Part shown: piece after piece, positions 1 to 64,000 of the stretch | Layout: the number at the start of each line of letters is the position of its first letter | How positions within the stretch are numbered: the first letter of the stretch is position 1 | Assembly (NCBI RefSeq): GCF_014635185.1 | Contig: NZ_BMCM01000001.1 | Span: forward strand, 868,001 to 932,000 | Direction: 5' to 3' | Source: Microbacterium murale | GTDB taxonomy: Bacteria; Actinomycetota; Actinomycetes; Actinomycetales; Microbacteriaceae | Length of the DNA: 64,000 nt | The notes under the pieces: generated by a model | Told to the model about the DNA's origin: nothing | Database searches by the model: none | Seen by the model: only the letters and a program-made list of their open reading frames with translations | Program-made: the position numbers and the translations under genes

Positions 1-528
1 CCGGTCGCCGATCTCGAGGTCGGGCCGTCCGCATTCGTGGCGCGGGTTCGGGATGCGGCCCCGGAGTCAGGCGATCGCCTTCGAGCTGCGCTGGATGCCG
101 TCGCAGCCGACCCTGATCCGTACCTGTGGCCGCTCACCGACGTCCGCGCAGAGCGGTGGGTCGTACCGGGCGCCGTACTGCTCGGGGACGCGGCATCGGG
201 ATTCCTGCCGACGGCGGGCATCGGCGCCGGCATGGCCATGGAGTCGGCGTGGATGCTGGGACGGATGCTGGCGCACGCCGACCGCACGAACGTCGCCGCC
301 CTGCTCGCCGAGTGGGAGCGGGTGCAGAAACCGCGAGTCGAATCGGCACAGTCCAACTCGCGGATGCTGGCGCGCATGATGTTCCGCCGCGGCAAGGCGG
401 TGGCGTGGCTGCGCGAGACGGCGATGCGGGTGCTTTCGGTGCGGTCGGCTCTGGGTCCGATCATCGACCTCGTCGCCGATCAGCCCGATCCGGACGCCGC
501 CGCCCGGCGGGTGCTCAACGACCTGTGA
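1..528 (+). CDS. FAD-dependent oxidoreductase/monooxygenase, C-terminal part (cut by window start)
   Basis: The reading frame is open from base 1, so the gene begins upstream of the window; about 175 C-terminal residues are visible. The motif GDAASGFLPTAGIGAGMAME is the conserved 'GDAA...P..G.G...A.ED' segment that binds the FAD ribityl/pyrophosphate in class A flavin monooxygenases and halogenase-like oxidoreductases (family knowledge). After it come the usual helical C-terminal residues. The substrate cannot be inferred. Its 3' end overlaps the convergent small membrane protein gene by 14 bp. Confidence 0.8.
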   Translation, partial: PVADLEVGPSAFVARVRDAAPESGDRLRAALDAVAADPDPYLWPLTDVRAERWVVPGAVLLGDAASGFLPTAGIGAGMAMESAWMLGRMLAHADRTNVAALLAEWERVQKPRVESAQSNSRMLARMMFRRGKAVAWLRETAMRVLSVRSALGPIIDLVADQPDPDAAARRVLNDL

Positions 529-799
529 GGTCGCGCATCTCCCTCGCGTGTCGACGGATCATCGACATCAGGCTCGTCGACATGACGAACGCGCCGACGG
601 CGGCGATCCCGATGAGGATCCAGATGCCCTGTGTCGGGTCGATGAGCCCCAGCACGTAGACGGCGATGGCAGCAGCGGCGAGCGCGATGCCTTCGACCAG
701 CGCGATCGTGACGAGGAGTCGTGTCTGACGCCGCTGATGCTGCCGCTTGAGCTCTTCGACGCGAGAGTCGTTCGAACTGCCGTTCAGCGAGTAGCTCAT
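515..799 (-). CDS. small two-helix membrane protein, unknown function
   Basis: This 94-residue protein has a charged N-terminus (NDSRVEELKRQHQRRQTR), two hydrophobic helices at about residues 28-50 and 57-78, and a basic C-terminal tail. I do not recognise a family. I chose the ATG at 799 because a -10-like TACGCT lies six bases upstream, which fits a leaderless transcript; the longer in-frame extension has no protein-like character. Confidence 0.7.
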   Translation of the reverse strand: MSYSLNGSSNDSRVEELKRQHQRRQTRLLVTIALVEGIALAAAAIAVYVLGLIDPTQGIWILIGIAAVGAFVMSTSLMSMIRRHAREMRDLTGR

Positions 800-805
800 G
801 CCCGA

Positions 806-811
806 AGCGTA
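806..811 (-). promoter_or_regulatory. -10-like hexamer for leaderless start at 799
   Basis: TACGCT on the minus strand is followed by six bases and then the ATG at 799. No Shine-Dalgarno sequence is present, so transcription probably starts at or next to the start codon. No good -35 element is visible. Confidence 0.45.
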
Positions 812-824
812 GCGGGGCGACGCC

Positions 825-1877
825 TCAGGCCGGGTCGCCCTGCACTGGTCCCTCGGTGTTCGGCTTCCATCCGAGCGCCCGTGCGACGTGGGTCGCGAAC
901 GACTCGAGCACGTGCAGGTTGTAGTCGACACCGAGCTGGTTCGGGATCGTGAGCATGAGCGTGTCGGCGGCCATCACGGCCTCGTCGGCGAGAAGCTGCT
1001 CGATCAGCACATCCGGCTCTGCCGCGTACGTCTTGCCGAACGTCGAGCGGAAACCGTCGATGATGCCGACCTGATCGCCGTTCTCCGCGCTGCGCAGGCC
1101 GAAATAGGCACGATCCATGTCGTTGACCAGCGGGAACACGCTGCGGCTGACCGAGACGCGCGGCGTACCGGTGTGACCGGCGGCCTTGTACCCCGCACGA
1201 TACAGATCGATCTGCTCGCGCTGCAGCTCGTGGAACTGCGCGCCGGTCGCCTCGGTGAGAAGCGTCGAACTCATCATGTTGAGTCCCTTGCGACCGGTCT
1301 CCTCGGCCGTGGCACGTGAGCCCGAACCCCACCAGATGTGGTCGCGCAACGTCTCGGAACGCGGCTCGATCGCCAGGTATCGGCCCTCGCCGACCTGCTG
1401 CGGGTCGCCCTGCACGACGCCCGCGCCGTCGATCGCCTCGAGGAACAGGTCGAATTTGTCACGGGCGAGATCGGCACCGCGCGGGTCGTCCGATCCGACG
1501 TACCCGAACGCCTCGTAGCCGCGCAGCGCGGTCTCGGGTGAGCCACGGCTCACGCCGAGGGCGATACGACCGCGGGCGATGAGGTCGAGGGCCGCCGCTT
1601 CCTCGGCGAACTGCAGGGGGTTCTCGTAGCGCATGTCGATCACGCCGGTGCCGACCTCGATGCGCTCGGTCTTCGCCGCCATCGCGGCCAGCAGCGGCAT
1701 GGGCGACGCCGCCTGACGGGCGAAGTGATGCACGCGCACGTATGCGCCGTTGACGCCCAGCTGGTCAGCACCGACGGTGAGGTCGATCGTCTGGTGCAGC
1801 ATGTCGCCGGCGGTGCGCGTGCCTGAGCCGGGCACAGGTGCGTAGTGCCCGAACGAGAGGAATCCGAAAGCCTTCAT
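825..1877 (-). CDS. LLM-class flavin-dependent oxidoreductase (luciferase-like)
   Basis: The 350-residue protein starts MKAFGFLSFGHYAPVPGSGT and carries bacterial-luciferase-like features: ELGVNGAYVRVHHF-type early strand, TERIEVGTGVIDMRYENP, and ALDLIARGRIALGVSRGSPE, the conserved 'D..S.GR..LG.G.G' region. Members use FMNH2 or F420H2 with O2; cofactor and substrate cannot be told from sequence. The start is ATG at 1877, three bases after the stop of the upstream methyltransferase gene, so the two are probably cotranscribed. Confidence 0.85.
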   Translation of the reverse strand: MKAFGFLSFGHYAPVPGSGTRTAGDMLHQTIDLTVGADQLGVNGAYVRVHHFARQAASPMPLLAAMAAKTERIEVGTGVIDMRYENPLQFAEEAAALDLIARGRIALGVSRGSPETALRGYEAFGYVGSDDPRGADLARDKFDLFLEAIDGAGVVQGDPQQVGEGRYLAIEPRSETLRDHIWWGSGSRATAEETGRKGLNMMSSTLLTEATGAQFHELQREQIDLYRAGYKAAGHTGTPRVSVSRSVFPLVNDMDRAYFGLRSAENGDQVGIIDGFRSTFGKTYAAEPDVLIEQLLADEAVMAADTLMLTIPNQLGVDYNLHVLESFATHVARALGWKPNTEGPVQGDPA

Positions 1878-1880
1878 GTT

Positions 1881-3425
1881 CTATGCAACCGAATGGATGC
1901 CGTCGGCATTCCCCGAATCGGCGACGAGGAACCCATCCAGCACGAGCCGGCGGATGCGGGGTTCGAGGTCGTTCCACAGATCGACGAGCGGCACGTCGAA
2001 CAGATCGGCGAGCGCAGAGACGATCTGAGTGACGCTCAGCTCGCCGTCGCACGCTCCGACGAATCCGGCGAGCGCCGAGTCCACGGACACCGTGCGGCCG
2101 AAGCCGCCGCCCTGGCGCAACTCGATAACACTCGGATCGTCGTCGCCCGGCATGTAGTGGCGTGCCTCGGTCACATCCGGTGCGGTGACGAGAGTGTGCG
2201 GGATGCCGCCTGCCAGCGAGTCGTGCGCGTCGAGTCCCTCGCGCAGCGCCCGACCTGGTGCCGAGAGCGGCTGCGACACCGACTCGAAGCGGCGCAGGCG
2301 AGCGGGCTCCGCATCGGCAGGCCGACGCAGCAGCACGTAACCGAAGCCGATCGCGGTGACCTCGCGATCGGCGAAGTCGTCGAGCCAGGCCTCGAGCATC
2401 CGGCCGAAGGCGTCCTCACGTGGAGTCGTGCCGCCGTCGCGGATCCACAGTTCGGCGTAGCCGAGCGGGCTGAGTTCTTCGCGCTGGATCACCCAGGCGT
2501 CCAGCGCGGGGTCGACCCACGACTCGAGTCGGTCCAGACCCGCGGCAGCGGGGAGCGACTCCCAGTTGCCGAGCAGTTGGGCGATGCCACCGGGCGTGAG
2601 ATGCGCTGGCGCATCGCGCACGAACTGCTCCACCAGCGCATCACCGATCAGCCCGCCATCGCGGTATTCGTAGGCCGTCACGCCCTCGATGCGCGGAGTG
2701 ATGACGAACGGCGGATTCGAGACGATCAGGTCGAACGCCTCCCCCGCCACGGGCTCGAACATGCTGCCCTTCCGGAACGTCACGTTGCCCACGCCGTTCA
2801 GGCGCGCGTTGAGCTCGGCGAACGCGAGGGCCCTCGTCGAGATGTCGGTCGCGACGACTTCACCTGCGTGGCGGGAGACGAGAAGGGCCTGGATGCCGCA
2901 TCCGGTGCCGAGGTCCAGCGCACGGCCGACCGGCACAGGGACGATCAGCTCGGCGAGCGTGCGCGACGCCCCGCCGACACCGAGCACGTGGTCTGCGGGC
3001 AGCGCGGTACCGAGGGCGAGCTCGTCGAGGTCGCTGGCGATCCACCACTCGCCGATGCCCTCGGCGTCCACGAACGACTGGGGACGGATCAGTGCCGCAG
3101 GCGTGAGATCCTCTTCATCCTCGGAGAACCGCGCCAATCCGAGACCGACCAACCCTTCGAACCCGAGGCGCGGCAGCGCGTGATCCACCAGTGTGATCGG
3201 CTGCGGCATCCCGAGCACGAGAAGACGACCGAGCGTCGCCAGCGCGCCCACATCCCGCGCGATCACGCGCAGCACGGGTTCGCGCACGCCGCGACCGAGC
3301 GCGTCGTCGGCCTCTTGACCCCACAGACGCCGAAGCGGCTCGGAACGGAAGTCGGCAGCATCCAGGTCGGCCGCCAACGCGGCGACGAGAGACGGATCGG
3401 GTGTGGGTGGGAGCGCGTCGGACAC
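1881..3425 (-). CDS. class I SAM-dependent methyltransferase with N-terminal DUF7059-type domain
   Basis: About 514 residues. The middle holds a Rossmann methyltransferase: ALDLGTGCGIQALLVSRHA is motif I and FDLIVSNPPFVITPR is the NPPF/Y motif typical of enzymes that methylate amino groups of nucleic acid bases or glutamine (family knowledge). An N-terminal domain of about 120 residues precedes it and a C-terminal winged-helix-like part (SVTQIVSALADLFDVPLVDL) follows. The substrate is unknown; rRNA or tRNA is plausible. Two GTG starts exist (3434 and 3425). I chose 3425 because a -10-like TAGAGT overlaps the upstream one and sits seven bases before this one. Confidence 0.8.
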   Translation of the reverse strand: MSDALPPTPDPSLVAALAADLDAADFRSEPLRRLWGQEADDALGRGVREPVLRVIARDVGALATLGRLLVLGMPQPITLVDHALPRLGFEGLVGLGLARFSEDEEDLTPAALIRPQSFVDAEGIGEWWIASDLDELALGTALPADHVLGVGGASRTLAELIVPVPVGRALDLGTGCGIQALLVSRHAGEVVATDISTRALAFAELNARLNGVGNVTFRKGSMFEPVAGEAFDLIVSNPPFVITPRIEGVTAYEYRDGGLIGDALVEQFVRDAPAHLTPGGIAQLLGNWESLPAAAGLDRLESWVDPALDAWVIQREELSPLGYAELWIRDGGTTPREDAFGRMLEAWLDDFADREVTAIGFGYVLLRRPADAEPARLRRFESVSQPLSAPGRALREGLDAHDSLAGGIPHTLVTAPDVTEARHYMPGDDDPSVIELRQGGGFGRTVSVDSALAGFVGACDGELSVTQIVSALADLFDVPLVDLWNDLEPRIRRLVLDGFLVADSGNADGIHSVA

Positions 3426-3432
3426 GGCCGTC

Positions 3433-3438
3433 ACTCTA
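3433..3438 (-). promoter_or_regulatory. -10-like hexamer for methyltransferase gene
   Basis: TAGAGT on the minus strand is seven bases upstream of the GTG at 3425 and overlaps the alternative GTG at 3434. This suggests a leaderless transcript beginning at 3425. Confidence 0.4.
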
Positions 3439-3533
3439 CGCGCCTTCAGGGTTCCCCTACCCCACCCGCCTAGAATCGCAGGGTCACAACTCACGGGCTG
3501 ACCCGCCGCGGTGCCCGAGGAAGACCAGAGACG

Positions 3534-5663
3534 TTGATCAGCCCCCGATTCAGCCGTCGTGCGCGCGCGCAGCGCCGTGCACGCGGTGCCGTCGTGTTCG
3601 CGCTGGCCGCCGCGCTCATCCTCGCGCCGCAGTTGACTGCCATGACACCTGCGGTCGCCGACGAAGACGCACCGGATGAGGGGATCGTCGAGCTCTCGCT
3701 TTCGGCGGGGGTCCACGGAGTCGCACAGCCGGGTTCCGCTCTGCTGACCACCGTCACGATCGACAACGGCACGCAGGAACAACTGGCGGCCGGTCAGGTC
3801 ACGGTCGAATTGAGTCGCACTCCTCTCGCCGACGGCGCCGCACTCACCGCCTGGCTCGACTCCGGAGACGCACCGGGCGCATTCGCGTCGCTCGGCACCG
3901 AGGAATCCGAGGCGGTCGCGGCATCCGAGACGTCCGCGCTCTCCGTGGCGACGCCGGTCGGCGTGCTCGGCACTCTGCCGGCGGGTGTGTATCCGATCAG
4001 GGCCAGCCTCACCGCCGACTCCGATGCTCCCGCAGCACCGTCCACCGCGCAGAGTGTGCTCGTCATCCACGCCGATGCCGACGCTGCCGCGCAGGTCGCG
4101 GTGCTCGTGCCGATCACGGCGACGCCGGCGGACGGCGGGCTGCTCACCGCAGAGGAGCTCACGACACTGACCGCCCCGGACGGCGCGCTCACCGCACAGC
4201 TCGACGGCGTCGCGGGCACCTCTGCAGCTCTCGCGGTCGACCCGCTGATCCCCGCCGCAATCCGCGCACTCGGCACCGCCGCGCCGGCGAGCGCACTCGA
4301 CTGGCTCACGCGGCTCGAGGCCCTCCCCAACGATCGCTTCGCACTGCAGGCCGGAGATGCGGATGCGACGACGCAGTCGCGTGCGGACCTCCCCGGGCTC
4401 CTGGCACCGCTGCCCCTCTCGTCGTACCTCGATCCGGAGAACTTCTCCACCGAGGCGACCCCGACACCGACACCGACGGCTCCGACCACGCCCACGCCAT
4501 CGCCGACGCCGTCGGAGCCGGAACTGCCCACCGATTCAGAGCTGATGTCGATCGAGCGCGCGACGCCGGCCGTGCTCTGGCCGACGGCAGGGGTCGACAC
4601 CGCAGATCTCGCGACGTTCAGCGAGTGGATGGCGACGGATGCGACGACGATCTTGCCGTCGACGGCGATCGCAGCATCCATAGGCGCTGCCGCCGACATC
4701 GACGGCAATCGTGTGCTCGTGACGGACGCGGCGGCCTCGGCCGCGCTTTCGGATGCCGCCGCCGAGACCGATGACAGCGCCCGCGAGCACGACATCGCCG
4801 CGGGGATCGCCCATCTCGCGCTCACCGGCCCTGCAGCGTCCATGCTCGTGGGCCTCGAGAGGAACGAGACACGCACGGCCGAAGCGCTGCGCGAGACCAT
4901 CCTCGCTGTCTCGTCGATCGCCGACCCGACCGGCTTCGACGCCCTGCGTACGGGCTCGCCTCAGTCGGCGACCCTCCGGGTGTCCGAGACGGATGCATCA
5001 GCATCCGCCGACCGCGGCGCGCTGTTGAACACCCTTCTCGCCGATGAGTCGCGTCTGACGGCGTTCGCGACGATCCTCGAGGATCCGCTCGTGCTGCTGT
5101 CGCCCGAACGCCTTCAGATGCTGCGGGTGCTCGGCGTCCGCGACGCGGCGGCTTATACCGACGCGGTGTCCGCACACAGGATCGCGACGACGACCACGCT
5201 CGATTCCGTGGGCGTTCAGGAGCCCAGCGCCATCCAACTGTTCACGTCGGCGGCGCCGCTGCCGGTGTGGGTGCGCAACGATCTGCCCTGGCCCGTCACC
5301 GTGCAGCTGACAGCCACACCGTCCGACGCGCGACTCGATGTGCAGCCGTCCACTCCTGTCGAGGCCCTGCCTGCCAGCAACACACGCGTCAAGGTTCCCG
5401 TGGAAGCGCGCGTCGGCAGCGGCTCGCTCAGCGTCGACTTCGCCCTGTCCTCGCCGACCGGTGTGCGCATCGGCACCGATCAGACCGCGATGGTCACGGT
5501 GCGCGCCGAATGGGAGAGCATCGGTCTCGTCATCCTCGGCGGCGTGATCGCCCTGCTGCTCGCCCTCGGAATCGTTCGCACAGTGGTGCGTCGACGCAAG
5601 GATCGAGTGGATGCCGAAGACGAAGCCGACGACGGAAACCGCGCCCCAGCATCCGGGGAATGA
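3534..5663 (+). CDS. DUF6049 family secreted, membrane-anchored protein
   Basis: This 709-residue protein starts at TTG (GAGGAAGA lies about ten bases upstream). A basic N-terminus and hydrophobic segment (residues about 18-42) form a signal peptide or anchor. A long extracellular region is interrupted near residues 305-330 by a Thr/Pro-rich linker (TPTPTPTAPTTPTPSPTPSE). One C-terminal helix (IGLVILGGVIALLLALGIV) is followed by a basic, then acidic, cytoplasmic tail. The family (M. tuberculosis Rv3909 is a homologue) normally lies directly before murJ and is thought to act in envelope biogenesis; here trxB follows after only 56 bp. Confidence 0.85.
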   Translation: MISPRFSRRARAQRRARGAVVFALAAALILAPQLTAMTPAVADEDAPDEGIVELSLSAGVHGVAQPGSALLTTVTIDNGTQEQLAAGQVTVELSRTPLADGAALTAWLDSGDAPGAFASLGTEESEAVAASETSALSVATPVGVLGTLPAGVYPIRASLTADSDAPAAPSTAQSVLVIHADADAAAQVAVLVPITATPADGGLLTAEELTTLTAPDGALTAQLDGVAGTSAALAVDPLIPAAIRALGTAAPASALDWLTRLEALPNDRFALQAGDADATTQSRADLPGLLAPLPLSSYLDPENFSTEATPTPTPTAPTTPTPSPTPSEPELPTDSELMSIERATPAVLWPTAGVDTADLATFSEWMATDATTILPSTAIAASIGAAADIDGNRVLVTDAAASAALSDAAAETDDSAREHDIAAGIAHLALTGPAASMLVGLERNETRTAEALRETILAVSSIADPTGFDALRTGSPQSATLRVSETDASASADRGALLNTLLADESRLTAFATILEDPLVLLSPERLQMLRVLGVRDAAAYTDAVSAHRIATTTTLDSVGVQEPSAIQLFTSAAPLPVWVRNDLPWPVTVQLTATPSDARLDVQPSTPVEALPASNTRVKVPVEARVGSGSLSVDFALSSPTGVRIGTDQTAMVTVRAEWESIGLVILGGVIALLLALGIVRTVVRRRKDRVDAEDEADDGNRAPASGE

Positions 5664-5719
5664 CTCGCGGTTAACATTGGTTGAAGCATCCGAGGCAAGA
5701 ATTCTAAGACGGGGAGCAC

Positions 5720-6691
5720 ATGCGTCAGGTCATCATCATCGGTTCGGGTCCTGCAGGATTCACGGCCGCCATCTACGCGGCGCGCGCCAACCTGAAGCCG
5801 CTTCTCATCGCAAGCTCCGTCGAGGTCGGCGGCGAGTTGATGAACACGACTGAGGTCGAGAACTACCCCGGTTTCCCCGAGGGCATCCAGGGTCCGGAGC
5901 TCATGGCGAAGTTCCAGGAGCAGGCCGAGAAGTTCGGTACCGAGGTCGTCTACGACGACGTCACCTCCCTCGACCTGAACGGTCCCGTCAAGAGCGTCAC
6001 GCTCGGCAGCGGTACGACGCACGAGGCCGCGACGATCATCTACTCGACCGGTTCGGCGTACCGCAAGCTCGGTATCGAGGGTGAAGAGCGCCTCTCCGGC
6101 TACGGCGTCTCGTGGTGCGCGACCTGCGACGGCTTCTTCTTCCGCGAGAAGAACATCGCCGTCGTAGGTGGCGGCGACTCGGCGATGGAGGAGGCGACCT
6201 TCCTCACCCGCTTCGCCACGAAGGTCTACGTCATCCACCGCAAGGACACGCTGCGCGCCTCGAAGATCATGCAGGAGCGTGCCTTCGCGAACGAGAAGAT
6301 CGAGTTCATCTGGAACAGCGAGGTCGAGGAGATCACCGGCGGCGACAGCGTCAACGGTGTGAGGCTGCGCAACACGGTCGACGGCACGGTCAGCGAACTC
6401 GCCCTCGACGGACTTTTCGTCGCGATCGGCAACGACCCGCGCACCCACCTGGTGCACGACAAGCTCGACCTTACCCCTGAGGGCACGATCTGGGTCGATG
6501 GCCGCTCTTCGCGCACGTCGGTTCCCGGTGTCTTCGCTGCGGGTGACGTGATCGACCCGACCTACCGTCAGGCCATCACGGCTGCCGCAACCGGCACGAT
6601 CGCCGCTCTCGACGCCGAGCACTTCCTCGCGGATTTTGACGACGCCTCCGTGGAGTTCCCCGCGGCGGAGGCGGCGGAGATCATCGCCTGA
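5720..6691 (+). CDS. trxB: thioredoxin-disulfide reductase
   Basis: This 323-residue cytoplasmic FAD/NADPH enzyme reduces thioredoxin. It has the N-terminal FAD dinucleotide motif GSGPAGFTAAIYAARA, the redox pair in WCATCDG (Cys133, Cys136), the NADPH motif VVGGGDSAMEEA, and the C-terminal FAD motif GVFAAGDV. Its length is normal for the family. GGGGAG lies just before the ATG. It is followed after 63 bp by trxA, its substrate, the usual actinobacterial pairing. Confidence 0.97.
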   Translation: MRQVIIIGSGPAGFTAAIYAARANLKPLLIASSVEVGGELMNTTEVENYPGFPEGIQGPELMAKFQEQAEKFGTEVVYDDVTSLDLNGPVKSVTLGSGTTHEAATIIYSTGSAYRKLGIEGEERLSGYGVSWCATCDGFFFREKNIAVVGGGDSAMEEATFLTRFATKVYVIHRKDTLRASKIMQERAFANEKIEFIWNSEVEEITGGDSVNGVRLRNTVDGTVSELALDGLFVAIGNDPRTHLVHDKLDLTPEGTIWVDGRSSRTSVPGVFAAGDVIDPTYRQAITAAATGTIAALDAEHFLADFDDASVEFPAAEAAEIIA

Positions 6692-6754
6692 CGGGAACAC
6701 ATTCCCTTCCCGCGCTGTTGTAGCGGGTGAAACTTCAATCCAAGGAGAAATCTG

Positions 6755-7078
6755 ATGACTGCCAAGGTAACGAGCCAGGCGACCTGGGACCAGGATGTGC
6801 TGCAGGCCGAAGGCCCCGTACTCGTGGACTTCTGGGCCGAGTGGTGCGGGCCGTGTCGCATGGTCGCGCCGGTGCTCGACCAGATCCAGTCGGAGAACCC
6901 CGACAAGATCACGATCGTCAAGCTCAACGTCGACGAGAACCCCGAGCTCGCCATGAAGTACCAGATCACGTCGATCCCGGCGATGAAGGTCTTCCAGGGC
7001 GGCGAGGTCAAGACGACCATCATCGGTGCCAAGCCGAAGCCCGCGCTCGAGAAGGATCTCGCCGCATTCATCGGCTGA
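6755..7078 (+). CDS. trxA: thioredoxin
   Basis: A 107-residue canonical thioredoxin with active site WCGPC (Cys31, Cys34), the conserved cis-Pro in TSIPAMKVFQGG, and LVDFWAEWCGPCR. It passes electrons from TrxB to protein disulfides such as those of ribonucleotide reductase. A strong ribosome binding site (AAGGAGAA) lies before the ATG, and a clear terminator hairpin follows the stop. Confidence 0.97.
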   Translation: MTAKVTSQATWDQDVLQAEGPVLVDFWAEWCGPCRMVAPVLDQIQSENPDKITIVKLNVDENPELAMKYQITSIPAMKVFQGGEVKTTIIGAKPKPALEKDLAAFIG

Positions 7079-7093
7079 TCAGCTTTTTCTCTG

Positions 7094-7121
7094 GCCCGTC
7101 CCTCCGTGTGGAGGGGCGGGC
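7094..7121 (+). terminator. intrinsic terminator after trxA
   Basis: GCCCGTCCCTCC and GGAGGGGCGGGC form a 12-bp stem with one mismatch around a four-base loop, followed by CTTTGTCTG. It lies 15 bases after the trxA stop and may also serve the convergent gene ending at 7137. Confidence 0.85.
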
Positions 7122-7136
7122 CTTTGTCTGTCCGGC

Positions 7137-7664
7137 CTATTTCTCGTAGACGGGGACCGACGGCATCCCGCGGTCCCGACGTGCGCGATCCACGATCTCC
7201 TGGATGACCGCCGTCTTGCCGGCGTTGTACGTTCCCCGCCCGTGCTGAGCATCGTTCGCGGCAGTGATCTTAGCGTCTTCGTACCGCCGCGCGTCTGCCG
7301 GATGCGCGATCAACCAGTCCCGCAGGATGCGCTGATTGACGGCATCCCATTCCTCGGCAGCGAAGAAGTGGGCGATTCGGGTACGCTCACCACCCTCCTC
7401 GAACACCATGACGGGATGTGTCCGTACACGGCTGCCGACGCGCCAACCAGCGCGAACCAGATGCGGCGCGTGCCGTTCGAACTCAGCCCTGTCTGTGACG
7501 CGGATGGCGACATCGATGATCGGCTTCGCGAGCATCCCCGGCACTGAGGTGGAGCCGATGTGCTCGATCGTCCAGTCCGGATCACCGATCTCACACAGTT
7601 CGGCGGCGATCGCCTCGAACCGACGTGGCCATTGCGGGTCGTATGGAACGAGGGCGAGCGGCAT
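7137..7664 (-). CDS. GrpB/UPF0157 family nucleotidyltransferase-fold protein
   Basis: The 175-residue protein carries the family signature: LVPYDPQWPRRFEAIAAEL at the start, then IEHIGSTSVPGMLAKPIIDV and the later Asp/Arg-rich helices. Members have a minimal nucleotidyltransferase fold (GSTSVPG...IID); some are associated with CoaE-like domains, but the reaction is generally unknown. It overlaps the upstream unknown gene by one base (TGATG), so translation is probably coupled. Confidence 0.85.
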   Translation of the reverse strand: MPLALVPYDPQWPRRFEAIAAELCEIGDPDWTIEHIGSTSVPGMLAKPIIDVAIRVTDRAEFERHAPHLVRAGWRVGSRVRTHPVMVFEEGGERTRIAHFFAAEEWDAVNQRILRDWLIAHPADARRYEDAKITAANDAQHGRGTYNAGKTAVIQEIVDRARRDRGMPSVPVYEK

Positions 7665-7999
7665 CAGGAGACGTCAGCGACCGTGGTGTCCCATTTGCGA
7701 TGCCGCGTCTCCACACCCAGCAGACGCCACACCGCCGGGGTCAACTCCGGGTACTCCAGTGCGATCTGGCGCATCACACGGTAGTTGCGTGTCGCGTTGG
7801 GTCGCACACCGTCATTGGCGGCGATGTTGTCCGCTCGCAACAGGTACACGACGAGCTCGTCCACACTCGGCAGATCTTCCATGAAGTCCCACGGGTCTTC
7901 ACCGCTCAGAAGGCGCTCCTGGATGAGCACAGCCAACTCATCCGCTGCCTCAGCCCTCAGTACTTCGAGGCTGGCACGACGCGGAACGGCTTCTGACAT
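7664..7999 (-). CDS. unknown 111-residue protein
   Basis: I do not recognise this protein. It is soluble, acidic in the first half (LRAEAADELAVLIQERLLSG) and looks helical throughout (PSVDELVVYLLRADNIAAND). It is stop-start coupled to the GrpB-like gene, suggesting a shared role. The ATG at 7999 has no Shine-Dalgarno sequence, but TAGGCT six bases upstream fits a leaderless start of its own two-gene operon. That hexamer overlaps the end of the sugar porter gene. Confidence 0.7.
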   Translation of the reverse strand: MSEAVPRRASLEVLRAEAADELAVLIQERLLSGEDPWDFMEDLPSVDELVVYLLRADNIAANDGVRPNATRNYRVMRQIALEYPELTPAVWRLLGVETRHRKWDTTVADVS

Positions 8000-8005
8000 G
8001 GTTCA

Positions 8006-8011
8006 AGCCTA
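8006..8011 (-). promoter_or_regulatory. -10-like hexamer for leaderless start at 7999
   Basis: TAGGCT on the minus strand is six bases upstream of the ATG at 7999 and includes the TAG stop of the upstream transporter gene. Confidence 0.45.
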
Positions 8012-9451
8012 CGCGCGCTTGCTGCCGCCCCGGCGCGGAAGATTCACAACATCGGTCATCGTCTCGAGCTCGCGCCCCTTGGTCTCCGGCACTTGGTAGA
8101 AGACGAAGAAGAACGACACGATCGCGAAGAACGCGTAGAAACCGTACGCGAATGTGAGGCCGATCTCGGCGAAGGCGGGGAACGTCGTCGAGATGAAGAA
8201 GTTCGCGATCCACTGCGCGGCCGCGGCCACAGCGAGGGCGCCGGCACGGATGCTGTTCGGGAACATCTCCCCCAGCAGCACCCAGACCAGCGGACCCCAG
8301 GTCGCACCGAAGAACACGACGAAGCCGTTCGCGCAGATCAAGGCGATCAGCGACCAGGGCTCCGGGAGTACGACACTGCCGTTCTCCAGCGTGCCGAACG
8401 AGAATGCCACCGACATCATGCCCAGCGTCACGGCCATGCCGATCGAACCGGTGAGCAGCATCGGGCGCCGCCCGACCTTGTCGACAAGCAGGATCGCCAC
8501 GATCGTGACGACGATGTTCGTGACCGAGGTGATCACCGATGTCATCAGGGCCTGGGACTCGTCGAACCCGACGGACAGCCACAGCGTCGTCGAGTAGTAG
8601 AAGATCACGTTGATGCCTACGAACTGCTGGAAGACGCTCAGCAGGATGCCGACCCACACGATGGGTTTCAATCCGAAGCGATCCCCGCGCAGGTCGCTCA
8701 GCGACTCACGCTTCTCGGCATTCAGCGTCGAGCGGATCTCTTCGATCTTGATGTTCACGTCGGTCTCGCCCGAGAAGTCGAACAGCACCTGAGATGCCTT
8801 GTCGATCTGTCCGCGCGCCACCAGGAAGCGTGGAGACTCCGGCAGACGCAGCGCCATCACGCCGTAGACGACGGCCGGGATCGCCTCGACCATGAACATC
8901 CAGCGCCAGGCTTCGATTCCGAACCACAGCACGTCGGCCGCGGATCCGGCGATGTTCGCCAGGAGCGCGTTGGAGAGCAGCGCGGTGAAGATACCGGTCA
9001 CGATCGCGAGCTGCTGCAGGGATCCGAGTCGGCCGCGCACCTTCGCCGGTGACACTTCGGCGATGTAGGCCGGCGCGATGACGGATGCCGCACCGACTCC
9101 GATGCCGCCGATCACGCGCCAGATGATGAGGTCGATGACTCCGAATGCGAGGCCGGAACCGATCGATGAGGCGAGGAACAGCACCGCGGCGATCACCATC
9201 ACGGGGATGCGACCGAGCTTGTTCGCCAGGCTGCCGGCGAACCACGCTCCGACCGCGCAACCCAGGAGAGCCGACGACACGGCGAAGCCCTGCAGTGCCG
9301 GTCCGAGGTCGAACGCTCCGGCGAGAGCATCCACCGCTCCGTTGATCACGGCCGTGTCGAAACCGAACAGGAACCCGCCGAGTGCTGCGGCGATGCTGAT
9401 TCCCACGACTCTCGCGCTGAGTCGGCCGGCCGTGCGCTTCTTCTCTGACAT
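8009..9451 (-). CDS. sugar porter family MFS transporter
   Basis: This 480-residue protein has the sugar porter (XylE/GalP/GLUT-like) signature: GGFLFGFDTAVINGA in helix 1, LANKLGRIPVM in loop 2-3, PESPRFLVARG after helix 6, QQFVGINVIFYYS in helix 7, VDKVGRRPML in loop 8-9, and VPETKGRELE at the C-terminus. It probably imports a hexose, pentose or polyol by proton symport. I chose the ATG at 9451 because GGGGGAG precedes it; a GTG eight codons upstream lacks such a site. It is the sole gene between the GrpB pair and parB. Confidence 0.92.
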   Translation of the reverse strand: MSEKKRTAGRLSARVVGISIAAALGGFLFGFDTAVINGAVDALAGAFDLGPALQGFAVSSALLGCAVGAWFAGSLANKLGRIPVMVIAAVLFLASSIGSGLAFGVIDLIIWRVIGGIGVGAASVIAPAYIAEVSPAKVRGRLGSLQQLAIVTGIFTALLSNALLANIAGSAADVLWFGIEAWRWMFMVEAIPAVVYGVMALRLPESPRFLVARGQIDKASQVLFDFSGETDVNIKIEEIRSTLNAEKRESLSDLRGDRFGLKPIVWVGILLSVFQQFVGINVIFYYSTTLWLSVGFDESQALMTSVITSVTNIVVTIVAILLVDKVGRRPMLLTGSIGMAVTLGMMSVAFSFGTLENGSVVLPEPWSLIALICANGFVVFFGATWGPLVWVLLGEMFPNSIRAGALAVAAAAQWIANFFISTTFPAFAEIGLTFAYGFYAFFAIVSFFFVFYQVPETKGRELETMTDVVNLPRRGGSKRA

Positions 9452-9519
9452 GTGCTCTCCCCCGTCTGTGCTCACTCTAGGAGTTCGTGCAGCTACACCG
9501 CGATGAAACGGTCAGATAT

Positions 9520-10497
9520 TCAGGATCCGTAGCCCTCTTCGCCGAGTTCCGAGAGGATCCGGTTGAGATCCTGAATGGACGCGAATTCGATCGCGACCTG
9601 GCCTTTTCTTGCACCAAGAGTGATCTTCACCCGGGTGTTCAGTCGGTCGCCGAGCTTTCCCGAGACCTCGTCGAGATACGCCCGACGTGCGCCCGGCTGC
9701 GGTTTGGGAGTCTTCGTCCCTGCCGAGGAGGAAGATTTGGCCGCTTCCTCGGTGGCGCGGACGGAGAGGTCTTCGTTGATCACCTTGTCTGCGAGTCTCT
9801 GCATCGCCTCGGGGCTGTCGAGGGAAAGCAGCGCCCGAGCGTGACCTGCCGAGAGCACGCCGGCTGCGACGCGCTGCTGCACGGGTACCGGAAGCTTGAG
9901 AAGCCGGATCGTGTTGCTGATCTGCGGACGCGAGCGGCCGATGCGCGTCGCGAGTTCTTCTTGGGTGATTCCGAAGTCCTCGAGCAGCTGCTGGTAGGCC
10001 GAAGCCTCTTCCAACGGGTTCAGCTCGGAGCGGTGCAGGTTCTCGAGCAGCGCGTCGCGCAGGAGGTTCTCGTCGGCGGTCTCCCTGACGATCGCCGAGA
10101 TCGCGTCGAGTCCGGCTTCGCGGGCAGCGCGCGTGCGGCGCTCCCCCATGATCAGTTCGTAGTCGCCGTCGGTGTTCTTGCGTACGATCACCGGCTGCAG
10201 CACGCCGAACTCGCGCACGCTGTGCACGAGCTCGGCGAGGTCGTCCTCGTCGAAGTGCGTTCGTGGCTGCCGCGGGTTCGGAACGATCAGCTTCGGATCG
10301 ATCTGGATCAGGTGGATGCCTGGCACCGCAGCAAGATCGGGGGCTTCTGCGGGGAGCTCGTCGGGGACCGTGATCGTCATGTCAGCGGCGGGTCGCAGAG
10401 ATGCGCCGGGGAAGAACACGTCGACCGGACGTTCCGACTGATCCGCCGTGGGGATGAGTGCGCCGATTCCTCGGCCCAATCCGGTGCGCTTGGCCAT
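9520..10497 (-). CDS. parB: chromosome partitioning protein ParB
   Basis: The 325-residue CTPase/DNA clamp loads at parS and organises the origin region for segregation. Visible parts are the conserved N-terminus MAKRTGLGRGIGALIP, the ParB/Srx CTP-binding segment with GERRTRAAREAGL, the helix-turn-helix (QEELATRIGRSRPQISNTIR), and the C-terminal dimerisation region. It overlaps parA by one base (TGATG). Five likely target sites lie at 11404-13059. Confidence 0.97.
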   Translation of the reverse strand: MAKRTGLGRGIGALIPTADQSERPVDVFFPGASLRPAADMTITVPDELPAEAPDLAAVPGIHLIQIDPKLIVPNPRQPRTHFDEDDLAELVHSVREFGVLQPVIVRKNTDGDYELIMGERRTRAAREAGLDAISAIVRETADENLLRDALLENLHRSELNPLEEASAYQQLLEDFGITQEELATRIGRSRPQISNTIRLLKLPVPVQQRVAAGVLSAGHARALLSLDSPEAMQRLADKVINEDLSVRATEEAAKSSSSAGTKTPKPQPGARRAYLDEVSGKLGDRLNTRVKITLGARKGQVAIEFASIQDLNRILSELGEEGYGS

Positions 10498-11420
10498 CAG
10501 TTCTCCTTGCTCTGCGTCTTCTGGGACGCGATCTCGACAGCGGCCTCACGATATGCGATCGCTCCGGCGGATGTTCCGTCGTACGCGATCACCGTCTGGC
10601 CGAAACTCGGCGCCTCCGACACTCGCACCGAACGCGGGATGACCGTGTGCAGTACCTGATCGGGGAAGTGCGTGCGCACCTCATCCGCTACCTGCTGCGC
10701 CAGACGGGTGCGCCCGTCGTACATGGTGAGCAGGATCGTGGAGAGGTGAAGCTCGGGATTGAGGTGCTTCTGGATCATCTGGATGCTGCCGAGCAGCTGA
10801 CTCAGACCCTCCAGTGCGTAGTACTCGCACTGGATCGGGATGAAGACCTCGGATGCTGCAGTGAAGGCGTTGATCGTCAGGAGCCCCAGCGACGGAGGGC
10901 AGTCGATGATGACGAAGTCGACGGTGTTCTCGTCCAGGTATGCGCTGAGGGCGTTGCGGAGTCTGTGCTCACGTGCGACCTGAGCGACGAGTTCGATCTC
11001 TGCACCTGCGAGATGGATCGTGCTGGGCGCGCATAGGAGGTTGGGTGATTCCGGGCTCTGCTGAACGATGTCAGCAAGAGGAACATCGTCGATCAGAACG
11101 TCGTAGACACTCGGCGTCTCCGCATTGTGCGGTACGCCCAGGGCTGTCGATGCGTTGCCCTGCGGATCGAGATCGATGACCAGAACCTTGGCACCGAAGC
11201 TTGCCAGGGCGGATGCGACATTGACCGCGGTCGTCGTCTTGCCGACGCCGCCCTTCTGGTTCGACACCGTGAGTACACGCGTGTCCCCATCAAACTGAAC
11301 GGTTGTCGCCTCCAGCGCACGCCTGCGCGCGCTCAGATCAGCGATCTCGCGTGCCAGTGGAGTGTCTACCCCGAAAGTACTGTTCGGTGCTGCCTTTTCA
11401 GACTGTTTCACGTGAAACAT
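10497..11420 (-). CDS. parA: chromosome partitioning ATPase ParA
   Basis: This 307-residue Walker-type ATPase works with ParB-parS complexes to segregate origins. It has the deviant Walker A QKGGVGKTTT (Lys61), VLVIDLDPQGNAS, and FVIIDCPPSLGLLT. The annotated N-terminus reads MFHVKQ because the ATG at 11420 lies at the edge of a perfect parS (11404-11419). About 45 residues of low conservation precede the ATPase core, so a downstream start is possible. ParB bound at this parS could cover the translation start or promoter. Confidence 0.95.
   Translation of the reverse strand: MFHVKQSEKAAPNSTFGVDTPLAREIADLSARRRALEATTVQFDGDTRVLTVSNQKGGVGKTTTAVNVASALASFGAKVLVIDLDPQGNASTALGVPHNAETPSVYDVLIDDVPLADIVQQSPESPNLLCAPSTIHLAGAEIELVAQVAREHRLRNALSAYLDENTVDFVIIDCPPSLGLLTINAFTAASEVFIPIQCEYYALEGLSQLLGSIQMIQKHLNPELHLSTILLTMYDGRTRLAQQVADEVRTHFPDQVLHTVIPRSVRVSEAPSFGQTVIAYDGTSAGAIAYREAAVEIASQKTQSKEN
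11404..11419. promoter_or_regulatory. parS: parS site 1 (perfect), overlapping parA start
   Basis: TGTTTCACGTGAAACA is the exact 16-bp parS consensus. It adjoins the ATG of parA and encodes its first residues, so it may link ParB binding to parA expression. Confidence 0.95.
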
Positions 11421-11501
11421 CCACTCCTTTCGGGACCGTGTTCCACTCTAATCGCTGGGGCGGACGTTTCTGACCCGAGCCGGGCTTGAGAGACCTTCCT
11501 C

Positions 11502-11596
11502 CCGGGCTCCGGGATGCCGGCTCTCTCGCAGAACGGGTACCCTCCCCGCAAGCGGGGACCCCTCCCGATGCTCGTTCGTCCGGCATCCCTGCGCCC
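11502..11596 (+). repeat. 95-bp inverted repeat, copy A (MITE-like core 11511-11589)
   Basis: This stretch matches the reverse complement of 12257-12351 at all but one base. Its 79-bp core has perfect 10-bp terminal inverted repeats (GGGATGCCGG at 11511, CCGGCATCCC at 11580) and an internal hairpin CCCCGC-AA-GCGGGG at 11544-11557. It has no coding capacity. The terminal repeats suggest a small non-autonomous mobile or palindromic element. Confidence 0.85.
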
Positions 11597-11685
11597 GTCA
11601 GTTCCTTCGAACATGGATAAGACCATCCAGAACTTAGTGGGGTGTCGTACAGAGACGGGCTGTCGTATCTCTGCATTGTCAGAGA

Positions 11686-11701
11686 TGTTTCACGTGAAAC
11701 G
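11686..11701. promoter_or_regulatory. parS: parS-like site 2 (one mismatch)
   Basis: TGTTTCACGTGAAACG differs from the parS consensus only at the last base. It lies between the two inverted repeat copies. Confidence 0.85.
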
Positions 11702-12010
11702 GCCCGGTGGTGGTCAACCTCATGTTGTTGAGACATATGACTCAAGCACCCACCCATCCCTGCGACGGGATGGATCTGGATGGCGGCGGTCCTGGTGGCC
11801 ATCGGTCATCCCCTGTCGTGAACCTTGACGGTACCGATGATGCACGCCGATGGAGAGGAAGAATGTCGCGATGACGATCTGCTGTGGGGTGCGCCATTCG
11901 CCCGCCGCTTGCGCCTTGTGAGCACCAGTTCGGTCATCGGCGATGACGAATCATTCTGCACACGTGGACTACGACTGATCCGATGGCGACGGATGTCGCA
12001 CTCAAGCGAA

Positions 12011-12026
12011 TGTTTCACGTGAAACA
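12011..12026. promoter_or_regulatory. parS: parS site 3 (perfect)
   Basis: TGTTTCACGTGAAACA matches the parS consensus exactly and lies in the non-coding gap between parA and rsmG. Confidence 0.95.
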
Positions 12027-12158
12027 CGACCCGAACTGCCCACGACGCCTGAACTCGCGGAAGCGGTGAACTTCACGTCGACGCACCGCACTCACTCAGT
12101 GCGTTTGTCAGCGGAGTCTCCCCGCCTTAACGACCGTAGAAGCGCCAAAGAAGACGGA

Positions 12159-12174
12159 TGTTCCACGTGAAACA
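12159..12174. promoter_or_regulatory. parS: parS-like site 4 (one mismatch)
   Basis: TGTTCCACGTGAAACA differs from the consensus at one left-arm base (T to C). It is 83 bases from the second inverted repeat copy. Confidence 0.85.
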
Positions 12175-12256
12175 TCACCCAGCTCTCCGCAACATCACCC
12201 ACCCATCCGCAATGAGGAGCGGCGAAGCTCGCTCGTTCCCCCGCAGGTGCAGGAGA

Positions 12257-12351
12257 GGGCGCAGGGATGCCGGACGAACGAGCATCGGGAGGGGTCCCCG
12301 CTTGCGGGGAGAGTACCCGTTCTGCGAGAGAGCCGGCATCCCGGAGCCCGG
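12257..12351 (-). repeat. 95-bp inverted repeat, copy B (core 12264-12342)
   Basis: This is the reverse complement of 11502-11596 with a single base change, and it has the same 10-bp terminal inverted repeats at 12264-12273 and 12333-12342. Its last 16 bases (GCATCCCGGAGCCCGG) recur as a direct repeat at 12358-12373, possibly a remnant of a tandem copy. Confidence 0.85.
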
Positions 12352-12401
12352 CAATACGCATCCCGGAGCCCGGTAGTAAGGTACTCAGCTCCGTAGAAAA
12401 C

Positions 12402-13028
12402 CTAGCCCCGAACAGTAGCCCTGACGACCCGAGTCGTCTCGTCGAGCAGGCCTTCGCCCAGCACTTCAACGCGCACGTCACTGAGCCGATACTTCTTGAT
12501 CTGCTTTGCAGCGGCGTCGATCTCAGCCGGCGCGTTCATTCCCTTGAGCAGCGCGAGCTCTCCCCCATCACGCAGCAAAGGCGCTGTGAAGGGGATCAGT
12601 GTCCGCAGGGCGCTGACGGCGCGTGCCGTGACGAAATCGAAGTTCCCGACCGCACGTACATCCTCTGCGCGTGCTCGCAGCACTTCCACGTTCTCAAGTC
12701 CGAGCTCGGCAACCTGCTCGTTGAGCCAGTTGACGCGGCGCTCCATCGGCTCGACGAGAGTCCACGTCACGTCCGGCCGCGCGATCGCGAGCACGAGTCC
12801 TGGCAGCCCGGCGCCTGATCCGATGTCCGCAACAGTTCCACGGAAGATCGGCGCAGCGATCGCGCTGTTGAGAATGTGGCGGTTCCAGAGGCGGGGAAGC
12901 TCAAGGGGGCCGATCAGTCCACGCTCTTCACCGTGCTCCGCGAGTGCAGTCGTGAACTGACGAGCGAGATCGATTCGATCACCGAAGATCGATGCGGCGA
13001 CGACTGGCTCCAGCTCGAGTGAAGTCAT
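12402..13028 (-). CDS. rsmG: 16S rRNA (guanine527-N7) methyltransferase
   Basis: The 208-residue SAM-dependent enzyme modifies G527 in the 530 loop of 16S rRNA. Visible are LPRLWNRHILNSAIA, the SAM motif VADIGSGAGLPGLVLAIARP, and VTARAVSALRTLIPFTAPLL. Length and position between jag and parA are typical. A perfect parS lies in the 31-bp gap before its start. Confidence 0.95.
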   Translation of the reverse strand: MTSLELEPVVAASIFGDRIDLARQFTTALAEHGEERGLIGPLELPRLWNRHILNSAIAAPIFRGTVADIGSGAGLPGLVLAIARPDVTWTLVEPMERRVNWLNEQVAELGLENVEVLRARAEDVRAVGNFDFVTARAVSALRTLIPFTAPLLRDGGELALLKGMNAPAEIDAAAKQIKKYRLSDVRVEVLGEGLLDETTRVVRATVRG

Positions 13029-13043
13029 GCCGATCCCCCGCGA

Positions 13044-13059
13044 TGTTTCACGTGAAACA
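13044..13059. promoter_or_regulatory. parS: parS site 5 (perfect), between jag and rsmG
   Basis: TGTTTCACGTGAAACA fills half of the 31-bp jag-rsmG spacer. It abuts the jag stop codon and lies 15 bases upstream of the rsmG start. Confidence 0.95.
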
Positions 13060-13566
13060 TCAGCGACGACGGATCACCGTGTGGCGATCGGCGCCGTCGC
13101 CGTAGGACTCTGAAACCAGTTCGCGGTCAGCGACGATGTCGTGCACCAGCTTGCGCTCATAGCTGGACATCGAAGGAAGTGACGCCTGTGATGCACCCTC
13201 GTCGAGCTTCACGACCGCGGCGTCCACCAGCTTCTCGAGCTGTCGGCGACGTGCATCACGGGATCCACCGACGTCCAGGATCAGACGAGAGAAAGAACCG
13301 GTCTTGCTCTGCACTGCGAGTCGGGTGATCTCCTGAAGTGCCTGCACTGTGTCTGGGTCAGCAAGCACGGAGATGTCCTCACCCTCCGCGTCGACTGACA
13401 CATAGGCCCGTCCCTGGCGCACGTCAAGATTAAGATCCCCGTCGATGTCTGCGATGTCGAGCAGTTCCTCGAGGAAGTCCGCAGCGACATCGCCCTCGTG
13501 CTCGAGCTGCTCTACGGTCGGCTCAGAACGATCAACAGTGCGCTCGACGACGTTCTCACCGGTCAT
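13060..13566 (-). CDS. jag: Jag/KhpB-like R3H domain RNA-binding protein
   Basis: At 168 residues, this is a short single-stranded nucleic acid binding protein with a type II KH-like region (DINIDVRQGRAYVSV-type strand, then LQEITRLAVQSKTGSFSRLILDVGG) and a C-terminal R3H domain (PSMSSYERKLVHDIVAD, ending DRHTVIRRR). The N-terminal Jag domain of firmicute homologues is absent, as is usual in actinobacteria. Its start overlaps the yidC stop by four bases (ATGA). It is linked by position to membrane protein insertion and cell-wall control. Confidence 0.9.
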   Translation of the reverse strand: MTGENVVERTVDRSEPTVEQLEHEGDVAADFLEELLDIADIDGDLNLDVRQGRAYVSVDAEGEDISVLADPDTVQALQEITRLAVQSKTGSFSRLILDVGGSRDARRRQLEKLVDAAVVKLDEGASQASLPSMSSYERKLVHDIVADRELVSESYGDGADRHTVIRRR

Positions 13567-14636
13567 GAGTTGGGGCCCTTCTTCTTGGCTCGCTTCTTAC
13601 CCACCGGCTGCTGGCGCTTCGGTGCGCTCTGCTTGGCCTTCTCGGCCTCATCCAGCATCCGCTTCTGCTCCGCCTCGTACACCGACATCGGGACGACCTT
13701 GCCGGAGGAGTCGATCGCCTTGCCCTTGCGTGCCAGACGCTCTTCGCGCGCCTTGGCTGCTTCGGAGCCAGGGGTCGGCATCTCGCGGATGACGAGGAAC
13801 TGCTGTGCCATGGTCCAGAGGTTCGAGATGAACCAGTACACGACGACGCCGAGCGGGAAGAACACGCCGGAGAAGATGAAGCCCAGCGGCAGCACGTAGA
13901 GCATGATCTTCTGCATCTGGTACGCCTGGCCGGTCTTGGCCTCGGGCGACAGGTTCTTCGAGATGATCTGCAGCTGCGTGAAGAACTGCGATCCGATCAT
14001 CAGCACGACGAGGATGACCAGCAGCACGATGGCGATCGTGTTCTGAGTCTCGACAGCCTGACCGAGGGTCCCGTGCAGCGACACCGTCCCGAAGATCGTG
14101 GCGTCATAGAACTGCTTCGTCAGCTCGGAGCTGAGGAGCCCGACGCCTCCGAGGTTGTTCTGTGCATGTTTCGTGACGTCGTTGAGCACGCTGAACAATG
14201 CGAAGAAGATGGGCATCTGCACGATCAGCGGCAGACAGCTCGACATCGGCGAGGTGCCGTGCTTCTTGTACAGACCCATCGTCTCGCGGCTCATGGCCTC
14301 ACGAGAGAGCTGATCCTTCTTGCCCTTGTACTTCTCCTGGATCTTCTTCATCTCAGGAGCGATTTCCATCATCTTGCGCTGGCTCTTGATTTGCCGCACG
14401 AACAGGGGAAATACTGCTCCACGAACGACAATGACCAGTCCGACGATCGAGAGGATCCAGGTGATTCCGGATGCCTCCGGAAGTCCGATCGTGGTGAACA
14501 GCCAGTGCCAGGCGACGAGGATGAGCTCAACAGCCCACTTCAGCGGCCACAGGATGGTGCCGAGCAGGTCGAAGCCACCACCACCACCGGCATCCGGGGT
14601 CGGGGTCGCAGAGGCGAGCAGAAGGTCAAGACCCAC
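13563..14636 (-). CDS. yidC: membrane protein insertase YidC
   Basis: The 357-residue Oxa1/YidC insertase starts at GTG. Hydrophobic segments lie near residues 25-45, 56-82 (ITWILSIVGLVIVVRGAVFP, which carries the conserved groove arginine), 135-160 (SCLPLIVQMPIFFALFSVL), 205-225 and 240-265. A basic C-terminal tail (KRQQPVGKKRAKKKG) probably contacts ribosomes. It inserts Sec-dependent and independent membrane proteins. It lies between yidD and jag as in other actinobacteria. Confidence 0.95.
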   Translation of the reverse strand: MGLDLLLASATPTPDAGGGGGFDLLGTILWPLKWAVELILVAWHWLFTTIGLPEASGITWILSIVGLVIVVRGAVFPLFVRQIKSQRKMMEIAPEMKKIQEKYKGKKDQLSREAMSRETMGLYKKHGTSPMSSCLPLIVQMPIFFALFSVLNDVTKHAQNNLGGVGLLSSELTKQFYDATIFGTVSLHGTLGQAVETQNTIAIVLLVILVVLMIGSQFFTQLQIISKNLSPEAKTGQAYQMQKIMLYVLPLGFIFSGVFFPLGVVVYWFISNLWTMAQQFLVIREMPTPGSEAAKAREERLARKGKAIDSSGKVVPMSVYEAEQKRMLDEAEKAKQSAPKRQQPVGKKRAKKKGPNS

Positions 14637-14639
14637 TGA

Positions 14640-14990
14640 TCAGTCCTTTCGGGAAGGTACGACGAAACCTCGAGCGGTCAAGTCGTATCGGAAGTGGTCA
14701 TGAGGACGAACGTCGTCGACGCCGCCTTTGGTCCAGGGATTGCAGCGCAGGATCCGCCATGCCGAGAGCACCGCTCCCTTCACGGCACCGTGCTGCTGCA
14801 CCGCACCTACAGCGTAAGCCGAGCAGGACGGGTAGTACGCACAGACGTCTCCGTAGAGTGGGGAGATCACGGCGCGGTAGCCGGCCAGGAATCCCAGGAC
14901 GAGATTCCGCGGCACGAGCGGGATGCTGCGCACGACGTCGCTGGCATGCAGATGCCCCGAGCCCATGGCGTAGGAGGGAAGCGCACTCAT
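14640..14990 (-). CDS. yidD: membrane protein insertion efficiency factor YidD
   Basis: About 116 residues. The YidD signature is clear: LGFLAGYRAVISPLYGDVCAYYPSCSAYAVGAVQQHGAVKG, with conserved Cys and CRY/AY residues, then WRILRCNPWTKGGVDDV. I chose the ATG at 14990 because it overlaps the rnpA stop (ATGA), indicating coupled translation. A longer frame running to 15026 lies inside rnpA. An N-terminal extension of about 25 residues precedes the core. Confidence 0.92.
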   Translation of the reverse strand: MSALPSYAMGSGHLHASDVVRSIPLVPRNLVLGFLAGYRAVISPLYGDVCAYYPSCSAYAVGAVQQHGAVKGAVLSAWRILRCNPWTKGGVDDVRPHDHFRYDLTARGFVVPSRKD

Positions 14991-15337
14991 GCCGAAGCTC
15001 GTTCGCGACTCAGACGCGCCAGACACCGGGTCACATCGGCATCGAGCTCAGCGAACGTGGCGGTCGCGGACGCAGGAAGGGCACGGATGACGACATCCGT
15101 GCCCTCGGGAACGTCTGCGATCACCCGTGCGCACACGGCTTTGAGCCGTCGACGTACGGTGTTGCGGATCACAGCGGTGCCCACCTGCTTGCTGATGATG
15201 AACCCGAATCTGGGTTCACGTGCTTCACCGGTCGCCAACATTGACGTGATGACTCGGGCGCCCCCGCACCGAACACCGCGACGGACGACCGATCTGTAGT
15301 CGGTGCCTCGCGTCAGTCGGAACGGACGGGCGAGCAC
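14987..15337 (-). CDS. rnpA: ribonuclease P protein component
   Basis: The 116-residue basic protein binds the RNase P RNA and helps cleave tRNA 5' leaders. It has the early FRLTRGTDYRSVVRRG segment and the RNR signature region RFGFIISKQVGTAVIRNTVRRRLK. The start is GTG at 15337, five bases after the rpmH stop. Cotranscription with rpmH and yidD is the rule in bacteria. Confidence 0.95.
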   Translation of the reverse strand: MLARPFRLTRGTDYRSVVRRGVRCGGARVITSMLATGEAREPRFGFIISKQVGTAVIRNTVRRRLKAVCARVIADVPEGTDVVIRALPASATATFAELDADVTRCLARLSRERASA

Positions 15338-15342
15338 GAGGC

Positions 15343-15480
15343 TTACGCCGAGAGCTCGGTGCGGCCCTTCGCGCGGCGAGCAGAGAGGATGCCACGGCCG
15401 GCGCGCGTGCGCATACGGGCGCGGAAACCGTGCTTCTTGGCGCGGCGGCGGTTGTTGGGCTGGAACGTACGCTTGGTCAT
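15343..15480 (-). CDS. rpmH: 50S ribosomal protein L34
   Basis: The 45-residue protein starts [19 protein letters not shown] and ends KGRTELSA. The core [20 protein letters not shown] is the invariant L34 sequence. The gene is at the expected place, first in the leftward operon and divergent from dnaA. Confidence 0.97.
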
Positions 15481-15801
15481 GGGATCACTCCGGGAACGCT
15501 GTCACCGGATGTGTACGACCGGAGACATAGGGAACTGCCCGATTTCGGACATAAGTCAACCGATTAAGGGTACGTCTTACCGGCGCAGAGGGCAAATCTC
15601 CACGCCACGACCGGTTCGAGTATCAAGACTCCGCACAGCAATTATCCACAACCTCGACACTCGCGGGCTGCGCAACACACCCGCGGTTTTCCACAGGCAG
15701 GTTGCCGTTCACAGCGCGGATGACTACCGTGGCATCCGAAGTTATCCACAGGGGGGAAAGCCGATTCGGCCCACCCTCCGCGAGCCCTTGCCCGGAGCAA
15801 T
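15481..15801. other. rpmH-dnaA intergenic region with DnaA boxes (part of oriC)
   Basis: This 321-bp stretch has no gene. It holds perfect DnaA boxes TTATCCACA at 15642-15650 and 15742-15750 and a near match TTTTCCACA at 15687-15695, all in the same orientation. The divergent rpmH and dnaA promoters must lie here. The boxes nearest dnaA may mediate DnaA autoregulation. Confidence 0.8.
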
Positions 15802-17193
15802 ATGTCCTCTCCTGCCCAGCCCGACGTTCCGATCTGGGCGCAGGTGGCGGATCTCCTCGATCACGACGACCGCGTGACGCCCCAGTTGCAGGGCTTCCTG
15901 AGTCTCGTGGTTCCTGCCGGAGTCATGGGCGCGACGCTCTACCTCGACGTGCCGAACGACCTCACGGCGGCACAGATCAACAAGCGTCTTCGCATGCCGA
16001 TCATGGAGGCGCTGACTCACCTCGGTGACGAGGTCACGGCGTTCCGCGTGGTCGTGAATCATGAGCTCGCCGAGCAGCCCACGGCGCCGATCGTCGTCGC
16101 GGACTTCAATCGTTCCGACATGCCTCGCAGCGAATCGCCCATGGAACAGCCCACTCCCATGCGCCATGAGTCCAGGCTGAACCCGAAGTACACGTTCGAC
16201 AATTTCGTGATCGGCCAGTCCAACCGGTTCTCGCACGCGGCCGCAGTCGCTGTCGCCGAGGCGCCGGCCAAGGCGTACAACCCGCTCTTCATCTACGGCG
16301 ACTCGGGCCTCGGCAAGACGCACCTGCTCCACGCGATCGGCGACTACGCGCAGTCCCTCTACACGGGAGTGAAGGTCCGCTACGTCTCCAGCGAGGAGTT
16401 CACGAACGACTTCATCAACTCGATCGCCAACAACCGCGGCTCTGCGTTCCAGGCCAGATACCGCGACGTCGACATCCTCCTCATCGACGACATCCAGTTC
16501 CTTCAGGGTCGCGCCGAGACGCAGGAAGCCTTCTTCCACACCTTCAACACGCTGCACGATCACAACAAGCAGGTCGTGATCACCAGTGACGTCGCGCCGA
16601 AGCACCTCACCGGTTTCGAAGACCGGATGCGCAGCCGCTTCGAGTGGGGTCTGATCACGGATGTCCAGGCGCCCGACCTCGAGACGCGCATCGCGATCCT
16701 CCGCAAGAAGGCGCAGAGCGAGGCACTGCACATCCCCGACGAGGTGCTCGAGTACATCGCGACCGTTGTGTCATCGAACATCCGCGAACTGGAGGGCGCC
16801 CTCATCCGCGTCTCGGCGTTCGCGAGCCTGAATCGCTCATCGCTCGACATCTCCCTCGCCCAGACCGTGCTTCGCGACATCATCGACACGGCAGAGGACA
16901 ACATCATCTCGCCGACAGACATCATCACGGCGACCGCGCAGTACTTCAAACTCACGGTCGACGACCTGTACGGATCGAGTCGTTCGCAGCAGATCGCGAC
17001 CTCACGCCAGATCGCGATGTATCTGTGCCGCGAGCGTACGAACCTGTCGTTGCCGAAGATCGGGCAGCTGTTCGGCAACCGCGATCACACGACCGTGATG
17101 TACGCGTACAAGAAGATAAGTGAGCTCATGAAGGAACGTCGCTCGATCTACAACCAGGTCACCGAGATCACCACGCAGCTCGGCCGACGCTGA
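15802..17193 (+). CDS. dnaA: chromosomal replication initiator DnaA
   Basis: This 463-residue AAA+ initiator binds DnaA boxes and opens oriC. Domain I is N-terminal (IWAQVADLLDHDDRVTPQL), followed by a short linker. The AAA+ core begins at NPKYTFDNFVIGQSNRF, with Walker A GDSGLGKT (166-173) and Walker B ILLIDDIQFL. Domain IV carries the DNA-binding signature (DHTTVMYAYKKI). The domain II linker is short compared with streptomycete DnaA. Flanking regions hold the boxes it would bind. Confidence 0.98.
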   Translation: MSSPAQPDVPIWAQVADLLDHDDRVTPQLQGFLSLVVPAGVMGATLYLDVPNDLTAAQINKRLRMPIMEALTHLGDEVTAFRVVVNHELAEQPTAPIVVADFNRSDMPRSESPMEQPTPMRHESRLNPKYTFDNFVIGQSNRFSHAAAVAVAEAPAKAYNPLFIYGDSGLGKTHLLHAIGDYAQSLYTGVKVRYVSSEEFTNDFINSIANNRGSAFQARYRDVDILLIDDIQFLQGRAETQEAFFHTFNTLHDHNKQVVITSDVAPKHLTGFEDRMRSRFEWGLITDVQAPDLETRIAILRKKAQSEALHIPDEVLEYIATVVSSNIRELEGALIRVSAFASLNRSSLDISLAQTVLRDIIDTAEDNIISPTDIITATAQYFKLTVDDLYGSSRSQQIATSRQIAMYLCRERTNLSLPKIGQLFGNRDHTTVMYAYKKISELMKERRSIYNQVTEITTQLGRR

Positions 17194-17615
17194 AAGACGC
17201 CCTTTCGGAGAGTTGACAGCACCAGGGCGCATCAGATAAATGCCGCTTTGCACATGTGGATAACTTGTGGATGAATACGTGCCGAGTTCGGGACGAATGT
17301 GTGCCGATCGCGACAACCTGTGGATAACTCGGAATGACACTGATGTCACCCACACCCTGTTTTAGTGCGGATTCCTCACTGATTCCACATCTCACACAGA
17401 TGTAGTTCCCTACTCGCGATTGATATCCACCGAGTTATCCACAGTTTCCACAGCGGTTAACACCATTAAGGAGTTAACCCTTTGAGAGTCCGATCCGATC
17501 ACCTCAAGAGCAGGAGAACTCGTCGTATGGCGCATCGCTGCTGTGGGGATACGATGGGAACCCCTGACGGGGGTCCACCCGTCTCAGTTCTTGTGATTAC
17601 GACGAGGGAGCGCCC
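17194..17615. other. oriC: dnaA-dnaN intergenic region, main oriC candidate
   Basis: The 422 non-coding bases contain DnaA boxes at 17255-17263, 17266-17274 (one mismatch) and 17319-17327 in minus orientation, and at 17435-17443 (perfect TTATCCACA) and 17444-17452 (GTTTCCACA) in plus orientation. An AT-richer segment with repeated GTTAAC (17455-17480) adjoins the inward-facing boxes and could be the unwinding element. The dnaN promoter must also lie here. Confidence 0.88.
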
Positions 17616-18758
17616 GTGAGGTTCCAGGTCAACCGCGATGTCTTCAGCGAAGCTGTGTCATTCGTCGTCAAGCTGCTTCCCCAGCGCAACCCGCAGCCGA
17701 TCCTCGCCGGCGTCCTGATCGAAGCGGGCGAGCAGGGGCTCACCCTCTCGGCATTCGACTACGAAGCATCAGCCCGCACGACGATCGAGGCAACGGTCGA
17801 CACACCTGGCACGATCCTCGTTCACGGCCGACTGCTCTCCGACATCGCCAGCCGTCTGCCGAACGCGCCGATCGAGATCGCCGTCGAGGAAGACGGCGGC
17901 ATCACCGTCAAGTGCGGATCCGCACGGTTCACCCTGGCCGCCATGCCGGTTGAGGAATATCCCTCCATTCCCGAGGTCTCCGGATCTTCCGGCGTCGTCC
18001 CGGCAGACGACTTCGGCACCGCGATCGCCCAGGTGGGCTTCGCAGCGTCCCGTGATGACGTGACACCAGTGCTCACCGGCGTGCAGCTCGAGGTGTCAGG
18101 TCACAATCTCAGCCTCGTCGCCACCGACCGCTATCGGGTGTCGCTTCGCGATGTGCCCTGGGACGGCGACGCTCCCGAGCAGACGGCACTGGTCCCCGCC
18201 CGCACGCTGACCGAGGTCGGGAAGACATTCGGGCACGCCGGCACGATCCAGGTCTCCTTCTCGGGTCAGGGCGATCGTGAGATCATCGCGTTCACCGCGG
18301 GCAACAAGACCGTCACCTCCCTCCTGATCAAGGGCAATTTCCCGCCAGTGCGTCGCCTGTTCCCCGAGCAGACGGAGCACTACGCGGTCGTCAACACCGC
18401 CGACCTGATCGAAGCTGTCCGACGCGTCGCCCTGGTGCTCGATCGCGCTGCTCCGCTGCGCTTCACCTTCACATCCGACAGCGTGACGATGGATGCTTCG
18501 GGCAGCGAGCAGGCGCGCGCATCAGAGTCGGTGGATGCCCACCTCTCCGGCGGCGATGACGTCACTCTCGGATTGAACCCGCAGTACCTGACCGAGGCGC
18601 TCAGTGCGGTCAGGAGCGAATTCGTGCGGGTCACGTTCACCTCGAGCGACAACGCGAACAAGCTCAGCCCGGTGCTGATCACCAGCCAGACCTCCGTCGA
18701 CCAGGCCGGCAACGACTCGTTCAAGTACCTGCTCCAGCCCAACCTTCTCCTCCGCTGA
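17616..18758 (+). CDS. dnaN: DNA polymerase III sliding clamp (beta subunit)
   Basis: The 380-residue ring clamp starts at GTG (MRFQVNRDVFSEAVSFVVKL) preceded by GACGAGGGAG. It has three clamp-fold repeats and family motifs such as FPPVRRLFPEQ, LSLVATDRYRVSLRDVPW and the C-terminal PVLITS. The clamp tethers Pol III and binds partners through short motifs; the NucS fragment at the end of this window ends in such a motif (RLF). Confidence 0.97.
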   Translation: MRFQVNRDVFSEAVSFVVKLLPQRNPQPILAGVLIEAGEQGLTLSAFDYEASARTTIEATVDTPGTILVHGRLLSDIASRLPNAPIEIAVEEDGGITVKCGSARFTLAAMPVEEYPSIPEVSGSSGVVPADDFGTAIAQVGFAASRDDVTPVLTGVQLEVSGHNLSLVATDRYRVSLRDVPWDGDAPEQTALVPARTLTEVGKTFGHAGTIQVSFSGQGDREIIAFTAGNKTVTSLLIKGNFPPVRRLFPEQTEHYAVVNTADLIEAVRRVALVLDRAAPLRFTFTSDSVTMDASGSEQARASESVDAHLSGGDDVTLGLNPQYLTEALSAVRSEFVRVTFTSSDNANKLSPVLITSQTSVDQAGNDSFKYLLQPNLLLR

Positions 18759-18797
18759 CCTCTATCACCGGCCCGGCGTCCTGTCCGTGGCAAAAGG

Positions 18798-18803
18798 TAG
18801 GGT
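18798..18803 (+). promoter_or_regulatory. -10-like hexamer for recF
   Basis: TAGGGT is six bases upstream of the recF GTG at 18810, with no Shine-Dalgarno sequence between, consistent with a leaderless recF transcript separate from dnaN. Confidence 0.4.
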
Positions 18804-18809
18804 GAACCC

Positions 18810-20030
18810 GTGATTGTGGAGCATCTGAGCCTGGTGGACTTCCGCAATTATGCGACCGCCGAACTCGCCCTGCTCCCCGGCCCGAACGTGCTGGTCGGCC
18901 GGAACGGTCAGGGCAAGACGAATCTCGCAGAAGCAGTGGTCTTCCTTGCGACTCTGGGCTCGCATCGGGTGTCGTCGGATGCGCCGATGGTCAGAGACGG
19001 TCAGGATTACGCCGTGATCCGCGCGCGTCTCTCCGTCGGCGAGCGAAAAGTGCTCGCCGAAGTGCAGATCAACAGGCAGGGCTCGAACAAGGCACGCATC
19101 AACGGTTCGCCCTCGAAGACCAATGAGCTTCCGCGCTACGCGCACGTCGTGTTGTTCGCGCCGGAAGATCTGCAGATCGTCCGCGGTGATCCGTCGTCGC
19201 GGCGACGCTTCGCCGATCAGCTGCTGATCCAGCGCACCCCGCGGATGGCCGGGGTCCTCGGCGACTACGACCGTGTGCTCAAGCAGCGCACCGCGTTGCT
19301 GAAGTCGGCCCGTGCCCGCGGCATCCGCGGCGAAGCCCTCGCGACTCTCGATGTCTGGAACGACAAGCTCGTCGCGCTCGGATCCGAGATCATCGATCAG
19401 CGGCTGCGTCTCGCGACCGATCTGCAGCAGCCGCTGGCCGACGCGTACACCGCGATCGCCGGCGCGGATCACACCCCGCAGATCGAGTGGGCGCTGTCGG
19501 TGCGCGGTGGCGACCCCGAAGAGGGCGAAGAGGGATCGTCGGATTCACGCGGCGAGATCGCCGAGATGTTCCGTGCAGCCCTGGAGGCGAAACGCACGCA
19601 GGAACTCGACCGCGGGCTGACTCTCGTCGGTCCGCATCGCGACGATCTGCTCCTGCGCGTGCGCTCCCTGCCGGTCAAGGGGTACGCATCGCACGGGGAA
19701 TCCTGGTCGGTCGCACTCGCGCTGCGTCTGGCATCCGCCGAGCTGCTGCGTGCGGAATCGCCCGCCGGCGACCCGGTGCTGATCCTCGACGATGTTTTCG
19801 CCGAGCTCGACGCGGATCGACGACAGCGACTCGCCGGCCTCACGGTGGGCTACGAACAGGTGGTGGTGACCGCCGCGGTCGAGGAGGATATTCCAGAGGA
19901 GCTGCATCGCCACGTCGTCCGAATCGACGCCGGAACGATCACGGACGACCGCGCCGGATCCGAGCAGAGCAGCGGCGAGAGCACCACCGAGCATGGCCCC
20001 GACAACGCTGAGGAGGACGTCGATGAGTGA
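18810..20030 (+). CDS. recF: DNA replication/repair protein RecF
   Basis: The 406-residue SMC-like ATPase helps load RecA at gaps. N-terminal MIVEHLSLVDFRNYATAEL is followed by Walker A VGRNGQGKTNL (about residues 30-39). The signature SWSVALALRLASAELL and Walker B PVLILDDVFAELD lie near the C-terminus. An extra C-terminal acidic tail (SSGESTTEHGPDNAEEDVDE) extends past the usual end. Its stop overlaps the dciA start by eight bases. Confidence 0.95.
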   Translation: MIVEHLSLVDFRNYATAELALLPGPNVLVGRNGQGKTNLAEAVVFLATLGSHRVSSDAPMVRDGQDYAVIRARLSVGERKVLAEVQINRQGSNKARINGSPSKTNELPRYAHVVLFAPEDLQIVRGDPSSRRRFADQLLIQRTPRMAGVLGDYDRVLKQRTALLKSARARGIRGEALATLDVWNDKLVALGSEIIDQRLRLATDLQQPLADAYTAIAGADHTPQIEWALSVRGGDPEEGEEGSSDSRGEIAEMFRAALEAKRTQELDRGLTLVGPHRDDLLLRVRSLPVKGYASHGESWSVALALRLASAELLRAESPAGDPVLILDDVFAELDADRRQRLAGLTVGYEQVVVTAAVEEDIPEELHRHVVRIDAGTITDDRAGSEQSSGESTTEHGPDNAEEDVDE

Positions 20031-20514
20031 CGCGGCATCCGACATCCCCGAGACGGTCGCGACCTACCTGCGCGTTCGCGGCCTGAAGCCGAGCTCGAAA
20101 TCCTGGAAGCGCAAGCGCCGCATACGTGACGACGATGACAACGCCCCGTTCACGCCCGGCCGCGATCCGGGTGTCCTCGGCGCCGTGCTCGACAAGCTCA
20201 GCCGGGACTCCGGTTGGGAGATCACTCTCGCCCGCGAAGACCTGGTGCGGCAGTGGGCGGATCTCGCCGGCTCAGACACCGCGAAGCATTCCGAACCGGT
20301 GTCATTGGAGAACGGGATGCTGACGGTCAAGTGCGATTCAACGGCCTGGGCGAAGAACCTCCAGTTCATGCGGGCGACCATCCTCACCGAGATCGGCAGA
20401 CGCTACCCGCAGGCGGGTGTGAATAACCTTCGTTTCATCGGGCCTGACGTTCCCTCCTGGAAATGGGGCCCGAGAGCCGTCCCAGGGCGTGGTCCACGCG
20501 ATACCTACGGGTAG
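20023..20514 (+). CDS. dciA: DciA-like (DUF721) replicative helicase loader
   Basis: The 163-residue protein has a basic linker (SSKSWKRKRRIRDDDDNAPF) followed by a DciA/DUF721 KH-like domain: WADLAGSDTAKHSEPVSLENGMLTVKCDSTAWAKNLQ... and INNLRF-type end. DUF721 proteins are the ancestral DnaB loaders in bacteria lacking DnaC/DnaI. The start is ATG at 20023, with GAGGAGGA upstream, inside the end of recF. Position between recF and gyrB is typical of actinobacteria. Confidence 0.9.
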   Translation: MSDAASDIPETVATYLRVRGLKPSSKSWKRKRRIRDDDDNAPFTPGRDPGVLGAVLDKLSRDSGWEITLAREDLVRQWADLAGSDTAKHSEPVSLENGMLTVKCDSTAWAKNLQFMRATILTEIGRRYPQAGVNNLRFIGPDVPSWKWGPRAVPGRGPRDTYG

Positions 20515-20594
20515 GACACCAAGCGAGGCATCCCGATCGATTTCAGGGCCACACACGGCCGTATAGCCACGTCATCCCCTCCCGGACACGCTAG

Positions 20595-22706
<2,112 letters not shown>

Positions 22707-22748
22707 CGCGCAGGAACTCTGAGCGACGACCGGAACTGAAAGAAACAC

Positions 22749-25289
22749 ATGACTGACGAAGACCGCCCCGACGCGACACCCTTCCACGAGCACGGAAAGA
22801 TCGACCAGGTCGACTTGAAGTTCGAGATGGAGCGCAGCTACCTCGACTACGCCATGGCCGTCATCGTCGGCCGTGCGCTGCCGGATGTGCGCGACGGTCT
22901 CAAGCCCGTGCACCGCCGTGTGATCTACGGCATGTACGACGGCGGTTACCGCCCGGACAAGTCGTTCTCGAAGTGCGCTCGCGTGGTCGGCGAGGTCATG
23001 GGTCAGTACCACCCGCATGGTGACACCGCGATCTACGACACCCTCGTGCGTCTCGTGCAGCCCTGGGCGCTGCGCTACCCGCTCGCGCTCGGCCAGGGCA
23101 ACTTCGGCTCCCCCGGCAACATGGGCGCCGCCGCTCCTCGGTACACCGAGACGAAGATGGCGCCGCTCGCGCTCGAGATGGTGCGCGACATCGAAGAGGA
23201 GACCGTCGACTTCTCCCCGAACTACGACGGTCAGACCCAGGAGCCGGACGTTCTGCCGGCCCGGTTCCCGAACCTGCTGGTCAACGGGTCGGTCGGCATC
23301 GCGGTCGGTATGGCCACCAACATCCCCCCGCACAACCTGCGTGAGGTGTCGGCCGCTGCGCTCTGGGCGCTGGACAACCCCGACCTGCCTCGTGAGGAGC
23401 TCCTCGAGGGACTCATCCAGCGCATCCCCGGTCCTGACTTCCCGACCGGCGCGCAGATCCTCGGATCCAAGGGCATCCACGAGGCGTACCGCACCGGACG
23501 CGGCTCGATCACGATGCGCGCGGTCGTCAACGTCGAGGAGATCCAGGGCCGCACGTGCCTCGTGATCACCGAACTGCCGTACCAGGTGAACCCCGACAAC
23601 CTCGCGGTGAAGATCGGCGACCTCGCCCGTGACGGCAAGATCACCGGCATCGCCGACATCCGCGACGAGACCAGCGACCGCACCGGTCAGCGCCTCGTCG
23701 TCGTGCTCAAGCGGGATGCCGTCGCCAAGGTCGTGCTGAACAACCTGTACAAGCACACCCAGCTGCAGGACAACTTCGGCGCGAACATGCTGGCGATCGT
23801 CGACGGCGTGCCGCGCACGCTCGCGCTCGACGGGTTCATCACGAACTGGATCGCACACCAGATCGACGTCATCGTCAGGCGCACGACCTTCCGTCTGCGC
23901 AAGGCGGAGGAGCGCATGCACATCCTGCGCGCATACCTCAAGGCGCTCGACGCGCTCGACGAGGTCATCGCGTTGATCCGCCGCTCCCCCACGGTAGACG
24001 AAGCCCGCACCGGTTTGAAGTCGCTGCTCGACATCGACGACGTGCAGGCCGACGCGATCCTCGCGATGCAGCTTCGCCGCCTCGCCGCGCTCGAGCGTCA
24101 GAAGATCATCGATGAGGCCAACGAGATCGAGGCCCAGATCGCGGAGTTCAAGGCGATCCTCGCCGACGAGGCCCGCCAGCGCACGATCATCCACGATGAG
24201 CTGACCGGTATCGTCGAGCGTTTCGGCGACGACCGTCGCACCCACGTGCTGCAGGGCTTCGACGGCGACGTCTCGATGGAAGACCTCATCGCCGAAGAGG
24301 AGATGGTCGTCACCGTCACGCGCGAGGGCTACATCAAGCGCACCCGCAGCGACAACTATCGCTCGCAGCACCGCGGTGGCAAGGGAGTCAAAGGCGCGCA
24401 GTTGCGTGCGGATGACATCGTCGAGCACTTCTTCGTCACGACGACGCACCATTGGCTGCTGTTCTTCACAGACAAGGGTCGTGTCTACCGCACGAAGACG
24501 TACGAGGTGCCGGAGGCCGGCCGCGATGCGAAGGGACAGCACGTCGCGAACCTCCTCGCCCTGCAGCCGGACGAGAACATCGCGCAGGTGCTCGACATCC
24601 GCGACTACGCGGTGGCCGACTATCTGGTGCTCGCGACCCGTGACGGCCTGGTGAAGAAGACGCGACTGACCGAGTACGACACCAACCGCCAGGGCGGCGT
24701 CATCGCGATCCGTCTCCGCGAAGAGGATGAGCTGGTCAGTGCCCTGCTCGTCGACAACACGGATGACATTCTGCTCATCTCCCGTCACGGCATGTCGCTG
24801 CGCTTCAACGCCACGGATGACGCGCTGCGCCCGATGGGACGCGCCACCGCCGGCGTGAAGGGAATGAGCTTCCGCGGCGAGGACAATCTGCTCTCGGCAT
24901 CCGTCGCCGACGAGAACGCGTTCGTGTTCGTCGTGACCGATGGGGGCTATGCGAAGCGCACCGCCGTCGGCGCGTATCGCGTTCAGGGACGCGGCGGAAT
25001 CGGCATCAAGGTCGCCAAACTCAACGACGACCGGGGCACTCTCGCGGGTGGTCTGATCGTGTCCGAGGACGACGAGGTCTTGGTGGTTCTGTCCAGCGGC
25101 AAGGTGGTACGCTCTGCCGTGGCCGAGGTGCCCGCCAAGGGCCGTGACACCATGGGAGTGGTGTTCGCCCGGACATCCGAGAAGGACCGGATCCTCGCCA
25201 TCGCACGTAACGGGGAACGCCGCATCGTCGAAGAACTGGACGAGGCGGACCCCGACACTGAGACCCCTGAGGAAAGCAACGACGTATGA
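22749..25289 (+). CDS. gyrA: DNA gyrase subunit A
   Basis: The 846-residue breakage-reunion subunit has the N-terminal core with catalytic Tyr132 ([10 protein letters not shown]) and a C-terminal six-bladed pinwheel starting near [16 protein letters not shown], with the GyrA box-like [11 protein letters not shown]. In the quinolone-resistance region [10 protein letters not shown], Thr93 occupies the position of E. coli Ser83 and Asp97 that of Asp87. A short acidic tail follows ([16 protein letters not shown]). Its stop overlaps the next gene by four bases. Confidence 0.98.
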
Positions 25290-25690
25290 GCACAGTAGCC
25301 GACAAGCTGGCGAAGAAATCGACGCGTAAGACCGGCGGCAAGCAGGTCCGCCTGCGCCTGGTCTACGTCGACTTCTGGTCGGCTGTGAAGCTGTCGTTCC
25401 TTGCCGCCGTCGCGCTGGCGATCGTGACCATGGTCTCGTTCTTCCTGATCTTCCTCGTGCTCCAGGCGACCGGCATCATGTCGCAGACAGACGAGTTCGT
25501 CGGCAACATCACCGACGGATCGGTCTCGCTCGCCTCTCTCATGGGCCTGCCCCAGGTGATGGCGTTCGCCGCGGTCGTGTCGATCCTGAACCTGATCGTG
25601 GTCACCGTGCTGGGCGCCGTCGGCGCCGGCATCTACAATCTGGCGGTCAAGGTCACCGGCGGGCTGCTCGTCGGCTTCACCTCGAACTGA
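25286..25690 (+). CDS. DUF3566 transmembrane protein
   Basis: The 134-residue protein is coupled to gyrA by an ATGA overlap. A basic cytoplasmic N-terminus ([19 protein letters not shown]) precedes two hydrophobic helices (about 33-58 and 84-112), and [15 protein letters not shown] is the conserved C-terminal part of DUF3566. The family is found downstream of gyrA throughout actinobacteria; its function is unknown. The operon ends at the palindrome at 25718. Confidence 0.88.
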
Positions 25691-25717
25691 CTTCTCGACG
25701 CGCTCGACGATCGAGCG

Positions 25718-25747
25718 AAGGGACGGATGCCGCGGCATCCGTCCCTT
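25718..25747. terminator. perfect 30-bp palindrome, bidirectional terminator candidate
   Basis: AAGGGACGGATGCC and its exact complement GGCATCCGTCCCTT meet around a central GC. It lies between the convergent DUF3566 and VIT-family genes and so could end both transcripts. It embeds the GGATGC/GCATCC hexamers common in this genome. Confidence 0.85.
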
Positions 25748-25752
25748 CGTCA

Positions 25753-26463
25753 TCAGACGACGCCCGCAGTGCCGAGCAGTGTGCCGATCAACCAGGTCGC
25801 GGCCAGCGCGAGCGCTCCGCCCACAACGAGGCGTATCGACGGCCGAAGCGGCGGCGATCCTCCGATTCGTGCGGCGACCGCGCCCGTCACAGCGAGGGCG
25901 ATCAGAACGGCGACGAACGTGACGGGCACCCGCCACTCGGGCGGGGGGAGCAGGATGGCCAGCAGTGGCAGCAGGGCGCCGAGCGTGAACGCGATCGCAG
26001 ACGACAGGGCCGCGTGCCAGGGGTTGACCAGGTCTTCCTGATCGATGCCGAGTTCGACCTCGAGGTGGGCGGCGAGTGCATCGTGCGCGGTGAGCTCTTC
26101 TGCGACCTTGAGCGCCGTCTCATCGCTCAGCCCTCGGTCACGGTAGAGACCCGCGAGTTCGGCGAGCTCAGCATCCGGCATCGTCCGCAGCTCTTCGCGT
26201 TCCTTCGTGATGAGCGCCCGTTCGCTGTCGCGCTGGCTGCTCACCGAGACGTATTCGCCGAGCGCCATCGAAACAGCGCCGCCGACGAGGCCGGCAAGGC
26301 CCGCGGTCAGCAGCGCCGCGTTGTCAGTGGTCGCGCCGGCGACGCCGACGACGAGTGATGCGACGGAGACGATGCCGTCGTTGGCACCGAGCACTCCGGC
26401 GCGCAGCCAGTTCAGTCGCTGTCCGATTCCGCCGGCGTGCGGTTCTCCCTCATGTGCGGTCAT
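25753..26463 (-). CDS. VIT1/CCC1-type membrane transporter (Fe/Mn)
   Basis: About 236 residues. It has the VIT family N-terminus LRAGVLGANDGIVSVASLVVGVAGA, then LAGLVGGAVSMALGEYVSVSSQRDSE in helix 2, a cytoplasmic acidic helical domain with Glu residues that bind metal in relatives, and three further C-terminal helices. The family moves Fe2+ or Mn2+ out of the cytoplasm. I chose the ATG at 26463; a GTG at 26529 would add 22 residues without a better ribosome site. Confidence 0.85.
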   Translation of the reverse strand: MTAHEGEPHAGGIGQRLNWLRAGVLGANDGIVSVASLVVGVAGATTDNAALLTAGLAGLVGGAVSMALGEYVSVSSQRDSERALITKEREELRTMPDAELAELAGLYRDRGLSDETALKVAEELTAHDALAAHLEVELGIDQEDLVNPWHAALSSAIAFTLGALLPLLAILLPPPEWRVPVTFVAVLIALAVTGAVAARIGGSPPLRPSIRLVVGGALALAATWLIGTLLGTAGVV

Positions 26464-26555
26464 GGCTTCAGTGAAGCAGATCAGATCGTCGTAGTCGGGA
26501 AAACCCGAACGGAGCTCTCCGGGTGACACGGTGTCGCGGCCCGCGACCTGCGGCC

Positions 26556-26561
26556 TACGTT
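26556..26561 (+). promoter_or_regulatory. -10-like hexamer for sensor kinase operon
   Basis: TACGTT is six bases upstream of the ATG at 26568, with no ribosome binding site. This again suggests a leaderless transcript. Confidence 0.4.
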
Positions 26562-26567
26562 TGAGGC

Positions 26568-27848
26568 ATGACCACTCAGACTGTCCCCTCCGCGGTGTCC
26601 CAGACGCCGGCGAAAACGCCGCCGCTGCGGCTGTTCTTCACAATCCTGCATCTTGCGGCGCTCGGCGTACTCGGTGGTGGCGTCATCGGAATCCTGGCCG
26701 CCACCTTCGGAACCGGCCTGGCCCTGCTCTTCGTCCTCGGAATCGGACTGCTGTTCCTGGTGGGCTTCGTCTACGCCCTGTTCGGGCTCGGCTGGTTCGA
26801 GATCGTTCGCATCAGAGGGCTGTACGGCCTCGACGTGCCCGACCTGCAGCCTCGCCGCCGCCAGCGGTCCGGTTTCGGGGGCTGGCTGCGCTCGCTCGGT
26901 CGTCAGAGCATCGACGGGCGCATGTGGCGGGCAGTGGCGAGTTTCGTCATCGCGTGCATCTTCGGTGCACTGGTGCTCCGGCTCTTCTGGGCGCTGGTGT
27001 TCGCGGCTATCACCATCTTCGCGCCGCTCGGCACCGCGGAGACCGTGTCGATTCCGCTCGCCTTCGGTGTCGGTCAGATCGGCGTGGAGTGGGCGGTGCT
27101 GGTCGGCATCCTCGGCGTTCTCGCTGCCGTCGCCGGCATCATCGGCCTCGCTCTTCTGCATCGCACGATCAGCCGTGCACTCGTCGTTCCCAACCGTGAG
27201 GCCGAACTGACCGAGCAGGTGCGCACGACCAGTGCACAGCGTGAAGGCGCCGTGCGTGCGGCCGACGTCGAGCGCACGCGAATCGAACGCGATCTGCACG
27301 ACGGCGTCCAGCCACGCCTGGTCTCGGTCGGGATGACCCTGGGCCTCGCGCACCAGAAGATCGATGACGACCCGGCTCAGGCCAAGGACCTGATCGCCGA
27401 GGCTCACACTTCCACGAAGGCCGCCATCACCGAGCTGCGACAGCTCGCACGCGGCATCCATGCGTCGGTTCTCGACGATCGAGGGCTGGATGCTGCGCTC
27501 TCCGCCCTCGCCAGCAGATCGCACATCCCGGTGCAGCTCGACGTCCGCATCGACGGACGCTGCAGCCGCGATGCCGAAGCCGCCGTGTACTTCTCGATCG
27601 CAGAGTCGCTCACCAACGCCGCCAAGCACTCGCGGGCAAGCGAATGCCGGGTGGTCGTGCGGCTCCGCGAAGGGGGCGTGCTGTGGGCCCGCGTCGAGGA
27701 CAACGGCATGGGCGGTGCGCAGGTCCAGCCCGGTGGCGGACTCGACGGCATCTCGAACCGTGTGCTCGCTGCGGGCGGCACTTTCCGTCTCGACAGCCCG
27801 CAAGGCGGTCCCACATCGCTGGAGGTGAGCGTGCCATGCGCATCCTGA
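26568..27848 (+). CDS. sensor histidine kinase, NarL/HisKA_3 class
   Basis: The 426-residue protein has two pairs of N-terminal membrane helices (about residues 22-75 and 128-200) with little extracellular loop, so it probably senses within or at the membrane. The dimerisation domain carries ERTRIERDLHDGVQPRLVSV with the phosphoacceptor His, and the ATPase domain has the N box ESLTNAAKH and the G boxes VEDNGMGG and GGGLDGISNRV. It overlaps the response regulator gene by 13 bp. Confidence 0.92.
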   Translation: MTTQTVPSAVSQTPAKTPPLRLFFTILHLAALGVLGGGVIGILAATFGTGLALLFVLGIGLLFLVGFVYALFGLGWFEIVRIRGLYGLDVPDLQPRRRQRSGFGGWLRSLGRQSIDGRMWRAVASFVIACIFGALVLRLFWALVFAAITIFAPLGTAETVSIPLAFGVGQIGVEWAVLVGILGVLAAVAGIIGLALLHRTISRALVVPNREAELTEQVRTTSAQREGAVRAADVERTRIERDLHDGVQPRLVSVGMTLGLAHQKIDDDPAQAKDLIAEAHTSTKAAITELRQLARGIHASVLDDRGLDAALSALASRSHIPVQLDVRIDGRCSRDAEAAVYFSIAESLTNAAKHSRASECRVVVRLREGGVLWARVEDNGMGGAQVQPGGGLDGISNRVLAAGGTFRLDSPQGGPTSLEVSVPCAS

Positions 27849-28546
27849 TCTGTGAAGACTCCGTGCTGCTGCGCGAAGGCCTCGTGCGACTGCTCGAGGA
27901 CTCGGGCCACGAGGTCGTCGCTGCTCTGCCCGACATCGAAGGCCTGACCGACGCCGTGCGGACGACGGATCCTGAGCTGTGCATCCTCGATGTGCGCCTT
28001 CCCCCGACGTTCACCGACGAGGGCATCCGCGCGGCACTCGGGCTGCGGAAGACGCATCCCTCACTTCCCCTGCTCGTGCTTTCGCAGTACGTCGAGGAGC
28101 GCTACGCGAGTGATCTGATCGCCGCGCAGGGCGGCCCACTCGGCTATCTGCTCAAGGACCGCGTCGCGGATGTGGCCGAGTTCGTCGCTTCAGTCGAGCG
28201 GATCGCGGAAGGGGCTTCCGTTCTTGACCCGGAGGTGGTCGCACAGTTGCTCACCCGTCGCAATCGTGACGATCGGATGCTGCAGCTCACCGAGCGTGAG
28301 CGCACAGTGCTCTCACTCATCGCCGAGGGCAAGTCGAATCAGACGATCGCGGGACTGCTGTTCCTCTCCGAGGGCAGCGTCGAGAAGTACATCACGTCCA
28401 TCTTTCAGAAGCTCGGCCTCGAACCAGAAGCCGGTAACCGGCGAGTGCTCGCCGCGCTCGCCCATATCGAGAACACCGGGAGCGGCACTGGGCCGCTCAC
28501 AAACCCGCCACTCGGGAATCACCCACAGACAGGAGCGGCACGATGA
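27836..28546 (+). CDS. response regulator, NarL/LuxR class
   Basis: About 236 residues. Receiver domain: MRILICEDSVLLREGLVRLL, phosphoacceptor Asp in LCILDVRLPPTFTDEG, Lys in GYLLKDRVAD. LuxR helix-turn-helix: LTERERTVLSLIAEGKSNQTIAGLLFLSEGSVEKYITSIFQKLGL. I chose the ATG at 27836 since the receiver fold begins there and GGAGGTG precedes it. Cognate kinase upstream; the overlapping downstream gene encodes a surface protein and is a likely target or modulator. Confidence 0.93.
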   Translation: MRILICEDSVLLREGLVRLLEDSGHEVVAALPDIEGLTDAVRTTDPELCILDVRLPPTFTDEGIRAALGLRKTHPSLPLLVLSQYVEERYASDLIAAQGGPLGYLLKDRVADVAEFVASVERIAEGASVLDPEVVAQLLTRRNRDDRMLQLTERERTVLSLIAEGKSNQTIAGLLFLSEGSVEKYITSIFQKLGLEPEAGNRRVLAALAHIENTGSGTGPLTNPPLGNHPQTGAAR

Positions 28547-29466
28547 ACGCCGAAGCAGAGAACAATCAGGGTGGACATGATGTGCCGCTCAGCCCGCCAC
28601 CGGCGCAGCAGGCACCGTCTCCGGGTGCTCCGGCGTCGGGCAGTTCTGTACAGGGTCCTGAGACCCCGCGCGGGTCCGGCGCGCGAGCGGGTGCCGTCGC
28701 GATCGCCGTGTTCGGCGGCGTCGCTCTCCTCGCGACCGGCGGCACGGCGGCAGTCGCCGCCGTCAACGACGCGAGTACCCCGGTCGATTCCCATCAACAG
28801 ATCGATGCCTCGGGCATCACGGGTATCGATCTCGATGTCGGCGGCGCGGAGGTGCGGGTTGAGTTCGGTGATGTCCAGCAGGCACAGCTCGAGATCTCCG
28901 GTAGTGGCGACGACCGTTGGAGTCTTTCGCGCGACGGTGACGAACTCGTCGTGAACAGCCCGGAGATGAATTTCGGTTGGTGGTTCGGCGATTGGTTCAA
29001 CGACGACCAGAGTGTGGTTCTGACCCTGCCGGACGAGCTGCGCAGTGAAAGGCTCGACGCCGACATCTCGCTCGGCGCAGGAAGTCTCGACGTACAGGGT
29101 GACTTCGGTGACATCGACGTCGAGGTGGGCGCCGGTGCGCTGTTCATCACGGGATCGGCGGACACCATCGAGGCGGATCTGAGTGCGGGGCGCGCCGAGT
29201 TCGACCTGGCTGACGTCTCCACCGCCGATTTCTCGATCTCTGCAGGACGGCTGGAGGCCGAGCTCACCGGGACAGCACCGCGTGAGGTGCAGCTCGATGT
29301 GAGCGCTGGCTCGCTCGAGCTGACACTGCCTGACGAGGAGTACGACGTACGTCAGGATGTCAGTGCCGGATCGCTCGACAACGGGCTGCAGACGTCGTCG
29401 AACGCGCGGAATTCGATCGTGGCCAGCGTCTCTGCCGGCAGCGCGGTTCTGCGCCCCGGTGACTGA
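28543..29466 (+). CDS. DUF4097-like beta-helical surface protein
   Basis: The 307-residue protein overlaps the regulator gene by four bases. A Pro/Gly-rich cytoplasmic N-terminus (residues 1-48) and one hydrophobic helix (about 49-70) are followed by repeated strands rich in Gly, Asp and Ser (ITGIDLDVGGAEVRVEFGD, then ISLGAGSLDVQGDFGDIDVE, VSAGSLELTLPD, VSAGSLDNGL), which resemble the DUF4097/LiaF-type adhesin-like right-handed beta-helix. LiaFSR-like systems couple a similar protein to a kinase and regulator, so an envelope-stress role is a reasonable inference. Confidence 0.75.
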   Translation: MNAEAENNQGGHDVPLSPPPAQQAPSPGAPASGSSVQGPETPRGSGARAGAVAIAVFGGVALLATGGTAAVAAVNDASTPVDSHQQIDASGITGIDLDVGGAEVRVEFGDVQQAQLEISGSGDDRWSLSRDGDELVVNSPEMNFGWWFGDWFNDDQSVVLTLPDELRSERLDADISLGAGSLDVQGDFGDIDVEVGAGALFITGSADTIEADLSAGRAEFDLADVSTADFSISAGRLEAELTGTAPREVQLDVSAGSLELTLPDEEYDVRQDVSAGSLDNGLQTSSNARNSIVASVSAGSAVLRPGD

Positions 29467-29519
29467 CCGACGTCGATTCGGATTTTCCGTCGATCTCCGG
29501 TAAAGTCTTGGAGGTTGAC

Positions 29520-29593
29520 GGGGCTATAGCTCAGTTGGTTAGAGCGCTTCACTGATAATGAAGAGGTCCCAGGTTCAAATCCTGGTAGCCCCA
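29520..29593 (+). tRNA. tRNA-Ile (GAT)
   Basis: The 74-nt cloverleaf has acceptor stem GGGGCTA/TAGCCCC, D arm with GCTCAGTTGGTTAGAGC, anticodon stem CTTCA/TGAAG with loop CTGATAA (anticodon GAT), and T arm with GGTTCAAATCC. CCA is not encoded. Confidence 0.97.
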
Positions 29594-29620
29594 CTTTTCA
29601 CCTCAACTAAACACCCTCGC

Positions 29621-29693
29621 GGGGCCTTAGCTCAGTTGGTAGAGCGCCTGCTTTGCAAGCAGGATGTCAGGAGTTCGAATCTCCTAGGCTCCA
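29621..29693 (+). tRNA. tRNA-Ala (TGC)
   Basis: The 73-nt cloverleaf has acceptor GGGGCCT/AGGCTCC (one G-U pair), anticodon stem CCTGC/GCAGG with loop TTTGCAA (anticodon TGC), and T arm with AGTTCGAATCT. It lies 27 bases after tRNA-Ile, so the two are probably cotranscribed. CCA is not encoded. Confidence 0.97.
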
Positions 29694-29702
29694 CAGGATA
29701 CG

Positions 29703-29736
29703 AAGAAGCGTCGCCCAGATTCGGGTGGCGCTTCTT
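29703..29736 (+). terminator. terminator after tRNA-Ile/Ala
   Basis: AAGAAGCG...CGCTTCTT arms with an inner imperfect CGCCC/GGGTGG pairing around AGATT form a hairpin followed by CTGTTTT. It starts ten bases after tRNA-Ala. Confidence 0.8.
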
Positions 29737-29810
29737 CTGTTTTCGCACGGTGGTGACGTGGTCCGGCGGATGACGCCTTGCAGGCGCGATCGCCACGATG
29801 AGTGGGCGGT

Positions 29811-29864
29811 GAAAGAAGGGTTTCCGGGGTTCATGGAGCCTTGAATCCCGGAAACCCTTCTTTC
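29811..29864. repeat. long stem-loop (18-19 bp arms, 16-nt loop)
   Basis: GAAAGAAGGGTTTCCGGGG at 29811 pairs with TCCCGGAAACCCTTCTTTC at 29846, with TTCA/TGAA able to extend the stem inward. No T-run follows. It is too far from tRNA-Ala (118 bp) to be its primary terminator. It might be a symmetrical terminator or an extragenic palindrome. Confidence 0.8.
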
Positions 29865-30011
29865 CTCAGGACGGTCGGTACCGAACCGGACGTTCACTCC
29901 TGTGCTGCGGGATTCGCGTGTTACTGATCATGCCTGAGGTATCGCGACTGCATCCTTGCAGACATGGTGTGCTTCCGGCACAGTCCGCCGCATTCTCGAT
30001 CGCGGCCGACG

Positions 30012-30017
30012 TAGGAT
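30012..30017 (+). promoter_or_regulatory. -10-like hexamer for the 30024 gene
   Basis: TAGGAT lies six bases upstream of the GTG at 30024. Confidence 0.4.
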
Positions 30018-30023
30018 CAAGGG

Positions 30024-30299
30024 GTGCTGATCGGTCTGATGCGTCCCGTGGAAACCCACTCCGTCGACGTCGAGGCGGCAGATCTCGCCGGCGTTCAGAC
30101 GCAGCTCGCGACGCATCGCCCTGAGGGCTTCGACCTCGTCTCGGCCCCGGTCGTGATGATCAAGGGCGCCGCGATCCTGAAGGCGAAGGGCACGTTCCAG
30201 AGCCGCGACCGCATCGAACAGATCGAGGCCGACGACATGGACGCGCTCCTCGCCAAGGTTCCAGAGGGCTGGCAGCTCCTGAACGTCCGCGCGAGCTGA
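30024..30299 (+). CDS. unknown 91-residue protein
   Basis: I do not recognise this protein. It is a small soluble alpha/beta protein (VETHSVDVEAADLAGVQTQL, then VVMIKGAAILKAKGTFQSRD and VPEGWQLLNVRAS). The C-terminal EGWQLLNV resembles the 'EGWxLV' ends of several short DUF families, which is only suggestive. The start could be GTG at 30024 (TAGGAT six bases upstream) or the ATG five codons later. It is convergent with the DAHP synthase gene, with seven bases between. Confidence 0.65.
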   Translation: MLIGLMRPVETHSVDVEAADLAGVQTQLATHRPEGFDLVSAPVVMIKGAAILKAKGTFQSRDRIEQIEADDMDALLAKVPEGWQLLNVRAS

Positions 30300-30306
30300 C
30301 ACACCC

Positions 30307-31377
30307 TCACGCGCGTCGCCGACGCACCCCGTCGGCCAGCGCGGTCAGAGCCTCTGCCGTGGCATCCCATCCCATGCAGGCATCCGTCACGCTCTGCCCG
30401 TAGACGAGTCGGGTGCGGCCGGCCGAGACATCCAGCTTCTGCGCACCCGCGACGAGGTTGCTCTCCAGCATCACACCGGCGATCGCGGCACCGTCCGTGG
30501 CGATCTGCTCGCCGATCTCCGCAGCGACGATCGCCTGGCGCACGTGGTCCTTGCCGCTGTTGCCGTGGCTCGCGTCGATGACCACTCGCGGCGCGAGCAT
30601 CGCCGCGTCCAGTCGGCGAGATGCCTCCGCGACGTGCGAGACACCGTAGTTCGGCCCATCGGCGCCGCCGCGCAGGATCACACCGGTGTCGGGGTTGCCC
30701 GTCGTCGCCACCAGACTCGCGCGACCATCCGCGCCGATGCCGAGGAACGCCTGCGGAGCGGATGCTGCGGCCGCAGCATCCAGCGCCACCTGAAGCCCGC
30801 CGTCCATGCCGTTCTTGAATCCGATCGGCATCGACAGACCGGATGCCAGTTGTCGGTGGATCTGGCTCTCCGTCGTGCGCGCGCCGATCGCGCCCCACGT
30901 GATGAGGTCGGCGGTGTACTGCGGACTGATCGGCTCGAGGAACTCCGTGGCGCACGGCATCCCGAGCGCGGTGACATCGCGCAGGAATCCGCGTGCAAGA
31001 CGCAACCCCTCCTCGATGTCGTGGCTGCCGTCGAGGTGCGGGTCGTTGATCAGGCCCTTCCAGCCGATCGTCGTGCGCGGCTTCTCAAAGTACGTGCGCA
31101 TCACGATCAGCAGGTCTTCCCGGTGCTTCTCCGCCTCGCGCACCAGCCGACCGGCGTACTCGAGCCCTGCGGCGGGGTCGTGGATCGAGCAGGGGCCGGC
31201 GACCACGAGCAGCCGGTCATCCTCCCCCGACATGATCGCGCGGACCTGGTCGCGCGTGCGGGAGACCAGCGAGGCGCGCTCCACCCCGACCGGCAGTTCG
31301 GCGGCGATGTCGCCGGGCGTGGGAAGAGTCGTGAACTGTGAGACGTGCAGATCGGCTGTCGCATCGAGAGTGTTCAT
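30307..31377 (-). CDS. aroG: 3-deoxy-7-phosphoheptulonate (DAHP) synthase, class I
   Basis: This 356-residue enzyme condenses phosphoenolpyruvate and erythrose 4-phosphate, the first step of the shikimate pathway to Phe, Tyr and Trp. It has the class I AroF/G/H signatures VVAGPCSIHDPAAGLEYAGR, RTYFEKPRTTIGWKGLINDP, FKNGMDGGLQVALDA and VIDASHGNSGKDHVRQ. The specific isozyme cannot be assigned, so aroG is used generically. A leader peptide rich in aromatic residues and an attenuator precede it, so expression is probably set by aromatic amino acid supply. Confidence 0.93.
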   Translation of the reverse strand: MNTLDATADLHVSQFTTLPTPGDIAAELPVGVERASLVSRTRDQVRAIMSGEDDRLLVVAGPCSIHDPAAGLEYAGRLVREAEKHREDLLIVMRTYFEKPRTTIGWKGLINDPHLDGSHDIEEGLRLARGFLRDVTALGMPCATEFLEPISPQYTADLITWGAIGARTTESQIHRQLASGLSMPIGFKNGMDGGLQVALDAAAAASAPQAFLGIGADGRASLVATTGNPDTGVILRGGADGPNYGVSHVAEASRRLDAAMLAPRVVIDASHGNSGKDHVRQAIVAAEIGEQIATDGAAIAGVMLESNLVAGAQKLDVSAGRTRLVYGQSVTDACMGWDATAEALTALADGVRRRRA

Positions 31378-31435
31378 GGGTCCTGTCCTGTGATCAGGCG
31401 GACCCCGGATGCAGAGCCCGCCGATGAAACGGCGA

Positions 31436-31458
31436 AAGCCAGAGCAATGCTCTGGCTT
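31436..31458 (-). terminator. attenuator terminator hairpin (segments 3:4)
   Basis: On the minus strand AAGCCAGAGCA and TGCTCTGGCTT form an 11-bp perfect stem with a minimal loop, followed by TCGCCGTTT. It lies between the leader peptide stop and the DAHP synthase start, in the position of a classical attenuator terminator. Confidence 0.85.
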
Positions 31459-31516
31459 GTCGGCTCTGAAGGTGTGTGGTGTGCGCTAGATCAGCGCCGG
31501 CCCCTCCAGAGCCGAC
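31459..31516 (-). promoter_or_regulatory. alternative RNA pairings of the aromatic attenuator (segments 1 and 2)
   Basis: GTCGGCTCTG inside the leader peptide (31516-31507, mRNA sense) pairs perfectly over 10 bp with CAGAGCCGAC (31468-31459). The second segment also contains CAGAGC, which can pair with GCTCTGG of the terminator 3' arm. A ribosome stalled at Tyr8 or Phe9 would cover segment 1 and free segment 2, favouring read-through. This is inference from the pairing. Confidence 0.7.
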
Positions 31517-31545
31517 TCGAAATACGCATACCAACGGGTTGTCAT
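31486..31545 (-). CDS. aromatic leader peptide (attenuation control of DAHP synthase)
   Basis: This 20-codon frame (19 residues plus stop) encodes MTTRWYAYFESALEGPALI. Five residues around positions 5-9 are Trp-Tyr-Ala-Tyr-Phe, so one peptide can sense all three aromatic amino acids. It lies 108 bases upstream of the DAHP synthase ATG, on the same strand, and its 3' half forms attenuator segment 1. There is no Shine-Dalgarno sequence; TAGTGT seven bases upstream fits a leaderless start. A comparable leader peptide before a DAHP synthase gene has been described in Corynebacterium glutamicum (aroR). Confidence 0.85.
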   Translation of the reverse strand: MTTRWYAYFESALEGPALI

Positions 31546-31552
31546 GCGAAAG

Positions 31553-31558
31553 ACACTA
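31553..31558 (-). promoter_or_regulatory. -10-like hexamer for the leader peptide transcript
   Basis: TAGTGT on the minus strand is seven bases upstream of the leader peptide ATG, placing the transcription start at or near that ATG. Confidence 0.55.
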
Positions 31559-31591
31559 CCCCATGCGCGACGCATCGGTTCCACCGAGACA

Positions 31592-31644
31592 GCAAGACCA
31601 CGCCGAGACGGCGGCGAATCGACGCGGTCTCGGCGTGGTCTTGC
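31592..31644 (-). terminator. long stem-loop after ectD (18-bp perfect arms)
   Basis: GCAAGACCACGCCGAGAC at 31592 pairs perfectly with GTCTCGGCGTGGTCTTGC at 31627 across a 17-nt loop. It begins 25 bases after the ectD stop and ends before the leader peptide promoter, so it probably ends the ectABCD transcript, though no T-run follows. Confidence 0.75.
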
Positions 31645-31668
31645 AGTTTCGCGAGGCGAGGTCCCGGA

Positions 31669-32565
31669 TCAGCCCAGCGGCGTGAAGTCGCGGTTCGCGA
31701 TGTGCGTCGGACGCGGGCTCTTCGCGGCGAACGGATCGACCAGCGCGTTCTCGACGCTGTTGAACACCATGAAGACGTTCGAGCGGGCGTACGGGGTGAT
31801 GTTGTTGCCAGAGCCGTGCATGATGTTCGAGTCGAACCACAGCGCGGAACCTGCGGCCCCGGTGAACTGGTCGATGCCGTACTCGTCGGCCATCGCCGTG
31901 ATGGCGGCGTGGCTCGGCACACCGGCCTCCTGCGCCTGCAGCGACTGCTCGTGGTTGTTGTCGGGTGTCTCGCCGACTGCCGGCACGAACGTGCGGTGCG
32001 AGCCGGGCATCACCATGAGTCCGCCGTTGAACGGATAATTGTCGGTCAACGCGATGGACAGGCTCACCGCCCGCGGGATGGGCATGCCGTCCTCCGCATG
32101 CCAGGTCTCGAAGTCGGAATGCCAATAGAAGCCGGTGCCCGTGAAGCTCGGCATGTAGTTGATCCGAGTCTGGTGCAGGTACACCTCCGAGCCGACGATC
32201 TGTCGCGCCCTATCGAGCACCTTCGGATCGCGGGCGAGGGCCTCGAGCACTGAACTCAGCTTCTCGACCTCGAAGACCGATCGCACGGTGCCCGTCGTGC
32301 GCTCCGTTATCAGGCGGTCGTCGCCCTGCAGCGCCGTGTCGGATGCGAGCCGGTCGAGTTCGTTCGAATACGACGCGACGTCATCGGGTGAGATGAAATC
32401 GTCGAGGATCGTGAAGCCGCGTCGCTCATGCGCCTGCAGTTCATCCTCGGAGAAGGGGCCATCTCCGGCTGTCCCCCACACTGCGGGCTGCGTTCGGGTG
32501 ATGAAGTCAGAGGGCTGCGAAAGCCGGGTCGGGAACAGGTCCTCTGCGGTGGTCGTGGTGGTCAT
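31669..32565 (-). CDS. ectD: ectoine 5-hydroxylase
   Basis: The 298-residue Fe(II)/2-oxoglutarate dioxygenase converts ectoine to 5-hydroxyectoine, a compatible solute. The family signature FYWHSDFETWHAEDGMP supplies two iron ligands (His and Asp), and DSNIMHGSGNN the third His. QTRINYMPSFTGTGFYWHSD and RTFVPAVGETPDNNHEQSL match EctD. It is the last gene of ectABCD, 58 bases after ectC. Confidence 0.95.
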   Translation of the reverse strand: MTTTTTAEDLFPTRLSQPSDFITRTQPAVWGTAGDGPFSEDELQAHERRGFTILDDFISPDDVASYSNELDRLASDTALQGDDRLITERTTGTVRSVFEVEKLSSVLEALARDPKVLDRARQIVGSEVYLHQTRINYMPSFTGTGFYWHSDFETWHAEDGMPIPRAVSLSIALTDNYPFNGGLMVMPGSHRTFVPAVGETPDNNHEQSLQAQEAGVPSHAAITAMADEYGIDQFTGAAGSALWFDSNIMHGSGNNITPYARSNVFMVFNSVENALVDPFAAKSPRPTHIANRDFTPLG

Positions 32566-32623
32566 GCGTCGTTCTCCTGTCTCTTGCGGATGCTCTCTCT
32601 TGCGGATGCTGTGATGATCCCGG

Positions 32624-33016
32624 TCACGCGGGTTCGGTGACCAGCGGGTACACGCCGTTCTCGTCGTGCACCTCGCGCCCTGTGACGGGCGGGTTGAACA
32701 CGCACACGACGCGCATCTCCGTGCGCGGACGCACCTCGTGCTTGTCGTGGTCGTTCAGCAGGTACAGCGAGCCGGGGGCGAGCTGGTGTGTCTCATTCGT
32801 GCCGAGATCGGTGATCTCGCCCTCGCCGGCCACGACGAACACGGCCTCGATGTGGTTCGCGTACCAGAACCGGCTCACAGTGCCCGCGTACAGTGTGGTC
32901 TCGTGTACCGAGAAGCCCACCTTCTCCTTCGCGAGCACGATGCGCTTGCTGCGCCAGTTCTCGGTCTTGATGTCGGCGTCGGTGTCGGTGATCTCATCGA
33001 GTGTGCGGACGATCAT
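32624..33016 (-). CDS. ectC: L-ectoine synthase
   Basis: This 130-residue cupin cyclises N-gamma-acetyl-diaminobutyrate to ectoine. It starts [20 protein letters not shown] and has [32 protein letters not shown] with the metal-binding cupin residues, then [23 protein letters not shown]. Its start overlaps the ectB stop by four bases. Confidence 0.97.
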
Positions 33017-34371
33017 GCGGGGGTGTGCTCCTTGCTCTGTGCGTTGTGGTGGTCGGCGATGTCGCCTTCGGCGCGATCGGCGTCGTGATCGATCGTGTGA
33101 TCGGCGGCGTGCGGGTCGGGCTCACCGAGCACGGCGCGCACCGACTCGTCGATGATCCGCAGTCCGCGCTCGAGCTCGACGTCGGTGATGGTCAGTGCGG
33201 GGAGAATCTTCATGACCTCGCCCTCTGGGCCCGAGGTCTCCATGAGCAGTCCGCGCTCGAAAGCGGCCCGGCACACGGCATCCGCCAGCTCGCCTGAGGG
33301 GAACTGCAGACCGCGCGCGAGACCGCGGCCCTTCGCGATGAGCTCGTGCTGCGGGTAGCGGGCGACGAAGGTGTTGAACCATCCCTCGACGCGTGCGCCC
33401 TTGGTGATGGTGGAGTCGCGCAGCTCGTCATCCGACCAGTAACGGCGCAGCGCCGCAGCGGCCGTCGCGAACGCCGGGCTGATGCCGCGGAACGTGCCGT
33501 TGTGCTCTCCCGGCTGCCAGACATCGAGCTCGGGCTTGATGAGCGTGAGCGCCATCGGGATACCGTAGCCGGAGATCGACTTCGACAGGCAGACGATGTC
33601 GGGAACGATGCCGGCCTCTTCGAAGCTGAAGAAGTCGCCGGTGCGCCCGCAGCCCATCTGGATGTCGTCGACGATCAGCAGGATCTCGTGCTGCTTGCAC
33701 AGGGCCGCGAGCTGTCGCAGCCATTCGGCGCGCGCCGCGTTGATGCCGCCCTCGCCCTGCACCGTCTCGACGATCACGGCGGCCGGGATGTTGAGCCCGC
33801 TGCCGGAGTCTTCGAGCAGCCGCTCGAAGTAGAAGAAGTCGGGGTAGTCGCCGTCGAAGTAGTCGTCGTACGGCATCGGCGTCGCGTGCACGAGCGGTAT
33901 GCCGGCTCCGCCGCGCTTGAGCGAGTTGCCGGTGACGGACAGCGCGCCGAGTGTCATGCCGTGGAAGGCGTTGGTGAAGTTCACCACGGATTCGCGGCCG
34001 GTCACCTTGCGGGCGAGCTTCAGTGCGGCTTCGACCGCGTTCGCGCCGCCGGGGCCGGGGAAGACGACCTTGTAGTCGAGGTCACGAGGCTTCAGGATGA
34101 CTTCGTCGAGTGCCTCGAGGAAGTCGCGCCTGGCCGATGTGAACATGTCGAGGGAGTGCACGATGCGGTCATCGGCGAGGTAGTCGAGGAGCACGCGCTT
34201 GAGCTCTGGGTTGTTGTGCCCGTAGTTCAGAGCGCCTGCACCGGTGAAGAAGTCGAGGTACTCCTTGCCGTCTTCGTCGTACATCAGGCTGCCGATCGCA
34301 CGGTCGAACACGACGGGCCATGCGCGCGAGTAGCTGCGGACTTCGGATTCCAGCTGAGTGAAGATATTCAT
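33013..34371 (-). CDS. ectB: diaminobutyrate--2-oxoglutarate aminotransferase
   Basis: The 452-residue PLP class III aminotransferase makes L-2,4-diaminobutyrate from aspartate semialdehyde. Visible are [39 protein letters not shown], and the PLP lysine in [16 protein letters not shown] His/Asp-rich C-terminal extension ([20 protein letters not shown]) of about 35 residues exceeds the usual length. AAGGAGG precedes the ATG. It lies 73 bases after ectA. Confidence 0.96.
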
Positions 34372-34444
34372 CGAGTGGTGGTTCTCCTCCTTGATTGATC
34401 ACGTGCGGGGAGCGCACGCCGCCCCGGGTGGGCGGAAGTGACGG

Positions 34445-35014
34445 CTACATCGACGGGCCGATCTCGTAGAGCCGTTCGGGTTCGTGATGCGCAGCATCCG
34501 ACGGGTGCGTCAGATGCGCGCTCTCGAAGAGGGGGGTGACGACCATCGGCGCGTCGTTCCAGCGACGCGCGAGGCTGCGGAACGTCTGCTGGGACGCGGC
34601 GTTGTCGTCGGTGATGGTGGTCTGCAGGATGCGGACGGGCGGACTCACGACGTCGTCGTGGAGCAGGTCGTCCAGCATCCGGCCAGCGAGGCCGAGCCCG
34701 CGGAATCGCTCGTCGACGGCGACCTGCCAGATGAACAGGCAGGAAGGGTCTGCCGGGCGGCGGTAGCCGATGACGAAACCGGCCGGCTCACCGCCCACGA
34801 GTGCGATCCGGCATGTCGAGGCGAAGTCGCGGGCGTAGAGCACGTACGCATACGAGGAGTTCAGATCGAGCGTCTGCGAATCGCGGGCGATGCGCCACAG
34901 CTCGATCCCCTCATCGACCAGAGGCGGTCGGATCAGGCTCGTCTCACCCGACCGCGCATCGGTATGCGAGGCCTGAACTGACGTGCTCGGCTCGAGAGAG
35001 CCGGGGGAAGTCAG
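34445..35014 (-). CDS. ectA: L-2,4-diaminobutyrate acetyltransferase, start codon anomalous
   Basis: This GNAT-fold enzyme acetylates diaminobutyrate, the middle step of ectoine synthesis. Conserved parts are IELWRIARDSQTLDLNSSYAY, the acetyl-CoA loop in WQVAVDERFRGLGLAGRML, and QTTITDDNAASQQTFRSLA. The homologous region extends well upstream of the first in-frame GTG (34843), but no ATG, GTG or TTG occurs between there and the upstream in-frame stop at 35021-35023. I give the CTG at 35014 as a provisional start (189 residues). It overlaps the stop of an 18-codon frame with a good ribosome site. A CT duplication frameshift is the main alternative. Confidence 0.75.
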   Translation of the reverse strand: MTSPGSLEPSTSVQASHTDARSGETSLIRPPLVDEGIELWRIARDSQTLDLNSSYAYVLYARDFASTCRIALVGGEPAGFVIGYRRPADPSCLFIWQVAVDERFRGLGLAGRMLDDLLHDDVVSPPVRILQTTITDDNAASQQTFRSLARRWNDAPMVVTPLFESAHLTHPSDAAHHEPERLYEIGPSM

Positions 35015-35067
35015 AGCGTGTCACCGTCCCGGATCGGGGTGTGCCGCTCGAAAGAATTCATGTCCAT
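35011..35067 (-). CDS. 18-residue frame upstream of ectA (coupling ORF or broken ectA N-terminus)
   Basis: The frame MDMNSFERHTPIRDGDTL starts at ATG 35067 with GGAG ten bases upstream and stops at TGA 35011-35013, which overlaps the candidate CTG start of ectA (CTGA). Removing one CT from the CTCT at this junction would fuse it in frame to ectA, giving 206 residues. So it is either a translational-coupling leader or the displaced N-terminus of ectA. Confidence 0.45.
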   Translation of the reverse strand: MDMNSFERHTPIRDGDTL

Positions 35068-35191
35068 GGGGTGTGATCTCCGCTGGGTGAAACAGCTTCG
35101 GTCCGTCTTCCACACTGTCATGCACGCCGGTCGACCTCAAATCCATGACGGCCTGATCGCCGTTCGCGAAGCGCTGTGGGATGCTGGGCGC

Positions 35192-36322
35192 ATGAGCCTG
35201 CCGCACGACGATATCGATCCCGATGGCCTCCTGGAGTACTCCGTCGTCTTCACCGACAGATCGCTGAATCACATGTCGGCGCGCTTCGTCTCGGTGCTGC
35301 AGCAGACCTTCGAGATCCTCGGTGCGGCGTACAACGCCCACACGACGGCCATCGTTCCCGGGGGCGGCACATACGCGATGGAGGCGGTTGCACGCCAGCT
35401 CGCGACCGGCCGTCGCACCCTCATCGTGCGCAACGGACTGTTCTCGTACCGGTGGTCGCAGATCCTCGAGACCGGCGGCATCAGCGACGACGTGACGGTG
35501 CTCGCCGCCCGGCCCGATTCCGACGACGTGCAGGCGACGTGGGCGCCGGCGCCCCTTGAGGAAGTGGTCGCGGCGATCCGCGCTCGCCGCCCAGAGGTGG
35601 TGTTCGCCCCGCATGTCGAGACGGCTGCCGGCATGATCCTTCCGGACGACTACGTCCGTGCACTGGCGGATGCCGTGCACGAGGTCGGCGGCCTGCTCGT
35701 GCTGGACTGCATCGCCTCCGGCGCAATGTGGGTAGACATGAAGGCCCTCGGCGTCGACGTGCTGATCAGCGCCCCGCAGAAGGGCTGGAGCGGATCGCCG
35801 TGCGCGGGCTTCGTCATGCTCAGCGAGGCGGGTGCGGATGCTGTGCGCTCACGAACCTCGACGAGCTTCGCCGCCGACCTCGGCAAGTGGCTGGCCATCG
35901 CCGACGAGTACCGCGCCGGCCGTGCGGCGTACCACGCGACCATGCCCACCGATCCGCTGACCCACAACCTCGCCGCGATGATCGAAACCCGCGACCGCGG
36001 CTTCGAGGCGCTGCGCGCCGCACAGATCGAACTCGGCACCCGGGTGCGTGAGCTCCTCGCAGAGCGCGGATTCCCGTCCGTCGCGGCCGCAGCGTATGCG
36101 GCACCCGGGGTCGTCGTCGTGCACACGGATGATCCGGCGCTGAAGTCCGGTGCGGCGTTCAAGGGGCAGGGGCTGCAGATCGCGGCCGGAGTGCCGCTGC
36201 ACTGCGATGAGCCGGACGGGTTCTCGACATTCCGGATCGGACTTTTCGGTCTCGACAAGCTCGCCGACGTCGACGGGACGGTGTCGCGGCTCGCCGCGGC
36301 GCTGGACTCGATCTCGCGCTGA
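35192..36322 (+). CDS. class V PLP-dependent aminotransferase
   Basis: About 376 residues. Fold-type I features include GGGTYAMEAVARQLATGRRTLIVRNG, the PLP Asp in LLVLDCIASGAMWVDMKALG, and the Schiff-base Lys in VLISAPQKGWSGSPCAGFV. It resembles alanine-glyoxylate or phosphonate-type aminotransferases; the substrate is not determinable. I chose the ATG at 35192; upstream in-frame sequence overlaps the divergent ectA promoter region. It is followed after 24 bp by an amidohydrolase. Confidence 0.85.
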   Translation: MSLPHDDIDPDGLLEYSVVFTDRSLNHMSARFVSVLQQTFEILGAAYNAHTTAIVPGGGTYAMEAVARQLATGRRTLIVRNGLFSYRWSQILETGGISDDVTVLAARPDSDDVQATWAPAPLEEVVAAIRARRPEVVFAPHVETAAGMILPDDYVRALADAVHEVGGLLVLDCIASGAMWVDMKALGVDVLISAPQKGWSGSPCAGFVMLSEAGADAVRSRTSTSFAADLGKWLAIADEYRAGRAAYHATMPTDPLTHNLAAMIETRDRGFEALRAAQIELGTRVRELLAERGFPSVAAAAYAAPGVVVVHTDDPALKSGAAFKGQGLQIAAGVPLHCDEPDGFSTFRIGLFGLDKLADVDGTVSRLAAALDSISR

Positions 36323-36334
36323 CACGTTCCCTGC

Positions 36335-36340
36335 CAGACT
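36335..36340 (+). promoter_or_regulatory. -10-like hexamer for the amidohydrolase gene
   Basis: CAGACT is six bases upstream of the ATG at 36347, in the 24-bp gap after the aminotransferase gene. It may be an internal leaderless promoter. Confidence 0.3.
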
Positions 36341-36346
36341 GACGCC

Positions 36347-37960
36347 ATGACGACAGTCTTCACCGGCCGCATCCGCCCGCTCGCCGGAGTCAACGAGCCA
36401 GACACCGAGGCCGATGTAGAAGTCGAGGCTATCGCCGTCGCGGATGGCCGCATCGTCGCACTCGGCACTGCCGCCGCACTGAAGGCGCAGCATCCGGATG
36501 CCGACACCGTGGCGCTGGACGGCTGGGTCATGCCCGGCCTCATCGAACCGCACGGGCACCCCGCGTACTCGTCGATCCTGCTGTCGAACCTCGTCGTCGA
36601 CATCCGGCCGGTCACGATCCCGGATGCCGCGGGCGTGCTCACCGCACTGAAGAAGGCCGTCGCGGACGCCGAAGGACAGGCCGTGTTCGCGAACGGCTGG
36701 GATGCGCTGCTGCAGCGCGGGCTTCCCGACCCCGACATGCGCTGGCTCGACGAGCTCGCAGGAGACGTTCCGCTCGTGGTCATTCACAACTCCGGGCACT
36801 CGGCGTACTTCAGCAGCGCGGCCGCTCGTGCGGCCGGCGTGAACCGGGACACGCCTGATCCCGCAGGTGCCCACTTCGCCCGGGATGCGAACGGCGAGCT
36901 CGCCGGCGTCGCCTTCGAGGAGGCAGCCGTCGAGCAGGTCGTCGCACCCATGCTCGCTCGTGCGCAGCAGCACCTGCCCGAGCTGCTCGTCGCACACCTG
37001 CGCGACCTGTCGCGCCGCGGCATCACGACGGTCTCCGATCTGTCGTGGAACCCCGACCTGAATCCGCTGATCCAGTCTCTGCACGCGCAGGGTCAGCTGC
37101 CGGTGCGCCTCCGCTGGTACGAGATGTCACGGCCCGGCGGCACGGCAGCACCGCGCGGCGATGACGATTCGATGTTCCGCCAGACCGGTGTGAAGACCTG
37201 GTCGGACGGCTCCCCCTGGATCGGCAACATCGCCACCTCGTTCCCGTATCTCGACACCCAGGCGACGCGTGATCTCGGCCTCGAACCGCACCACGTCGGC
37301 ACGGCGAACTACACCGCGGAGCAACTGTTCGAGATCGCCGAGCCCTACGCGGCGGGCGGGTGGCAGCTCGCCTGTCATGCGCACGGCGACCGGGCGATCG
37401 AATCGACGCTCGACGTGTACGAGCAGATCATCACCCGATACGCACTGACCGATCACCGCTTCCGTCTCGAGCACTGCGGCGCCATGACGGCCGCGCAGTT
37501 CACGCGCGCAGCATCCCTCGGGGTCACCGTCAGCTTGTTCGTCGACCACATCACCTACTGGGGCGAGGTGCTCGTCGACGACCTGTTCGGCGCCGAGCAC
37601 GGCGGTGCATGGGCGGATGCCGGCGCGGCGTTCGCGGCCGGTCATCGCGCCACGTTCCACAACGACGGCTGGGTCACGCCGAATGAACCGTTCCGCAACA
37701 TGGCCGTCGCCGAGACGCGCACGACGCGAAACGGATACCGGATGCCGGGCGGCACGCCCGTCACGCGCGCCCAAGCCCTCGCGGGTCAGACGACGAACGC
37801 CGCGTGGCAGCTGTTCAGCGAGCACGAGGTCGGATCCCTCGCACCCGGCCTGTTCGCGGACTTCATCGTGGTCGACCGCGATCCGGTGACCGTCGCGGCT
37901 GACGAGCTCGCCGAGACGGTGGTGCGGGCGACCTACCTCGCAGGCGCGAAGGTGATCTGA
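36347..37960 (+). CDS. YtcJ-like metal-dependent amidohydrolase
   Basis: The 537-residue protein has the amidohydrolase metal-site layout: EPHGHP (HxH) after the N-terminal beta domain, KTWSDGSPWIG, the His in ACHAHGDRAIES, the His in FRLEHCGAM, the Asp in TFHNDGWV, and the C-terminal SLAPGLFADFIVVDRDPV typical of the family. Such enzymes hydrolyse amides or esters in varied compounds. No signal peptide is seen. The neighbouring aminotransferase may act in the same catabolic route. Confidence 0.88.
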   Translation: MTTVFTGRIRPLAGVNEPDTEADVEVEAIAVADGRIVALGTAAALKAQHPDADTVALDGWVMPGLIEPHGHPAYSSILLSNLVVDIRPVTIPDAAGVLTALKKAVADAEGQAVFANGWDALLQRGLPDPDMRWLDELAGDVPLVVIHNSGHSAYFSSAAARAAGVNRDTPDPAGAHFARDANGELAGVAFEEAAVEQVVAPMLARAQQHLPELLVAHLRDLSRRGITTVSDLSWNPDLNPLIQSLHAQGQLPVRLRWYEMSRPGGTAAPRGDDDSMFRQTGVKTWSDGSPWIGNIATSFPYLDTQATRDLGLEPHHVGTANYTAEQLFEIAEPYAAGGWQLACHAHGDRAIESTLDVYEQIITRYALTDHRFRLEHCGAMTAAQFTRAASLGVTVSLFVDHITYWGEVLVDDLFGAEHGGAWADAGAAFAAGHRATFHNDGWVTPNEPFRNMAVAETRTTRNGYRMPGGTPVTRAQALAGQTTNAAWQLFSEHEVGSLAPGLFADFIVVDRDPVTVAADELAETVVRATYLAGAKVI

Positions 37961-37978
37961 CGACCGCGGCAGTCACAG

Positions 37979-37984
37979 TAGTGT
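37979..37984 (+). promoter_or_regulatory. -10-like hexamer for the NUDIX gene
   Basis: TAGTGT is seven bases upstream of the ATG at 37992. The overlapping GTG at 37983 would not be preceded by it, which favours the ATG. Confidence 0.4.
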
Positions 37985-37991
37985 GAGGCGC

Positions 37992-38414
37992 ATGGATCTG
38001 CGTGTCGCAGCATATGCGGTCGTCACCGATGACGACGACAGGGTACTGCTCGCGCGGTGGACCGAAGGTCGACGCAACGCATGGACGATGCCCGGCGGTG
38101 GGCTCGAAGCCGGGGAGGACCCGGAAGACGCCGTTCGCCGTGAAGTCCGCGAAGAGACCGGCTACACGGTGCACGTGCAGGAGCTTCTCGGCATCCATTC
38201 CCGGGTGATCCCCGCCGGCAGGCGGGTGAAGCGATCGGATGCCCCGCTGCACACTCTGCGGATCGTCTACCGCGCCAAGATCAGCGGCGGCAAGCTGCGC
38301 TTCGAGGAGAACGGCTCCACCGACATGGCGGGGTGGTTCACGCTGCCCGCGGTCGCGGAACTCCAGCGCGTCAAGCTCGTCGACATCGCGCTGCGGATGG
38401 CCGAGATCCTCTGA
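37992..38414 (+). CDS. NUDIX hydrolase
   Basis: About 140 residues. The Nudix box GGGLEAGEDPEDAVRREVRE ETGY matches GX5EX7REUXEEXGU, so it cleaves nucleoside diphosphate-linked substrates with Mg2+. The N-terminus MDLRVAAYAVVTDDDDRVLL forms the first strands. Its specificity is unknown; small actinobacterial members often act on oxidised or capped nucleotides. Start choice (37992 against GTG 37983) follows the upstream hexamer. Confidence 0.9.
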   Translation: MDLRVAAYAVVTDDDDRVLLARWTEGRRNAWTMPGGGLEAGEDPEDAVRREVREETGYTVHVQELLGIHSRVIPAGRRVKRSDAPLHTLRIVYRAKISGGKLRFEENGSTDMAGWFTLPAVAELQRVKLVDIALRMAEIL

Positions 38415-38415
38415 A

Positions 38416-38934
38416 TCAGTCGCGCGGCTCCTCAGGAACCGTGATGTCGGCGACCGTCGCGCCGTAGGCGGTGATCAGATCATCCGCGTCGACGAAGAGA
38501 CTGTATCCGTGCGCACCCGCACCCATCGCGACGCGCTGGCCGACGATCGATTCGTCGGCGTAGATCGGCCAGTCGGTGGTGCTGCCGATCGGGACGATGG
38601 TGCCGCGTTCGTATCCGGTCGCGGCCAGTGCGAGCTCGGCCTCTGGCAGGCGCAGCTTGTTCACGCCGACGACGGCGCGCAGCTTGGGCCACGAGATCGA
38701 TCGTCCGCCGGGGACGAGTGCGAACAGGTAGGTGTCGTCTGTGCGCTTGACGACGAGCGTCTTGACGATGCCGGACGGGTCGAGCCCGAGCAGTGCGGCG
38801 GCTTCATGCAGGCTGTTCGCCTGAGGCCGCTCGCGGATCTCGATGTCGAGACCACGCTCCGCCGCGGCATCCCGCACGCGCGAATGCGGATCAGCCCCGT
38901 CAGGGACTGATCCGCCGGAGCCGGCGTGGCTCAC
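38416..38934 (-). CDS. YbaK/EbsC-family aminoacyl-tRNA deacylase
   Basis: The 172-residue protein has the trans-editing fold: SLHEAAALLGLDPSGIVKTLVVKRTDDTYLFALVPGG with the conserved Lys, VNKLRLPEAELALAATGYERGTIVPIG, and the late GAGAHGYSLFVDADDL. Relatives hydrolyse mischarged Cys- or Ala-tRNAPro. It starts at GTG 38934, overlapping the upstream membrane protein gene by four bases. Confidence 0.88.
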   Translation of the reverse strand: MSHAGSGGSVPDGADPHSRVRDAAAERGLDIEIRERPQANSLHEAAALLGLDPSGIVKTLVVKRTDDTYLFALVPGGRSISWPKLRAVVGVNKLRLPEAELALAATGYERGTIVPIGSTTDWPIYADESIVGQRVAMGAGAHGYSLFVDADDLITAYGATVADITVPEEPRD

Positions 38935-39428
38935 GCGTCGGGGGCTGAGAGCGGGTCGTCAGCGACCCAGAGCTCGTCATCCGTGCGCAGTGCCTGCCAT
39001 GCGGCGTAGAGCACTCCGACAGCCGCAGCCGCGCCGAGGATGATCGCGATGACCGAACCGACGCCCGGGCCCTGCTTCTTCTTCACGATGCGTCCGCCCG
39101 TGAACTCGAGGCCCTGACGCTTGGCGTTCGCGACGTCCCACGCGGAGAGCGCGGAACCGACGACACCGCCGACGATCGGGACGACCTTGTCGTCCACGAC
39201 GTGGCGACCGAGCTTCACGCCGCGGTTCACGGTCGGGGCGACACGGCGGTTGTAGGCGTCCTGCACGACAGGAAGCACCTGCTCACGACCGACGTTGCCG
39301 AGCTGACGGCTGGCCTCGCGTGCGACCTCGGCCGCATGGCCGACGACCTCCTGCTGGGATTCCCACAGCTCGGTGGCGTTGTCGCGCAGACGGCGCAGTT
39401 CTTTCTTCCGCTTGCGGGTGAGGCTCAC
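38931..39428 (-). CDS. unknown protein with basic coiled N-terminus and one membrane helix
   Basis: About 165 residues; I do not recognise a family. A basic helical start (LTRKRKKELRRLRDNATEL) leads into a long amphipathic region, then VVPIVGGVVGSALSAWDV, and a C-terminal hydrophobic helix (VGSVIAIILGAAAAVGVLYA) with an acidic tail. I chose GTG at 39428 because AGGAGAA lies just upstream. It is divergent from the cyclophilin gene. Confidence 0.7.
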   Translation of the reverse strand: MSLTRKRKKELRRLRDNATELWESQQEVVGHAAEVAREASRQLGNVGREQVLPVVQDAYNRRVAPTVNRGVKLGRHVVDDKVVPIVGGVVGSALSAWDVANAKRQGLEFTGGRIVKKKQGPGVGSVIAIILGAAAAVGVLYAAWQALRTDDELWVADDPLSAPDA

Positions 39429-39572
39429 GATGTTCTCCTGTCGACTTGGAGTACGGGTTCCCCATCTTGCCAGACGAGACTGGATGCCGGCAGTGATTGT
39501 GCCGACCCTTGTCATCCGGAGCCGCACGCGCTAACGTCACCGCGCTTCCGGCCAGCACACTGCAAGCTCTGC

Positions 39573-39578
39573 GACAAT
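39573..39578 (+). promoter_or_regulatory. -10-like hexamer for cyclophilin gene
   Basis: GACAAT is six bases upstream of the ATG at 39585. No ribosome binding site is visible except a G-run adjacent to the start. Confidence 0.4.
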
Positions 39579-39584
39579 GGGGGC

Positions 39585-40142
39585 ATGGCTCAGCACTCTC
39601 ACGTCGCAACCCTGCACACCAACCACGGCGACATCGTCGTCAACCTCTTCGGCGACCACGCCCCGAAGACGGTCAAGAACTTCGTCGGCCTGTCCGACGG
39701 CACCCAGGAGTGGACCGACCCGGCGACCGGCAAGCCGGGCGAAGGCGCCCTGTACACGGACGTCATCTTCCACCGCATCATCCCGAACTTCATGATCCAG
39801 GGCGGCGACCCGCTCGGCAAGGGCGTCGGCGGCCCCGGCTACAACTTCGACGACGAGATCAACATGGAGCTCAACTTCAACGAGCCCTACATCCTCGCCA
39901 TGGCCAACGCAGGTCTGCGTCGCAACGCGATCACCGGTAAGGCCGAGGGCACCAACGGCTCGCAGTTCTTCATCACGACCGACCCGACGCCGTGGCTGCA
40001 GGGCAAGCACACGATCTTCGGTGAGGTGGCCGATGACGCCTCGAGGAAGGTCGTCGACGCCATCGCCGCCGTTCCCACCGCGGCCGGCGACAAGCCGCTT
40101 GCGGACGTCGTCCTCCAGTCGGTCGACATCGCCGCCGTCTGA
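39585..40142 (+). CDS. cyclophilin-type peptidyl-prolyl cis-trans isomerase
   Basis: The 185-residue cytoplasmic enzyme accelerates proline isomerisation in folding proteins. Catalytic and substrate-pocket motifs are VIFHRIIPNFMIQGGDPLGKG (Arg, Phe, Gln), ANAGLRRNA...GTNGSQFFITTDPTPWLQGKHTIFGEV. It is cytoplasmic, as no signal peptide precedes MAQHSHVATLHTNHGDIVV. This matches the actinobacterial PpiA near oriC. Confidence 0.95.
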   Translation: MAQHSHVATLHTNHGDIVVNLFGDHAPKTVKNFVGLSDGTQEWTDPATGKPGEGALYTDVIFHRIIPNFMIQGGDPLGKGVGGPGYNFDDEINMELNFNEPYILAMANAGLRRNAITGKAEGTNGSQFFITTDPTPWLQGKHTIFGEVADDASRKVVDAIAAVPTAAGDKPLADVVLQSVDIAAV

Positions 40143-40169
40143 GTTCAGACGTCTCTCAGGCCGATCCGG

Positions 40170-41066
40170 ATGACGACACCCGAGTTCGCGAGCAATCGTG
40201 ACAACTTCTGCTACCGCCATCCGGATCGGCAGAGCTTCGTACTCTGCCAACGGTGCATGCGCACCATCTGTCCCGAGTGCCAGACGCAGGCGGCCGTCGG
40301 CGTCATCTGCCCGGAGTGCATGAAGGCCGAGCGCGGCAGCCGCACTCCAGCGCAGAAGCGCGCTCAGCGGCAGTGGAGCGGACGGCCTCGTGCGCGTGGC
40401 TCGCTCACGGCCGTTCAGTCCGGTCGCCCGATGATGACCTACGGGATCATCGCGGTGACCGCTTTCGTCGGCCTGCTGCAGCTCATTCCGGGCCTCGACG
40501 TCACGGGTCTGCTGCTGTTCCACGTCGGCTATCTCTTCCCCGACCTGTCGGGATTGCCGTTCCAGCCGTGGCGTCTGATCACCGCGGTGCTGGTGCACAG
40601 CGGCATCTGGCACATCGGTCTGAACATGCTCGCGCTGTGGATGATCGGCCGGAGCCTCGAGCCGATGCTCGGACGCTGGCGCTTCCTCGCGCTCTACGTT
40701 CTCGGCGGGCTCGGCGGCTCGGTCGCAGTCGCGATCATCTCCCCCGGCAGCGCGACGATCGGCGCCTCAGGCGCGGTGTTCGCGCTGTTCGGAGCCCTGC
40801 TCGTGATCGGCCTGCACCTCGGCGCCAATATGACCGGTCTGTTCGTGCTGCTGGGCATCAACCTGGTGATCGGGTTCGTCCCCGGCTTCAACATCGCGTG
40901 GCAGGCCCACGTGGGCGGTGCGGCCGTCGGCGCTCTGGTCGGTCTGATCGTCCTGCGCACGCGCAAGCGCAGTCAGCGAACCTGGCAGATCCTCCTGCTG
41001 ATCGCCCTCGCCGCCCTTCTCCTCGCCGCGGTCTTCATCGTCCCGCCCCTCCTCCTCGGCGTCTGA
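40170..41066 (+). CDS. rhomboid-family intramembrane serine protease with N-terminal zinc-binding-like domain
   Basis: The 298-residue protein has an N-terminal Cys/His-rich module (CYRHPDRQSFVLCQRCMR, then CPECQ and CPECMK), resembling a B-box-type zinc finger, and a basic linker. The rhomboid core of six or seven helices follows: WHIGLNMLALWMIGRSLEP, the catalytic Ser in GASGAVFALFGA, and the catalytic His in QAHVGGAAVGALVGL. It would cleave transmembrane substrates within the membrane; none are known. Confidence 0.92.
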   Translation: MTTPEFASNRDNFCYRHPDRQSFVLCQRCMRTICPECQTQAAVGVICPECMKAERGSRTPAQKRAQRQWSGRPRARGSLTAVQSGRPMMTYGIIAVTAFVGLLQLIPGLDVTGLLLFHVGYLFPDLSGLPFQPWRLITAVLVHSGIWHIGLNMLALWMIGRSLEPMLGRWRFLALYVLGGLGGSVAVAIISPGSATIGASGAVFALFGALLVIGLHLGANMTGLFVLLGINLVIGFVPGFNIAWQAHVGGAAVGALVGLIVLRTRKRSQRTWQILLLIALAALLLAAVFIVPPLLLGV

Positions 41067-41128
41067 GGAGGCGCCTGGCCTGGCACCTTCACTCCCGGTC
41101 AGGAGTTGTTAACACCCTTGTCCCTCGT

Positions 41129-41170
41129 TGTGAATAACACCCGTGTAATTCATCCCCAGGCTGTGGATAA
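41129..41170. promoter_or_regulatory. pair of DnaA-box-like sequences between rhomboid and crgA genes
   Basis: TGTGGATAA at 41162-41170 is a perfect minus-orientation DnaA box, and TGTGAATAA at 41129-41137 differs by one base. A GTTAAC-containing stretch like that in oriC lies just before (41107-41112). The region is 24 kb from oriC and non-coding. Confidence 0.6.
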
Positions 41171-41210
41171 CTCTGTGTACAACTTCTCCCGGAGTCCGGG
41201 CCGCAAGCGA

Positions 41211-41238
41211 AAAGGCCCTCGCAGATGCGAGGGCCTTT
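41211..41238. terminator. terminator between rhomboid and crgA genes
   Basis: AAAGGCCCTCGCA and TGCGAGGGCCTTT form a 13-bp perfect stem with a two-base loop, flanked by A-rich and T-rich ends on both strands. It lies 22 bases after the crgA stop and 145 bases after the rhomboid stop. Confidence 0.9.
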
Positions 41239-41259
41239 CGAAGATCAATGGATGCCGAC

Positions 41260-41499
41260 TCAGCGCCACCGCGTCGTCATCAGGAATCCGATCAGCGCGA
41301 TGCCGAGGCCGATGGCGAGGTTCCACGAGCCGATGCCCGGAACCGGGAACTGCATGCCCGAGATGTAGAACACCAGGATCCACGCCAGGCCCAGCAGCAT
41401 GAAGCCGAGCATCACGGGCTTGAACCACACGGCGTTCGGTGCCGCCTCGCCTTCCGCGCGCTCGACAGCGGGTTCTTCGCTCTTACGGTCTCGTGCCAT
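41260..41499 (-). CDS. crgA: cell division protein CrgA
   Basis: The 79-residue protein has a charged cytoplasmic N-terminus and two membrane helices (about 28-48 and 56-74), with the motif WFKPVMLGFMLLGLAWILVFYISG and a C-terminus ending IGFLMTTRWR that match CrgA. In mycobacteria CrgA links FtsZ, FtsI and FtsQ at the septum. Its place close to oriC beside the pkn operon is conserved. Confidence 0.92.
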   Translation of the reverse strand: MARDRKSEEPAVERAEGEAAPNAVWFKPVMLGFMLLGLAWILVFYISGMQFPVPGIGSWNLAIGLGIALIGFLMTTRWR

Positions 41500-41505
41500 G
41501 GGGTC

Positions 41506-41511
41506 AGTCTA
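41506..41511 (-). promoter_or_regulatory. -10-like hexamer for crgA
   Basis: TAGACT on the minus strand is six bases upstream of the crgA ATG at 41499, with no ribosome binding site. Confidence 0.5.
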
Positions 41512-41564
41512 CCCAAGACGGCGATGACTGCCTGCTTCGAGGGCAGGTGTCCACCCTGGCGGGA

Positions 41565-41570
41565 TAAGAT
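41565..41570 (+). promoter_or_regulatory. -10-like hexamer for sortase gene
   Basis: TAAGAT is seven bases upstream of the ATG at 41578, again a leaderless arrangement. Confidence 0.5.
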
Positions 41571-41577
41571 CTCGCCT

Positions 41578-42369
41578 ATGAGTGCAGCCGGGCCGTCGAC
41601 GAGCGCGCGCACCCGGCATTCTCGGCGGCGCTCACGGGCCACGTTCACGAGCGTTCTGGGCGAGCTGCTGCTCACCGCCGGCGTGCTCGTTCTGCTCTTC
41701 GTCGCCTGGCAGATGTGGATCGGCGACATCATCATCGGCGCCCAGAGCAACAACGCCGGCAACGCGGTCTCGCAGAGCTGGGAGCAGCAGCCTGCCCCCG
41801 AGCCTCCGCCGGTCGTCGAGAACGATGACGGTGCGACCTGGTTCGAGCCTCCGGTGCTGCCGCATCCGGCACCTGGTGAGACGTTCGCCCAGTTGCGGAT
41901 CCCCCGGTTCGGCGACGACTACAACGTGGCGATCGCGGGCGGAACGACGCGTCCGATCACCCTCGACAACGGCTGGATCGGCGTGTACGACCAGTCGGTG
42001 ATGCCGGGGGAGGTCGGCAACTTCTCCGTCGCCGGCCACCGCACAACGTGGGGCGCTCCGTTGAACCGGATGGACAAGCTCCATGTCGATGATGCGATCG
42101 TCGTGGAGACGCAGGAGGGCTGGTACACGTACCGCTTCCGCACGCTCGAGTACGTGCAGCCGAACGAGGTGGACGTGCTCCTCGATGTGCCCCAGGTGCC
42201 CGGAGCCGCCACGGGAGAGCGGTATCTCACCCTGACCGCATGCTCGCCGCTGTACTCGCTCGCGGAGCGCATCGTCGGATACGCCGTGTTCGAGGGGTTC
42301 CAGCCTCGCGCCGAGGGCGCTCCGGATTCGATGGCTTCCGTCGATCAGGTCGCATCCCCGTCCCTGTAA
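41578..42369 (+). CDS. class E sortase
   Basis: About 263 residues. An Arg-rich N-terminus and membrane helix (about residues 26-48) anchor it, followed by a Pro-rich stalk. The sortase barrel carries the catalytic triad His154 (VAGHRTTWG), Cys222 (LTACSPLYS) and Arg231 (AERIVGY). Class E sortases of high-GC actinobacteria attach proteins with LAXTG motifs to peptidoglycan. No substrate is encoded next to it. It heads a run with the small membrane protein and pabA genes. Confidence 0.92.
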   Translation: MSAAGPSTSARTRHSRRRSRATFTSVLGELLLTAGVLVLLFVAWQMWIGDIIIGAQSNNAGNAVSQSWEQQPAPEPPPVVENDDGATWFEPPVLPHPAPGETFAQLRIPRFGDDYNVAIAGGTTRPITLDNGWIGVYDQSVMPGEVGNFSVAGHRTTWGAPLNRMDKLHVDDAIVVETQEGWYTYRFRTLEYVQPNEVDVLLDVPQVPGAATGERYLTLTACSPLYSLAERIVGYAVFEGFQPRAEGAPDSMASVDQVASPSL

Positions 42370-42379
42370 GGAGGATCAG

Positions 42380-42535
42380 ATGTATGCAGCGCTCTGGCGC
42401 ATCCTGCCCGGCCCCTGGTGGCTGCGGCTGTTCATCCTGGTGGTCGCGGTCGCCGCGATCGTCTACGGCCTGTTCTTCTACGTCTTCCCCTGGGTGAGTC
42501 CGCTCATCACGCCCGGCGAGGTCGACCTGGAGTGA
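42380..42535 (+). CDS. small membrane protein, 51 residues
   Basis: The frame MYAALWRILPGPWWLRLF... has one hydrophobic helix of about 25 residues (LRLFILVVAVAAIVYGLFFY) and a short acidic end (PGEVDLE). AAGGAGG precedes the ATG by seven bases, a strong ribosome site. It lies ten bases after the sortase stop and its stop overlaps the GTG of pabA. The family is unknown; position suggests cotranscription with the sortase. Confidence 0.8.
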   Translation: MYAALWRILPGPWWLRLFILVVAVAAIVYGLFFYVFPWVSPLITPGEVDLE

Positions 42536-43167
42536 GCGTGCGGGTGCTGGTCGTCGACAATCACGACAGCTTCGTGCACACGCTCGTCGGCTATCTGCGA
42601 GAGCTCGGTGCGGTCGTCGAACTGATCGAGGCGGATGCCGCGGATGCGGCGGGCTTCGCGCGTCTCCTGCCCGACTTCGATGCCGTGCTGATCTCGCCAG
42701 GGCCCGGTAGACCCGAGGATGCCGGGGCGTCGGTAGAGATCGTCGCACTCGCCGCCGTGCGAAGGATGCCGCTGCTCGGCGTGTGCCTCGGGCATCAGGC
42801 GATCGGCGCGGCGTTCGCCACCGCGGTCACCGAGGCACCGGAGCTCATGCACGGCATGGTGTCCGCGGTTGTGCATGACGGCTCGGCCCTGTTCGACGGC
42901 ATCCCCTCGCCCTTCGATGCCGGGCGCTACCACTCGCTCGCACTCGCCGAAGCCGAGCTGCCGTCAGCTCTCCACGTGACCGCGCGCACGGCATCCGGCA
43001 CCGTGATGGCGATCACGCATGGCGAACTGCCGATCCAGGGAGTGCAGTTCCACCCCGAGAGCGTGCTCACCCCGCACGGCTATCGCCTGCTGGCGAACTG
43101 GCTCGCGCAGGGCGGATCCCCGGATGCCGTCGAGCTGTCGGCCCGTCTGCATCCACTCGCCGGCTAG
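42532..43167 (+). CDS. pabA: aminodeoxychorismate/anthranilate synthase glutamine amidotransferase subunit
   Basis: About 211 residues, a class I glutamine amidotransferase that supplies ammonia for anthranilate or 4-amino-4-deoxychorismate synthesis. It has VLVVDNHDSFVHTLVGYL, the PGPGRPEDAG loop, the catalytic Cys in GVCLGHQAIG, and the His-Glu pair in QFHPESVLTPHG. The synthase partner is not in the window. I use GTG at 42532, where homology begins and which overlaps the previous stop. M. tuberculosis has its trpG homologue at the same place. Confidence 0.9.
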   Translation: MSVRVLVVDNHDSFVHTLVGYLRELGAVVELIEADAADAAGFARLLPDFDAVLISPGPGRPEDAGASVEIVALAAVRRMPLLGVCLGHQAIGAAFATAVTEAPELMHGMVSAVVHDGSALFDGIPSPFDAGRYHSLALAEAELPSALHVTARTASGTVMAITHGELPIQGVQFHPESVLTPHGYRLLANWLAQGGSPDAVELSARLHPLAG

Positions 43168-43180
43168 CGGCAGCGCGTCA

Positions 43181-44893
43181 CTACTTCGCCGCAGCGGTGC
43201 AGTACCGCAGCTGCACCTCGGAGTGCACCGGGACATCGCCGGGTGCGGCAGACATCGACGCGATGGTCGCCGGGTCGGTGGCGGCGCAGTCGGCCAGCTC
43301 GGCCGGGATCGCGGTGAGGCCGAGTTCTTCGAGCTTCGCGGTGGCGGCATCCAACGTCCAGCCCGTGACATCGGGCAGCGTGACCTGACCGCTGGCGACG
43401 ACGAGATCGACGACGGTCTTCGGCGCGATCTCCGCCCCGGCCTCGACACTCGCCTCCAGCACCGTGTCGGCGGCGCTGTTCGGATCGTTGCGCTGAATCA
43501 CCGTGCCGAGCTCGAGACCCTCCTTGCTCAGAGCGTCCTTCGCCGCAGCCTGCGAGAGCCCGACGAGGGTGGGAGCCTTGACGGTCTCGGTGCCGGAGGA
43601 GACATAGATCGTGACGCGCTGCCCGGCCTCGACGGACTGTCCGCCCTCCGGATCGGTGCGGATGACATTGTTCTCGGTGATCGTGGCGCTCGCCTCGTAG
43701 ACGAGCGTGGACTGCAGGTCCAGTTCTTCGAGGTCTTGCTGTGCGCGCTCGTACGACACGTCGATCAGGTCGGGAACCGTGCGTGACGAGGTGGGGATCT
43801 GCTCGCCGCGGGGCATCGTCAGCACCCAGACCAGCACGGAGATGAGCAGCACGGCGAGCAGAGCGACACCCGCCCAGATCCACACCACGGGTGGACCGGA
43901 TTGCGTGCGCGTCATCGTCGTGTCGCTGCTGAGCTGGCGCAGCGACCGCGCTGTCTCCTGCGCCTGGCGGGGGCTCGGGCCGTACAGCTCGCTGGTGAGT
44001 GCACCGAGCTGCTTCTTGCTCGGCGCCTTGCCCGCTACGGCGTCGTCGAGCGCAGCGCGGAAGTGCGCGGCATCCGGATACCGCTGGTATGGATCCTTCG
44101 CGAGCGCGCGCAGCACGATCGGGTCGAGGGCCCCGGGGGAGTCCTCGTTCACCTCGGTGGGCGCCAACGGCGTCTCGCTCACGTGCTGGTACGCGACCGC
44201 GACCGGGGACTCACCACGGAACGGCTGACGTCCGGTGAGAAGCTCGTAGAGCACGATGCCGGTCGAGTACAGGTCGGCGCGCGCGTCGACCGGCTCGCCC
44301 TTGGCCTGCTCGGGCGAGAAGTACGCAGCAGTGCCGATGATCTGCGTGGTCTCGGCGACCGTCGAAGACGAGTCCGACACCGCGCGGGCGATGCCGAAAT
44401 CCATCACCTTGACCTGGCCGGCCGGGGTGACCATGACGTTTCCCGGCTTGATGTCGCGGTGGACGACGCCGGCCCGGTGCGAGTAGTCGAGCGCCTCGAG
44501 GATGCCGTCGACGTAGCGCACCGCATCCTCGACGGGGACAGGCCCCTCGGCGATGATCTCCTTCAGCTGGCGGCCCTGGACCAGCTCCATGACGATGTAC
44601 GGCTCGCTGCCGGCGGAACCGACGGCGGGAGCGCCATGCGGAGCCGACGTCGGGTCGCCGGCGTCGTAGACGCGCACGATCGACGGGTGCGACATGCGCG
44701 ATGCCGCCTGAGCCTCCAGGCGGAAGCGGGTGCGGAAGGCCGTGTCGCGGGCGAGATTCGGATCGAGGATCTTGATGGCGACCTCGCGCCCGAGCGTGAC
44801 GTCGTAGCCGCGGTAGACCTTCGCCATGCCACCGTGTCCGATGAGCTCATCCACGCGATATCGCTCTGCGATGATGCGCGGCTCTGCGGACAC
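43181..44893 (-). CDS. pknB: Ser/Thr protein kinase PknB with PASTA domains
   Basis: About 570 residues. The kinase domain has the Gly loop IGHGGMAKVYRG, the VAIK lysine, the catalytic loop HRDIKPGNV (Asp147) and DFGIARA. A juxtamembrane linker leads to one membrane helix (VVWIWAGVALLAVLLISVLV) and three extracellular PASTA repeats (VPDLIDVSYERAQQDL, APTLVGLSQAAAKDAL, LPDVTGWTLDAATAKL) that bind peptidoglycan fragments; M. tuberculosis PknB has four. I chose GTG at 44893 because GGGGGAG precedes it. It regulates division and cell-wall synthesis. Confidence 0.94.
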   Translation of the reverse strand: MSAEPRIIAERYRVDELIGHGGMAKVYRGYDVTLGREVAIKILDPNLARDTAFRTRFRLEAQAASRMSHPSIVRVYDAGDPTSAPHGAPAVGSAGSEPYIVMELVQGRQLKEIIAEGPVPVEDAVRYVDGILEALDYSHRAGVVHRDIKPGNVMVTPAGQVKVMDFGIARAVSDSSSTVAETTQIIGTAAYFSPEQAKGEPVDARADLYSTGIVLYELLTGRQPFRGESPVAVAYQHVSETPLAPTEVNEDSPGALDPIVLRALAKDPYQRYPDAAHFRAALDDAVAGKAPSKKQLGALTSELYGPSPRQAQETARSLRQLSSDTTMTRTQSGPPVVWIWAGVALLAVLLISVLVWVLTMPRGEQIPTSSRTVPDLIDVSYERAQQDLEELDLQSTLVYEASATITENNVIRTDPEGGQSVEAGQRVTIYVSSGTETVKAPTLVGLSQAAAKDALSKEGLELGTVIQRNDPNSAADTVLEASVEAGAEIAPKTVVDLVVASGQVTLPDVTGWTLDAATAKLEELGLTAIPAELADCAATDPATIASMSAAPGDVPVHSEVQLRYCTAAAK

Positions 44894-44963
44894 GTGTAGC
44901 TCCCCCTGGTGTGGCAACGTCATGGACTTCCTAAGGTTACCCTCAGCACCTCTGAGACTACTC

Positions 44964-46709
44964 TCAGCCTTCGCTGCCACCGCTGTCGTCGCCGGGCAGG
45001 ACCGAGGCCGGCTGGATCGTCACGGACAGCGGCGGCGACGAGGGAGTCACGCGCTCATCCGTGCTCGCGCATGTCGCCGTGTACGTCGCGATCAGCTGCT
45101 GTCCCTCCGCGTCGGCGACCGTCACCTCGGCACTGCGCTGCGTCGGCGGGAAGTTCGGACCCCCGGACACGAACGTGCCGTTGGTGAGCTGCACCGTGTA
45201 GCGGGTGAGGTTCGTGCCGCTGGGGCAGACGAAGTCGCTTCCCCACGAGACGGTGACCGTCCCACCGGCGACGGGATCGCCGGAGATCGCGGGAGCATCC
45301 GCCGGCGCGGGCAGCGCAGCACGGTCGCCATAGGTGGTCAATGTGATGGTCTGATCGACCGCGACGTTGCCGAGCGGCTCGACCTTGTAGACCTTGCCGA
45401 CCTGATCGTCTGACCCAGCGGGATCCCCTGGGACGCAGCTGATGTCGGTGAACCCGTTGTCCGTCAGCGTCGTCGTGGCCGTGGAGCAGTCGAGTCCCAC
45501 GAGGTTGAGCGACGCCACATCCACGCGATCCGTGGTCGGAGTCGGCTCGGGCGACGGTGTGGTGGGCTCGGGCGCCGGCGTGGTCGGCGGGGCTGATGTC
45601 CTCGTCGGATCCGCGTCGGGCTCGCCCTGGTTCAACAGCGCGAACACCGTGCCGGCGAGCACGATGGCGATGAGCGCGATCAGTGCGATCAGCGGCCACG
45701 TCCAGGGACTGCGCTTCTTCTTCTTCTTGCCCTCGACGTCGGTGCCGTCGCCATCGGCGGGCAACGCCGAAGTGGTCGGGAGGATGCGCGTGGTGCCGTC
45801 GTCGCCGGTGGCGGTGAGGATGCGGGTGGCGTCATCGCCCGCGACTCCACCGGTCGCGATGGCGGGAACGGCGATCGCCGCGGAGTTCAGGTCTCCTCGG
45901 CGCAGCGCCTGCGCTGCACGAGCCACGGTGGCCGATGACGAAGGCCGGTCGGCCGGCTTCTTCGCGATCATCGCCATCACGAGGTTCTGCACCGGGATCG
46001 GCACTGTCGGCGGAAGCGGCGGCGGCTGCTCGTTGATCTGCGCCATCGCGATCGCGACCTGCGACTCGCCCGTGAACGGACGCTTGCCGGCCAGGCACTC
46101 GTACGCGACGATGCCCAGCGAGTACGTGTCGGTCGCCGGCGATGCCGGGTGTCCTGAGGCCTGCTCGGGCGACAGGTATTGCACGGTGCCCATGACCTGA
46201 CCGGTCGCGGTCAGCGGCACCTGGTCGGCGATGCGGGCGATGCCGAAGTCGGTGATCTTCACTCGGCCGTCCGGCGTGATCAGCAGGTTGCCCGGCTTGA
46301 TGTCGCGGTGCACGAGACCGGCCGCGTGCGCAGCCTGAAGAGCGGATGCCGTCTGGGCGACGATGTCGAGGGTCTTGTCGGCGCCCAGGGCGCCGTCGCG
46401 CTCGAGCAGCGTGGAAAGCGCCTCACCGGGGACGAGTTCCATGACGAGGAACGCGCTGCCGTTCTCCTCGCCGTAGTCGAAGACGCTGGCGATGCCCTCA
46501 TGATTGACGAGTGCGGCGTGACGGGCCTCGGCGCGGAAGCGCTCGAGGAAACCCGGATCCCCCATGTACTCGTCCTTGAGGATCTTGATGGCGACGGTCC
46601 GTCCGATGACGTGGTCTGTCGCTTCCCAGACCTCGCCCATGCCACCGATCGCAATACGCGACTGAAGCTCGTATCGACCACCGAACGACACACCCTGCGT
46701 CGGCCTCAT
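44964..46709 (-). CDS. pknA: Ser/Thr protein kinase PknA-like with extracellular sensor region
   Basis: The 581-residue kinase has IAIGGMGEVWEATD, VAIKIL, HRDIKPGNLL (Asp136) and DFGIARIADQ. After the kinase domain come a basic juxtamembrane stretch, a membrane helix (WPLIALIALIAIVLAGTVFAL) and a Thr/Pro-rich stalk. Then there is a PASTA-like repeat (LVGLDCSTATTTLTDNGF) and a further Cys-containing beta domain of about 110 residues. M. tuberculosis PknA lacks such an ectodomain. Its start overlaps the pbpA stop by four bases. Confidence 0.92.
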   Translation of the reverse strand: MRPTQGVSFGGRYELQSRIAIGGMGEVWEATDHVIGRTVAIKILKDEYMGDPGFLERFRAEARHAALVNHEGIASVFDYGEENGSAFLVMELVPGEALSTLLERDGALGADKTLDIVAQTASALQAAHAAGLVHRDIKPGNLLITPDGRVKITDFGIARIADQVPLTATGQVMGTVQYLSPEQASGHPASPATDTYSLGIVAYECLAGKRPFTGESQVAIAMAQINEQPPPLPPTVPIPVQNLVMAMIAKKPADRPSSSATVARAAQALRRGDLNSAAIAVPAIATGGVAGDDATRILTATGDDGTTRILPTTSALPADGDGTDVEGKKKKKRSPWTWPLIALIALIAIVLAGTVFALLNQGEPDADPTRTSAPPTTPAPEPTTPSPEPTPTTDRVDVASLNLVGLDCSTATTTLTDNGFTDISCVPGDPAGSDDQVGKVYKVEPLGNVAVDQTITLTTYGDRAALPAPADAPAISGDPVAGGTVTVSWGSDFVCPSGTNLTRYTVQLTNGTFVSGGPNFPPTQRSAEVTVADAEGQQLIATYTATCASTDERVTPSSPPLSVTIQPASVLPGDDSGGSEG

Positions 46710-48163
46710 CTGTTAAGCACCGCCTCAATGACCTTCTTCGCGATCGGGGCGGCGAGCGTATCACCGGATCCCGACTGTCCCATTCCGCCGCCGTCTTCGA
46801 CGACGACCGCCACAGCTACCTGTGGGTTGTCCGCCGGTGCAAAACCGGTGAACCACAACGTGTACGGCTCGTCGCCATCGTTCTCGGCCGTCCCCGTCTT
46901 ACCGGCGACGTCGATGCCGTCTATTCTTGCACCCGTCGCGGCACCGTCTGCGACGCTCGCCGTCATGGCATCGGTGACATCGTCTGCGACATCCGCCTCC
47001 GTGGCGCGACCGAACTCGCTGTTCTCGTACTGACGGACCACCGAGAGGTCGTTTCCGATCACGGCATCCACGAGCCGGGGATTCATCACCACTCCGTCAT
47101 TCGCGATTCCGGCCGAGACCATCGCCATCTGCAGCGGCGTCGCGGTCACCTGACCCTGACCGAACCCGGTGAGCGCCGTCTGCGCGTCATCGAGTCCGCG
47201 CGGGTAGCGGGAAGCGGTCGATTCGAGCGGCGTGGAGAAGCGCTGGTTGAACCCGAACTTCTCCGCCATCTCGAAGATCGTCGCGTCGCCGAGTTCGACA
47301 GCGAGTTCGGCCATCGGGATGTTGCAGCTGAGGCGGACGGCATCGGCGATCGTCACGGTCGATCCGGAGCCGCATGTGCCGCCCGTGGCGTTCGAGACCT
47401 GTGAGGAGGAACCGGGCAGTGTGTAGCGAGCCGGGTTCGGGAGTGTCGACTCTGGCGTCCACTCCCCTGTCGCATAGGCGGCCGCGGCGACGAGCACCTT
47501 GAACGTCGAGCCAGGGGGGTTCAGGTTGCCGGCGATCGCACGGTTCTGCAGCGGGTTCGGCTTCAGCGCGTCGAGCGCGTCGTACGCGGCCTCGGCCTGT
47601 GAGCCGCTGTGCACGGCGACCGCGTTGGCGTCGTAGCCGGGCGTGGAGACCATCGCGAGGATGCGTCCCGTTGCCGGTTCGATGGCGACCACGGCACCCT
47701 GCAGATCGCCGAGGGCCTCATAGGCGGCCTGCTGAGCCGCCGCATCCAGAGTCAGCTCGACGCTGAACCCGGTCTGCGGCTGGCCGGACACGATCCGCTC
47801 GATCTCGGCGAGGAACGCGCTCGCGCCGGTGCCGGAGAGGTCACCGTTGAGGGCGTTCTCGATGCCGGTCGACGACTGCAGCGCCGGGTTGAAGAAACCG
47901 GTGACGCTCGACCACATCGGCGAATCGGTGTAGATGCGCTGGTACTGGAACTCGTCCTCGCTGGCCACGGAGTACGCGATCTGCACGCCGTCGGCGATGA
48001 TCGACCCGCGCTGGATCTCGTAGCTGTCCAGCAGCGAACGCGTGTTGCGATCGGCCTGCCCGAGTTCGTCGGCCGCGACGACCTGGATCCAGCTGGTCGC
48101 GGCGAACAGCGAGAGGAACATGAACAGCATCACGATGCTGAGTCTGCGGAGCTCTTTCGTCAT
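46706..48163 (-). CDS. pbpA: penicillin-binding protein, class B transpeptidase
   Basis: The 485-residue PBP has one N-terminal membrane helix (residues about 9-30) and the transpeptidase motifs STFK (GSTFKVLV, catalytic Ser), SCN (RLSCNIPMAELA) and KTG (GKTGTAEN). It cross-links peptidoglycan with the SEDS glycosyltransferase encoded just before it; the two genes overlap by four bases. It corresponds to mycobacterial PbpA. Confidence 0.95.
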   Translation of the reverse strand: MTKELRRLSIVMLFMFLSLFAATSWIQVVAADELGQADRNTRSLLDSYEIQRGSIIADGVQIAYSVASEDEFQYQRIYTDSPMWSSVTGFFNPALQSSTGIENALNGDLSGTGASAFLAEIERIVSGQPQTGFSVELTLDAAAQQAAYEALGDLQGAVVAIEPATGRILAMVSTPGYDANAVAVHSGSQAEAAYDALDALKPNPLQNRAIAGNLNPPGSTFKVLVAAAAYATGEWTPESTLPNPARYTLPGSSSQVSNATGGTCGSGSTVTIADAVRLSCNIPMAELAVELGDATIFEMAEKFGFNQRFSTPLESTASRYPRGLDDAQTALTGFGQGQVTATPLQMAMVSAGIANDGVVMNPRLVDAVIGNDLSVVRQYENSEFGRATEADVADDVTDAMTASVADGAATGARIDGIDVAGKTGTAENDGDEPYTLWFTGFAPADNPQVAVAVVVEDGGGMGQSGSGDTLAAPIAKKVIEAVLNR

Positions 48164-49548
48164 CCGATCACCACCCTGGGCTGGCGGCGCACGCCGTCGG
48201 AGATGCGCAGCAGCAGTGCCACGATGAGCCAGTTCGCGACCAGCGACGATCCGCCGGCGGCGAGGAACGGCGTGGTCAGACCGGTCAGCGGGATGACGCG
48301 CGTCACGCCGCCGACCATGATGAACACCTGCAGCGCGATGGTGAACGAGAGCCCGGTCGCGAGGAGCTTGCCGAAGTCGTCCTGGCCGGCGATGCCGATG
48401 CGCATGCCGCGGCTGACGAACACCATGTACAGGGCGAGGATCGCGAACAGGCCGATCAGCCCGAGCTCTTCTCCGAGGCTGGGGATGATGTAGTCACTGT
48501 GCGCGAGCGGTGTCACGGTCGGGCGTCCCTGGCCGAGGCCGGTGCCGATCAGGCCGCCGTGGGCGAGACCGAAGATGCCCTGCACGAGCTGGTAGCTGCC
48601 ACCCGCGGCATCGATGATCGCGGGATTGAACGCATCGAGCCAGTTCGTGAAGCGGCCCTGCACATAACTGAGGATCTGTGTGGCGACGGCGACGCCTGCG
48701 GCGACCATGACGAGGCCGATCAGCACCCAGCTGGTCTTGCCGGTGGCGATGTAGAGCATCGCGATGAACATGCCGAAGATCAGCATTCCGGTGCCGAGAT
48801 CGCGTTGCACCACGATGATGCCGAGCGAGATCAGCCAGACGACGATGACGGGTCCGAGTTCGCGCATCCGCGGCCAGGTGATGCCGAGGAAGACCTTGCC
48901 GACCGAGGTGAGGCTCTCGCGGGTGCGCACCAGGTAGCCGGCGAAGAAGATCGCCAGGCAGATCTTGGCCAGCTCACCCGGCTGGAAGGCGAAGATTCCG
49001 CCGATCGTCACCCACACGTCGGCGTTCGAGCCGGATGCTCCGAGCCCGGGGACGAACGGCAGCAGCAGGAGGAGGATTCCGGCGAGGCCGAACAGGTACG
49101 TGTAGCGGAACAGCACCCGGTAGTTGTGCAGCAGGATGACGATCGCGATGGCGCCAGCGAGCGAGATGCCCGTCCAGGCAAGCTGCTTGGTCGAGTACGC
49201 CTCCCACCCGGTGTTGTGCAGCGCGATGTCGATCCGGTAGATCATCGCGATGCCGAGGCCGGTGAGCAGCGTCGCGATGGGCAGGACGAACGGGTCGGCG
49301 TCGGATGCCACGACGCGCAGCACGAAGTGCAGGGCGAAGGCCAGCACGGCGAGCCCGCCGCCGATGAACAGGATGAAGGGATCGATCAGCCCGAGCGCGC
49401 CGAGCTGCACCAGGCACAGCGCGGCGCCGCTGATCGCGCAGGCGAACAGCAGCAGCCAGAACTCGCGGTTGCGCTGCGTCTGCGGCAGCCGCATCCGCTT
49501 GAGTGCCTTGATGACCGCGGTGTCGGCGGAGACGTCGGTGCTCGTCAT
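48160..49548 (-). CDS. rodA: SEDS-family peptidoglycan glycosyltransferase (RodA/FtsW)
   Basis: The 462-residue protein has about twelve membrane helices and the SEDS signatures WVTIGGIFAFQPGELAKI, VVQRDLGTGMLIFGMF and TPLAHSDYIIPSLGEELGLIG near the C-terminus, where the family's catalytic Asp lies in a long extracellular loop. It polymerises lipid II and partners with PbpA. The gene overlaps pstP and pbpA by four bases each. Confidence 0.95.
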   Translation of the reverse strand: MTSTDVSADTAVIKALKRMRLPQTQRNREFWLLLFACAISGAALCLVQLGALGLIDPFILFIGGGLAVLAFALHFVLRVVASDADPFVLPIATLLTGLGIAMIYRIDIALHNTGWEAYSTKQLAWTGISLAGAIAIVILLHNYRVLFRYTYLFGLAGILLLLLPFVPGLGASGSNADVWVTIGGIFAFQPGELAKICLAIFFAGYLVRTRESLTSVGKVFLGITWPRMRELGPVIVVWLISLGIIVVQRDLGTGMLIFGMFIAMLYIATGKTSWVLIGLVMVAAGVAVATQILSYVQGRFTNWLDAFNPAIIDAAGGSYQLVQGIFGLAHGGLIGTGLGQGRPTVTPLAHSDYIIPSLGEELGLIGLFAILALYMVFVSRGMRIGIAGQDDFGKLLATGLSFTIALQVFIMVGGVTRVIPLTGLTTPFLAAGGSSLVANWLIVALLLRISDGVRRQPRVVIG

Positions 49549-50870
49549 CCGGCATTCCCCCCGTTCGTCGCGGTTGGCGTCGGAGTCGGAGTGGGCGTCT
49601 GCGTCGGAGGAGGTGTCGGCGCGGGGGTCTCACCCGTGACGGCCTCGGATCCGGCCCGCAGACGGTCGACGATCGCCATGGCGTCTGACAGCGAGCGCGC
49701 GTTGATCGTCCGCTCCACCGAGGCGCGCTGGTAGGGCGGCAGGTCGGCGAGCAGGATGCCGGTGTCCTCGAGCTCGGTGGACAGCGAGATGGGGCCGATG
49801 TTCTGCTGAACACCCTGGAAGATCACGACGCTGTCTTCGTCCGCCCCGACGAAATAGCGCGTCTGGGTCCAGCTGTAGGCGAGCATTCCCGCACCGGTGA
49901 GCGCGAGCAGAACGACCAGGAGTGCGGCGAACCAGCCGACGCGGCGGCGCTTCGCGCGGCGGCGATCCTCCTCGATGAGCTCTTCGAGGTAGTCGGCGGC
50001 CGGTTCGAAGTGCGAGGGCTCGTTCGCGGCCTGGCGCACCGGGTGCAGCCAGTTCGTGCGCGCAGGGCGGACGGCGGGGATGAGCACGCCGGATGGAGTG
50101 GATGCTGCGCCGACGACCGTCGGGGTGCCAGAGGAGACCGGGTGCACGCCGCCCACCTCGACGAGCACGACCGTGACGTTGTCGGGGGCGCCGCCGTCGA
50201 GCGCCTGCTTGAGCAGGTTGTCGGCCGTGCGTCCCGGGGGAAGCCCGAGCCGCATGGCCTTGAGGATGTGCGGCTCGTCGACGACGCCGGAGAGGCCGTC
50301 GGAGCACAGCAGCCAGCGGTCGCCAGGGAGGGTGGGCATGACGAACATGTCCAGCTCCGGGTCGTGGTCCATGTCGCTGAGCACGCGCATCAGCACCGAG
50401 CGGCGCGGGTGGTAGCGCGCCTCCTCTGGCGTGATGCGACCGGAGTCGACGAGCCGCTGCACGAACGTGTGGTCGGCGGTGATCTGCGTCAGCTCGTCGT
50501 CGCGGTACAGGTAGATGCGCGAGTCGCCGATGTGGCCGATGACGGCGTGATCCTCGACCATGATGATCGCGCTGACGGTCGTGCCGAGTCCAGCGAGCTC
50601 AGGGCGCTCTTTGGCAGCGCGGATGAGGTCGCCTGCGGCCGTGGTGACGGCTGCCTGCAACGAGGCCTGGGCCTCGTCCACGTCGGGGAACGGATGATCC
50701 AGGCGCTCGAGCCGCTGGATCGCGATGCTCGACGCGACATCGCCGCCCGCGTGGCCGCCCATGCCGTCGGCGACTGCGAAGAGGTTGGCGCCGGAGTACC
50801 CGGAGTCCTGGTTGTTGGAGCGCACCTTCCCGGTATGGGAGATCGCGGCGCTCGAGCCTTCGAAGACCAT
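49545..50870 (-). CDS. pstP: PP2C-family Ser/Thr phosphatase PstP
   Basis: The 441-residue phosphatase has the PPM metal motifs SDQGKVRSNNQDSGY-type start (HTGKVRSNNQDSGY), AVADGMGGHAGGDVAS, GDSRIYLYRDDELTQIT and SDGLSGVV...GAPDNVTVVLVE. A membrane helix (VGWFAALLVVLLALTGAGML, about 315-335) leads to a short extracellular part ending in a Pro/Thr-rich tail (PAPTPPPTQTPTPTPTP). It reverses PknA/PknB phosphorylation. Confidence 0.94.
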   Translation of the reverse strand: MVFEGSSAAISHTGKVRSNNQDSGYSGANLFAVADGMGGHAGGDVASSIAIQRLERLDHPFPDVDEAQASLQAAVTTAAGDLIRAAKERPELAGLGTTVSAIIMVEDHAVIGHIGDSRIYLYRDDELTQITADHTFVQRLVDSGRITPEEARYHPRRSVLMRVLSDMDHDPELDMFVMPTLPGDRWLLCSDGLSGVVDEPHILKAMRLGLPPGRTADNLLKQALDGGAPDNVTVVLVEVGGVHPVSSGTPTVVGAASTPSGVLIPAVRPARTNWLHPVRQAANEPSHFEPAADYLEELIEEDRRRAKRRRVGWFAALLVVLLALTGAGMLAYSWTQTRYFVGADEDSVVIFQGVQQNIGPISLSTELEDTGILLADLPPYQRASVERTINARSLSDAMAIVDRLRAGSEAVTGETPAPTPPPTQTPTPTPTPTATNGGNAG

Positions 50871-50877
50871 GCCGGCG

Positions 50878-51390
50878 TCAGGCTCGCAGCTCGAAGGTCG
50901 TGGCGCCGACCTTGACGGCGTCGCCGATGTCGATCGGGACGGGCGCTCCCGAAATGCGCTTTCCGCCCAGGTAGGTGCCGTTGGTGGAGTCGAGGTCCTG
51001 GATCGCCCAGGTGTCGCCGCGCAGCAGCAGGCGGGCGTGGTGGCTGGAGGTGTAGTCGTCGCGGATCACGAGACCGGATTCGCTCGAGCGGCCGATCGTC
51101 ATCGGCTCCGTGCCGAGGGGGAGCTCGAGCCCTGCCTTGGGGCCGGAGGTGATGACGAGCTTGGAGACGCTGTTCACCCTGGCGGCACCGCCGGCGCGCG
51201 GCGAGGGCGAGGCCTTCGGCTTGGCGGCAGCGGGAGCCGCGACGGGAGCGCCGCCGGCGGCTTCGGCGGGGAGCTTGCGCACCTTCACACCGAACAGGTC
51301 GGCCCGCAGCGAGTACACCACGCCGAACACGAAGAACCACAGCAGCACCAGGAAGCCGATGCGCAGCAGCAGGAGGACGAGTTCACTCAT
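50878..51390 (-). CDS. fhaB: FHA domain protein FhaB
   Basis: The 170-residue protein has an N-terminal membrane helix (LLLLRIGFLVLLWFFVFGVVY), an Ala/Pro-rich linker and a C-terminal FHA domain (MTIGRSSESGLVIRDDYTSSHHARL, IQDLDSTNGTYLGGKRI) that binds phosphothreonine. It is an adaptor in the PknA/PknB pathway. Its start overlaps the fhaA stop by four bases, and pstP follows after seven bases. Confidence 0.94.
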   Translation of the reverse strand: MSELVLLLLRIGFLVLLWFFVFGVVYSLRADLFGVKVRKLPAEAAGGAPVAAPAAAKPKASPSPRAGGAARVNSVSKLVITSGPKAGLELPLGTEPMTIGRSSESGLVIRDDYTSSHHARLLLRGDTWAIQDLDSTNGTYLGGKRISGAPVPIDIGDAVKVGATTFELRA

Positions 51391-52079
51391 CGGTTCGCCC
51401 CCGACGGTCGGTCGGCTGCCACAGGGACGACCCGGAAGACCAGGTCGGTGCGACCGATCGTGATCGTGGTGTCGGTGGGCAGCGGCGCTTCGCGCACCTT
51501 GGTGCCGTTGACCTTGGTGCCGTTCGTGGAGCCGAGGTCGCGCATCATGGCGCGCTCGCCGTCCCAGAGGATCTCAACGTGCTTTCGGCTGGAGCCGGCA
51601 TCGGCGATCGTGATGTCGGCGTCGCTGCCGCGTCCGATGACGCTGCGGGCCTTGGTGATCGAGTGGCGACGCCCGTCGACGTCGACGACGGCTTGCCAGC
51701 TGACGCGTCCCTCGGCCGTGCCGGAGTTCACGCGCACCGTGCCTGTGGCGACCTTCTCGTCCGCTTCGAGGACGATCGAGACCGGGCCTGAGAAGCTGTA
51801 GCCCTGCGCCTTGGCGTGCGCGTTCATCAGAGCGTGCAGCTCTTCTGTGAGCGCGCCGCCGAGTCCGTGCATCCGCTCGAGGTCGTCGGCGCTGAGGCGC
51901 ACGACGTAGCTGTTGGGCGCGATGATGCGATCGCGGCTGACGACGGCGGCCTTGATGTCGGCCTCGCGGCGGAGCGCTGAGGCGATCTCCACCGGCTGTA
52001 TGCCGCTGCGGAAGGTCTTGGCGAACGCACCGTTGACGGCGCGCTCAAGACCCTTCTCAAAGCTGTCAAGTAGTCCCAC
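51387..52079 (-). CDS. fhaA: FHA domain protein FhaA (DUF3662 plus FHA)
   Basis: About 230 residues. The N-terminal DUF3662 domain (VGLLDSFEKGLERAVNGAFA...QPVEIASALRREAD) joins directly to a C-terminal FHA domain (VIGRGSDADITIADAGSSRKH, MRDLGSTNGTKVNG). M. tuberculosis FhaA has a long Gly/Tyr-rich linker, absent here. It binds phosphorylated MurJ and other targets in mycobacteria. GTG 52079 was chosen because GAGGAG precedes it and the domain starts there. First gene of the operon. Confidence 0.94.
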   Translation of the reverse strand: MGLLDSFEKGLERAVNGAFAKTFRSGIQPVEIASALRREADIKAAVVSRDRIIAPNSYVVRLSADDLERMHGLGGALTEELHALMNAHAKAQGYSFSGPVSIVLEADEKVATGTVRVNSGTAEGRVSWQAVVDVDGRRHSITKARSVIGRGSDADITIADAGSSRKHVEILWDGERAMMRDLGSTNGTKVNGTKVREAPLPTDTTITIGRTDLVFRVVPVAADRPSGANR

Positions 52080-52174
52080 TGGGCTCCTCTGGCATGGCGG
52101 CGGTAGCAACATCGTAGCCAGGTGAACTGTATATGCGCCTCTTGAGGCCCTTCGGGCGTCGAACAACCACACTC

Positions 52175-52211
52175 TGCGTGAGACACCACGGCGCCGACGA
52201 TGTCTCACGCA
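52175..52211. promoter_or_regulatory. 11-bp dyad between fhaA and tRNA-Leu
   Basis: TGCGTGAGACA at 52175 and TGTCTCACGCA at 52201 are perfect inverted repeats around 15 bases, themselves containing CGGCGCCG. It lies in the divergent intergenic region, upstream of both fhaA and tRNA-Leu, so it is not a terminator for either. It could be an operator or an RNA hairpin in the fhaA leader. Confidence 0.65.
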
Positions 52212-52312
52212 GGATGTGATTTCTGGTTGCGGTTGCGGGCGCCGCGCGGGTTCGGTGCACGTGAAAGTGCGTGATATCCTCGTGAAGTTGACTTCTTCGG
52301 AACGAGACACTC

Positions 52313-52395
52313 GCGCGAGTGGCGGAATGGTAGACGCGCTGGCTTCAGGTGCCAGTGTCCTTACGGGCGTGGGGGTTCAAGTCCCCCCTCGCGCA
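52313..52395 (+). tRNA. tRNA-Leu (CAG)
   Basis: The 83-nt gene has acceptor GCGCGAG/CTCGCGC, a long class II variable arm (TGTCCTTACGGGCGT), anticodon stem CTGGC/GCCAG with loop TTCAGGT (anticodon CAG), and T arm GGGGGTTCAAGTCCCCC. CCA is not encoded. A tRNA-Leu beside fhaA is also found in M. tuberculosis. Confidence 0.97.
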
Positions 52396-52404
52396 CAGCG
52401 AGTG

Positions 52405-52440
52405 AAAACCCCCGACCTGGGATCCAGGCCGGGGGTTTTT
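52405..52440 (+). terminator. terminator after tRNA-Leu
   Basis: AAAACCCCCGACCTGG and CCAGGCCGGGGGTTTTT form a strong stem with one mismatch and end in a T-run, nine bases after the tRNA. Confidence 0.93.
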
Positions 52441-52464
52441 CTGCACTCCTCGAAAGCGACGACC

Positions 52465-53400
52465 ATGGATCACTCACTTCACACCACTTCTACGACGCCC
52501 TCTGACGCCGTCTCGAGAAACGACCACCGCACTGCGCTGGTGCTCGCCGGCGCGGGCGCTGCGGGAAACGCCTGGCAGCTGGGCCTCATCGCGGGGCTGT
52601 CCGCTGCCGGGGTCGATCTCCATGCGGCGGACCTGATCATCGGGACCTCGGCCGGATCGACGGTGGCGGCCCAGATCACCAGCGGCACGCATCCGTCCGA
52701 CCTGTACGCCGCCATCATCGCCGAAACGCCCCCGCCGACTCCCCGGAGCACCGGTACGGATGCGAGGCGTGCTCCGCGTCTCTCGGGGCCGGCCTACATG
52801 GAGTGGTCAGACGCGATCATCGCCTCTGCGAAGGATGCATCCGACATGCGCCGCAGGTTCGCCATGGCCGCGCTCGAAAGGGACACGTCCGACGGAGCCG
52901 ATGGTGCGCGCTGGCGCAGCACAGTGGCGGCTCGGCTCCCGAACCACCACTGGCCGCGACAGCGAGTCCTCATCACAGCGGTCGACGCGCATACTGCCGA
53001 ACCTGTCGTGTTCGATCGCGACAGCGGAATCGAATTGGTGGATGCCGTCGCCGCCAGCACCTCTCCGATGACGCCGTACCCCATCGGTGAGAAGCGCTAT
53101 CTCAACGGCGCCTATCGTCGCGGCTCGAATGCCGACCTCGCGGCCGGCTACGCCCGGGTGCTCGTGCTGGACCCGTTCAGCGGCAGAACCAGGCAGCCAC
53201 TGGAGTGGGGCATGGACCTCGCGACCCAGGTCGATGAATTGCGCGCAGCCGGCAGCACAGTTGAGACCGTCTTTCCCGACGCCGGCTCCGGCGACGTGTT
53301 CAATGCCAATGCGCTGGATCCATCGACGCGTCCACCTGCCGCGCGTGGAGGCTACGTACAGGGGCGCGCCATGGCCGGCCAGTTGGGGGAGTTCGCCTGA
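52465..53400 (+). CDS. patatin-like phospholipase
   Basis: About 311 residues. It has the patatin oxyanion loop (ALVLAGAGAAGNAWQLGL), the nucleophile elbow GTSAGST (GXSXG) and a later LNGAYRRGSNADLA where most family members have DGG; here the Asp position reads Asn, then a nearby Asp may serve. Such enzymes hydrolyse acyl lipids. No signal peptide is evident. The ATG at 52465 was chosen because upstream sequence is the tRNA and its terminator. Confidence 0.85.
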   Translation: MDHSLHTTSTTPSDAVSRNDHRTALVLAGAGAAGNAWQLGLIAGLSAAGVDLHAADLIIGTSAGSTVAAQITSGTHPSDLYAAIIAETPPPTPRSTGTDARRAPRLSGPAYMEWSDAIIASAKDASDMRRRFAMAALERDTSDGADGARWRSTVAARLPNHHWPRQRVLITAVDAHTAEPVVFDRDSGIELVDAVAASTSPMTPYPIGEKRYLNGAYRRGSNADLAAGYARVLVLDPFSGRTRQPLEWGMDLATQVDELRAAGSTVETVFPDAGSGDVFNANALDPSTRPPAARGGYVQGRAMAGQLGEFA

Positions 53401-53404
53401 GGTC

Positions 53405-54304
53405 TCACAGCCCGAGCCGATCGAACGGGATGCCGCGCACCACGCGCCGCCATGGATGCTCGCCGAGTGTCCACAGCATCCGCCCCTCCGGATCGAGCGC
53501 GAGATCCTCGCAGCCGATCGGCAGTTGAACCTCGCTGCGCTGGAGCGCGGCGCCCTCGCCGTCCCACAGCGCACCCGGCTGCAGGCCGCGCGACTGCGAG
53601 ACGAATCGTCGATCACCCCACTGCACCGCGCCCTGCATACGCGCGATCTGCGGAGAGCCCTGGTCGACCAAGACGAACGAACCGTCGACATCGGCCGGGA
53701 TCGTGAACTCGCCGATGCGTCCGAGCTTGTCGCCGCGGTACTCGCCGATGAGCACGCGAGGCTGCGATGTGCCGCCCTCGTCGAACACCCGCCCGAGGAA
53801 CGAACACCGCAGTGGCACCGGATGCACCCGCACGCGAACAGCCGCCAGCGCCACCGCGCCGAAGCCGCGACCGCGGGCTCCGACCACGCGCCGCGCGGCA
53901 GCCCCGCGAAGCCGTCGCGATTCGCTGAGATCGAACTCCCAGATCCCCTGACCCGTGGCGGCGACGAACAGCCGATCACCGAACCAGGCGAGGCCGCCGG
54001 CGTGAATCTGGGCGGGGACGAGCTCGCCGTCCTCGCTTTCGATCGTGAGGGCGACATCGAGGTGCCGCGAGCGCTCCAGATCGATGAACGTCACTCGGGA
54101 TGCGAGATGCGCACCGCTCTTCTCCTTGCGGAACCAGCTCACCGCGAGCGTGCGGCGGCCCTGCCACGTTCCGAAGTCGACGCCCTGCGGATACCACTTC
54201 GTCGTGTACGTACGCGCACTGAGCCACTTCAGCTCCACGACACCACGGCGCCGGTGGCGCATCGGACGCCACATCGACCCGAAGAGCCCCGAGAGTCCGA
54301 ACAT
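53405..54304 (-). CDS. unknown 299-residue protein, possibly a beta-propeller
   Basis: I do not recognise a family. The chain alternates short strands and turns with repeated Gly/Trp/Asp segments (GLAWFGDRLFVAATGQGIWEFDL, VLIGEYRGDKLGRIGEF, CEDLALDPEGRMLWTLGEHPWRR), a pattern seen in beta-propellers. An Arg-rich patch follows in the centre. No membrane helix is clear. It is two bases downstream of the response regulator gene on the same strand, so it is probably expressed with the two-component pair. Confidence 0.75.
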   Translation of the reverse strand: MFGLSGLFGSMWRPMRHRRRGVVELKWLSARTYTTKWYPQGVDFGTWQGRRTLAVSWFRKEKSGAHLASRVTFIDLERSRHLDVALTIESEDGELVPAQIHAGGLAWFGDRLFVAATGQGIWEFDLSESRRLRGAAARRVVGARGRGFGAVALAAVRVRVHPVPLRCSFLGRVFDEGGTSQPRVLIGEYRGDKLGRIGEFTIPADVDGSFVLVDQGSPQIARMQGAVQWGDRRFVSQSRGLQPGALWDGEGAALQRSEVQLPIGCEDLALDPEGRMLWTLGEHPWRRVVRGIPFDRLGL

Positions 54305-54305
54305 C

Positions 54306-54908
54306 TCAGATCCAGCCGCGCTCTTCCGCGACCAGCACGGCCTGCTGGCGGGTGGTGACGTGAAGCTTGCCCAGCACGGTCGACACGTGGTTGCGCACGG
54401 TTCCAGGGGCGAGCGACAGTGCGCGCGCGATCTGCCCTGTCGTCTCGCCGCGCCGACCTGCCCGCAGCACGTCGAGTTCGCGGTCGGTCAGGGGGCTTCG
54501 TTCGTCGCTCAGCGCGTCGGCCGCGATCTCCGGATCGACGTAGCGCGCACCGGCCGCGACGCGCCGGATGACTTCGGCGACCTCGTCCGCCCCGCGTGAC
54601 TTCGGCAGGAACCCGGCGACCCCGGATGCCAGCGCTCGCCGCAGCACGCCCGGCCTGGCGTGACGCGTCACGACCACGCAGCGAATGGACGTCTGGCGCC
54701 GCAGGCGCTCCGCCACCTCGACCCCGTCGAGCCCCGGCATCTCCAGATCGAGCAGGCAGACGTCCGGTGTCAGGCGCAGGGCCTCCGAGAGAGCCTCCTG
54801 ACCGTCGGCGCATTCCGCCACCACGTCGATGTCGTCCTCCAGTCGCAGCAGAGCGGCCAGGGCCGAACGGATCATCGCCTCGTCATCGGCGAGCAGTACA
54901 CGGATCAT
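54306..54908 (-). CDS. response regulator, NarL/LuxR class
   Basis: The 200-residue regulator has receiver domain MIRVLLADDEAMIRSALAAL with phosphoacceptor Asp in DVCLLDLEMPGLDGVEVAE and Lys in GFLPKSRGADE, and a LuxR helix-turn-helix (LTDRELDVLRAGRRGETTGQIARALSLAPGTVRNHVSTVLGKL). It overlaps its kinase gene by four bases. The pair resembles DesR/DesK. Confidence 0.94.
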   Translation of the reverse strand: MIRVLLADDEAMIRSALAALLRLEDDIDVVAECADGQEALSEALRLTPDVCLLDLEMPGLDGVEVAERLRRQTSIRCVVVTRHARPGVLRRALASGVAGFLPKSRGADEVAEVIRRVAAGARYVDPEIAADALSDERSPLTDRELDVLRAGRRGETTGQIARALSLAPGTVRNHVSTVLGKLHVTTRQQAVLVAEERGWI

Positions 54909-56122
54909 CGCGCGTCCTCCCCCAGGTCTTCGACCGGAACGGTCACGACGACCGCGAACTCCTGCTTTCCGCGTCGTACTTCCAAGGTTCCCCCAGCTTC
55001 TGCGGCCCGCCGACCGACGCCCTCGAGCCCCGCGCCGTCACCGGACGCCGAGTTCCCGGCCGAGTCGTTCACGATCTCGTACCGCCACGACCCGCCGTCC
55101 CTCTTCAAGGAGAGCTGCGCCCACTTGCCGCCACCGTGACGCAGGACGTTGGTCGTGGTCTCACGGATGACGGGGCCGAGAACGGATGCCGGCGCATGAT
55201 CCGCCTCGGCATCGATGCTCGCCTCCGCCGACGTGCCGGCAGCGCGCAGCAGATCGACCGCGTTGGCGATCTCATCGCTCAGCGGCGCCGAACGGAACCG
55301 CATCGCGAGATCTCGGGTGCCCTGCTGTGCTTCGGCAACGCTCCCCCTCGCGGCGCGAAGCTGCTCGAGCGCAGCATCCGGGTCCTTCGTCATGAGCCGC
55401 TCGGCGAGTTCGAGCTGGAGCGCGATGACCTGAAGGTGATGTCCCTGCAGATCGTGCACGTCGGTCGCCACCCTCAGGCGCTCCTGCGTCGCCGCGAGGC
55501 GGCTCTCCGACGCGCGCGCCCGATCGAGGCGCACCAGCACGTCCCACCACCACAGGGAGGCGACGGTCATGGCCGGCAGGATCACGGAGAACGAGACGAG
55601 CGGACCGAAGGTCGTCATCGTGTCGGCCGGCGCCGTCCTGATGTCGATCACCGCGAGCCCGATGAGCACGACCGTGGCTGCGAGCATCACGCGCAGGCGC
55701 ACGCCCGACTGCCAGTTGAGGAGCATGAGCGACTGCAACAGCGGGAGAGCGCCGACGATCCACATCCCCGTGACGGTGCCGGCCGTGATCGCGTAAGCCA
55801 CCGTGATCAGAAGCGGCAGCAGCTGTCGGCGCCACAGCACCAGCGGCGCAGCATCCGTGCGGTGGCGATAGTCGACCATCAGCGCCACGGTCGACCCCAC
55901 CCACAGCAGTCCGCCGACGGTGACGGCGACCGATGCCGCCGGTGGACGGGCGACCGATGCCCACACCGCCAGCGTGGTGGCGAGCACGATGCCGATCTCG
56001 AAGACGAGCAGGGCCGCGATCGTGTAGTACCAGGTGGCCGTGATCCCCCTGTCGAGGCGCAGGGAACTGCGCTGCACCGCCGTCGGGGAGCCGTCGGGAA
56101 CGGGAGCGGACGAACGGGCCAT
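54905..56122 (-). CDS. sensor histidine kinase, DesK-like
   Basis: About 405 residues. Five or six N-terminal membrane helices are followed by a HisKA_3 domain with phosphoacceptor His in ATDVHDLQGHHLQVIAL and an ATPase domain with ETTTNVLRHGG (N box) and GDGAGLEGVGRRAAEAGG (G box). The many helices with small loops suggest sensing in the membrane, as in DesK. I chose ATG 56122 because longer frames run into unrelated upstream sequence. Confidence 0.9.
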   Translation of the reverse strand: MARSSAPVPDGSPTAVQRSSLRLDRGITATWYYTIAALLVFEIGIVLATTLAVWASVARPPAASVAVTVGGLLWVGSTVALMVDYRHRTDAAPLVLWRRQLLPLLITVAYAITAGTVTGMWIVGALPLLQSLMLLNWQSGVRLRVMLAATVVLIGLAVIDIRTAPADTMTTFGPLVSFSVILPAMTVASLWWWDVLVRLDRARASESRLAATQERLRVATDVHDLQGHHLQVIALQLELAERLMTKDPDAALEQLRAARGSVAEAQQGTRDLAMRFRSAPLSDEIANAVDLLRAAGTSAEASIDAEADHAPASVLGPVIRETTTNVLRHGGGKWAQLSLKRDGGSWRYEIVNDSAGNSASGDGAGLEGVGRRAAEAGGTLEVRRGKQEFAVVVTVPVEDLGEDAR

Positions 56123-56279
56123 GTCGACCACATTACGGCCATGACACATGTCACCCGTCGGCCGTGCGATCACCCCGGAAAGCGGTGACAGCGCCACACT
56201 TCTGCGCGTGAGAGGAAACCGATGGACTGGAGTCATCGCCGGGGAGACGCCCGGTCGGTTGCAACGACAGGAGCATCCC

Positions 56280-56837
56280 ATGAATCTCATCGAGACCTTC
56301 CAGAACCTGGTGGCCCAGGTGCCGGAGCTGGTGCAACCCCTCATCGTCGCCCTGGCCGGCGCGGTGCCCTTCATCGAAGGCGAGGGTGCAGCGACCATCG
56401 GCATCATCGGCGGCATCCATCCGGTGATCGCCGCAATCTCCGCGATCGTCGGGAATTTCCTCTGCGTTCTGGTGCTGGTGCTGCTGAGCTCAGGGGCGCG
56501 TAACGCGGTGGTCAGCCGCCACCACGAGCGCAAGGCGCGTCTGGCCGCTGAGGGCACCGCCGCAGGCAGCGTCACCGTGGTCGATGCGGAGGATGAGGCC
56601 GACGGCAGCCGCAGTGCTGCCCGCAAGGCGAAGTTCCGCCGGGCGCTCGACCGCTACGGCGTGCCGGGCGTCAGCCTGCTCGGCCCGCTCCTTCTCCCCA
56701 CGCAGTTCACGGCGACGATGCTCGCGGCATCCGGCGTCAGCAAGGCCCGTGTCCTGATCTGGCAGGCCGTCGCGATCGTCGGATGGACCACGATCCTCTC
56801 GGTCTTCATCGGCAGCGTCGTCCACGCCGTGAGCTGA
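56280..56837 (+). CDS. small membrane protein of the 'small multidrug efflux' annotation class
   Basis: About 185 residues. Two hydrophobic N-terminal segments with PFIEGEGAATIGIIGG, a central basic and acidic cytoplasmic loop (residues about 75-120), then GVPGVSLLGPLLLPTQFTATMLAASGV and a final helix. The arrangement resembles DedA/SNARE-associated-like small proteins (PFIEGE and GP...P motifs). The function is not established. It has a GACAGGAG ribosome site. Confidence 0.75.
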   Translation: MNLIETFQNLVAQVPELVQPLIVALAGAVPFIEGEGAATIGIIGGIHPVIAAISAIVGNFLCVLVLVLLSSGARNAVVSRHHERKARLAAEGTAAGSVTVVDAEDEADGSRSAARKAKFRRALDRYGVPGVSLLGPLLLPTQFTATMLAASGVSKARVLIWQAVAIVGWTTILSVFIGSVVHAVS

Positions 56838-56846
56838 GGACATCGC

Positions 56847-58604
56847 TCAGTCGCGTACTCCGAACAGGTCCTGACCGTGCTTCTGAAGCACCGCGTAGGC
56901 GTCGCCGTACGTGCGCGGCAGCTCGGCGCCGGGCTCGTACTTCTCCAGCAGCAGCCCGATGAGGCCGAGCGCCGGTGCGGTGAGCGGTCGATCGCGGTGT
57001 GCGGCATCCGTCGGCTTGGCGCGCCGTGCTTCCGGGTTCTTCGGCACATAAGGACTGTGCACGTCCGGCCAGAGCGCCGGTTGCCGAGGCGTCTTCAGCG
57101 TCACGGCATTGCGCATGCTGGGGGCGTCGGCGTCGCGACGGGTGAGCGGGCTGAGACCGTGCTGCTCGCAGAGCGTCTTGACGACCGATCCGTGGTGCAT
57201 CTCGTCGTTGATCACGGTTCCGGCGGCGGTGTGCGCCGAGATCACGATCGCGGGCACACGAGCGCCAAGGCGATCGAACGTGAAGCCCATCTCTCCGGGC
57301 TCCGCCGGTTTCGTCGGCGGCGTCGCGGCGGGTGGGGCGACGTGGTCGTAGATGCCGCCGTGCTCATCGAACGTGACCAGCAGCATGGTGTTCATCGCAT
57401 TCGAACCGTCGCTGGTGCTCGCGCCGCGAACCGAGGAGTAGACCTCCGCCAGCAGGGCCTCGGCGGCCCGGATGTCGGAGAGCGCACTGTCGTACGTGGC
57501 GCCGTCTGACTCGTGCACGACCTTCGGCCGGCTCACCGGCGGATGCATGTCGTTGTGGTCGAACACCATTCTGGGTTCGATGAACGCGTAGTCGGGGAGG
57601 TGCCCGGTACGGGCATCGTCATGGAACTGCTCCATGCTGCGGAAGTTCGTCTTCCAGTACTTCTCTATCGACGGTGCATGCAGCATCCCCGTGAGCGAGG
57701 CACCCTGATCGGCGTCGTAGTACACCCGCCAGATCTTCCCCGCATCCTCGAGGCGATTGAAGATCGTGGGCACCGCCGGCGCATCCAACCACTTCGACTG
57801 TCCGCCGTTGTGCACATTCGTCACGAAGCCGTGCGACGTGCTCGCATGGAAGAAGGAACGGTTGCAGAACGTCTGCGACGGCACGGCGCAGTGCCAGTGG
57901 TCGTAGACGGCGAAGCCGCGTGCGAGAGCGGAGATCACCGGCAGCATCTCGGGTGCGAAGCCGCCCATCACCGCCGCATACTCTTCCGGCGTCGGGTCCT
58001 TGCCCCGCTCCAATCGGAAGTTGATGATGTAATCGCGGACGAACCCCGACATGGTCGCCTCGCGCTTGTCGCGCGGCGCATTCCAGGGGGCAGCGAGGTC
58101 GTGAGCGGCTAGATCCGCGTTCGTGTCGGGGTCGACGACGTCGAACAGCTGGGTGTTGACGTGCGAGTAGAACTCGCCTGGATCAGGGTCGGGCTGACTC
58201 ATGATCTGATCGGTCGTGCCCTCATACACGTGTGCGGGCACCACCGTCCCGTCTGGTGCGGCATTGCTGTGGTCGCCGTTCTGCAGCCCTTCGAAGGTCT
58301 GACCGTTCGGTACGGAGTCGGCCGTGTAGAGCCTGCCGAGGACATGGTCGAAGCTGCGGTTCTCGAACATCAGCACGACGACGTGATCGAACCCAGGCTC
58401 GCGGCGAGCGGGCAGGGGCGTGAAGCCGTACGTGGCGTCGGGGTCGCCGTGGCCTTGGAAGCCCCGTGTGACGGCGGCTGCGCCGATCGCACCGGCCGCG
58501 ATGCCGGCGGCTCCGATGCCGGAAGCCCGCAGGAAGCTGCGTCGGGACTGCCGACCGGCGTGCTCGTCGCCGGCTTCGTCGCCGTGTTCGCCCGCATCCT
58601 CCAT
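56847..58604 (-). CDS. Tat-exported phospholipase C / phosphoesterase family protein
   Basis: The 585-residue protein has a twin-arginine signal (QSRRSFLRASGIGAAGIAAG) behind an acidic leader of about 20 residues. The phosphoesterase family core follows: FDHVVVLMFENRSFDHVLG (metal-binding Glu-Asn), HCAVPSQTFCNRSFFHAS, TFDEHGGIYDHV and LGARVPAIVISAH. Relatives are bacterial non-haemolytic phospholipases C and acid phosphatases; the substrate is undetermined. It is probably secreted. Confidence 0.9.
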   Translation of the reverse strand: MEDAGEHGDEAGDEHAGRQSRRSFLRASGIGAAGIAAGAIGAAAVTRGFQGHGDPDATYGFTPLPARREPGFDHVVVLMFENRSFDHVLGRLYTADSVPNGQTFEGLQNGDHSNAAPDGTVVPAHVYEGTTDQIMSQPDPDPGEFYSHVNTQLFDVVDPDTNADLAAHDLAAPWNAPRDKREATMSGFVRDYIINFRLERGKDPTPEEYAAVMGGFAPEMLPVISALARGFAVYDHWHCAVPSQTFCNRSFFHASTSHGFVTNVHNGGQSKWLDAPAVPTIFNRLEDAGKIWRVYYDADQGASLTGMLHAPSIEKYWKTNFRSMEQFHDDARTGHLPDYAFIEPRMVFDHNDMHPPVSRPKVVHESDGATYDSALSDIRAAEALLAEVYSSVRGASTSDGSNAMNTMLLVTFDEHGGIYDHVAPPAATPPTKPAEPGEMGFTFDRLGARVPAIVISAHTAAGTVINDEMHHGSVVKTLCEQHGLSPLTRRDADAPSMRNAVTLKTPRQPALWPDVHSPYVPKNPEARRAKPTDAAHRDRPLTAPALGLIGLLLEKYEPGAELPRTYGDAYAVLQKHGQDLFGVRD

Positions 58605-58610
58605 TCCCGA

Positions 58611-58616
58611 ACAATA
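58611..58616 (-). promoter_or_regulatory. -10-like hexamer for phospholipase gene
   Basis: TATTGT on the minus strand is six bases upstream of the ATG at 58604, with no ribosome binding site; a leaderless start is likely. Confidence 0.5.
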
Positions 58617-58708
58617 CTGCGGTCACACCCCGCTGGGCGAGGTGTCCAGAGCGCATGATCAACCTTTTGAGCGATGTCGGGATGGGGTGTCGCTGATGGG
58701 CTGGAAGC

Positions 58709-60781
58709 ATGACAGCTACTCGCGCGCGCCTACCCGACCGGCTCACGTCCCGGCGGGGCGCCTGGATCTCCCTCGGCATCGTGCTCCTCACCTTCGTGGC
58801 CCTGCTCGGTCTCTTCAGCCGTATCGACGGCCCGACCGGAAACGAGACGGCGCCGCCGGACTCCGAGTCGTCGCAGGTGAGCGCATTGCTGGACGAGTTC
58901 CCGAACGCGGATGAGCAGTCGGTGCTCGTGGTCGCGTCTCGAGCGGATGCCGCAGACCTCTCCCCCGCGGACGTCGCCGCGCTGGAGGACATCGTGCCGG
59001 CGCTCGACGCGCACACCGGTCTGGAGTCCTCGGGACCGACCGTGAGCGATGACGGCGCGGCCGCGGTCATCGTCGCGCCGATCACCGTCGGCGCCGACAA
59101 TGCCGAAACCGCCGAGATCATCAAGGACCTGCGCGCCGAGGTCGCGGGTCACGCGCCGACCGGACTGACGCTGCTGGTCACCGGAGGACCGGCATTCGGC
59201 GCCGACGTCACGAGCGCCTTCGACGGTGCCGACTTCACGCTGCTGCTCGTCACGATCCTCATCGTCGCGGTGCTGCTGATCGTCACCTACCGCTCCCCCA
59301 TCCTCTGGCTGCTCCCGCTGGTGATCGTCGCGTTCGCCGACCAGCTCGCCGGCAAGGTCACCGGCGCCGTCGGCAACCTGCTCGACCTGCAGTTCGACTC
59401 CGGGATCATCAGTGTGCTGGTCTTCGGCGCCGGCACGAACTACGCGCTGCTGCTCATCTCCCGCTACCGCGAGGAGCTGCTGGTCGACGACGATCACCGC
59501 ACGGCGCTCAGCGCCGCCTGGCGCAAGACCATGCCGGCGATCCTGGCGTCGAACATCACCGTGGTGCTGGCCCTGCTCACCCTGGCGCTCGCCGTCATCC
59601 CCGGCACCCGCGGCCTCGGCATCTCTTCCGCCGTCGGCCTGCTGATCGCGCTCGCCGCCGTGCTCTTCGCGCTCCCTCCCCTCCTGGCGGTGTGCGGACG
59701 CAGGGTGTTCTGGCCGTTCGTGCCGAAGCCCGGTGCGAATGCCGAACAGGGGAAGGTGTGGAAGGGCATCGCCACTTCGGTGATGCGCCGCCCGTGGCTG
59801 AGCCTCGGTGCCGGTGTGCTTGTGCTGGCGGTGATGGGTGCAGGCCTCGTGGGGACGACCGTGGGACTGAACCAGGTCGAGAAGTTCCGCGTGCAGTCCG
59901 AGTCCGCGGCCGGTCTCGAGGTGCTCGGCGATCATTTCCCGCCCGGGGAGTCCCAGCCGATCTTCATCGTCGCGAACACGGCAGAGGCCGAGAGCGTGCT
60001 CGACAGTGTGGACGAGGTCGACGGCGTGGTCCGTGCGCACCCGATCGGTGAGACGACCGATGGTGAGTTCACGAAGATCATGGTGACGGGCGAGTACGCA
60101 CCAGGGACACCCGAGAGCCTCGACCTCGTCACCGAACTGCGCGAGATCGTCCACGACGTGCCGGGAGCGGATGCCGCCGTCGGCGGTGCCGTGGCGACGG
60201 ATCTGGATGCCAGGGCAGGAAACCAGCAGGATCTGCTGCTCATCGCTCCGCTCGTGCTCGCCGTCAGCTTCATCGTGCTGCTCGTGCTGCTGCGCTCGCT
60301 GGTCGCGCCGGTGGTACTGCTTCTGATCAACGTCGGCAGCGCCGCAGCGGCGATCGGCGCAGGGTCGTGGCTGAGCCGGATGCTGTTCGATCAGCATGCG
60401 CTCGATCTGCAGGTGCCTCTGCTGGCATTCCTCTTCCTCGTCGCGCTGGGTATCGACTACACGATCTTCCTCGTGCACCGCGCCCGTGCGGAGGCCGAGC
60501 ATCACGGCACCCGCGAGGGGATGGTGCGGGCGGTCTCGCACACCGGTGCCGTCATCACCAGCGCCGGGATCGTGCTCGCGGCGGTGTTCGCGGCGCTCGG
60601 CGTGCTGCCGCTGGTGACTCTCGGTCAGCTCGGACTGATCGTCGGGGTCGGCGTGATCGTCGACACGCTGGTGGTGCGCACCGTCATCGTTCCGGCGGTG
60701 TTCGGGGTGCTCGGTGATCGGATCTGGTGGCCGCGGCGTGCGCCGGCTGATCTCACGCAGCCGCCGGCTGCGGGGCGCTGA
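58709..60781 (+). CDS. MMPL/RND-family transporter
   Basis: The 690-residue protein has the two-fold RND layout: one helix, an extracellular domain (residues about 40-165), five helices, then a second repeat with an extracellular domain after LVGTTVGLNQVEKFR. GAGTNYALLLISRYREEL and GIDYTIFLVHRARAEAEHHG are the proton-relay helix signatures (Asp/Tyr pairs) of MMPL proteins. It probably exports lipids or drugs by proton antiport. Its 3' end overlaps the convergent ligase gene by 29 bp. Confidence 0.93.
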   Translation: MTATRARLPDRLTSRRGAWISLGIVLLTFVALLGLFSRIDGPTGNETAPPDSESSQVSALLDEFPNADEQSVLVVASRADAADLSPADVAALEDIVPALDAHTGLESSGPTVSDDGAAAVIVAPITVGADNAETAEIIKDLRAEVAGHAPTGLTLLVTGGPAFGADVTSAFDGADFTLLLVTILIVAVLLIVTYRSPILWLLPLVIVAFADQLAGKVTGAVGNLLDLQFDSGIISVLVFGAGTNYALLLISRYREELLVDDDHRTALSAAWRKTMPAILASNITVVLALLTLALAVIPGTRGLGISSAVGLLIALAAVLFALPPLLAVCGRRVFWPFVPKPGANAEQGKVWKGIATSVMRRPWLSLGAGVLVLAVMGAGLVGTTVGLNQVEKFRVQSESAAGLEVLGDHFPPGESQPIFIVANTAEAESVLDSVDEVDGVVRAHPIGETTDGEFTKIMVTGEYAPGTPESLDLVTELREIVHDVPGADAAVGGAVATDLDARAGNQQDLLLIAPLVLAVSFIVLLVLLRSLVAPVVLLLINVGSAAAAIGAGSWLSRMLFDQHALDLQVPLLAFLFLVALGIDYTIFLVHRARAEAEHHGTREGMVRAVSHTGAVITSAGIVLAAVFAALGVLPLVTLGQLGLIVGVGVIVDTLVVRTVIVPAVFGVLGDRIWWPRRAPADLTQPPAAGR

Positions 60782-61877
60782 CGAGTGCGCGGAGCCCGGC
60801 GACGCCGGAATCACGATATGCGGCGCGCTGGCGCTCTGCGCCGTTCCCCTCGCGGAGGATGCGTGCGAGGTGCTCGTCCACGAATGCCCGGTCGTCGCTC
60901 AGTTCGAGTGCGGGTGCGACGGTTCCCCGCAGCGACTCGATCGCCTGGCGGGCGGAGAGCGGCTCGCCGGTCGCCGGATGCGCAAGCGTCGCATCCATCC
61001 CCCACCTCGCCGCCGACCACAGCGAGGTCTGAACGGCATCCGTGTCGTGCACGTGGCTGTCGGGTGGCGCTGTGTCGGCCAGCGCTGTGACGACCAGTGC
61101 TCTGCAGAGCGTGGCGAGCAGGAGCGTGTCGTCTGCCGAGAGCTGGGCGTCGAAGACCCGCAGTTCGAGAGTCGGATAGCGCGCGGACACACGGGCCGCC
61201 CACGCCACGGATGCCGCATCCGGAATGATGTGCGCACGGATCAGCCGATCCACGGTGGCGTGATAGTGATCCGCGTCGACGAACTGCGGCGGCGCCCCGA
61301 ACAGGGGCAGACGGCGCATGATGATGCTTCGCCAACTGTCATGACCGGTGTCACAGCCGTCTGCGAAGGGCGAGTTCGCCGACAGCGCGAGCAGCACCGG
61401 CAGCCATGGGCGAACCGCGTTCAGCGCACGGACCCTCGCCTCGGCATCCGGAACCTCGACATGCACATGCAGGCCGTTGACGTGATGGGTGTCGCTGATG
61501 CGCCCGAGCCAGTGCGCGATCTCGCCGTACCGGTCGGAGGCGTTCACGGTGCCTGTCGGGCCGACGCCGAACGGTGTGCCAGTGCCGACCGCCACCGCGC
61601 CGTTGCTGCGCGCGAAGTCGGTAAGCGCCGAGCGGCACGACCGCAACTGCTTCTCCGCCTCGGCGACCGTCTGCACGGGCGAAGTGGCGAATTCGACCTG
61701 CGAGGTGAGGAACTCCTTCTTCACAGCGCCTGTGCACTTCTCCGGCCGGGTGCTGCCGGGCGGAAACGTGCCCGTGCCACCGGTCAGCGCGTCGATCGCG
61801 GCGCTGCCAAGCGGCACGGGCACAAGCGTCTCCTCATCGAGGAGGGCGAACTCCTCTTCTATACCGAAACGCGTCAT
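60753..61877 (-). CDS. YbdK-type carboxylate-amine ligase (GCS2 family)
   Basis: The 374-residue ATP-dependent ligase belongs to the glutamate-cysteine ligase type 2 family: GIEEEFALLDEETL at the N-terminus, LRSCRSALTDFARSNGAVAVGTGTPF, HVNGLHVHVEVPD (metal ligands), and LELRVFDAQLSADDTLLLATLC. E. coli YbdK has weak glutamate-cysteine ligase activity; in an actinobacterium making mycothiol the true product is unclear. Confidence 0.9.
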   Translation of the reverse strand: MTRFGIEEEFALLDEETLVPVPLGSAAIDALTGGTGTFPPGSTRPEKCTGAVKKEFLTSQVEFATSPVQTVAEAEKQLRSCRSALTDFARSNGAVAVGTGTPFGVGPTGTVNASDRYGEIAHWLGRISDTHHVNGLHVHVEVPDAEARVRALNAVRPWLPVLLALSANSPFADGCDTGHDSWRSIIMRRLPLFGAPPQFVDADHYHATVDRLIRAHIIPDAASVAWAARVSARYPTLELRVFDAQLSADDTLLLATLCRALVVTALADTAPPDSHVHDTDAVQTSLWSAARWGMDATLAHPATGEPLSARQAIESLRGTVAPALELSDDRAFVDEHLARILREGNGAERQRAAYRDSGVAGLRALVSAPQPAAA

Positions 61878-61915
61878 GTCCGTGCTCCGGAAGGAGGAAA
61901 GCCGGAAGATCCGCC

Positions 61916-62089
61916 TCAGTGCTCGAAGGCGTCCTTCGCCTTGTCTCCGGCCTTCTTCAGATCGGCCTTCGCCTGCTCGGCCTTGCCCTCGGCTTCGAGC
62001 TTCTCGTTGTCCGTGGCCTTGCCGGCGCCCTCCTTGAAGTGACCGGCGATGTCCTCGGCGGTGTGCTTCGCCTTGTCTCCAATGCCCAT
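61916..62089 (-). CDS. CsbD-family stress protein
   Basis: The 57-residue hydrophilic protein MGIGDKAKHTAEDIAGHFKE... GKATDNEKLEAEGKAEQAKADLKKAGDKAKDAFEH is a typical CsbD/late-embryogenesis-like helix rich in Ala, Lys, Asp and Glu. Homologues are induced by general stress. GGAATGGAT precedes the ATG weakly. It lies 38 bases after the ligase start and might share its transcript. Confidence 0.88.
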   Translation of the reverse strand: MGIGDKAKHTAEDIAGHFKEGAGKATDNEKLEAEGKAEQAKADLKKAGDKAKDAFEH

Positions 62090-62369
62090 TGATCCATTCC
62101 TTTCGTCGGGGATCGGGTGATCCGTGAGATCGACTCTCACACCGCCGCGGTGATTCGACGACGGGGTTGACGGGCGCGGCGACGACGGTTAGGGGTGACG
62201 GCTAGGGGTGAGTGCGCGGTGCGGCAGCGGGAGCGGCATCCAGCGGTTTCGCGACGATATCCCGCGGTTCGAGCGGGATGAGATGCCGGAGGTGACCTCC
62301 GTGCTGTGCATCCCATCCCGTCCCGAAACCTGCGATCCACGTGGGATCATTTCCCCGAACCTTCAGTGG

Positions 62370-62396
62370 CCTCGTCCTGGATCCTTATGGACGAGG
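62370..62396. repeat. 8-bp hairpin upstream of CCCCAAA array
   Basis: CCTCGTCC and GGACGAGG pair around an 11-base loop. The function is unknown; it could be a weak terminator for an unrecognised transcript. Confidence 0.5.
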
Positions 62397-62450
62397 TCGC
62401 TCATCCTCCCCTAATGTGAAGGAGCATGCGCACGGGGGTGATCGTCGCCG

Positions 62451-62620
62451 TTTTCCCCAGAATCCGGATTTCCCCAAAGCCCGACGATCCGCGCATGCGG
62501 TGGGCCCTCTCGAGTAGGTCAGTCCCCAAATGTTCTATCCGCGGGAGCCACTATCGAGTCATCATCCCACGATTTTTCAGATTTGTCCCCCAAATGGGGG
62601 ACAAGATTAGTGGTTTGGGG
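62451..62620. repeat. array of CCCCAAA-type motifs
   Basis: TTTTCCCCAG (62451), TTTCCCCAAA (62469), GTCCCCAAAT (62522), GTCCCCCAAAT (62585), its inverse ATTTGGGGGAC (62592) and TTTGGGG (62614) fall within 170 bases. The pair at 62583-62604 forms a perfect 9-bp inverted repeat TTGTCCCCC-AAAT-GGGGGACAA. Confidence 0.7.
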
Positions 62621-62656
62621 TTAGGGTGTTTTGTGACGCACCCTCCGGTCGTCTTT

Positions 62657-62687
62657 GGCCCTCACCGCTCCCCCCGCGGTGAGGGCC
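62657..62687. terminator. GC-rich hairpin 163 bp upstream of cspA
   Basis: GGCCCTCACCGC and GCGGTGAGGGCC form a perfect 12-bp stem with a seven-base loop, followed by GCACTATTTT. It could end an upstream transcript or be part of the cold-shock leader. Confidence 0.7.
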
Positions 62688-62850
62688 GCACTATTTTCGC
62701 CGTCCTTCGCCCTGCGCGCAGCCGACATGACGCTCGTGCAACATTTGGGTTACCTTCTGCTTCGGGCTATTCCGCTCCGGCGCTGCACAGATATTGTGGG
62801 CATCGTCGGGGCACCCTGCGTCGGCACACATTTCAGCAGAACGGCAGTAC

Positions 62851-63057
62851 ATGAGTACCCAAGGCACGGTCAAGTGGTTCAACTCGGAGAAGGGCTTCGG
62901 CTTCATCTCCCCCGATGACGGCGGCGCTGACGTCTTCGCGCACTACTCCGCCATTGAAGCAAGCGGCTACCGCTCACTCGACGAGAACCAGCGCGTCGAG
63001 TTCGAGGTTGCACAGGGCCCCAAGGGCCTGCAGGCCGAAAACATCCGCCCCATCTGA
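62851..63057 (+). CDS. cspA: cold-shock protein (CspA family)
   Basis: The 68-residue CSD protein carries the RNP1 motif KGFGFISP and RNP2-like VFAHYSAI, in [18 protein letters not shown]...[10 protein letters not shown]. It binds single-stranded RNA and DNA and melts mRNA structure at low temperature. A long non-coding leader precedes it, as is common for csp mRNAs whose leader structure is temperature-sensitive. No strong ribosome site is visible before ATG 62851. Confidence 0.97.
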
Positions 63058-63101
63058 GGCCGATACACACGACGCTCTCCGTCCGGGCGCACGTCAACAG
63101 C

Positions 63102-63121
63102 GCGCTCCCGGCGGGGAGCGC
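63102..63121. terminator. hairpin after cspA
   Basis: GCGCTCCC and GGGAGCGC pair around GGCG, 44 bases after the cspA stop. There is no T-run. It may also end the convergent HAD gene transcript. Confidence 0.65.
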
Positions 63122-63156
63122 CGTGCGCTGTGGCGCCGTGCGCTTTCTCGCGTGCC

Positions 63157-63825
63157 CTATGCGAGCAGCAGCGCTCTGAGCGCATTGGCGTCCGCCGCGC
63201 GAGACACAGCGCCGTCGCCCTCCGAGGTTTCGCCGAAACCCCACTCGGCGAAGATGACCGGCACTCCGTGCTCGGCCGCGCCTTCCACATCGTGGTGGCG
63301 ATCGCCGACGAGTACCGGGTTCGAGGTGTCGACACCCGCCGCCTGCAATCGCTCCAGTGCCCAGCCGACCACATCCGACTTGCTGTCGCTGCGCCCGATC
63401 GTGCCACTGCGCGCGCCGGAGACGGCGGCGAACAGGCCGAGCAGATCATTGTGCTCAAGGATCGCGGTGACCTGGTTCTCGGGCTTCGTGCTCGCGGTCG
63501 CCTGGGGGATGCCTGCGGCGGCGACCGCGCGGATGACATCGGGGATGCCGTCGTAGATGTCGACGGACGCGGCATAGCCGTCGCGGGCGGCGAGTGCGCG
63601 GTAGCGCGCGAGGGCATCCTCGGCCTGGGTCGCGCTCAGGCCCGCGAGGCTCTGGAACGACTCGTACATCGGCGGGCCGACCCACCGCGGCAGTGAAGCA
63701 GGGTCAGGGGCGGGCTGACCGAACGACGCGAGCACTTCCATGAGGCGGGGGAAGATGCCGGGCGTCGCGTCGGCGATGGTGCCGTCGACGTCCCAGAGCA
63801 CGCAGGAGTAAGGGGAGTGAGGCAT
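63157..63825 (-). CDS. HAD-superfamily phosphatase, phosphoglycolate phosphatase-like
   Basis: The 222-residue protein has HAD motif I (LWDVDGTIADATPG), motif II around ATASTKPENQ, motif III Lys in GRSDSKSDVVG, and motif IV GDRHHDVEGAAEHG, with a helical cap domain after motif I. It most resembles Gph/PpaX-like hydrolases; the natural substrate is unknown. TAGGCT lies six bases before the ATG, with GAGGA overlapping, so the start may be leaderless or weakly SD-led. Confidence 0.9.
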   Translation of the reverse strand: MPHSPYSCVLWDVDGTIADATPGIFPRLMEVLASFGQPAPDPASLPRWVGPPMYESFQSLAGLSATQAEDALARYRALAARDGYAASVDIYDGIPDVIRAVAAAGIPQATASTKPENQVTAILEHNDLLGLFAAVSGARSGTIGRSDSKSDVVGWALERLQAAGVDTSNPVLVGDRHHDVEGAAEHGVPVIFAEWGFGETSEGDGAVSRAADANALRALLLA

Positions 63826-63855
63826 TCCTCAAGCCTATGGGCGCTCGCCCGCGCG

Positions 63856-64000
63856 TCAGAACAGCCGCGGTACTCCGGACTCGATGCCCTTCATGTCGTC
63901 GTAGTCGAGAACGAGGCAGCGGATGCCGCGATCCTCGGCGAGCACGCGTGCCTGGGGCTTGATCTCCTGGGCGGCGAACACGCCCTGCACCGGTGCGAGG
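63856..64000 (-). CDS. nucS: mismatch endonuclease NucS, C-terminal end (cut by window end)
   Basis: The last 48 residues are visible: [33 protein letters not shown] and the end SGVPRLF. This matches the C-terminus of NucS/EndoMS, the non-canonical mismatch repair nuclease of actinobacteria, including the DYD...KG segment of the nuclease domain. The terminal RLF is the beta-clamp-binding tail known in this family, linking it to DnaN. Confidence 0.88.

Follow-up and report, generated by a model that had tools for sequence, protein, structure and literature searches.

The locus described here raises the question of how a class I DAHP synthase gene could be adjusted to the supply of tryptophan, tyrosine and phenylalanine, and which RNA structures would take part. 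The window, the whole stretch of DNA analysed, comprises 64,000 nt of Microbacterium murale (NZ_BMCM01000001.1, 868,001-932,000), and all coordinates of the element are window positions. In front of the gene lies a short open reading frame (ORF) with clustered aromatic codons, originally predicted to be the leaderless leader peptide of a four-segment attenuator. We conclude that the element probably controls the DAHP synthase gene by ribosome-mediated transcription attenuation, with hairpin T as its terminator, and that it very probably senses a shortage of aromatic amino acids. On checking the sequence, the leader ORF, the helix, the terminator hairpin and the -10 element, including the distance of TAGTGT from the start codon, were all found where the original prediction had placed them (Table 1).

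Table 1. Parts of the leader element and its target gene in the window
Feature	Window position	Strand	Remarks
-10 promoter element TAGTGT	31553..31558	-	7 nt 5' of the leader ATG
Leader ORF MTTRWYAYFESALEGPALI	31486..31545	-	ATG 31545-31543, stop TAG 31488-31486; 19 amino acids
Control cluster W5 Y6 A7 Y8 F9 (TGG TAT GCG TAT TTC)	31519..31533	-	
Segment A, 5' strand of the A:C helix	31503..31516	-	inside the ORF
Segment C, 3' strand of the A:C helix	31459..31472	-	
Hairpin T, intrinsic-terminator-like	31436..31458	-	10 bp, loop ATT, tail TCGCCGTTTC
Segment D/E5 GGCGGGCTCTG, copy of A 3' of T	31412..31422	-	possible partners: C or 31405-31397
E 3' arm GGGTCCGCC	31397..31405	-	31405-31400 doubles as 5' arm of hairpin F
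DAHP synthase Shine-Dalgarno AGGACAGGA and F 3' arm GGACCC	31378..31389	-	
Class I (aroFGH-type) DAHP synthase gene	30307..31377	-	PF00793 281 bits, TIGR00034 455 bits

The leader stop lies 108 nt before the DAHP synthase ATG (31377). Positions 31516-31507 (GTCGGCTCTG) are perfectly complementary to 31468-31459 (CAGAGCCGAC), and the full A:C helix has 14 pairs including one G.U. The leader RNA is more stable than dinucleotide shuffles (z = -5.25; 0 of 200 equally stable) and its fold contains two adjoining helices, A:C and T. None of the nine matches listed in an Rfam scan (E up to 1) lay over 31378-31545. A promoter and terminator consensus scan of the window gave no site, and the tail of T is weak here. 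The genes 5' of the leader (31669-34843, minus strand) resemble, as we take it by eye, an ectoine cluster with hydroxylase, synthase, aminotransferase and acetyltransferase. A long inverted repeat at about 31586-31640 (GCAAGACCACGCCGAGAC...GTCTCGGCGTGGTCTTGC) separates the leader promoter from the upstream gene and is possibly the terminator of that gene. The same genome carries a class II DAHP synthase (G000:C5:229688-230983), upstream of which no leader peptide was visible by eye.

Concerning the distribution of the leader, DAHP synthase upstream regions were gathered from genome collections and near-duplicates were removed. An automatic filter selected short ORFs with three aromatic residues within six and TANNNT 4-10 nt before the start. 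In a first set, counted after exclusion of 12 partial or weak loci, 124 of 152 distinct upstream regions passed (among them L080, later removed as a false positive); none of the 152 reverse complements did, and mononucleotide shuffles averaged 0.3 of 152. A second set, mostly from the family of C. glutamicum, yielded 60 of 65. After removal of one of these and the addition, by eye, of seven others, 190 leaders entered the statistics. Two more were recognised upon recheck, which brings the class I DAHP synthase set to 192 leaders among 217 distinct upstream regions; the set is not a survey, since the loci were chosen as relatives of the query. The C. glutamicum locus is among the leader-bearing regions; further examples are leaders from Arthrobacter (MTNRWYAYFVSALEGPKTR), Isoptericola (VDTRWYWRFTPAPVGARRADA), Jiangella (VIAVRRYPYFAQAPGGAGRVMR) and Nonomuraea (MLISRFWRYVPAPDGAEGHMR). 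In this sample, the leader was absent from 16 upstream regions of a large family (f21, by our guess Streptosporangiaceae) and from three Rokubacteria MAG loci. The class I enzyme is itself patchy within Microbacterium, with a match in 29 of 119 genomes sampled, nine of them weak only.

A covariance model built from 48 diverse leader sequences recovered the window at E = 8e-19 and saw no second good site in that genome, where the next-best match reached E = 0.86 only. In a sample of the class, 28 of 148 genomes had sites; in a wider sample of the phylum, searched with stricter filters, three of 197 did, all of them in the class of the window.

The start of the leader is arranged in a uniform manner. 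TANNNT lies 6, 7 and 8 nt before the start codon in 36, 144 and 10 of the 190 leaders, the filter having allowed 4-10 nt, and Shine-Dalgarno runs of at least four occur at 4 of 190 leader starts versus 96 of 950 random positions. Both the spacing and the scarcity are consistent with a leaderless ORF, as had been proposed. The accompanying suggestion that this might be new does not hold: accessible parts of the literature already describe leaderless attenuator leaders for LeuL, TrpL and IlvL of S. lividans (PMC8079986) and for ilvB of C. diphtheriae (PMC5784534).

The control codons stay aromatic whereas the remaining peptide varies. Trp is present in 171 of the 190 class I leaders, and Trp, Tyr and Phe together in 165, so that the cluster for all three aromatics noticed in the window is common to most of the family. 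Tyr and Phe control codons end in U in 402 of 464 cases compared with 7 of 844 in DAHP synthase genes, these counts coming from sequences that are not phylogenetically independent. In the leaders TAT makes up 246 of 253 Tyr codons and TTT 156 of 211 Phe codons; in the DAHP synthase genes (leader-bearing loci among L001-L080) TAT accounts for 1 of 361 and TTT for 6 of 483. The inverted usage is limited to Tyr and Phe. It is not a matter of general AU-richness, since other NNY codons of the same stretch mostly end in C (C- to U-ending: Asn 50:8, Asp 16:7, His 6:1, Cys 6:1). Tyr and Phe probably have one tRNA each, which would read their U-ending codons by wobble. According to the accessible text of PMC1183508, which models trp and his attenuation, the sensitivity of an attenuator requires particular synonymous codons; the theory concerns isoacceptor tRNAs, and the extreme choice of U-ending control codons fits it. 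The distance to segment A is also kept: the last aromatic codon lies 8 or 11 nt from the A core in 167 of 185 leaders and the first one 20 or 17 nt in 168 of 185. The spacing after A is variable (A to stop 19-40 nt in 175 of 185, stop to C 9-24 nt in 179 of 181).

The leader is not confined to DAHP synthase genes. In family f21 the covariance model found 63 sites in 62 of 121 genomes; on inspection of every site, five lie before a class I DAHP synthase and 58 before a chorismate mutase gene. Nine of these 58 genes are stand-alone (L295, L297, L300, L320, L330, L334, L337, L340, L342), and 49 have an N-terminal DAHP synthase-like part. The fusions (L277-L283 and L289-L342 of f21) consist of a divergent DAHP synthase-like protein with a C-terminal chorismate mutase; the one scanned scored 48 bits for PF00793 and 29 bits for PF01817 and stayed below all NCBIfam cut-offs. 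Among leaders before chorismate mutase genes, 47 of 48 are without Trp. Trp is thus present in 1 of 48 here and in 171 of 190 before class I genes; the Fisher p of 5e-33 for this difference is uncorrected for kinship, and the sequences are not phylogenetically independent. Of the nine stand-alone genes, eight have a leader with Phe and Tyr and without Trp; in the class I leaders of f21, Trp occurs in three of five. Chorismate mutase leads to Phe and Tyr only, so that the control codons follow the branch which the enzyme supplies. The tails of the terminators before chorismate mutase genes are rich in U (6.48 U per 9 nt versus a background of 1.07; 46 leaders). The codon bias is weaker here, U-ending codons making up 71 of 116 (TTT 46, TTC 34, TAT 25, TAC 11).

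These observations bear on another reading of the locus, in which ORF and hairpin would just insulate or terminate transcription and sense no amino acid. Hairpin T does form in all states that we modelled (see below), as such an insulator would have it. However, the constancy of the aromatic codons within a changing peptide, the inverted use of Tyr and Phe codons and the loss of Trp before chorismate mutase genes all speak against this reading, which we regard as scarcely credible.

Two RNA structures accompany the leader throughout. Unconstrained RNAalifold on a MAFFT alignment of 48 diverse leaders gave A:C with 10 pairs and T with 8 pairs, and both-sided changes in 11 of the 18 pairs. For A:C and T together, 94.5% of cells are paired compared with 80.7% in shuffled alignments, and 127 cells are changed on both sides compared with 36.3; none of 500 shuffles was as high in either measure. 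The covariation score was 0.409, and no slid version exceeded 0.148. For A:C, T and E together, the 42 sequences of the Microbacterium type are 98.0% paired compared with 93.9%. Among 48 sequences of the Mycobacteriaceae type, six pairs of T covary, and A:C is fully paired and nearly invariant. The variable pair of A:C, in 160 leaders with both motifs, is C-G in 99, T-A in 51, C.A in 7 and T.G in 3. Over 177 class I leaders, in some of which T was mis-set, the tail after T averages 3.81 U per 9 nt and the downstream background 1.01. Duplex energy is a weak discriminator against shuffles in GC-rich sequence (A:C: median z -1.9, 88 of 190 below -2; C:D: median z -1.05, 37 of 190 below -2). Of the checks that had been proposed for the leader, conservation and covariation come out in its favour: the peptide is kept far beyond the genus, and compensatory changes are found. 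The leader belongs to a widespread, conserved family of actinobacterial attenuators, with members in many families of its class.

A further hairpin inside the ORF, A:B, showed no covariation in the 48 diverse leaders (84.4% paired; 66 of 500 shuffles reach its score). In the 48 Mycobacteriaceae-type sequences its covariation score exceeds that of all 500 shuffles, which its number of both-sided pairs does not, and A:B may be real in this group, judging from the alignment. In L135, L151, L153 and their relatives A:B is lengthened to about 16 pairs (GCGCTTTATC...GATAAAGCGC).

How the position of the ribosome would act on these structures was examined by folding with ribosome footprints as constraints, using 113 class I leaders with a U-rich tail. 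The mean probability of A:C was 0.66 without a ribosome, 0.96 with the ribosome stalled at the first aromatic codon, 0.34 with it stalled at the last one and 0 with the ORF covered to the stop. The mean probability of T was 0.976-0.979 in every state (0.946-0.948 in 44 other leaders), the minimum for a single sequence being near 0 in every state. As the probability of A:C shifts and that of T is constant, A:C reports the position of the ribosome and does not displace T; nor does any equilibrium pairing switch T, its probability being the same in every state. As a ribosome stalled at the last codon masks part of A, the first and the last control codons should act differently. A:C and the terminator had been predicted to exclude each other; in the models they coexist in every ribosome state.

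The constancy of T also bears on a classical four-segment attenuator, in which C, with A masked, would take the 3' arm of the terminator by way of CAGAGC. The complementarity exists: CAGAGC (31468-31463) can pair with GCTCTG of the terminator 3' arm in the window, and likewise in Microbacterium-type sequences. By inspection, the pairing is specific to sequences of the Microbacterium type. Against its use as a switch, T remains formed with A occluded, with a probability of 0.998 in all four ribosome states in the window, and sequences with CCGGAGCC as C and GGCAGAGAC or GGCAGTGACC as T do not keep the pairing (by inspection, uncounted). We consider this arrangement very unlikely. Moreover, a helix scan of six clade alignments revealed no upstream partner for the 5' arm of T above column-shuffle controls (five shuffles per clade), and neither the folding states nor the scan yielded an antiterminator pairing that excludes T. 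In the same scan, a helix between the control-codon region and the region of the T tail and D in Microbacterium-type sequences (window 31537-31418; CCGTTGGTAT with GTTTC..CGGCGG) scored 12.8, slightly over the best control at 12.0.

The segments 3' of T might allow a control of translation instead. C:D would block hairpin E, and hairpin F would hide the Shine-Dalgarno sequence of the DAHP synthase gene; formation of A:C would free D, so that E forms and the site opens. D is conserved in the Microbacterium-type group, E and F are kept there (97.4% and 94.8% of cells paired), and a comparable overlap of E and F is visible by eye in some Mycobacteriaceae-type sequences. Where the D motif is present, a C base A meets a D base T in 37 of 37 cases and a C base G meets a D base C in 26 of 28. 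With the ribosome at the first codon versus at the stop only, accessibility of the Shine-Dalgarno sequence leans weakly in this direction, by a mean of 0.025 (21 up, 8 down of 118). In the other two comparisons of states, however, accessibility stayed level (mean -0.005, with 11 of 118 rising and 14 or 15 falling), and the cascade of C:D, E and F was rejected at equilibrium, as accessibility did not change consistently. A:B, C:D and F taken together show little covariation, 137 of 500 shuffles reaching their sole both-sided pair and 1 of 500 its three cells. The D motif is found in 65 and absent in 95 of 160 testable leaders, and no D is evident in C. glutamicum. Translation attenuation of this kind is an unlikely account of the family. 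At one locus, L235, C and D make a local hairpin followed by seven U, and T is absent; a classical attenuator with A:C against C:D may exist there. C:D as the terminator of such loci, which we presume to be of a Nocardia type, was dropped, the other 20 of 21 aligned rows being without such a tail by eye.

For the transcription attenuator with T as terminator, which we prefer, the following course of events is proposed. Judging from the -10 spacing and the missing Shine-Dalgarno sequence, transcription would start at or near the leader ATG and the ribosome would load on the 5' end. It would then read the Trp/Tyr/Phe cluster, which is seen in the sequence about 8-20 nt before segment A. With ample charged tRNA, the ribosome would pass over A to the stop; since it runs over A, A cannot pair with C, and T, a conserved hairpin with a U-rich tail, would presumably stop RNA polymerase. 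Shortage of any of the three aromatics would stall the ribosome at the cluster. According to the folding, a stall at the first codon would leave A free and favour A:C abutting T, and one at the last codon would cover part of A. By analogy with AroR, the stalled state would let the polymerase through T into the DAHP synthase gene.

In these models, base pairing does not explain how the stalled ribosome would disable T. One may speculate that a contact between ribosome and polymerase by way of the flush A:C helix fits the geometry. Such an attenuator would be free of an antiterminator: the stall-dependent A:C helix, flush with T, would put the stalled ribosome beside the RNA exit of the polymerase, the contact would suppress termination without competing pairs, and one codon-tuned cassette would serve both DAHP synthase and chorismate mutase, two unrelated enzymes of aromatic synthesis, across the actinobacteria. 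We put this forward as a tentative and rather doubtful proposal.

The closest known system is AroR of C. glutamicum, which the original prediction had already named as a relative. A primer used for aroR deletion (PMC7356990) served to find the locus; among 242 genomes of one genus, two contain an exact match, and these we took as C. glutamicum and a close relative. At L253, one of the two matched loci, the leader MFAARFYFMSGSGASPRQLAISCAT is followed by A, C and T, the last with a U6 tail. AroR therefore belongs to the family described here, as the locus found by the primer has the order leader, A, C, T. Like the window, it has a leader ORF before a class I DAHP synthase gene, an aromatic cluster right before A, C after the stop and T flush behind C. 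Unlike the window, with W-Y-A-Y-F, and unlike the 165 leaders with all three aromatics, its leader has Phe-Tyr-Phe, no Trp and no evident D; this FYF is kept in L213, L214 and L216 of the same genus group. The attenuator aroR-aroF goes back to Neshat et al. 2014, as cited in the accessible text of PMC11802643, PMC4046766 and PMC6892785. There, C. glutamicum aroF is described as controlled by Phe via the leader with Phe-Tyr-Phe (PMC11802643, PMC4046766), and a response of AroR to Phe limitation is reported (PMC11802643). Tyr availability is reportedly without effect on this operon (PMC11802643), which counts against a model of three-aromatic sensing.

Wider comparisons place the family among amino acid leaders in general. 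The attenuators of E. coli trp and pheA share with it leader codons for the end product, a helix in and after the ORF and a terminator before the gene; in contrast to them, the analysis revealed no conserved antiterminator incompatible with the terminator, and the first helix can form together with the terminator. Other actinobacterial leaders (LeuL, TrpL, IlvL and those of the survey below) are likewise short, often leaderless ORFs before a biosynthetic gene in a GC-rich host, and they differ in their amino acids and RNAs. In its accessible portion, the 2005 survey of actinobacteria (PMC1262725) lists trp, ilvB, cys and leu leaders and reports no conserved structures upstream of other amino acid pathway genes.

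In the literature searched, an attenuator of this kind is described for C. glutamicum only; subscription papers were mostly outside the search, so that absence from print is not established. Within this scope, the breadth of the family, the three aromatics as its norm, the inverted control codons, the extension to chorismate mutase and the lack of an antiterminator are apparently new, to us at least. Of the two novelties suggested originally, the three aromatics thus seem to stand, and the leaderless start was already described in the sources available to us. Here a conserved helix follows the state of the ribosome without excluding the terminator, so that the link between stall and terminator is directly testable. 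The one leader described in C. glutamicum expands into a wide family whose control codons can be read like a code: DAHP synthase goes with Trp, Tyr and Phe, chorismate mutase with Phe and Tyr.
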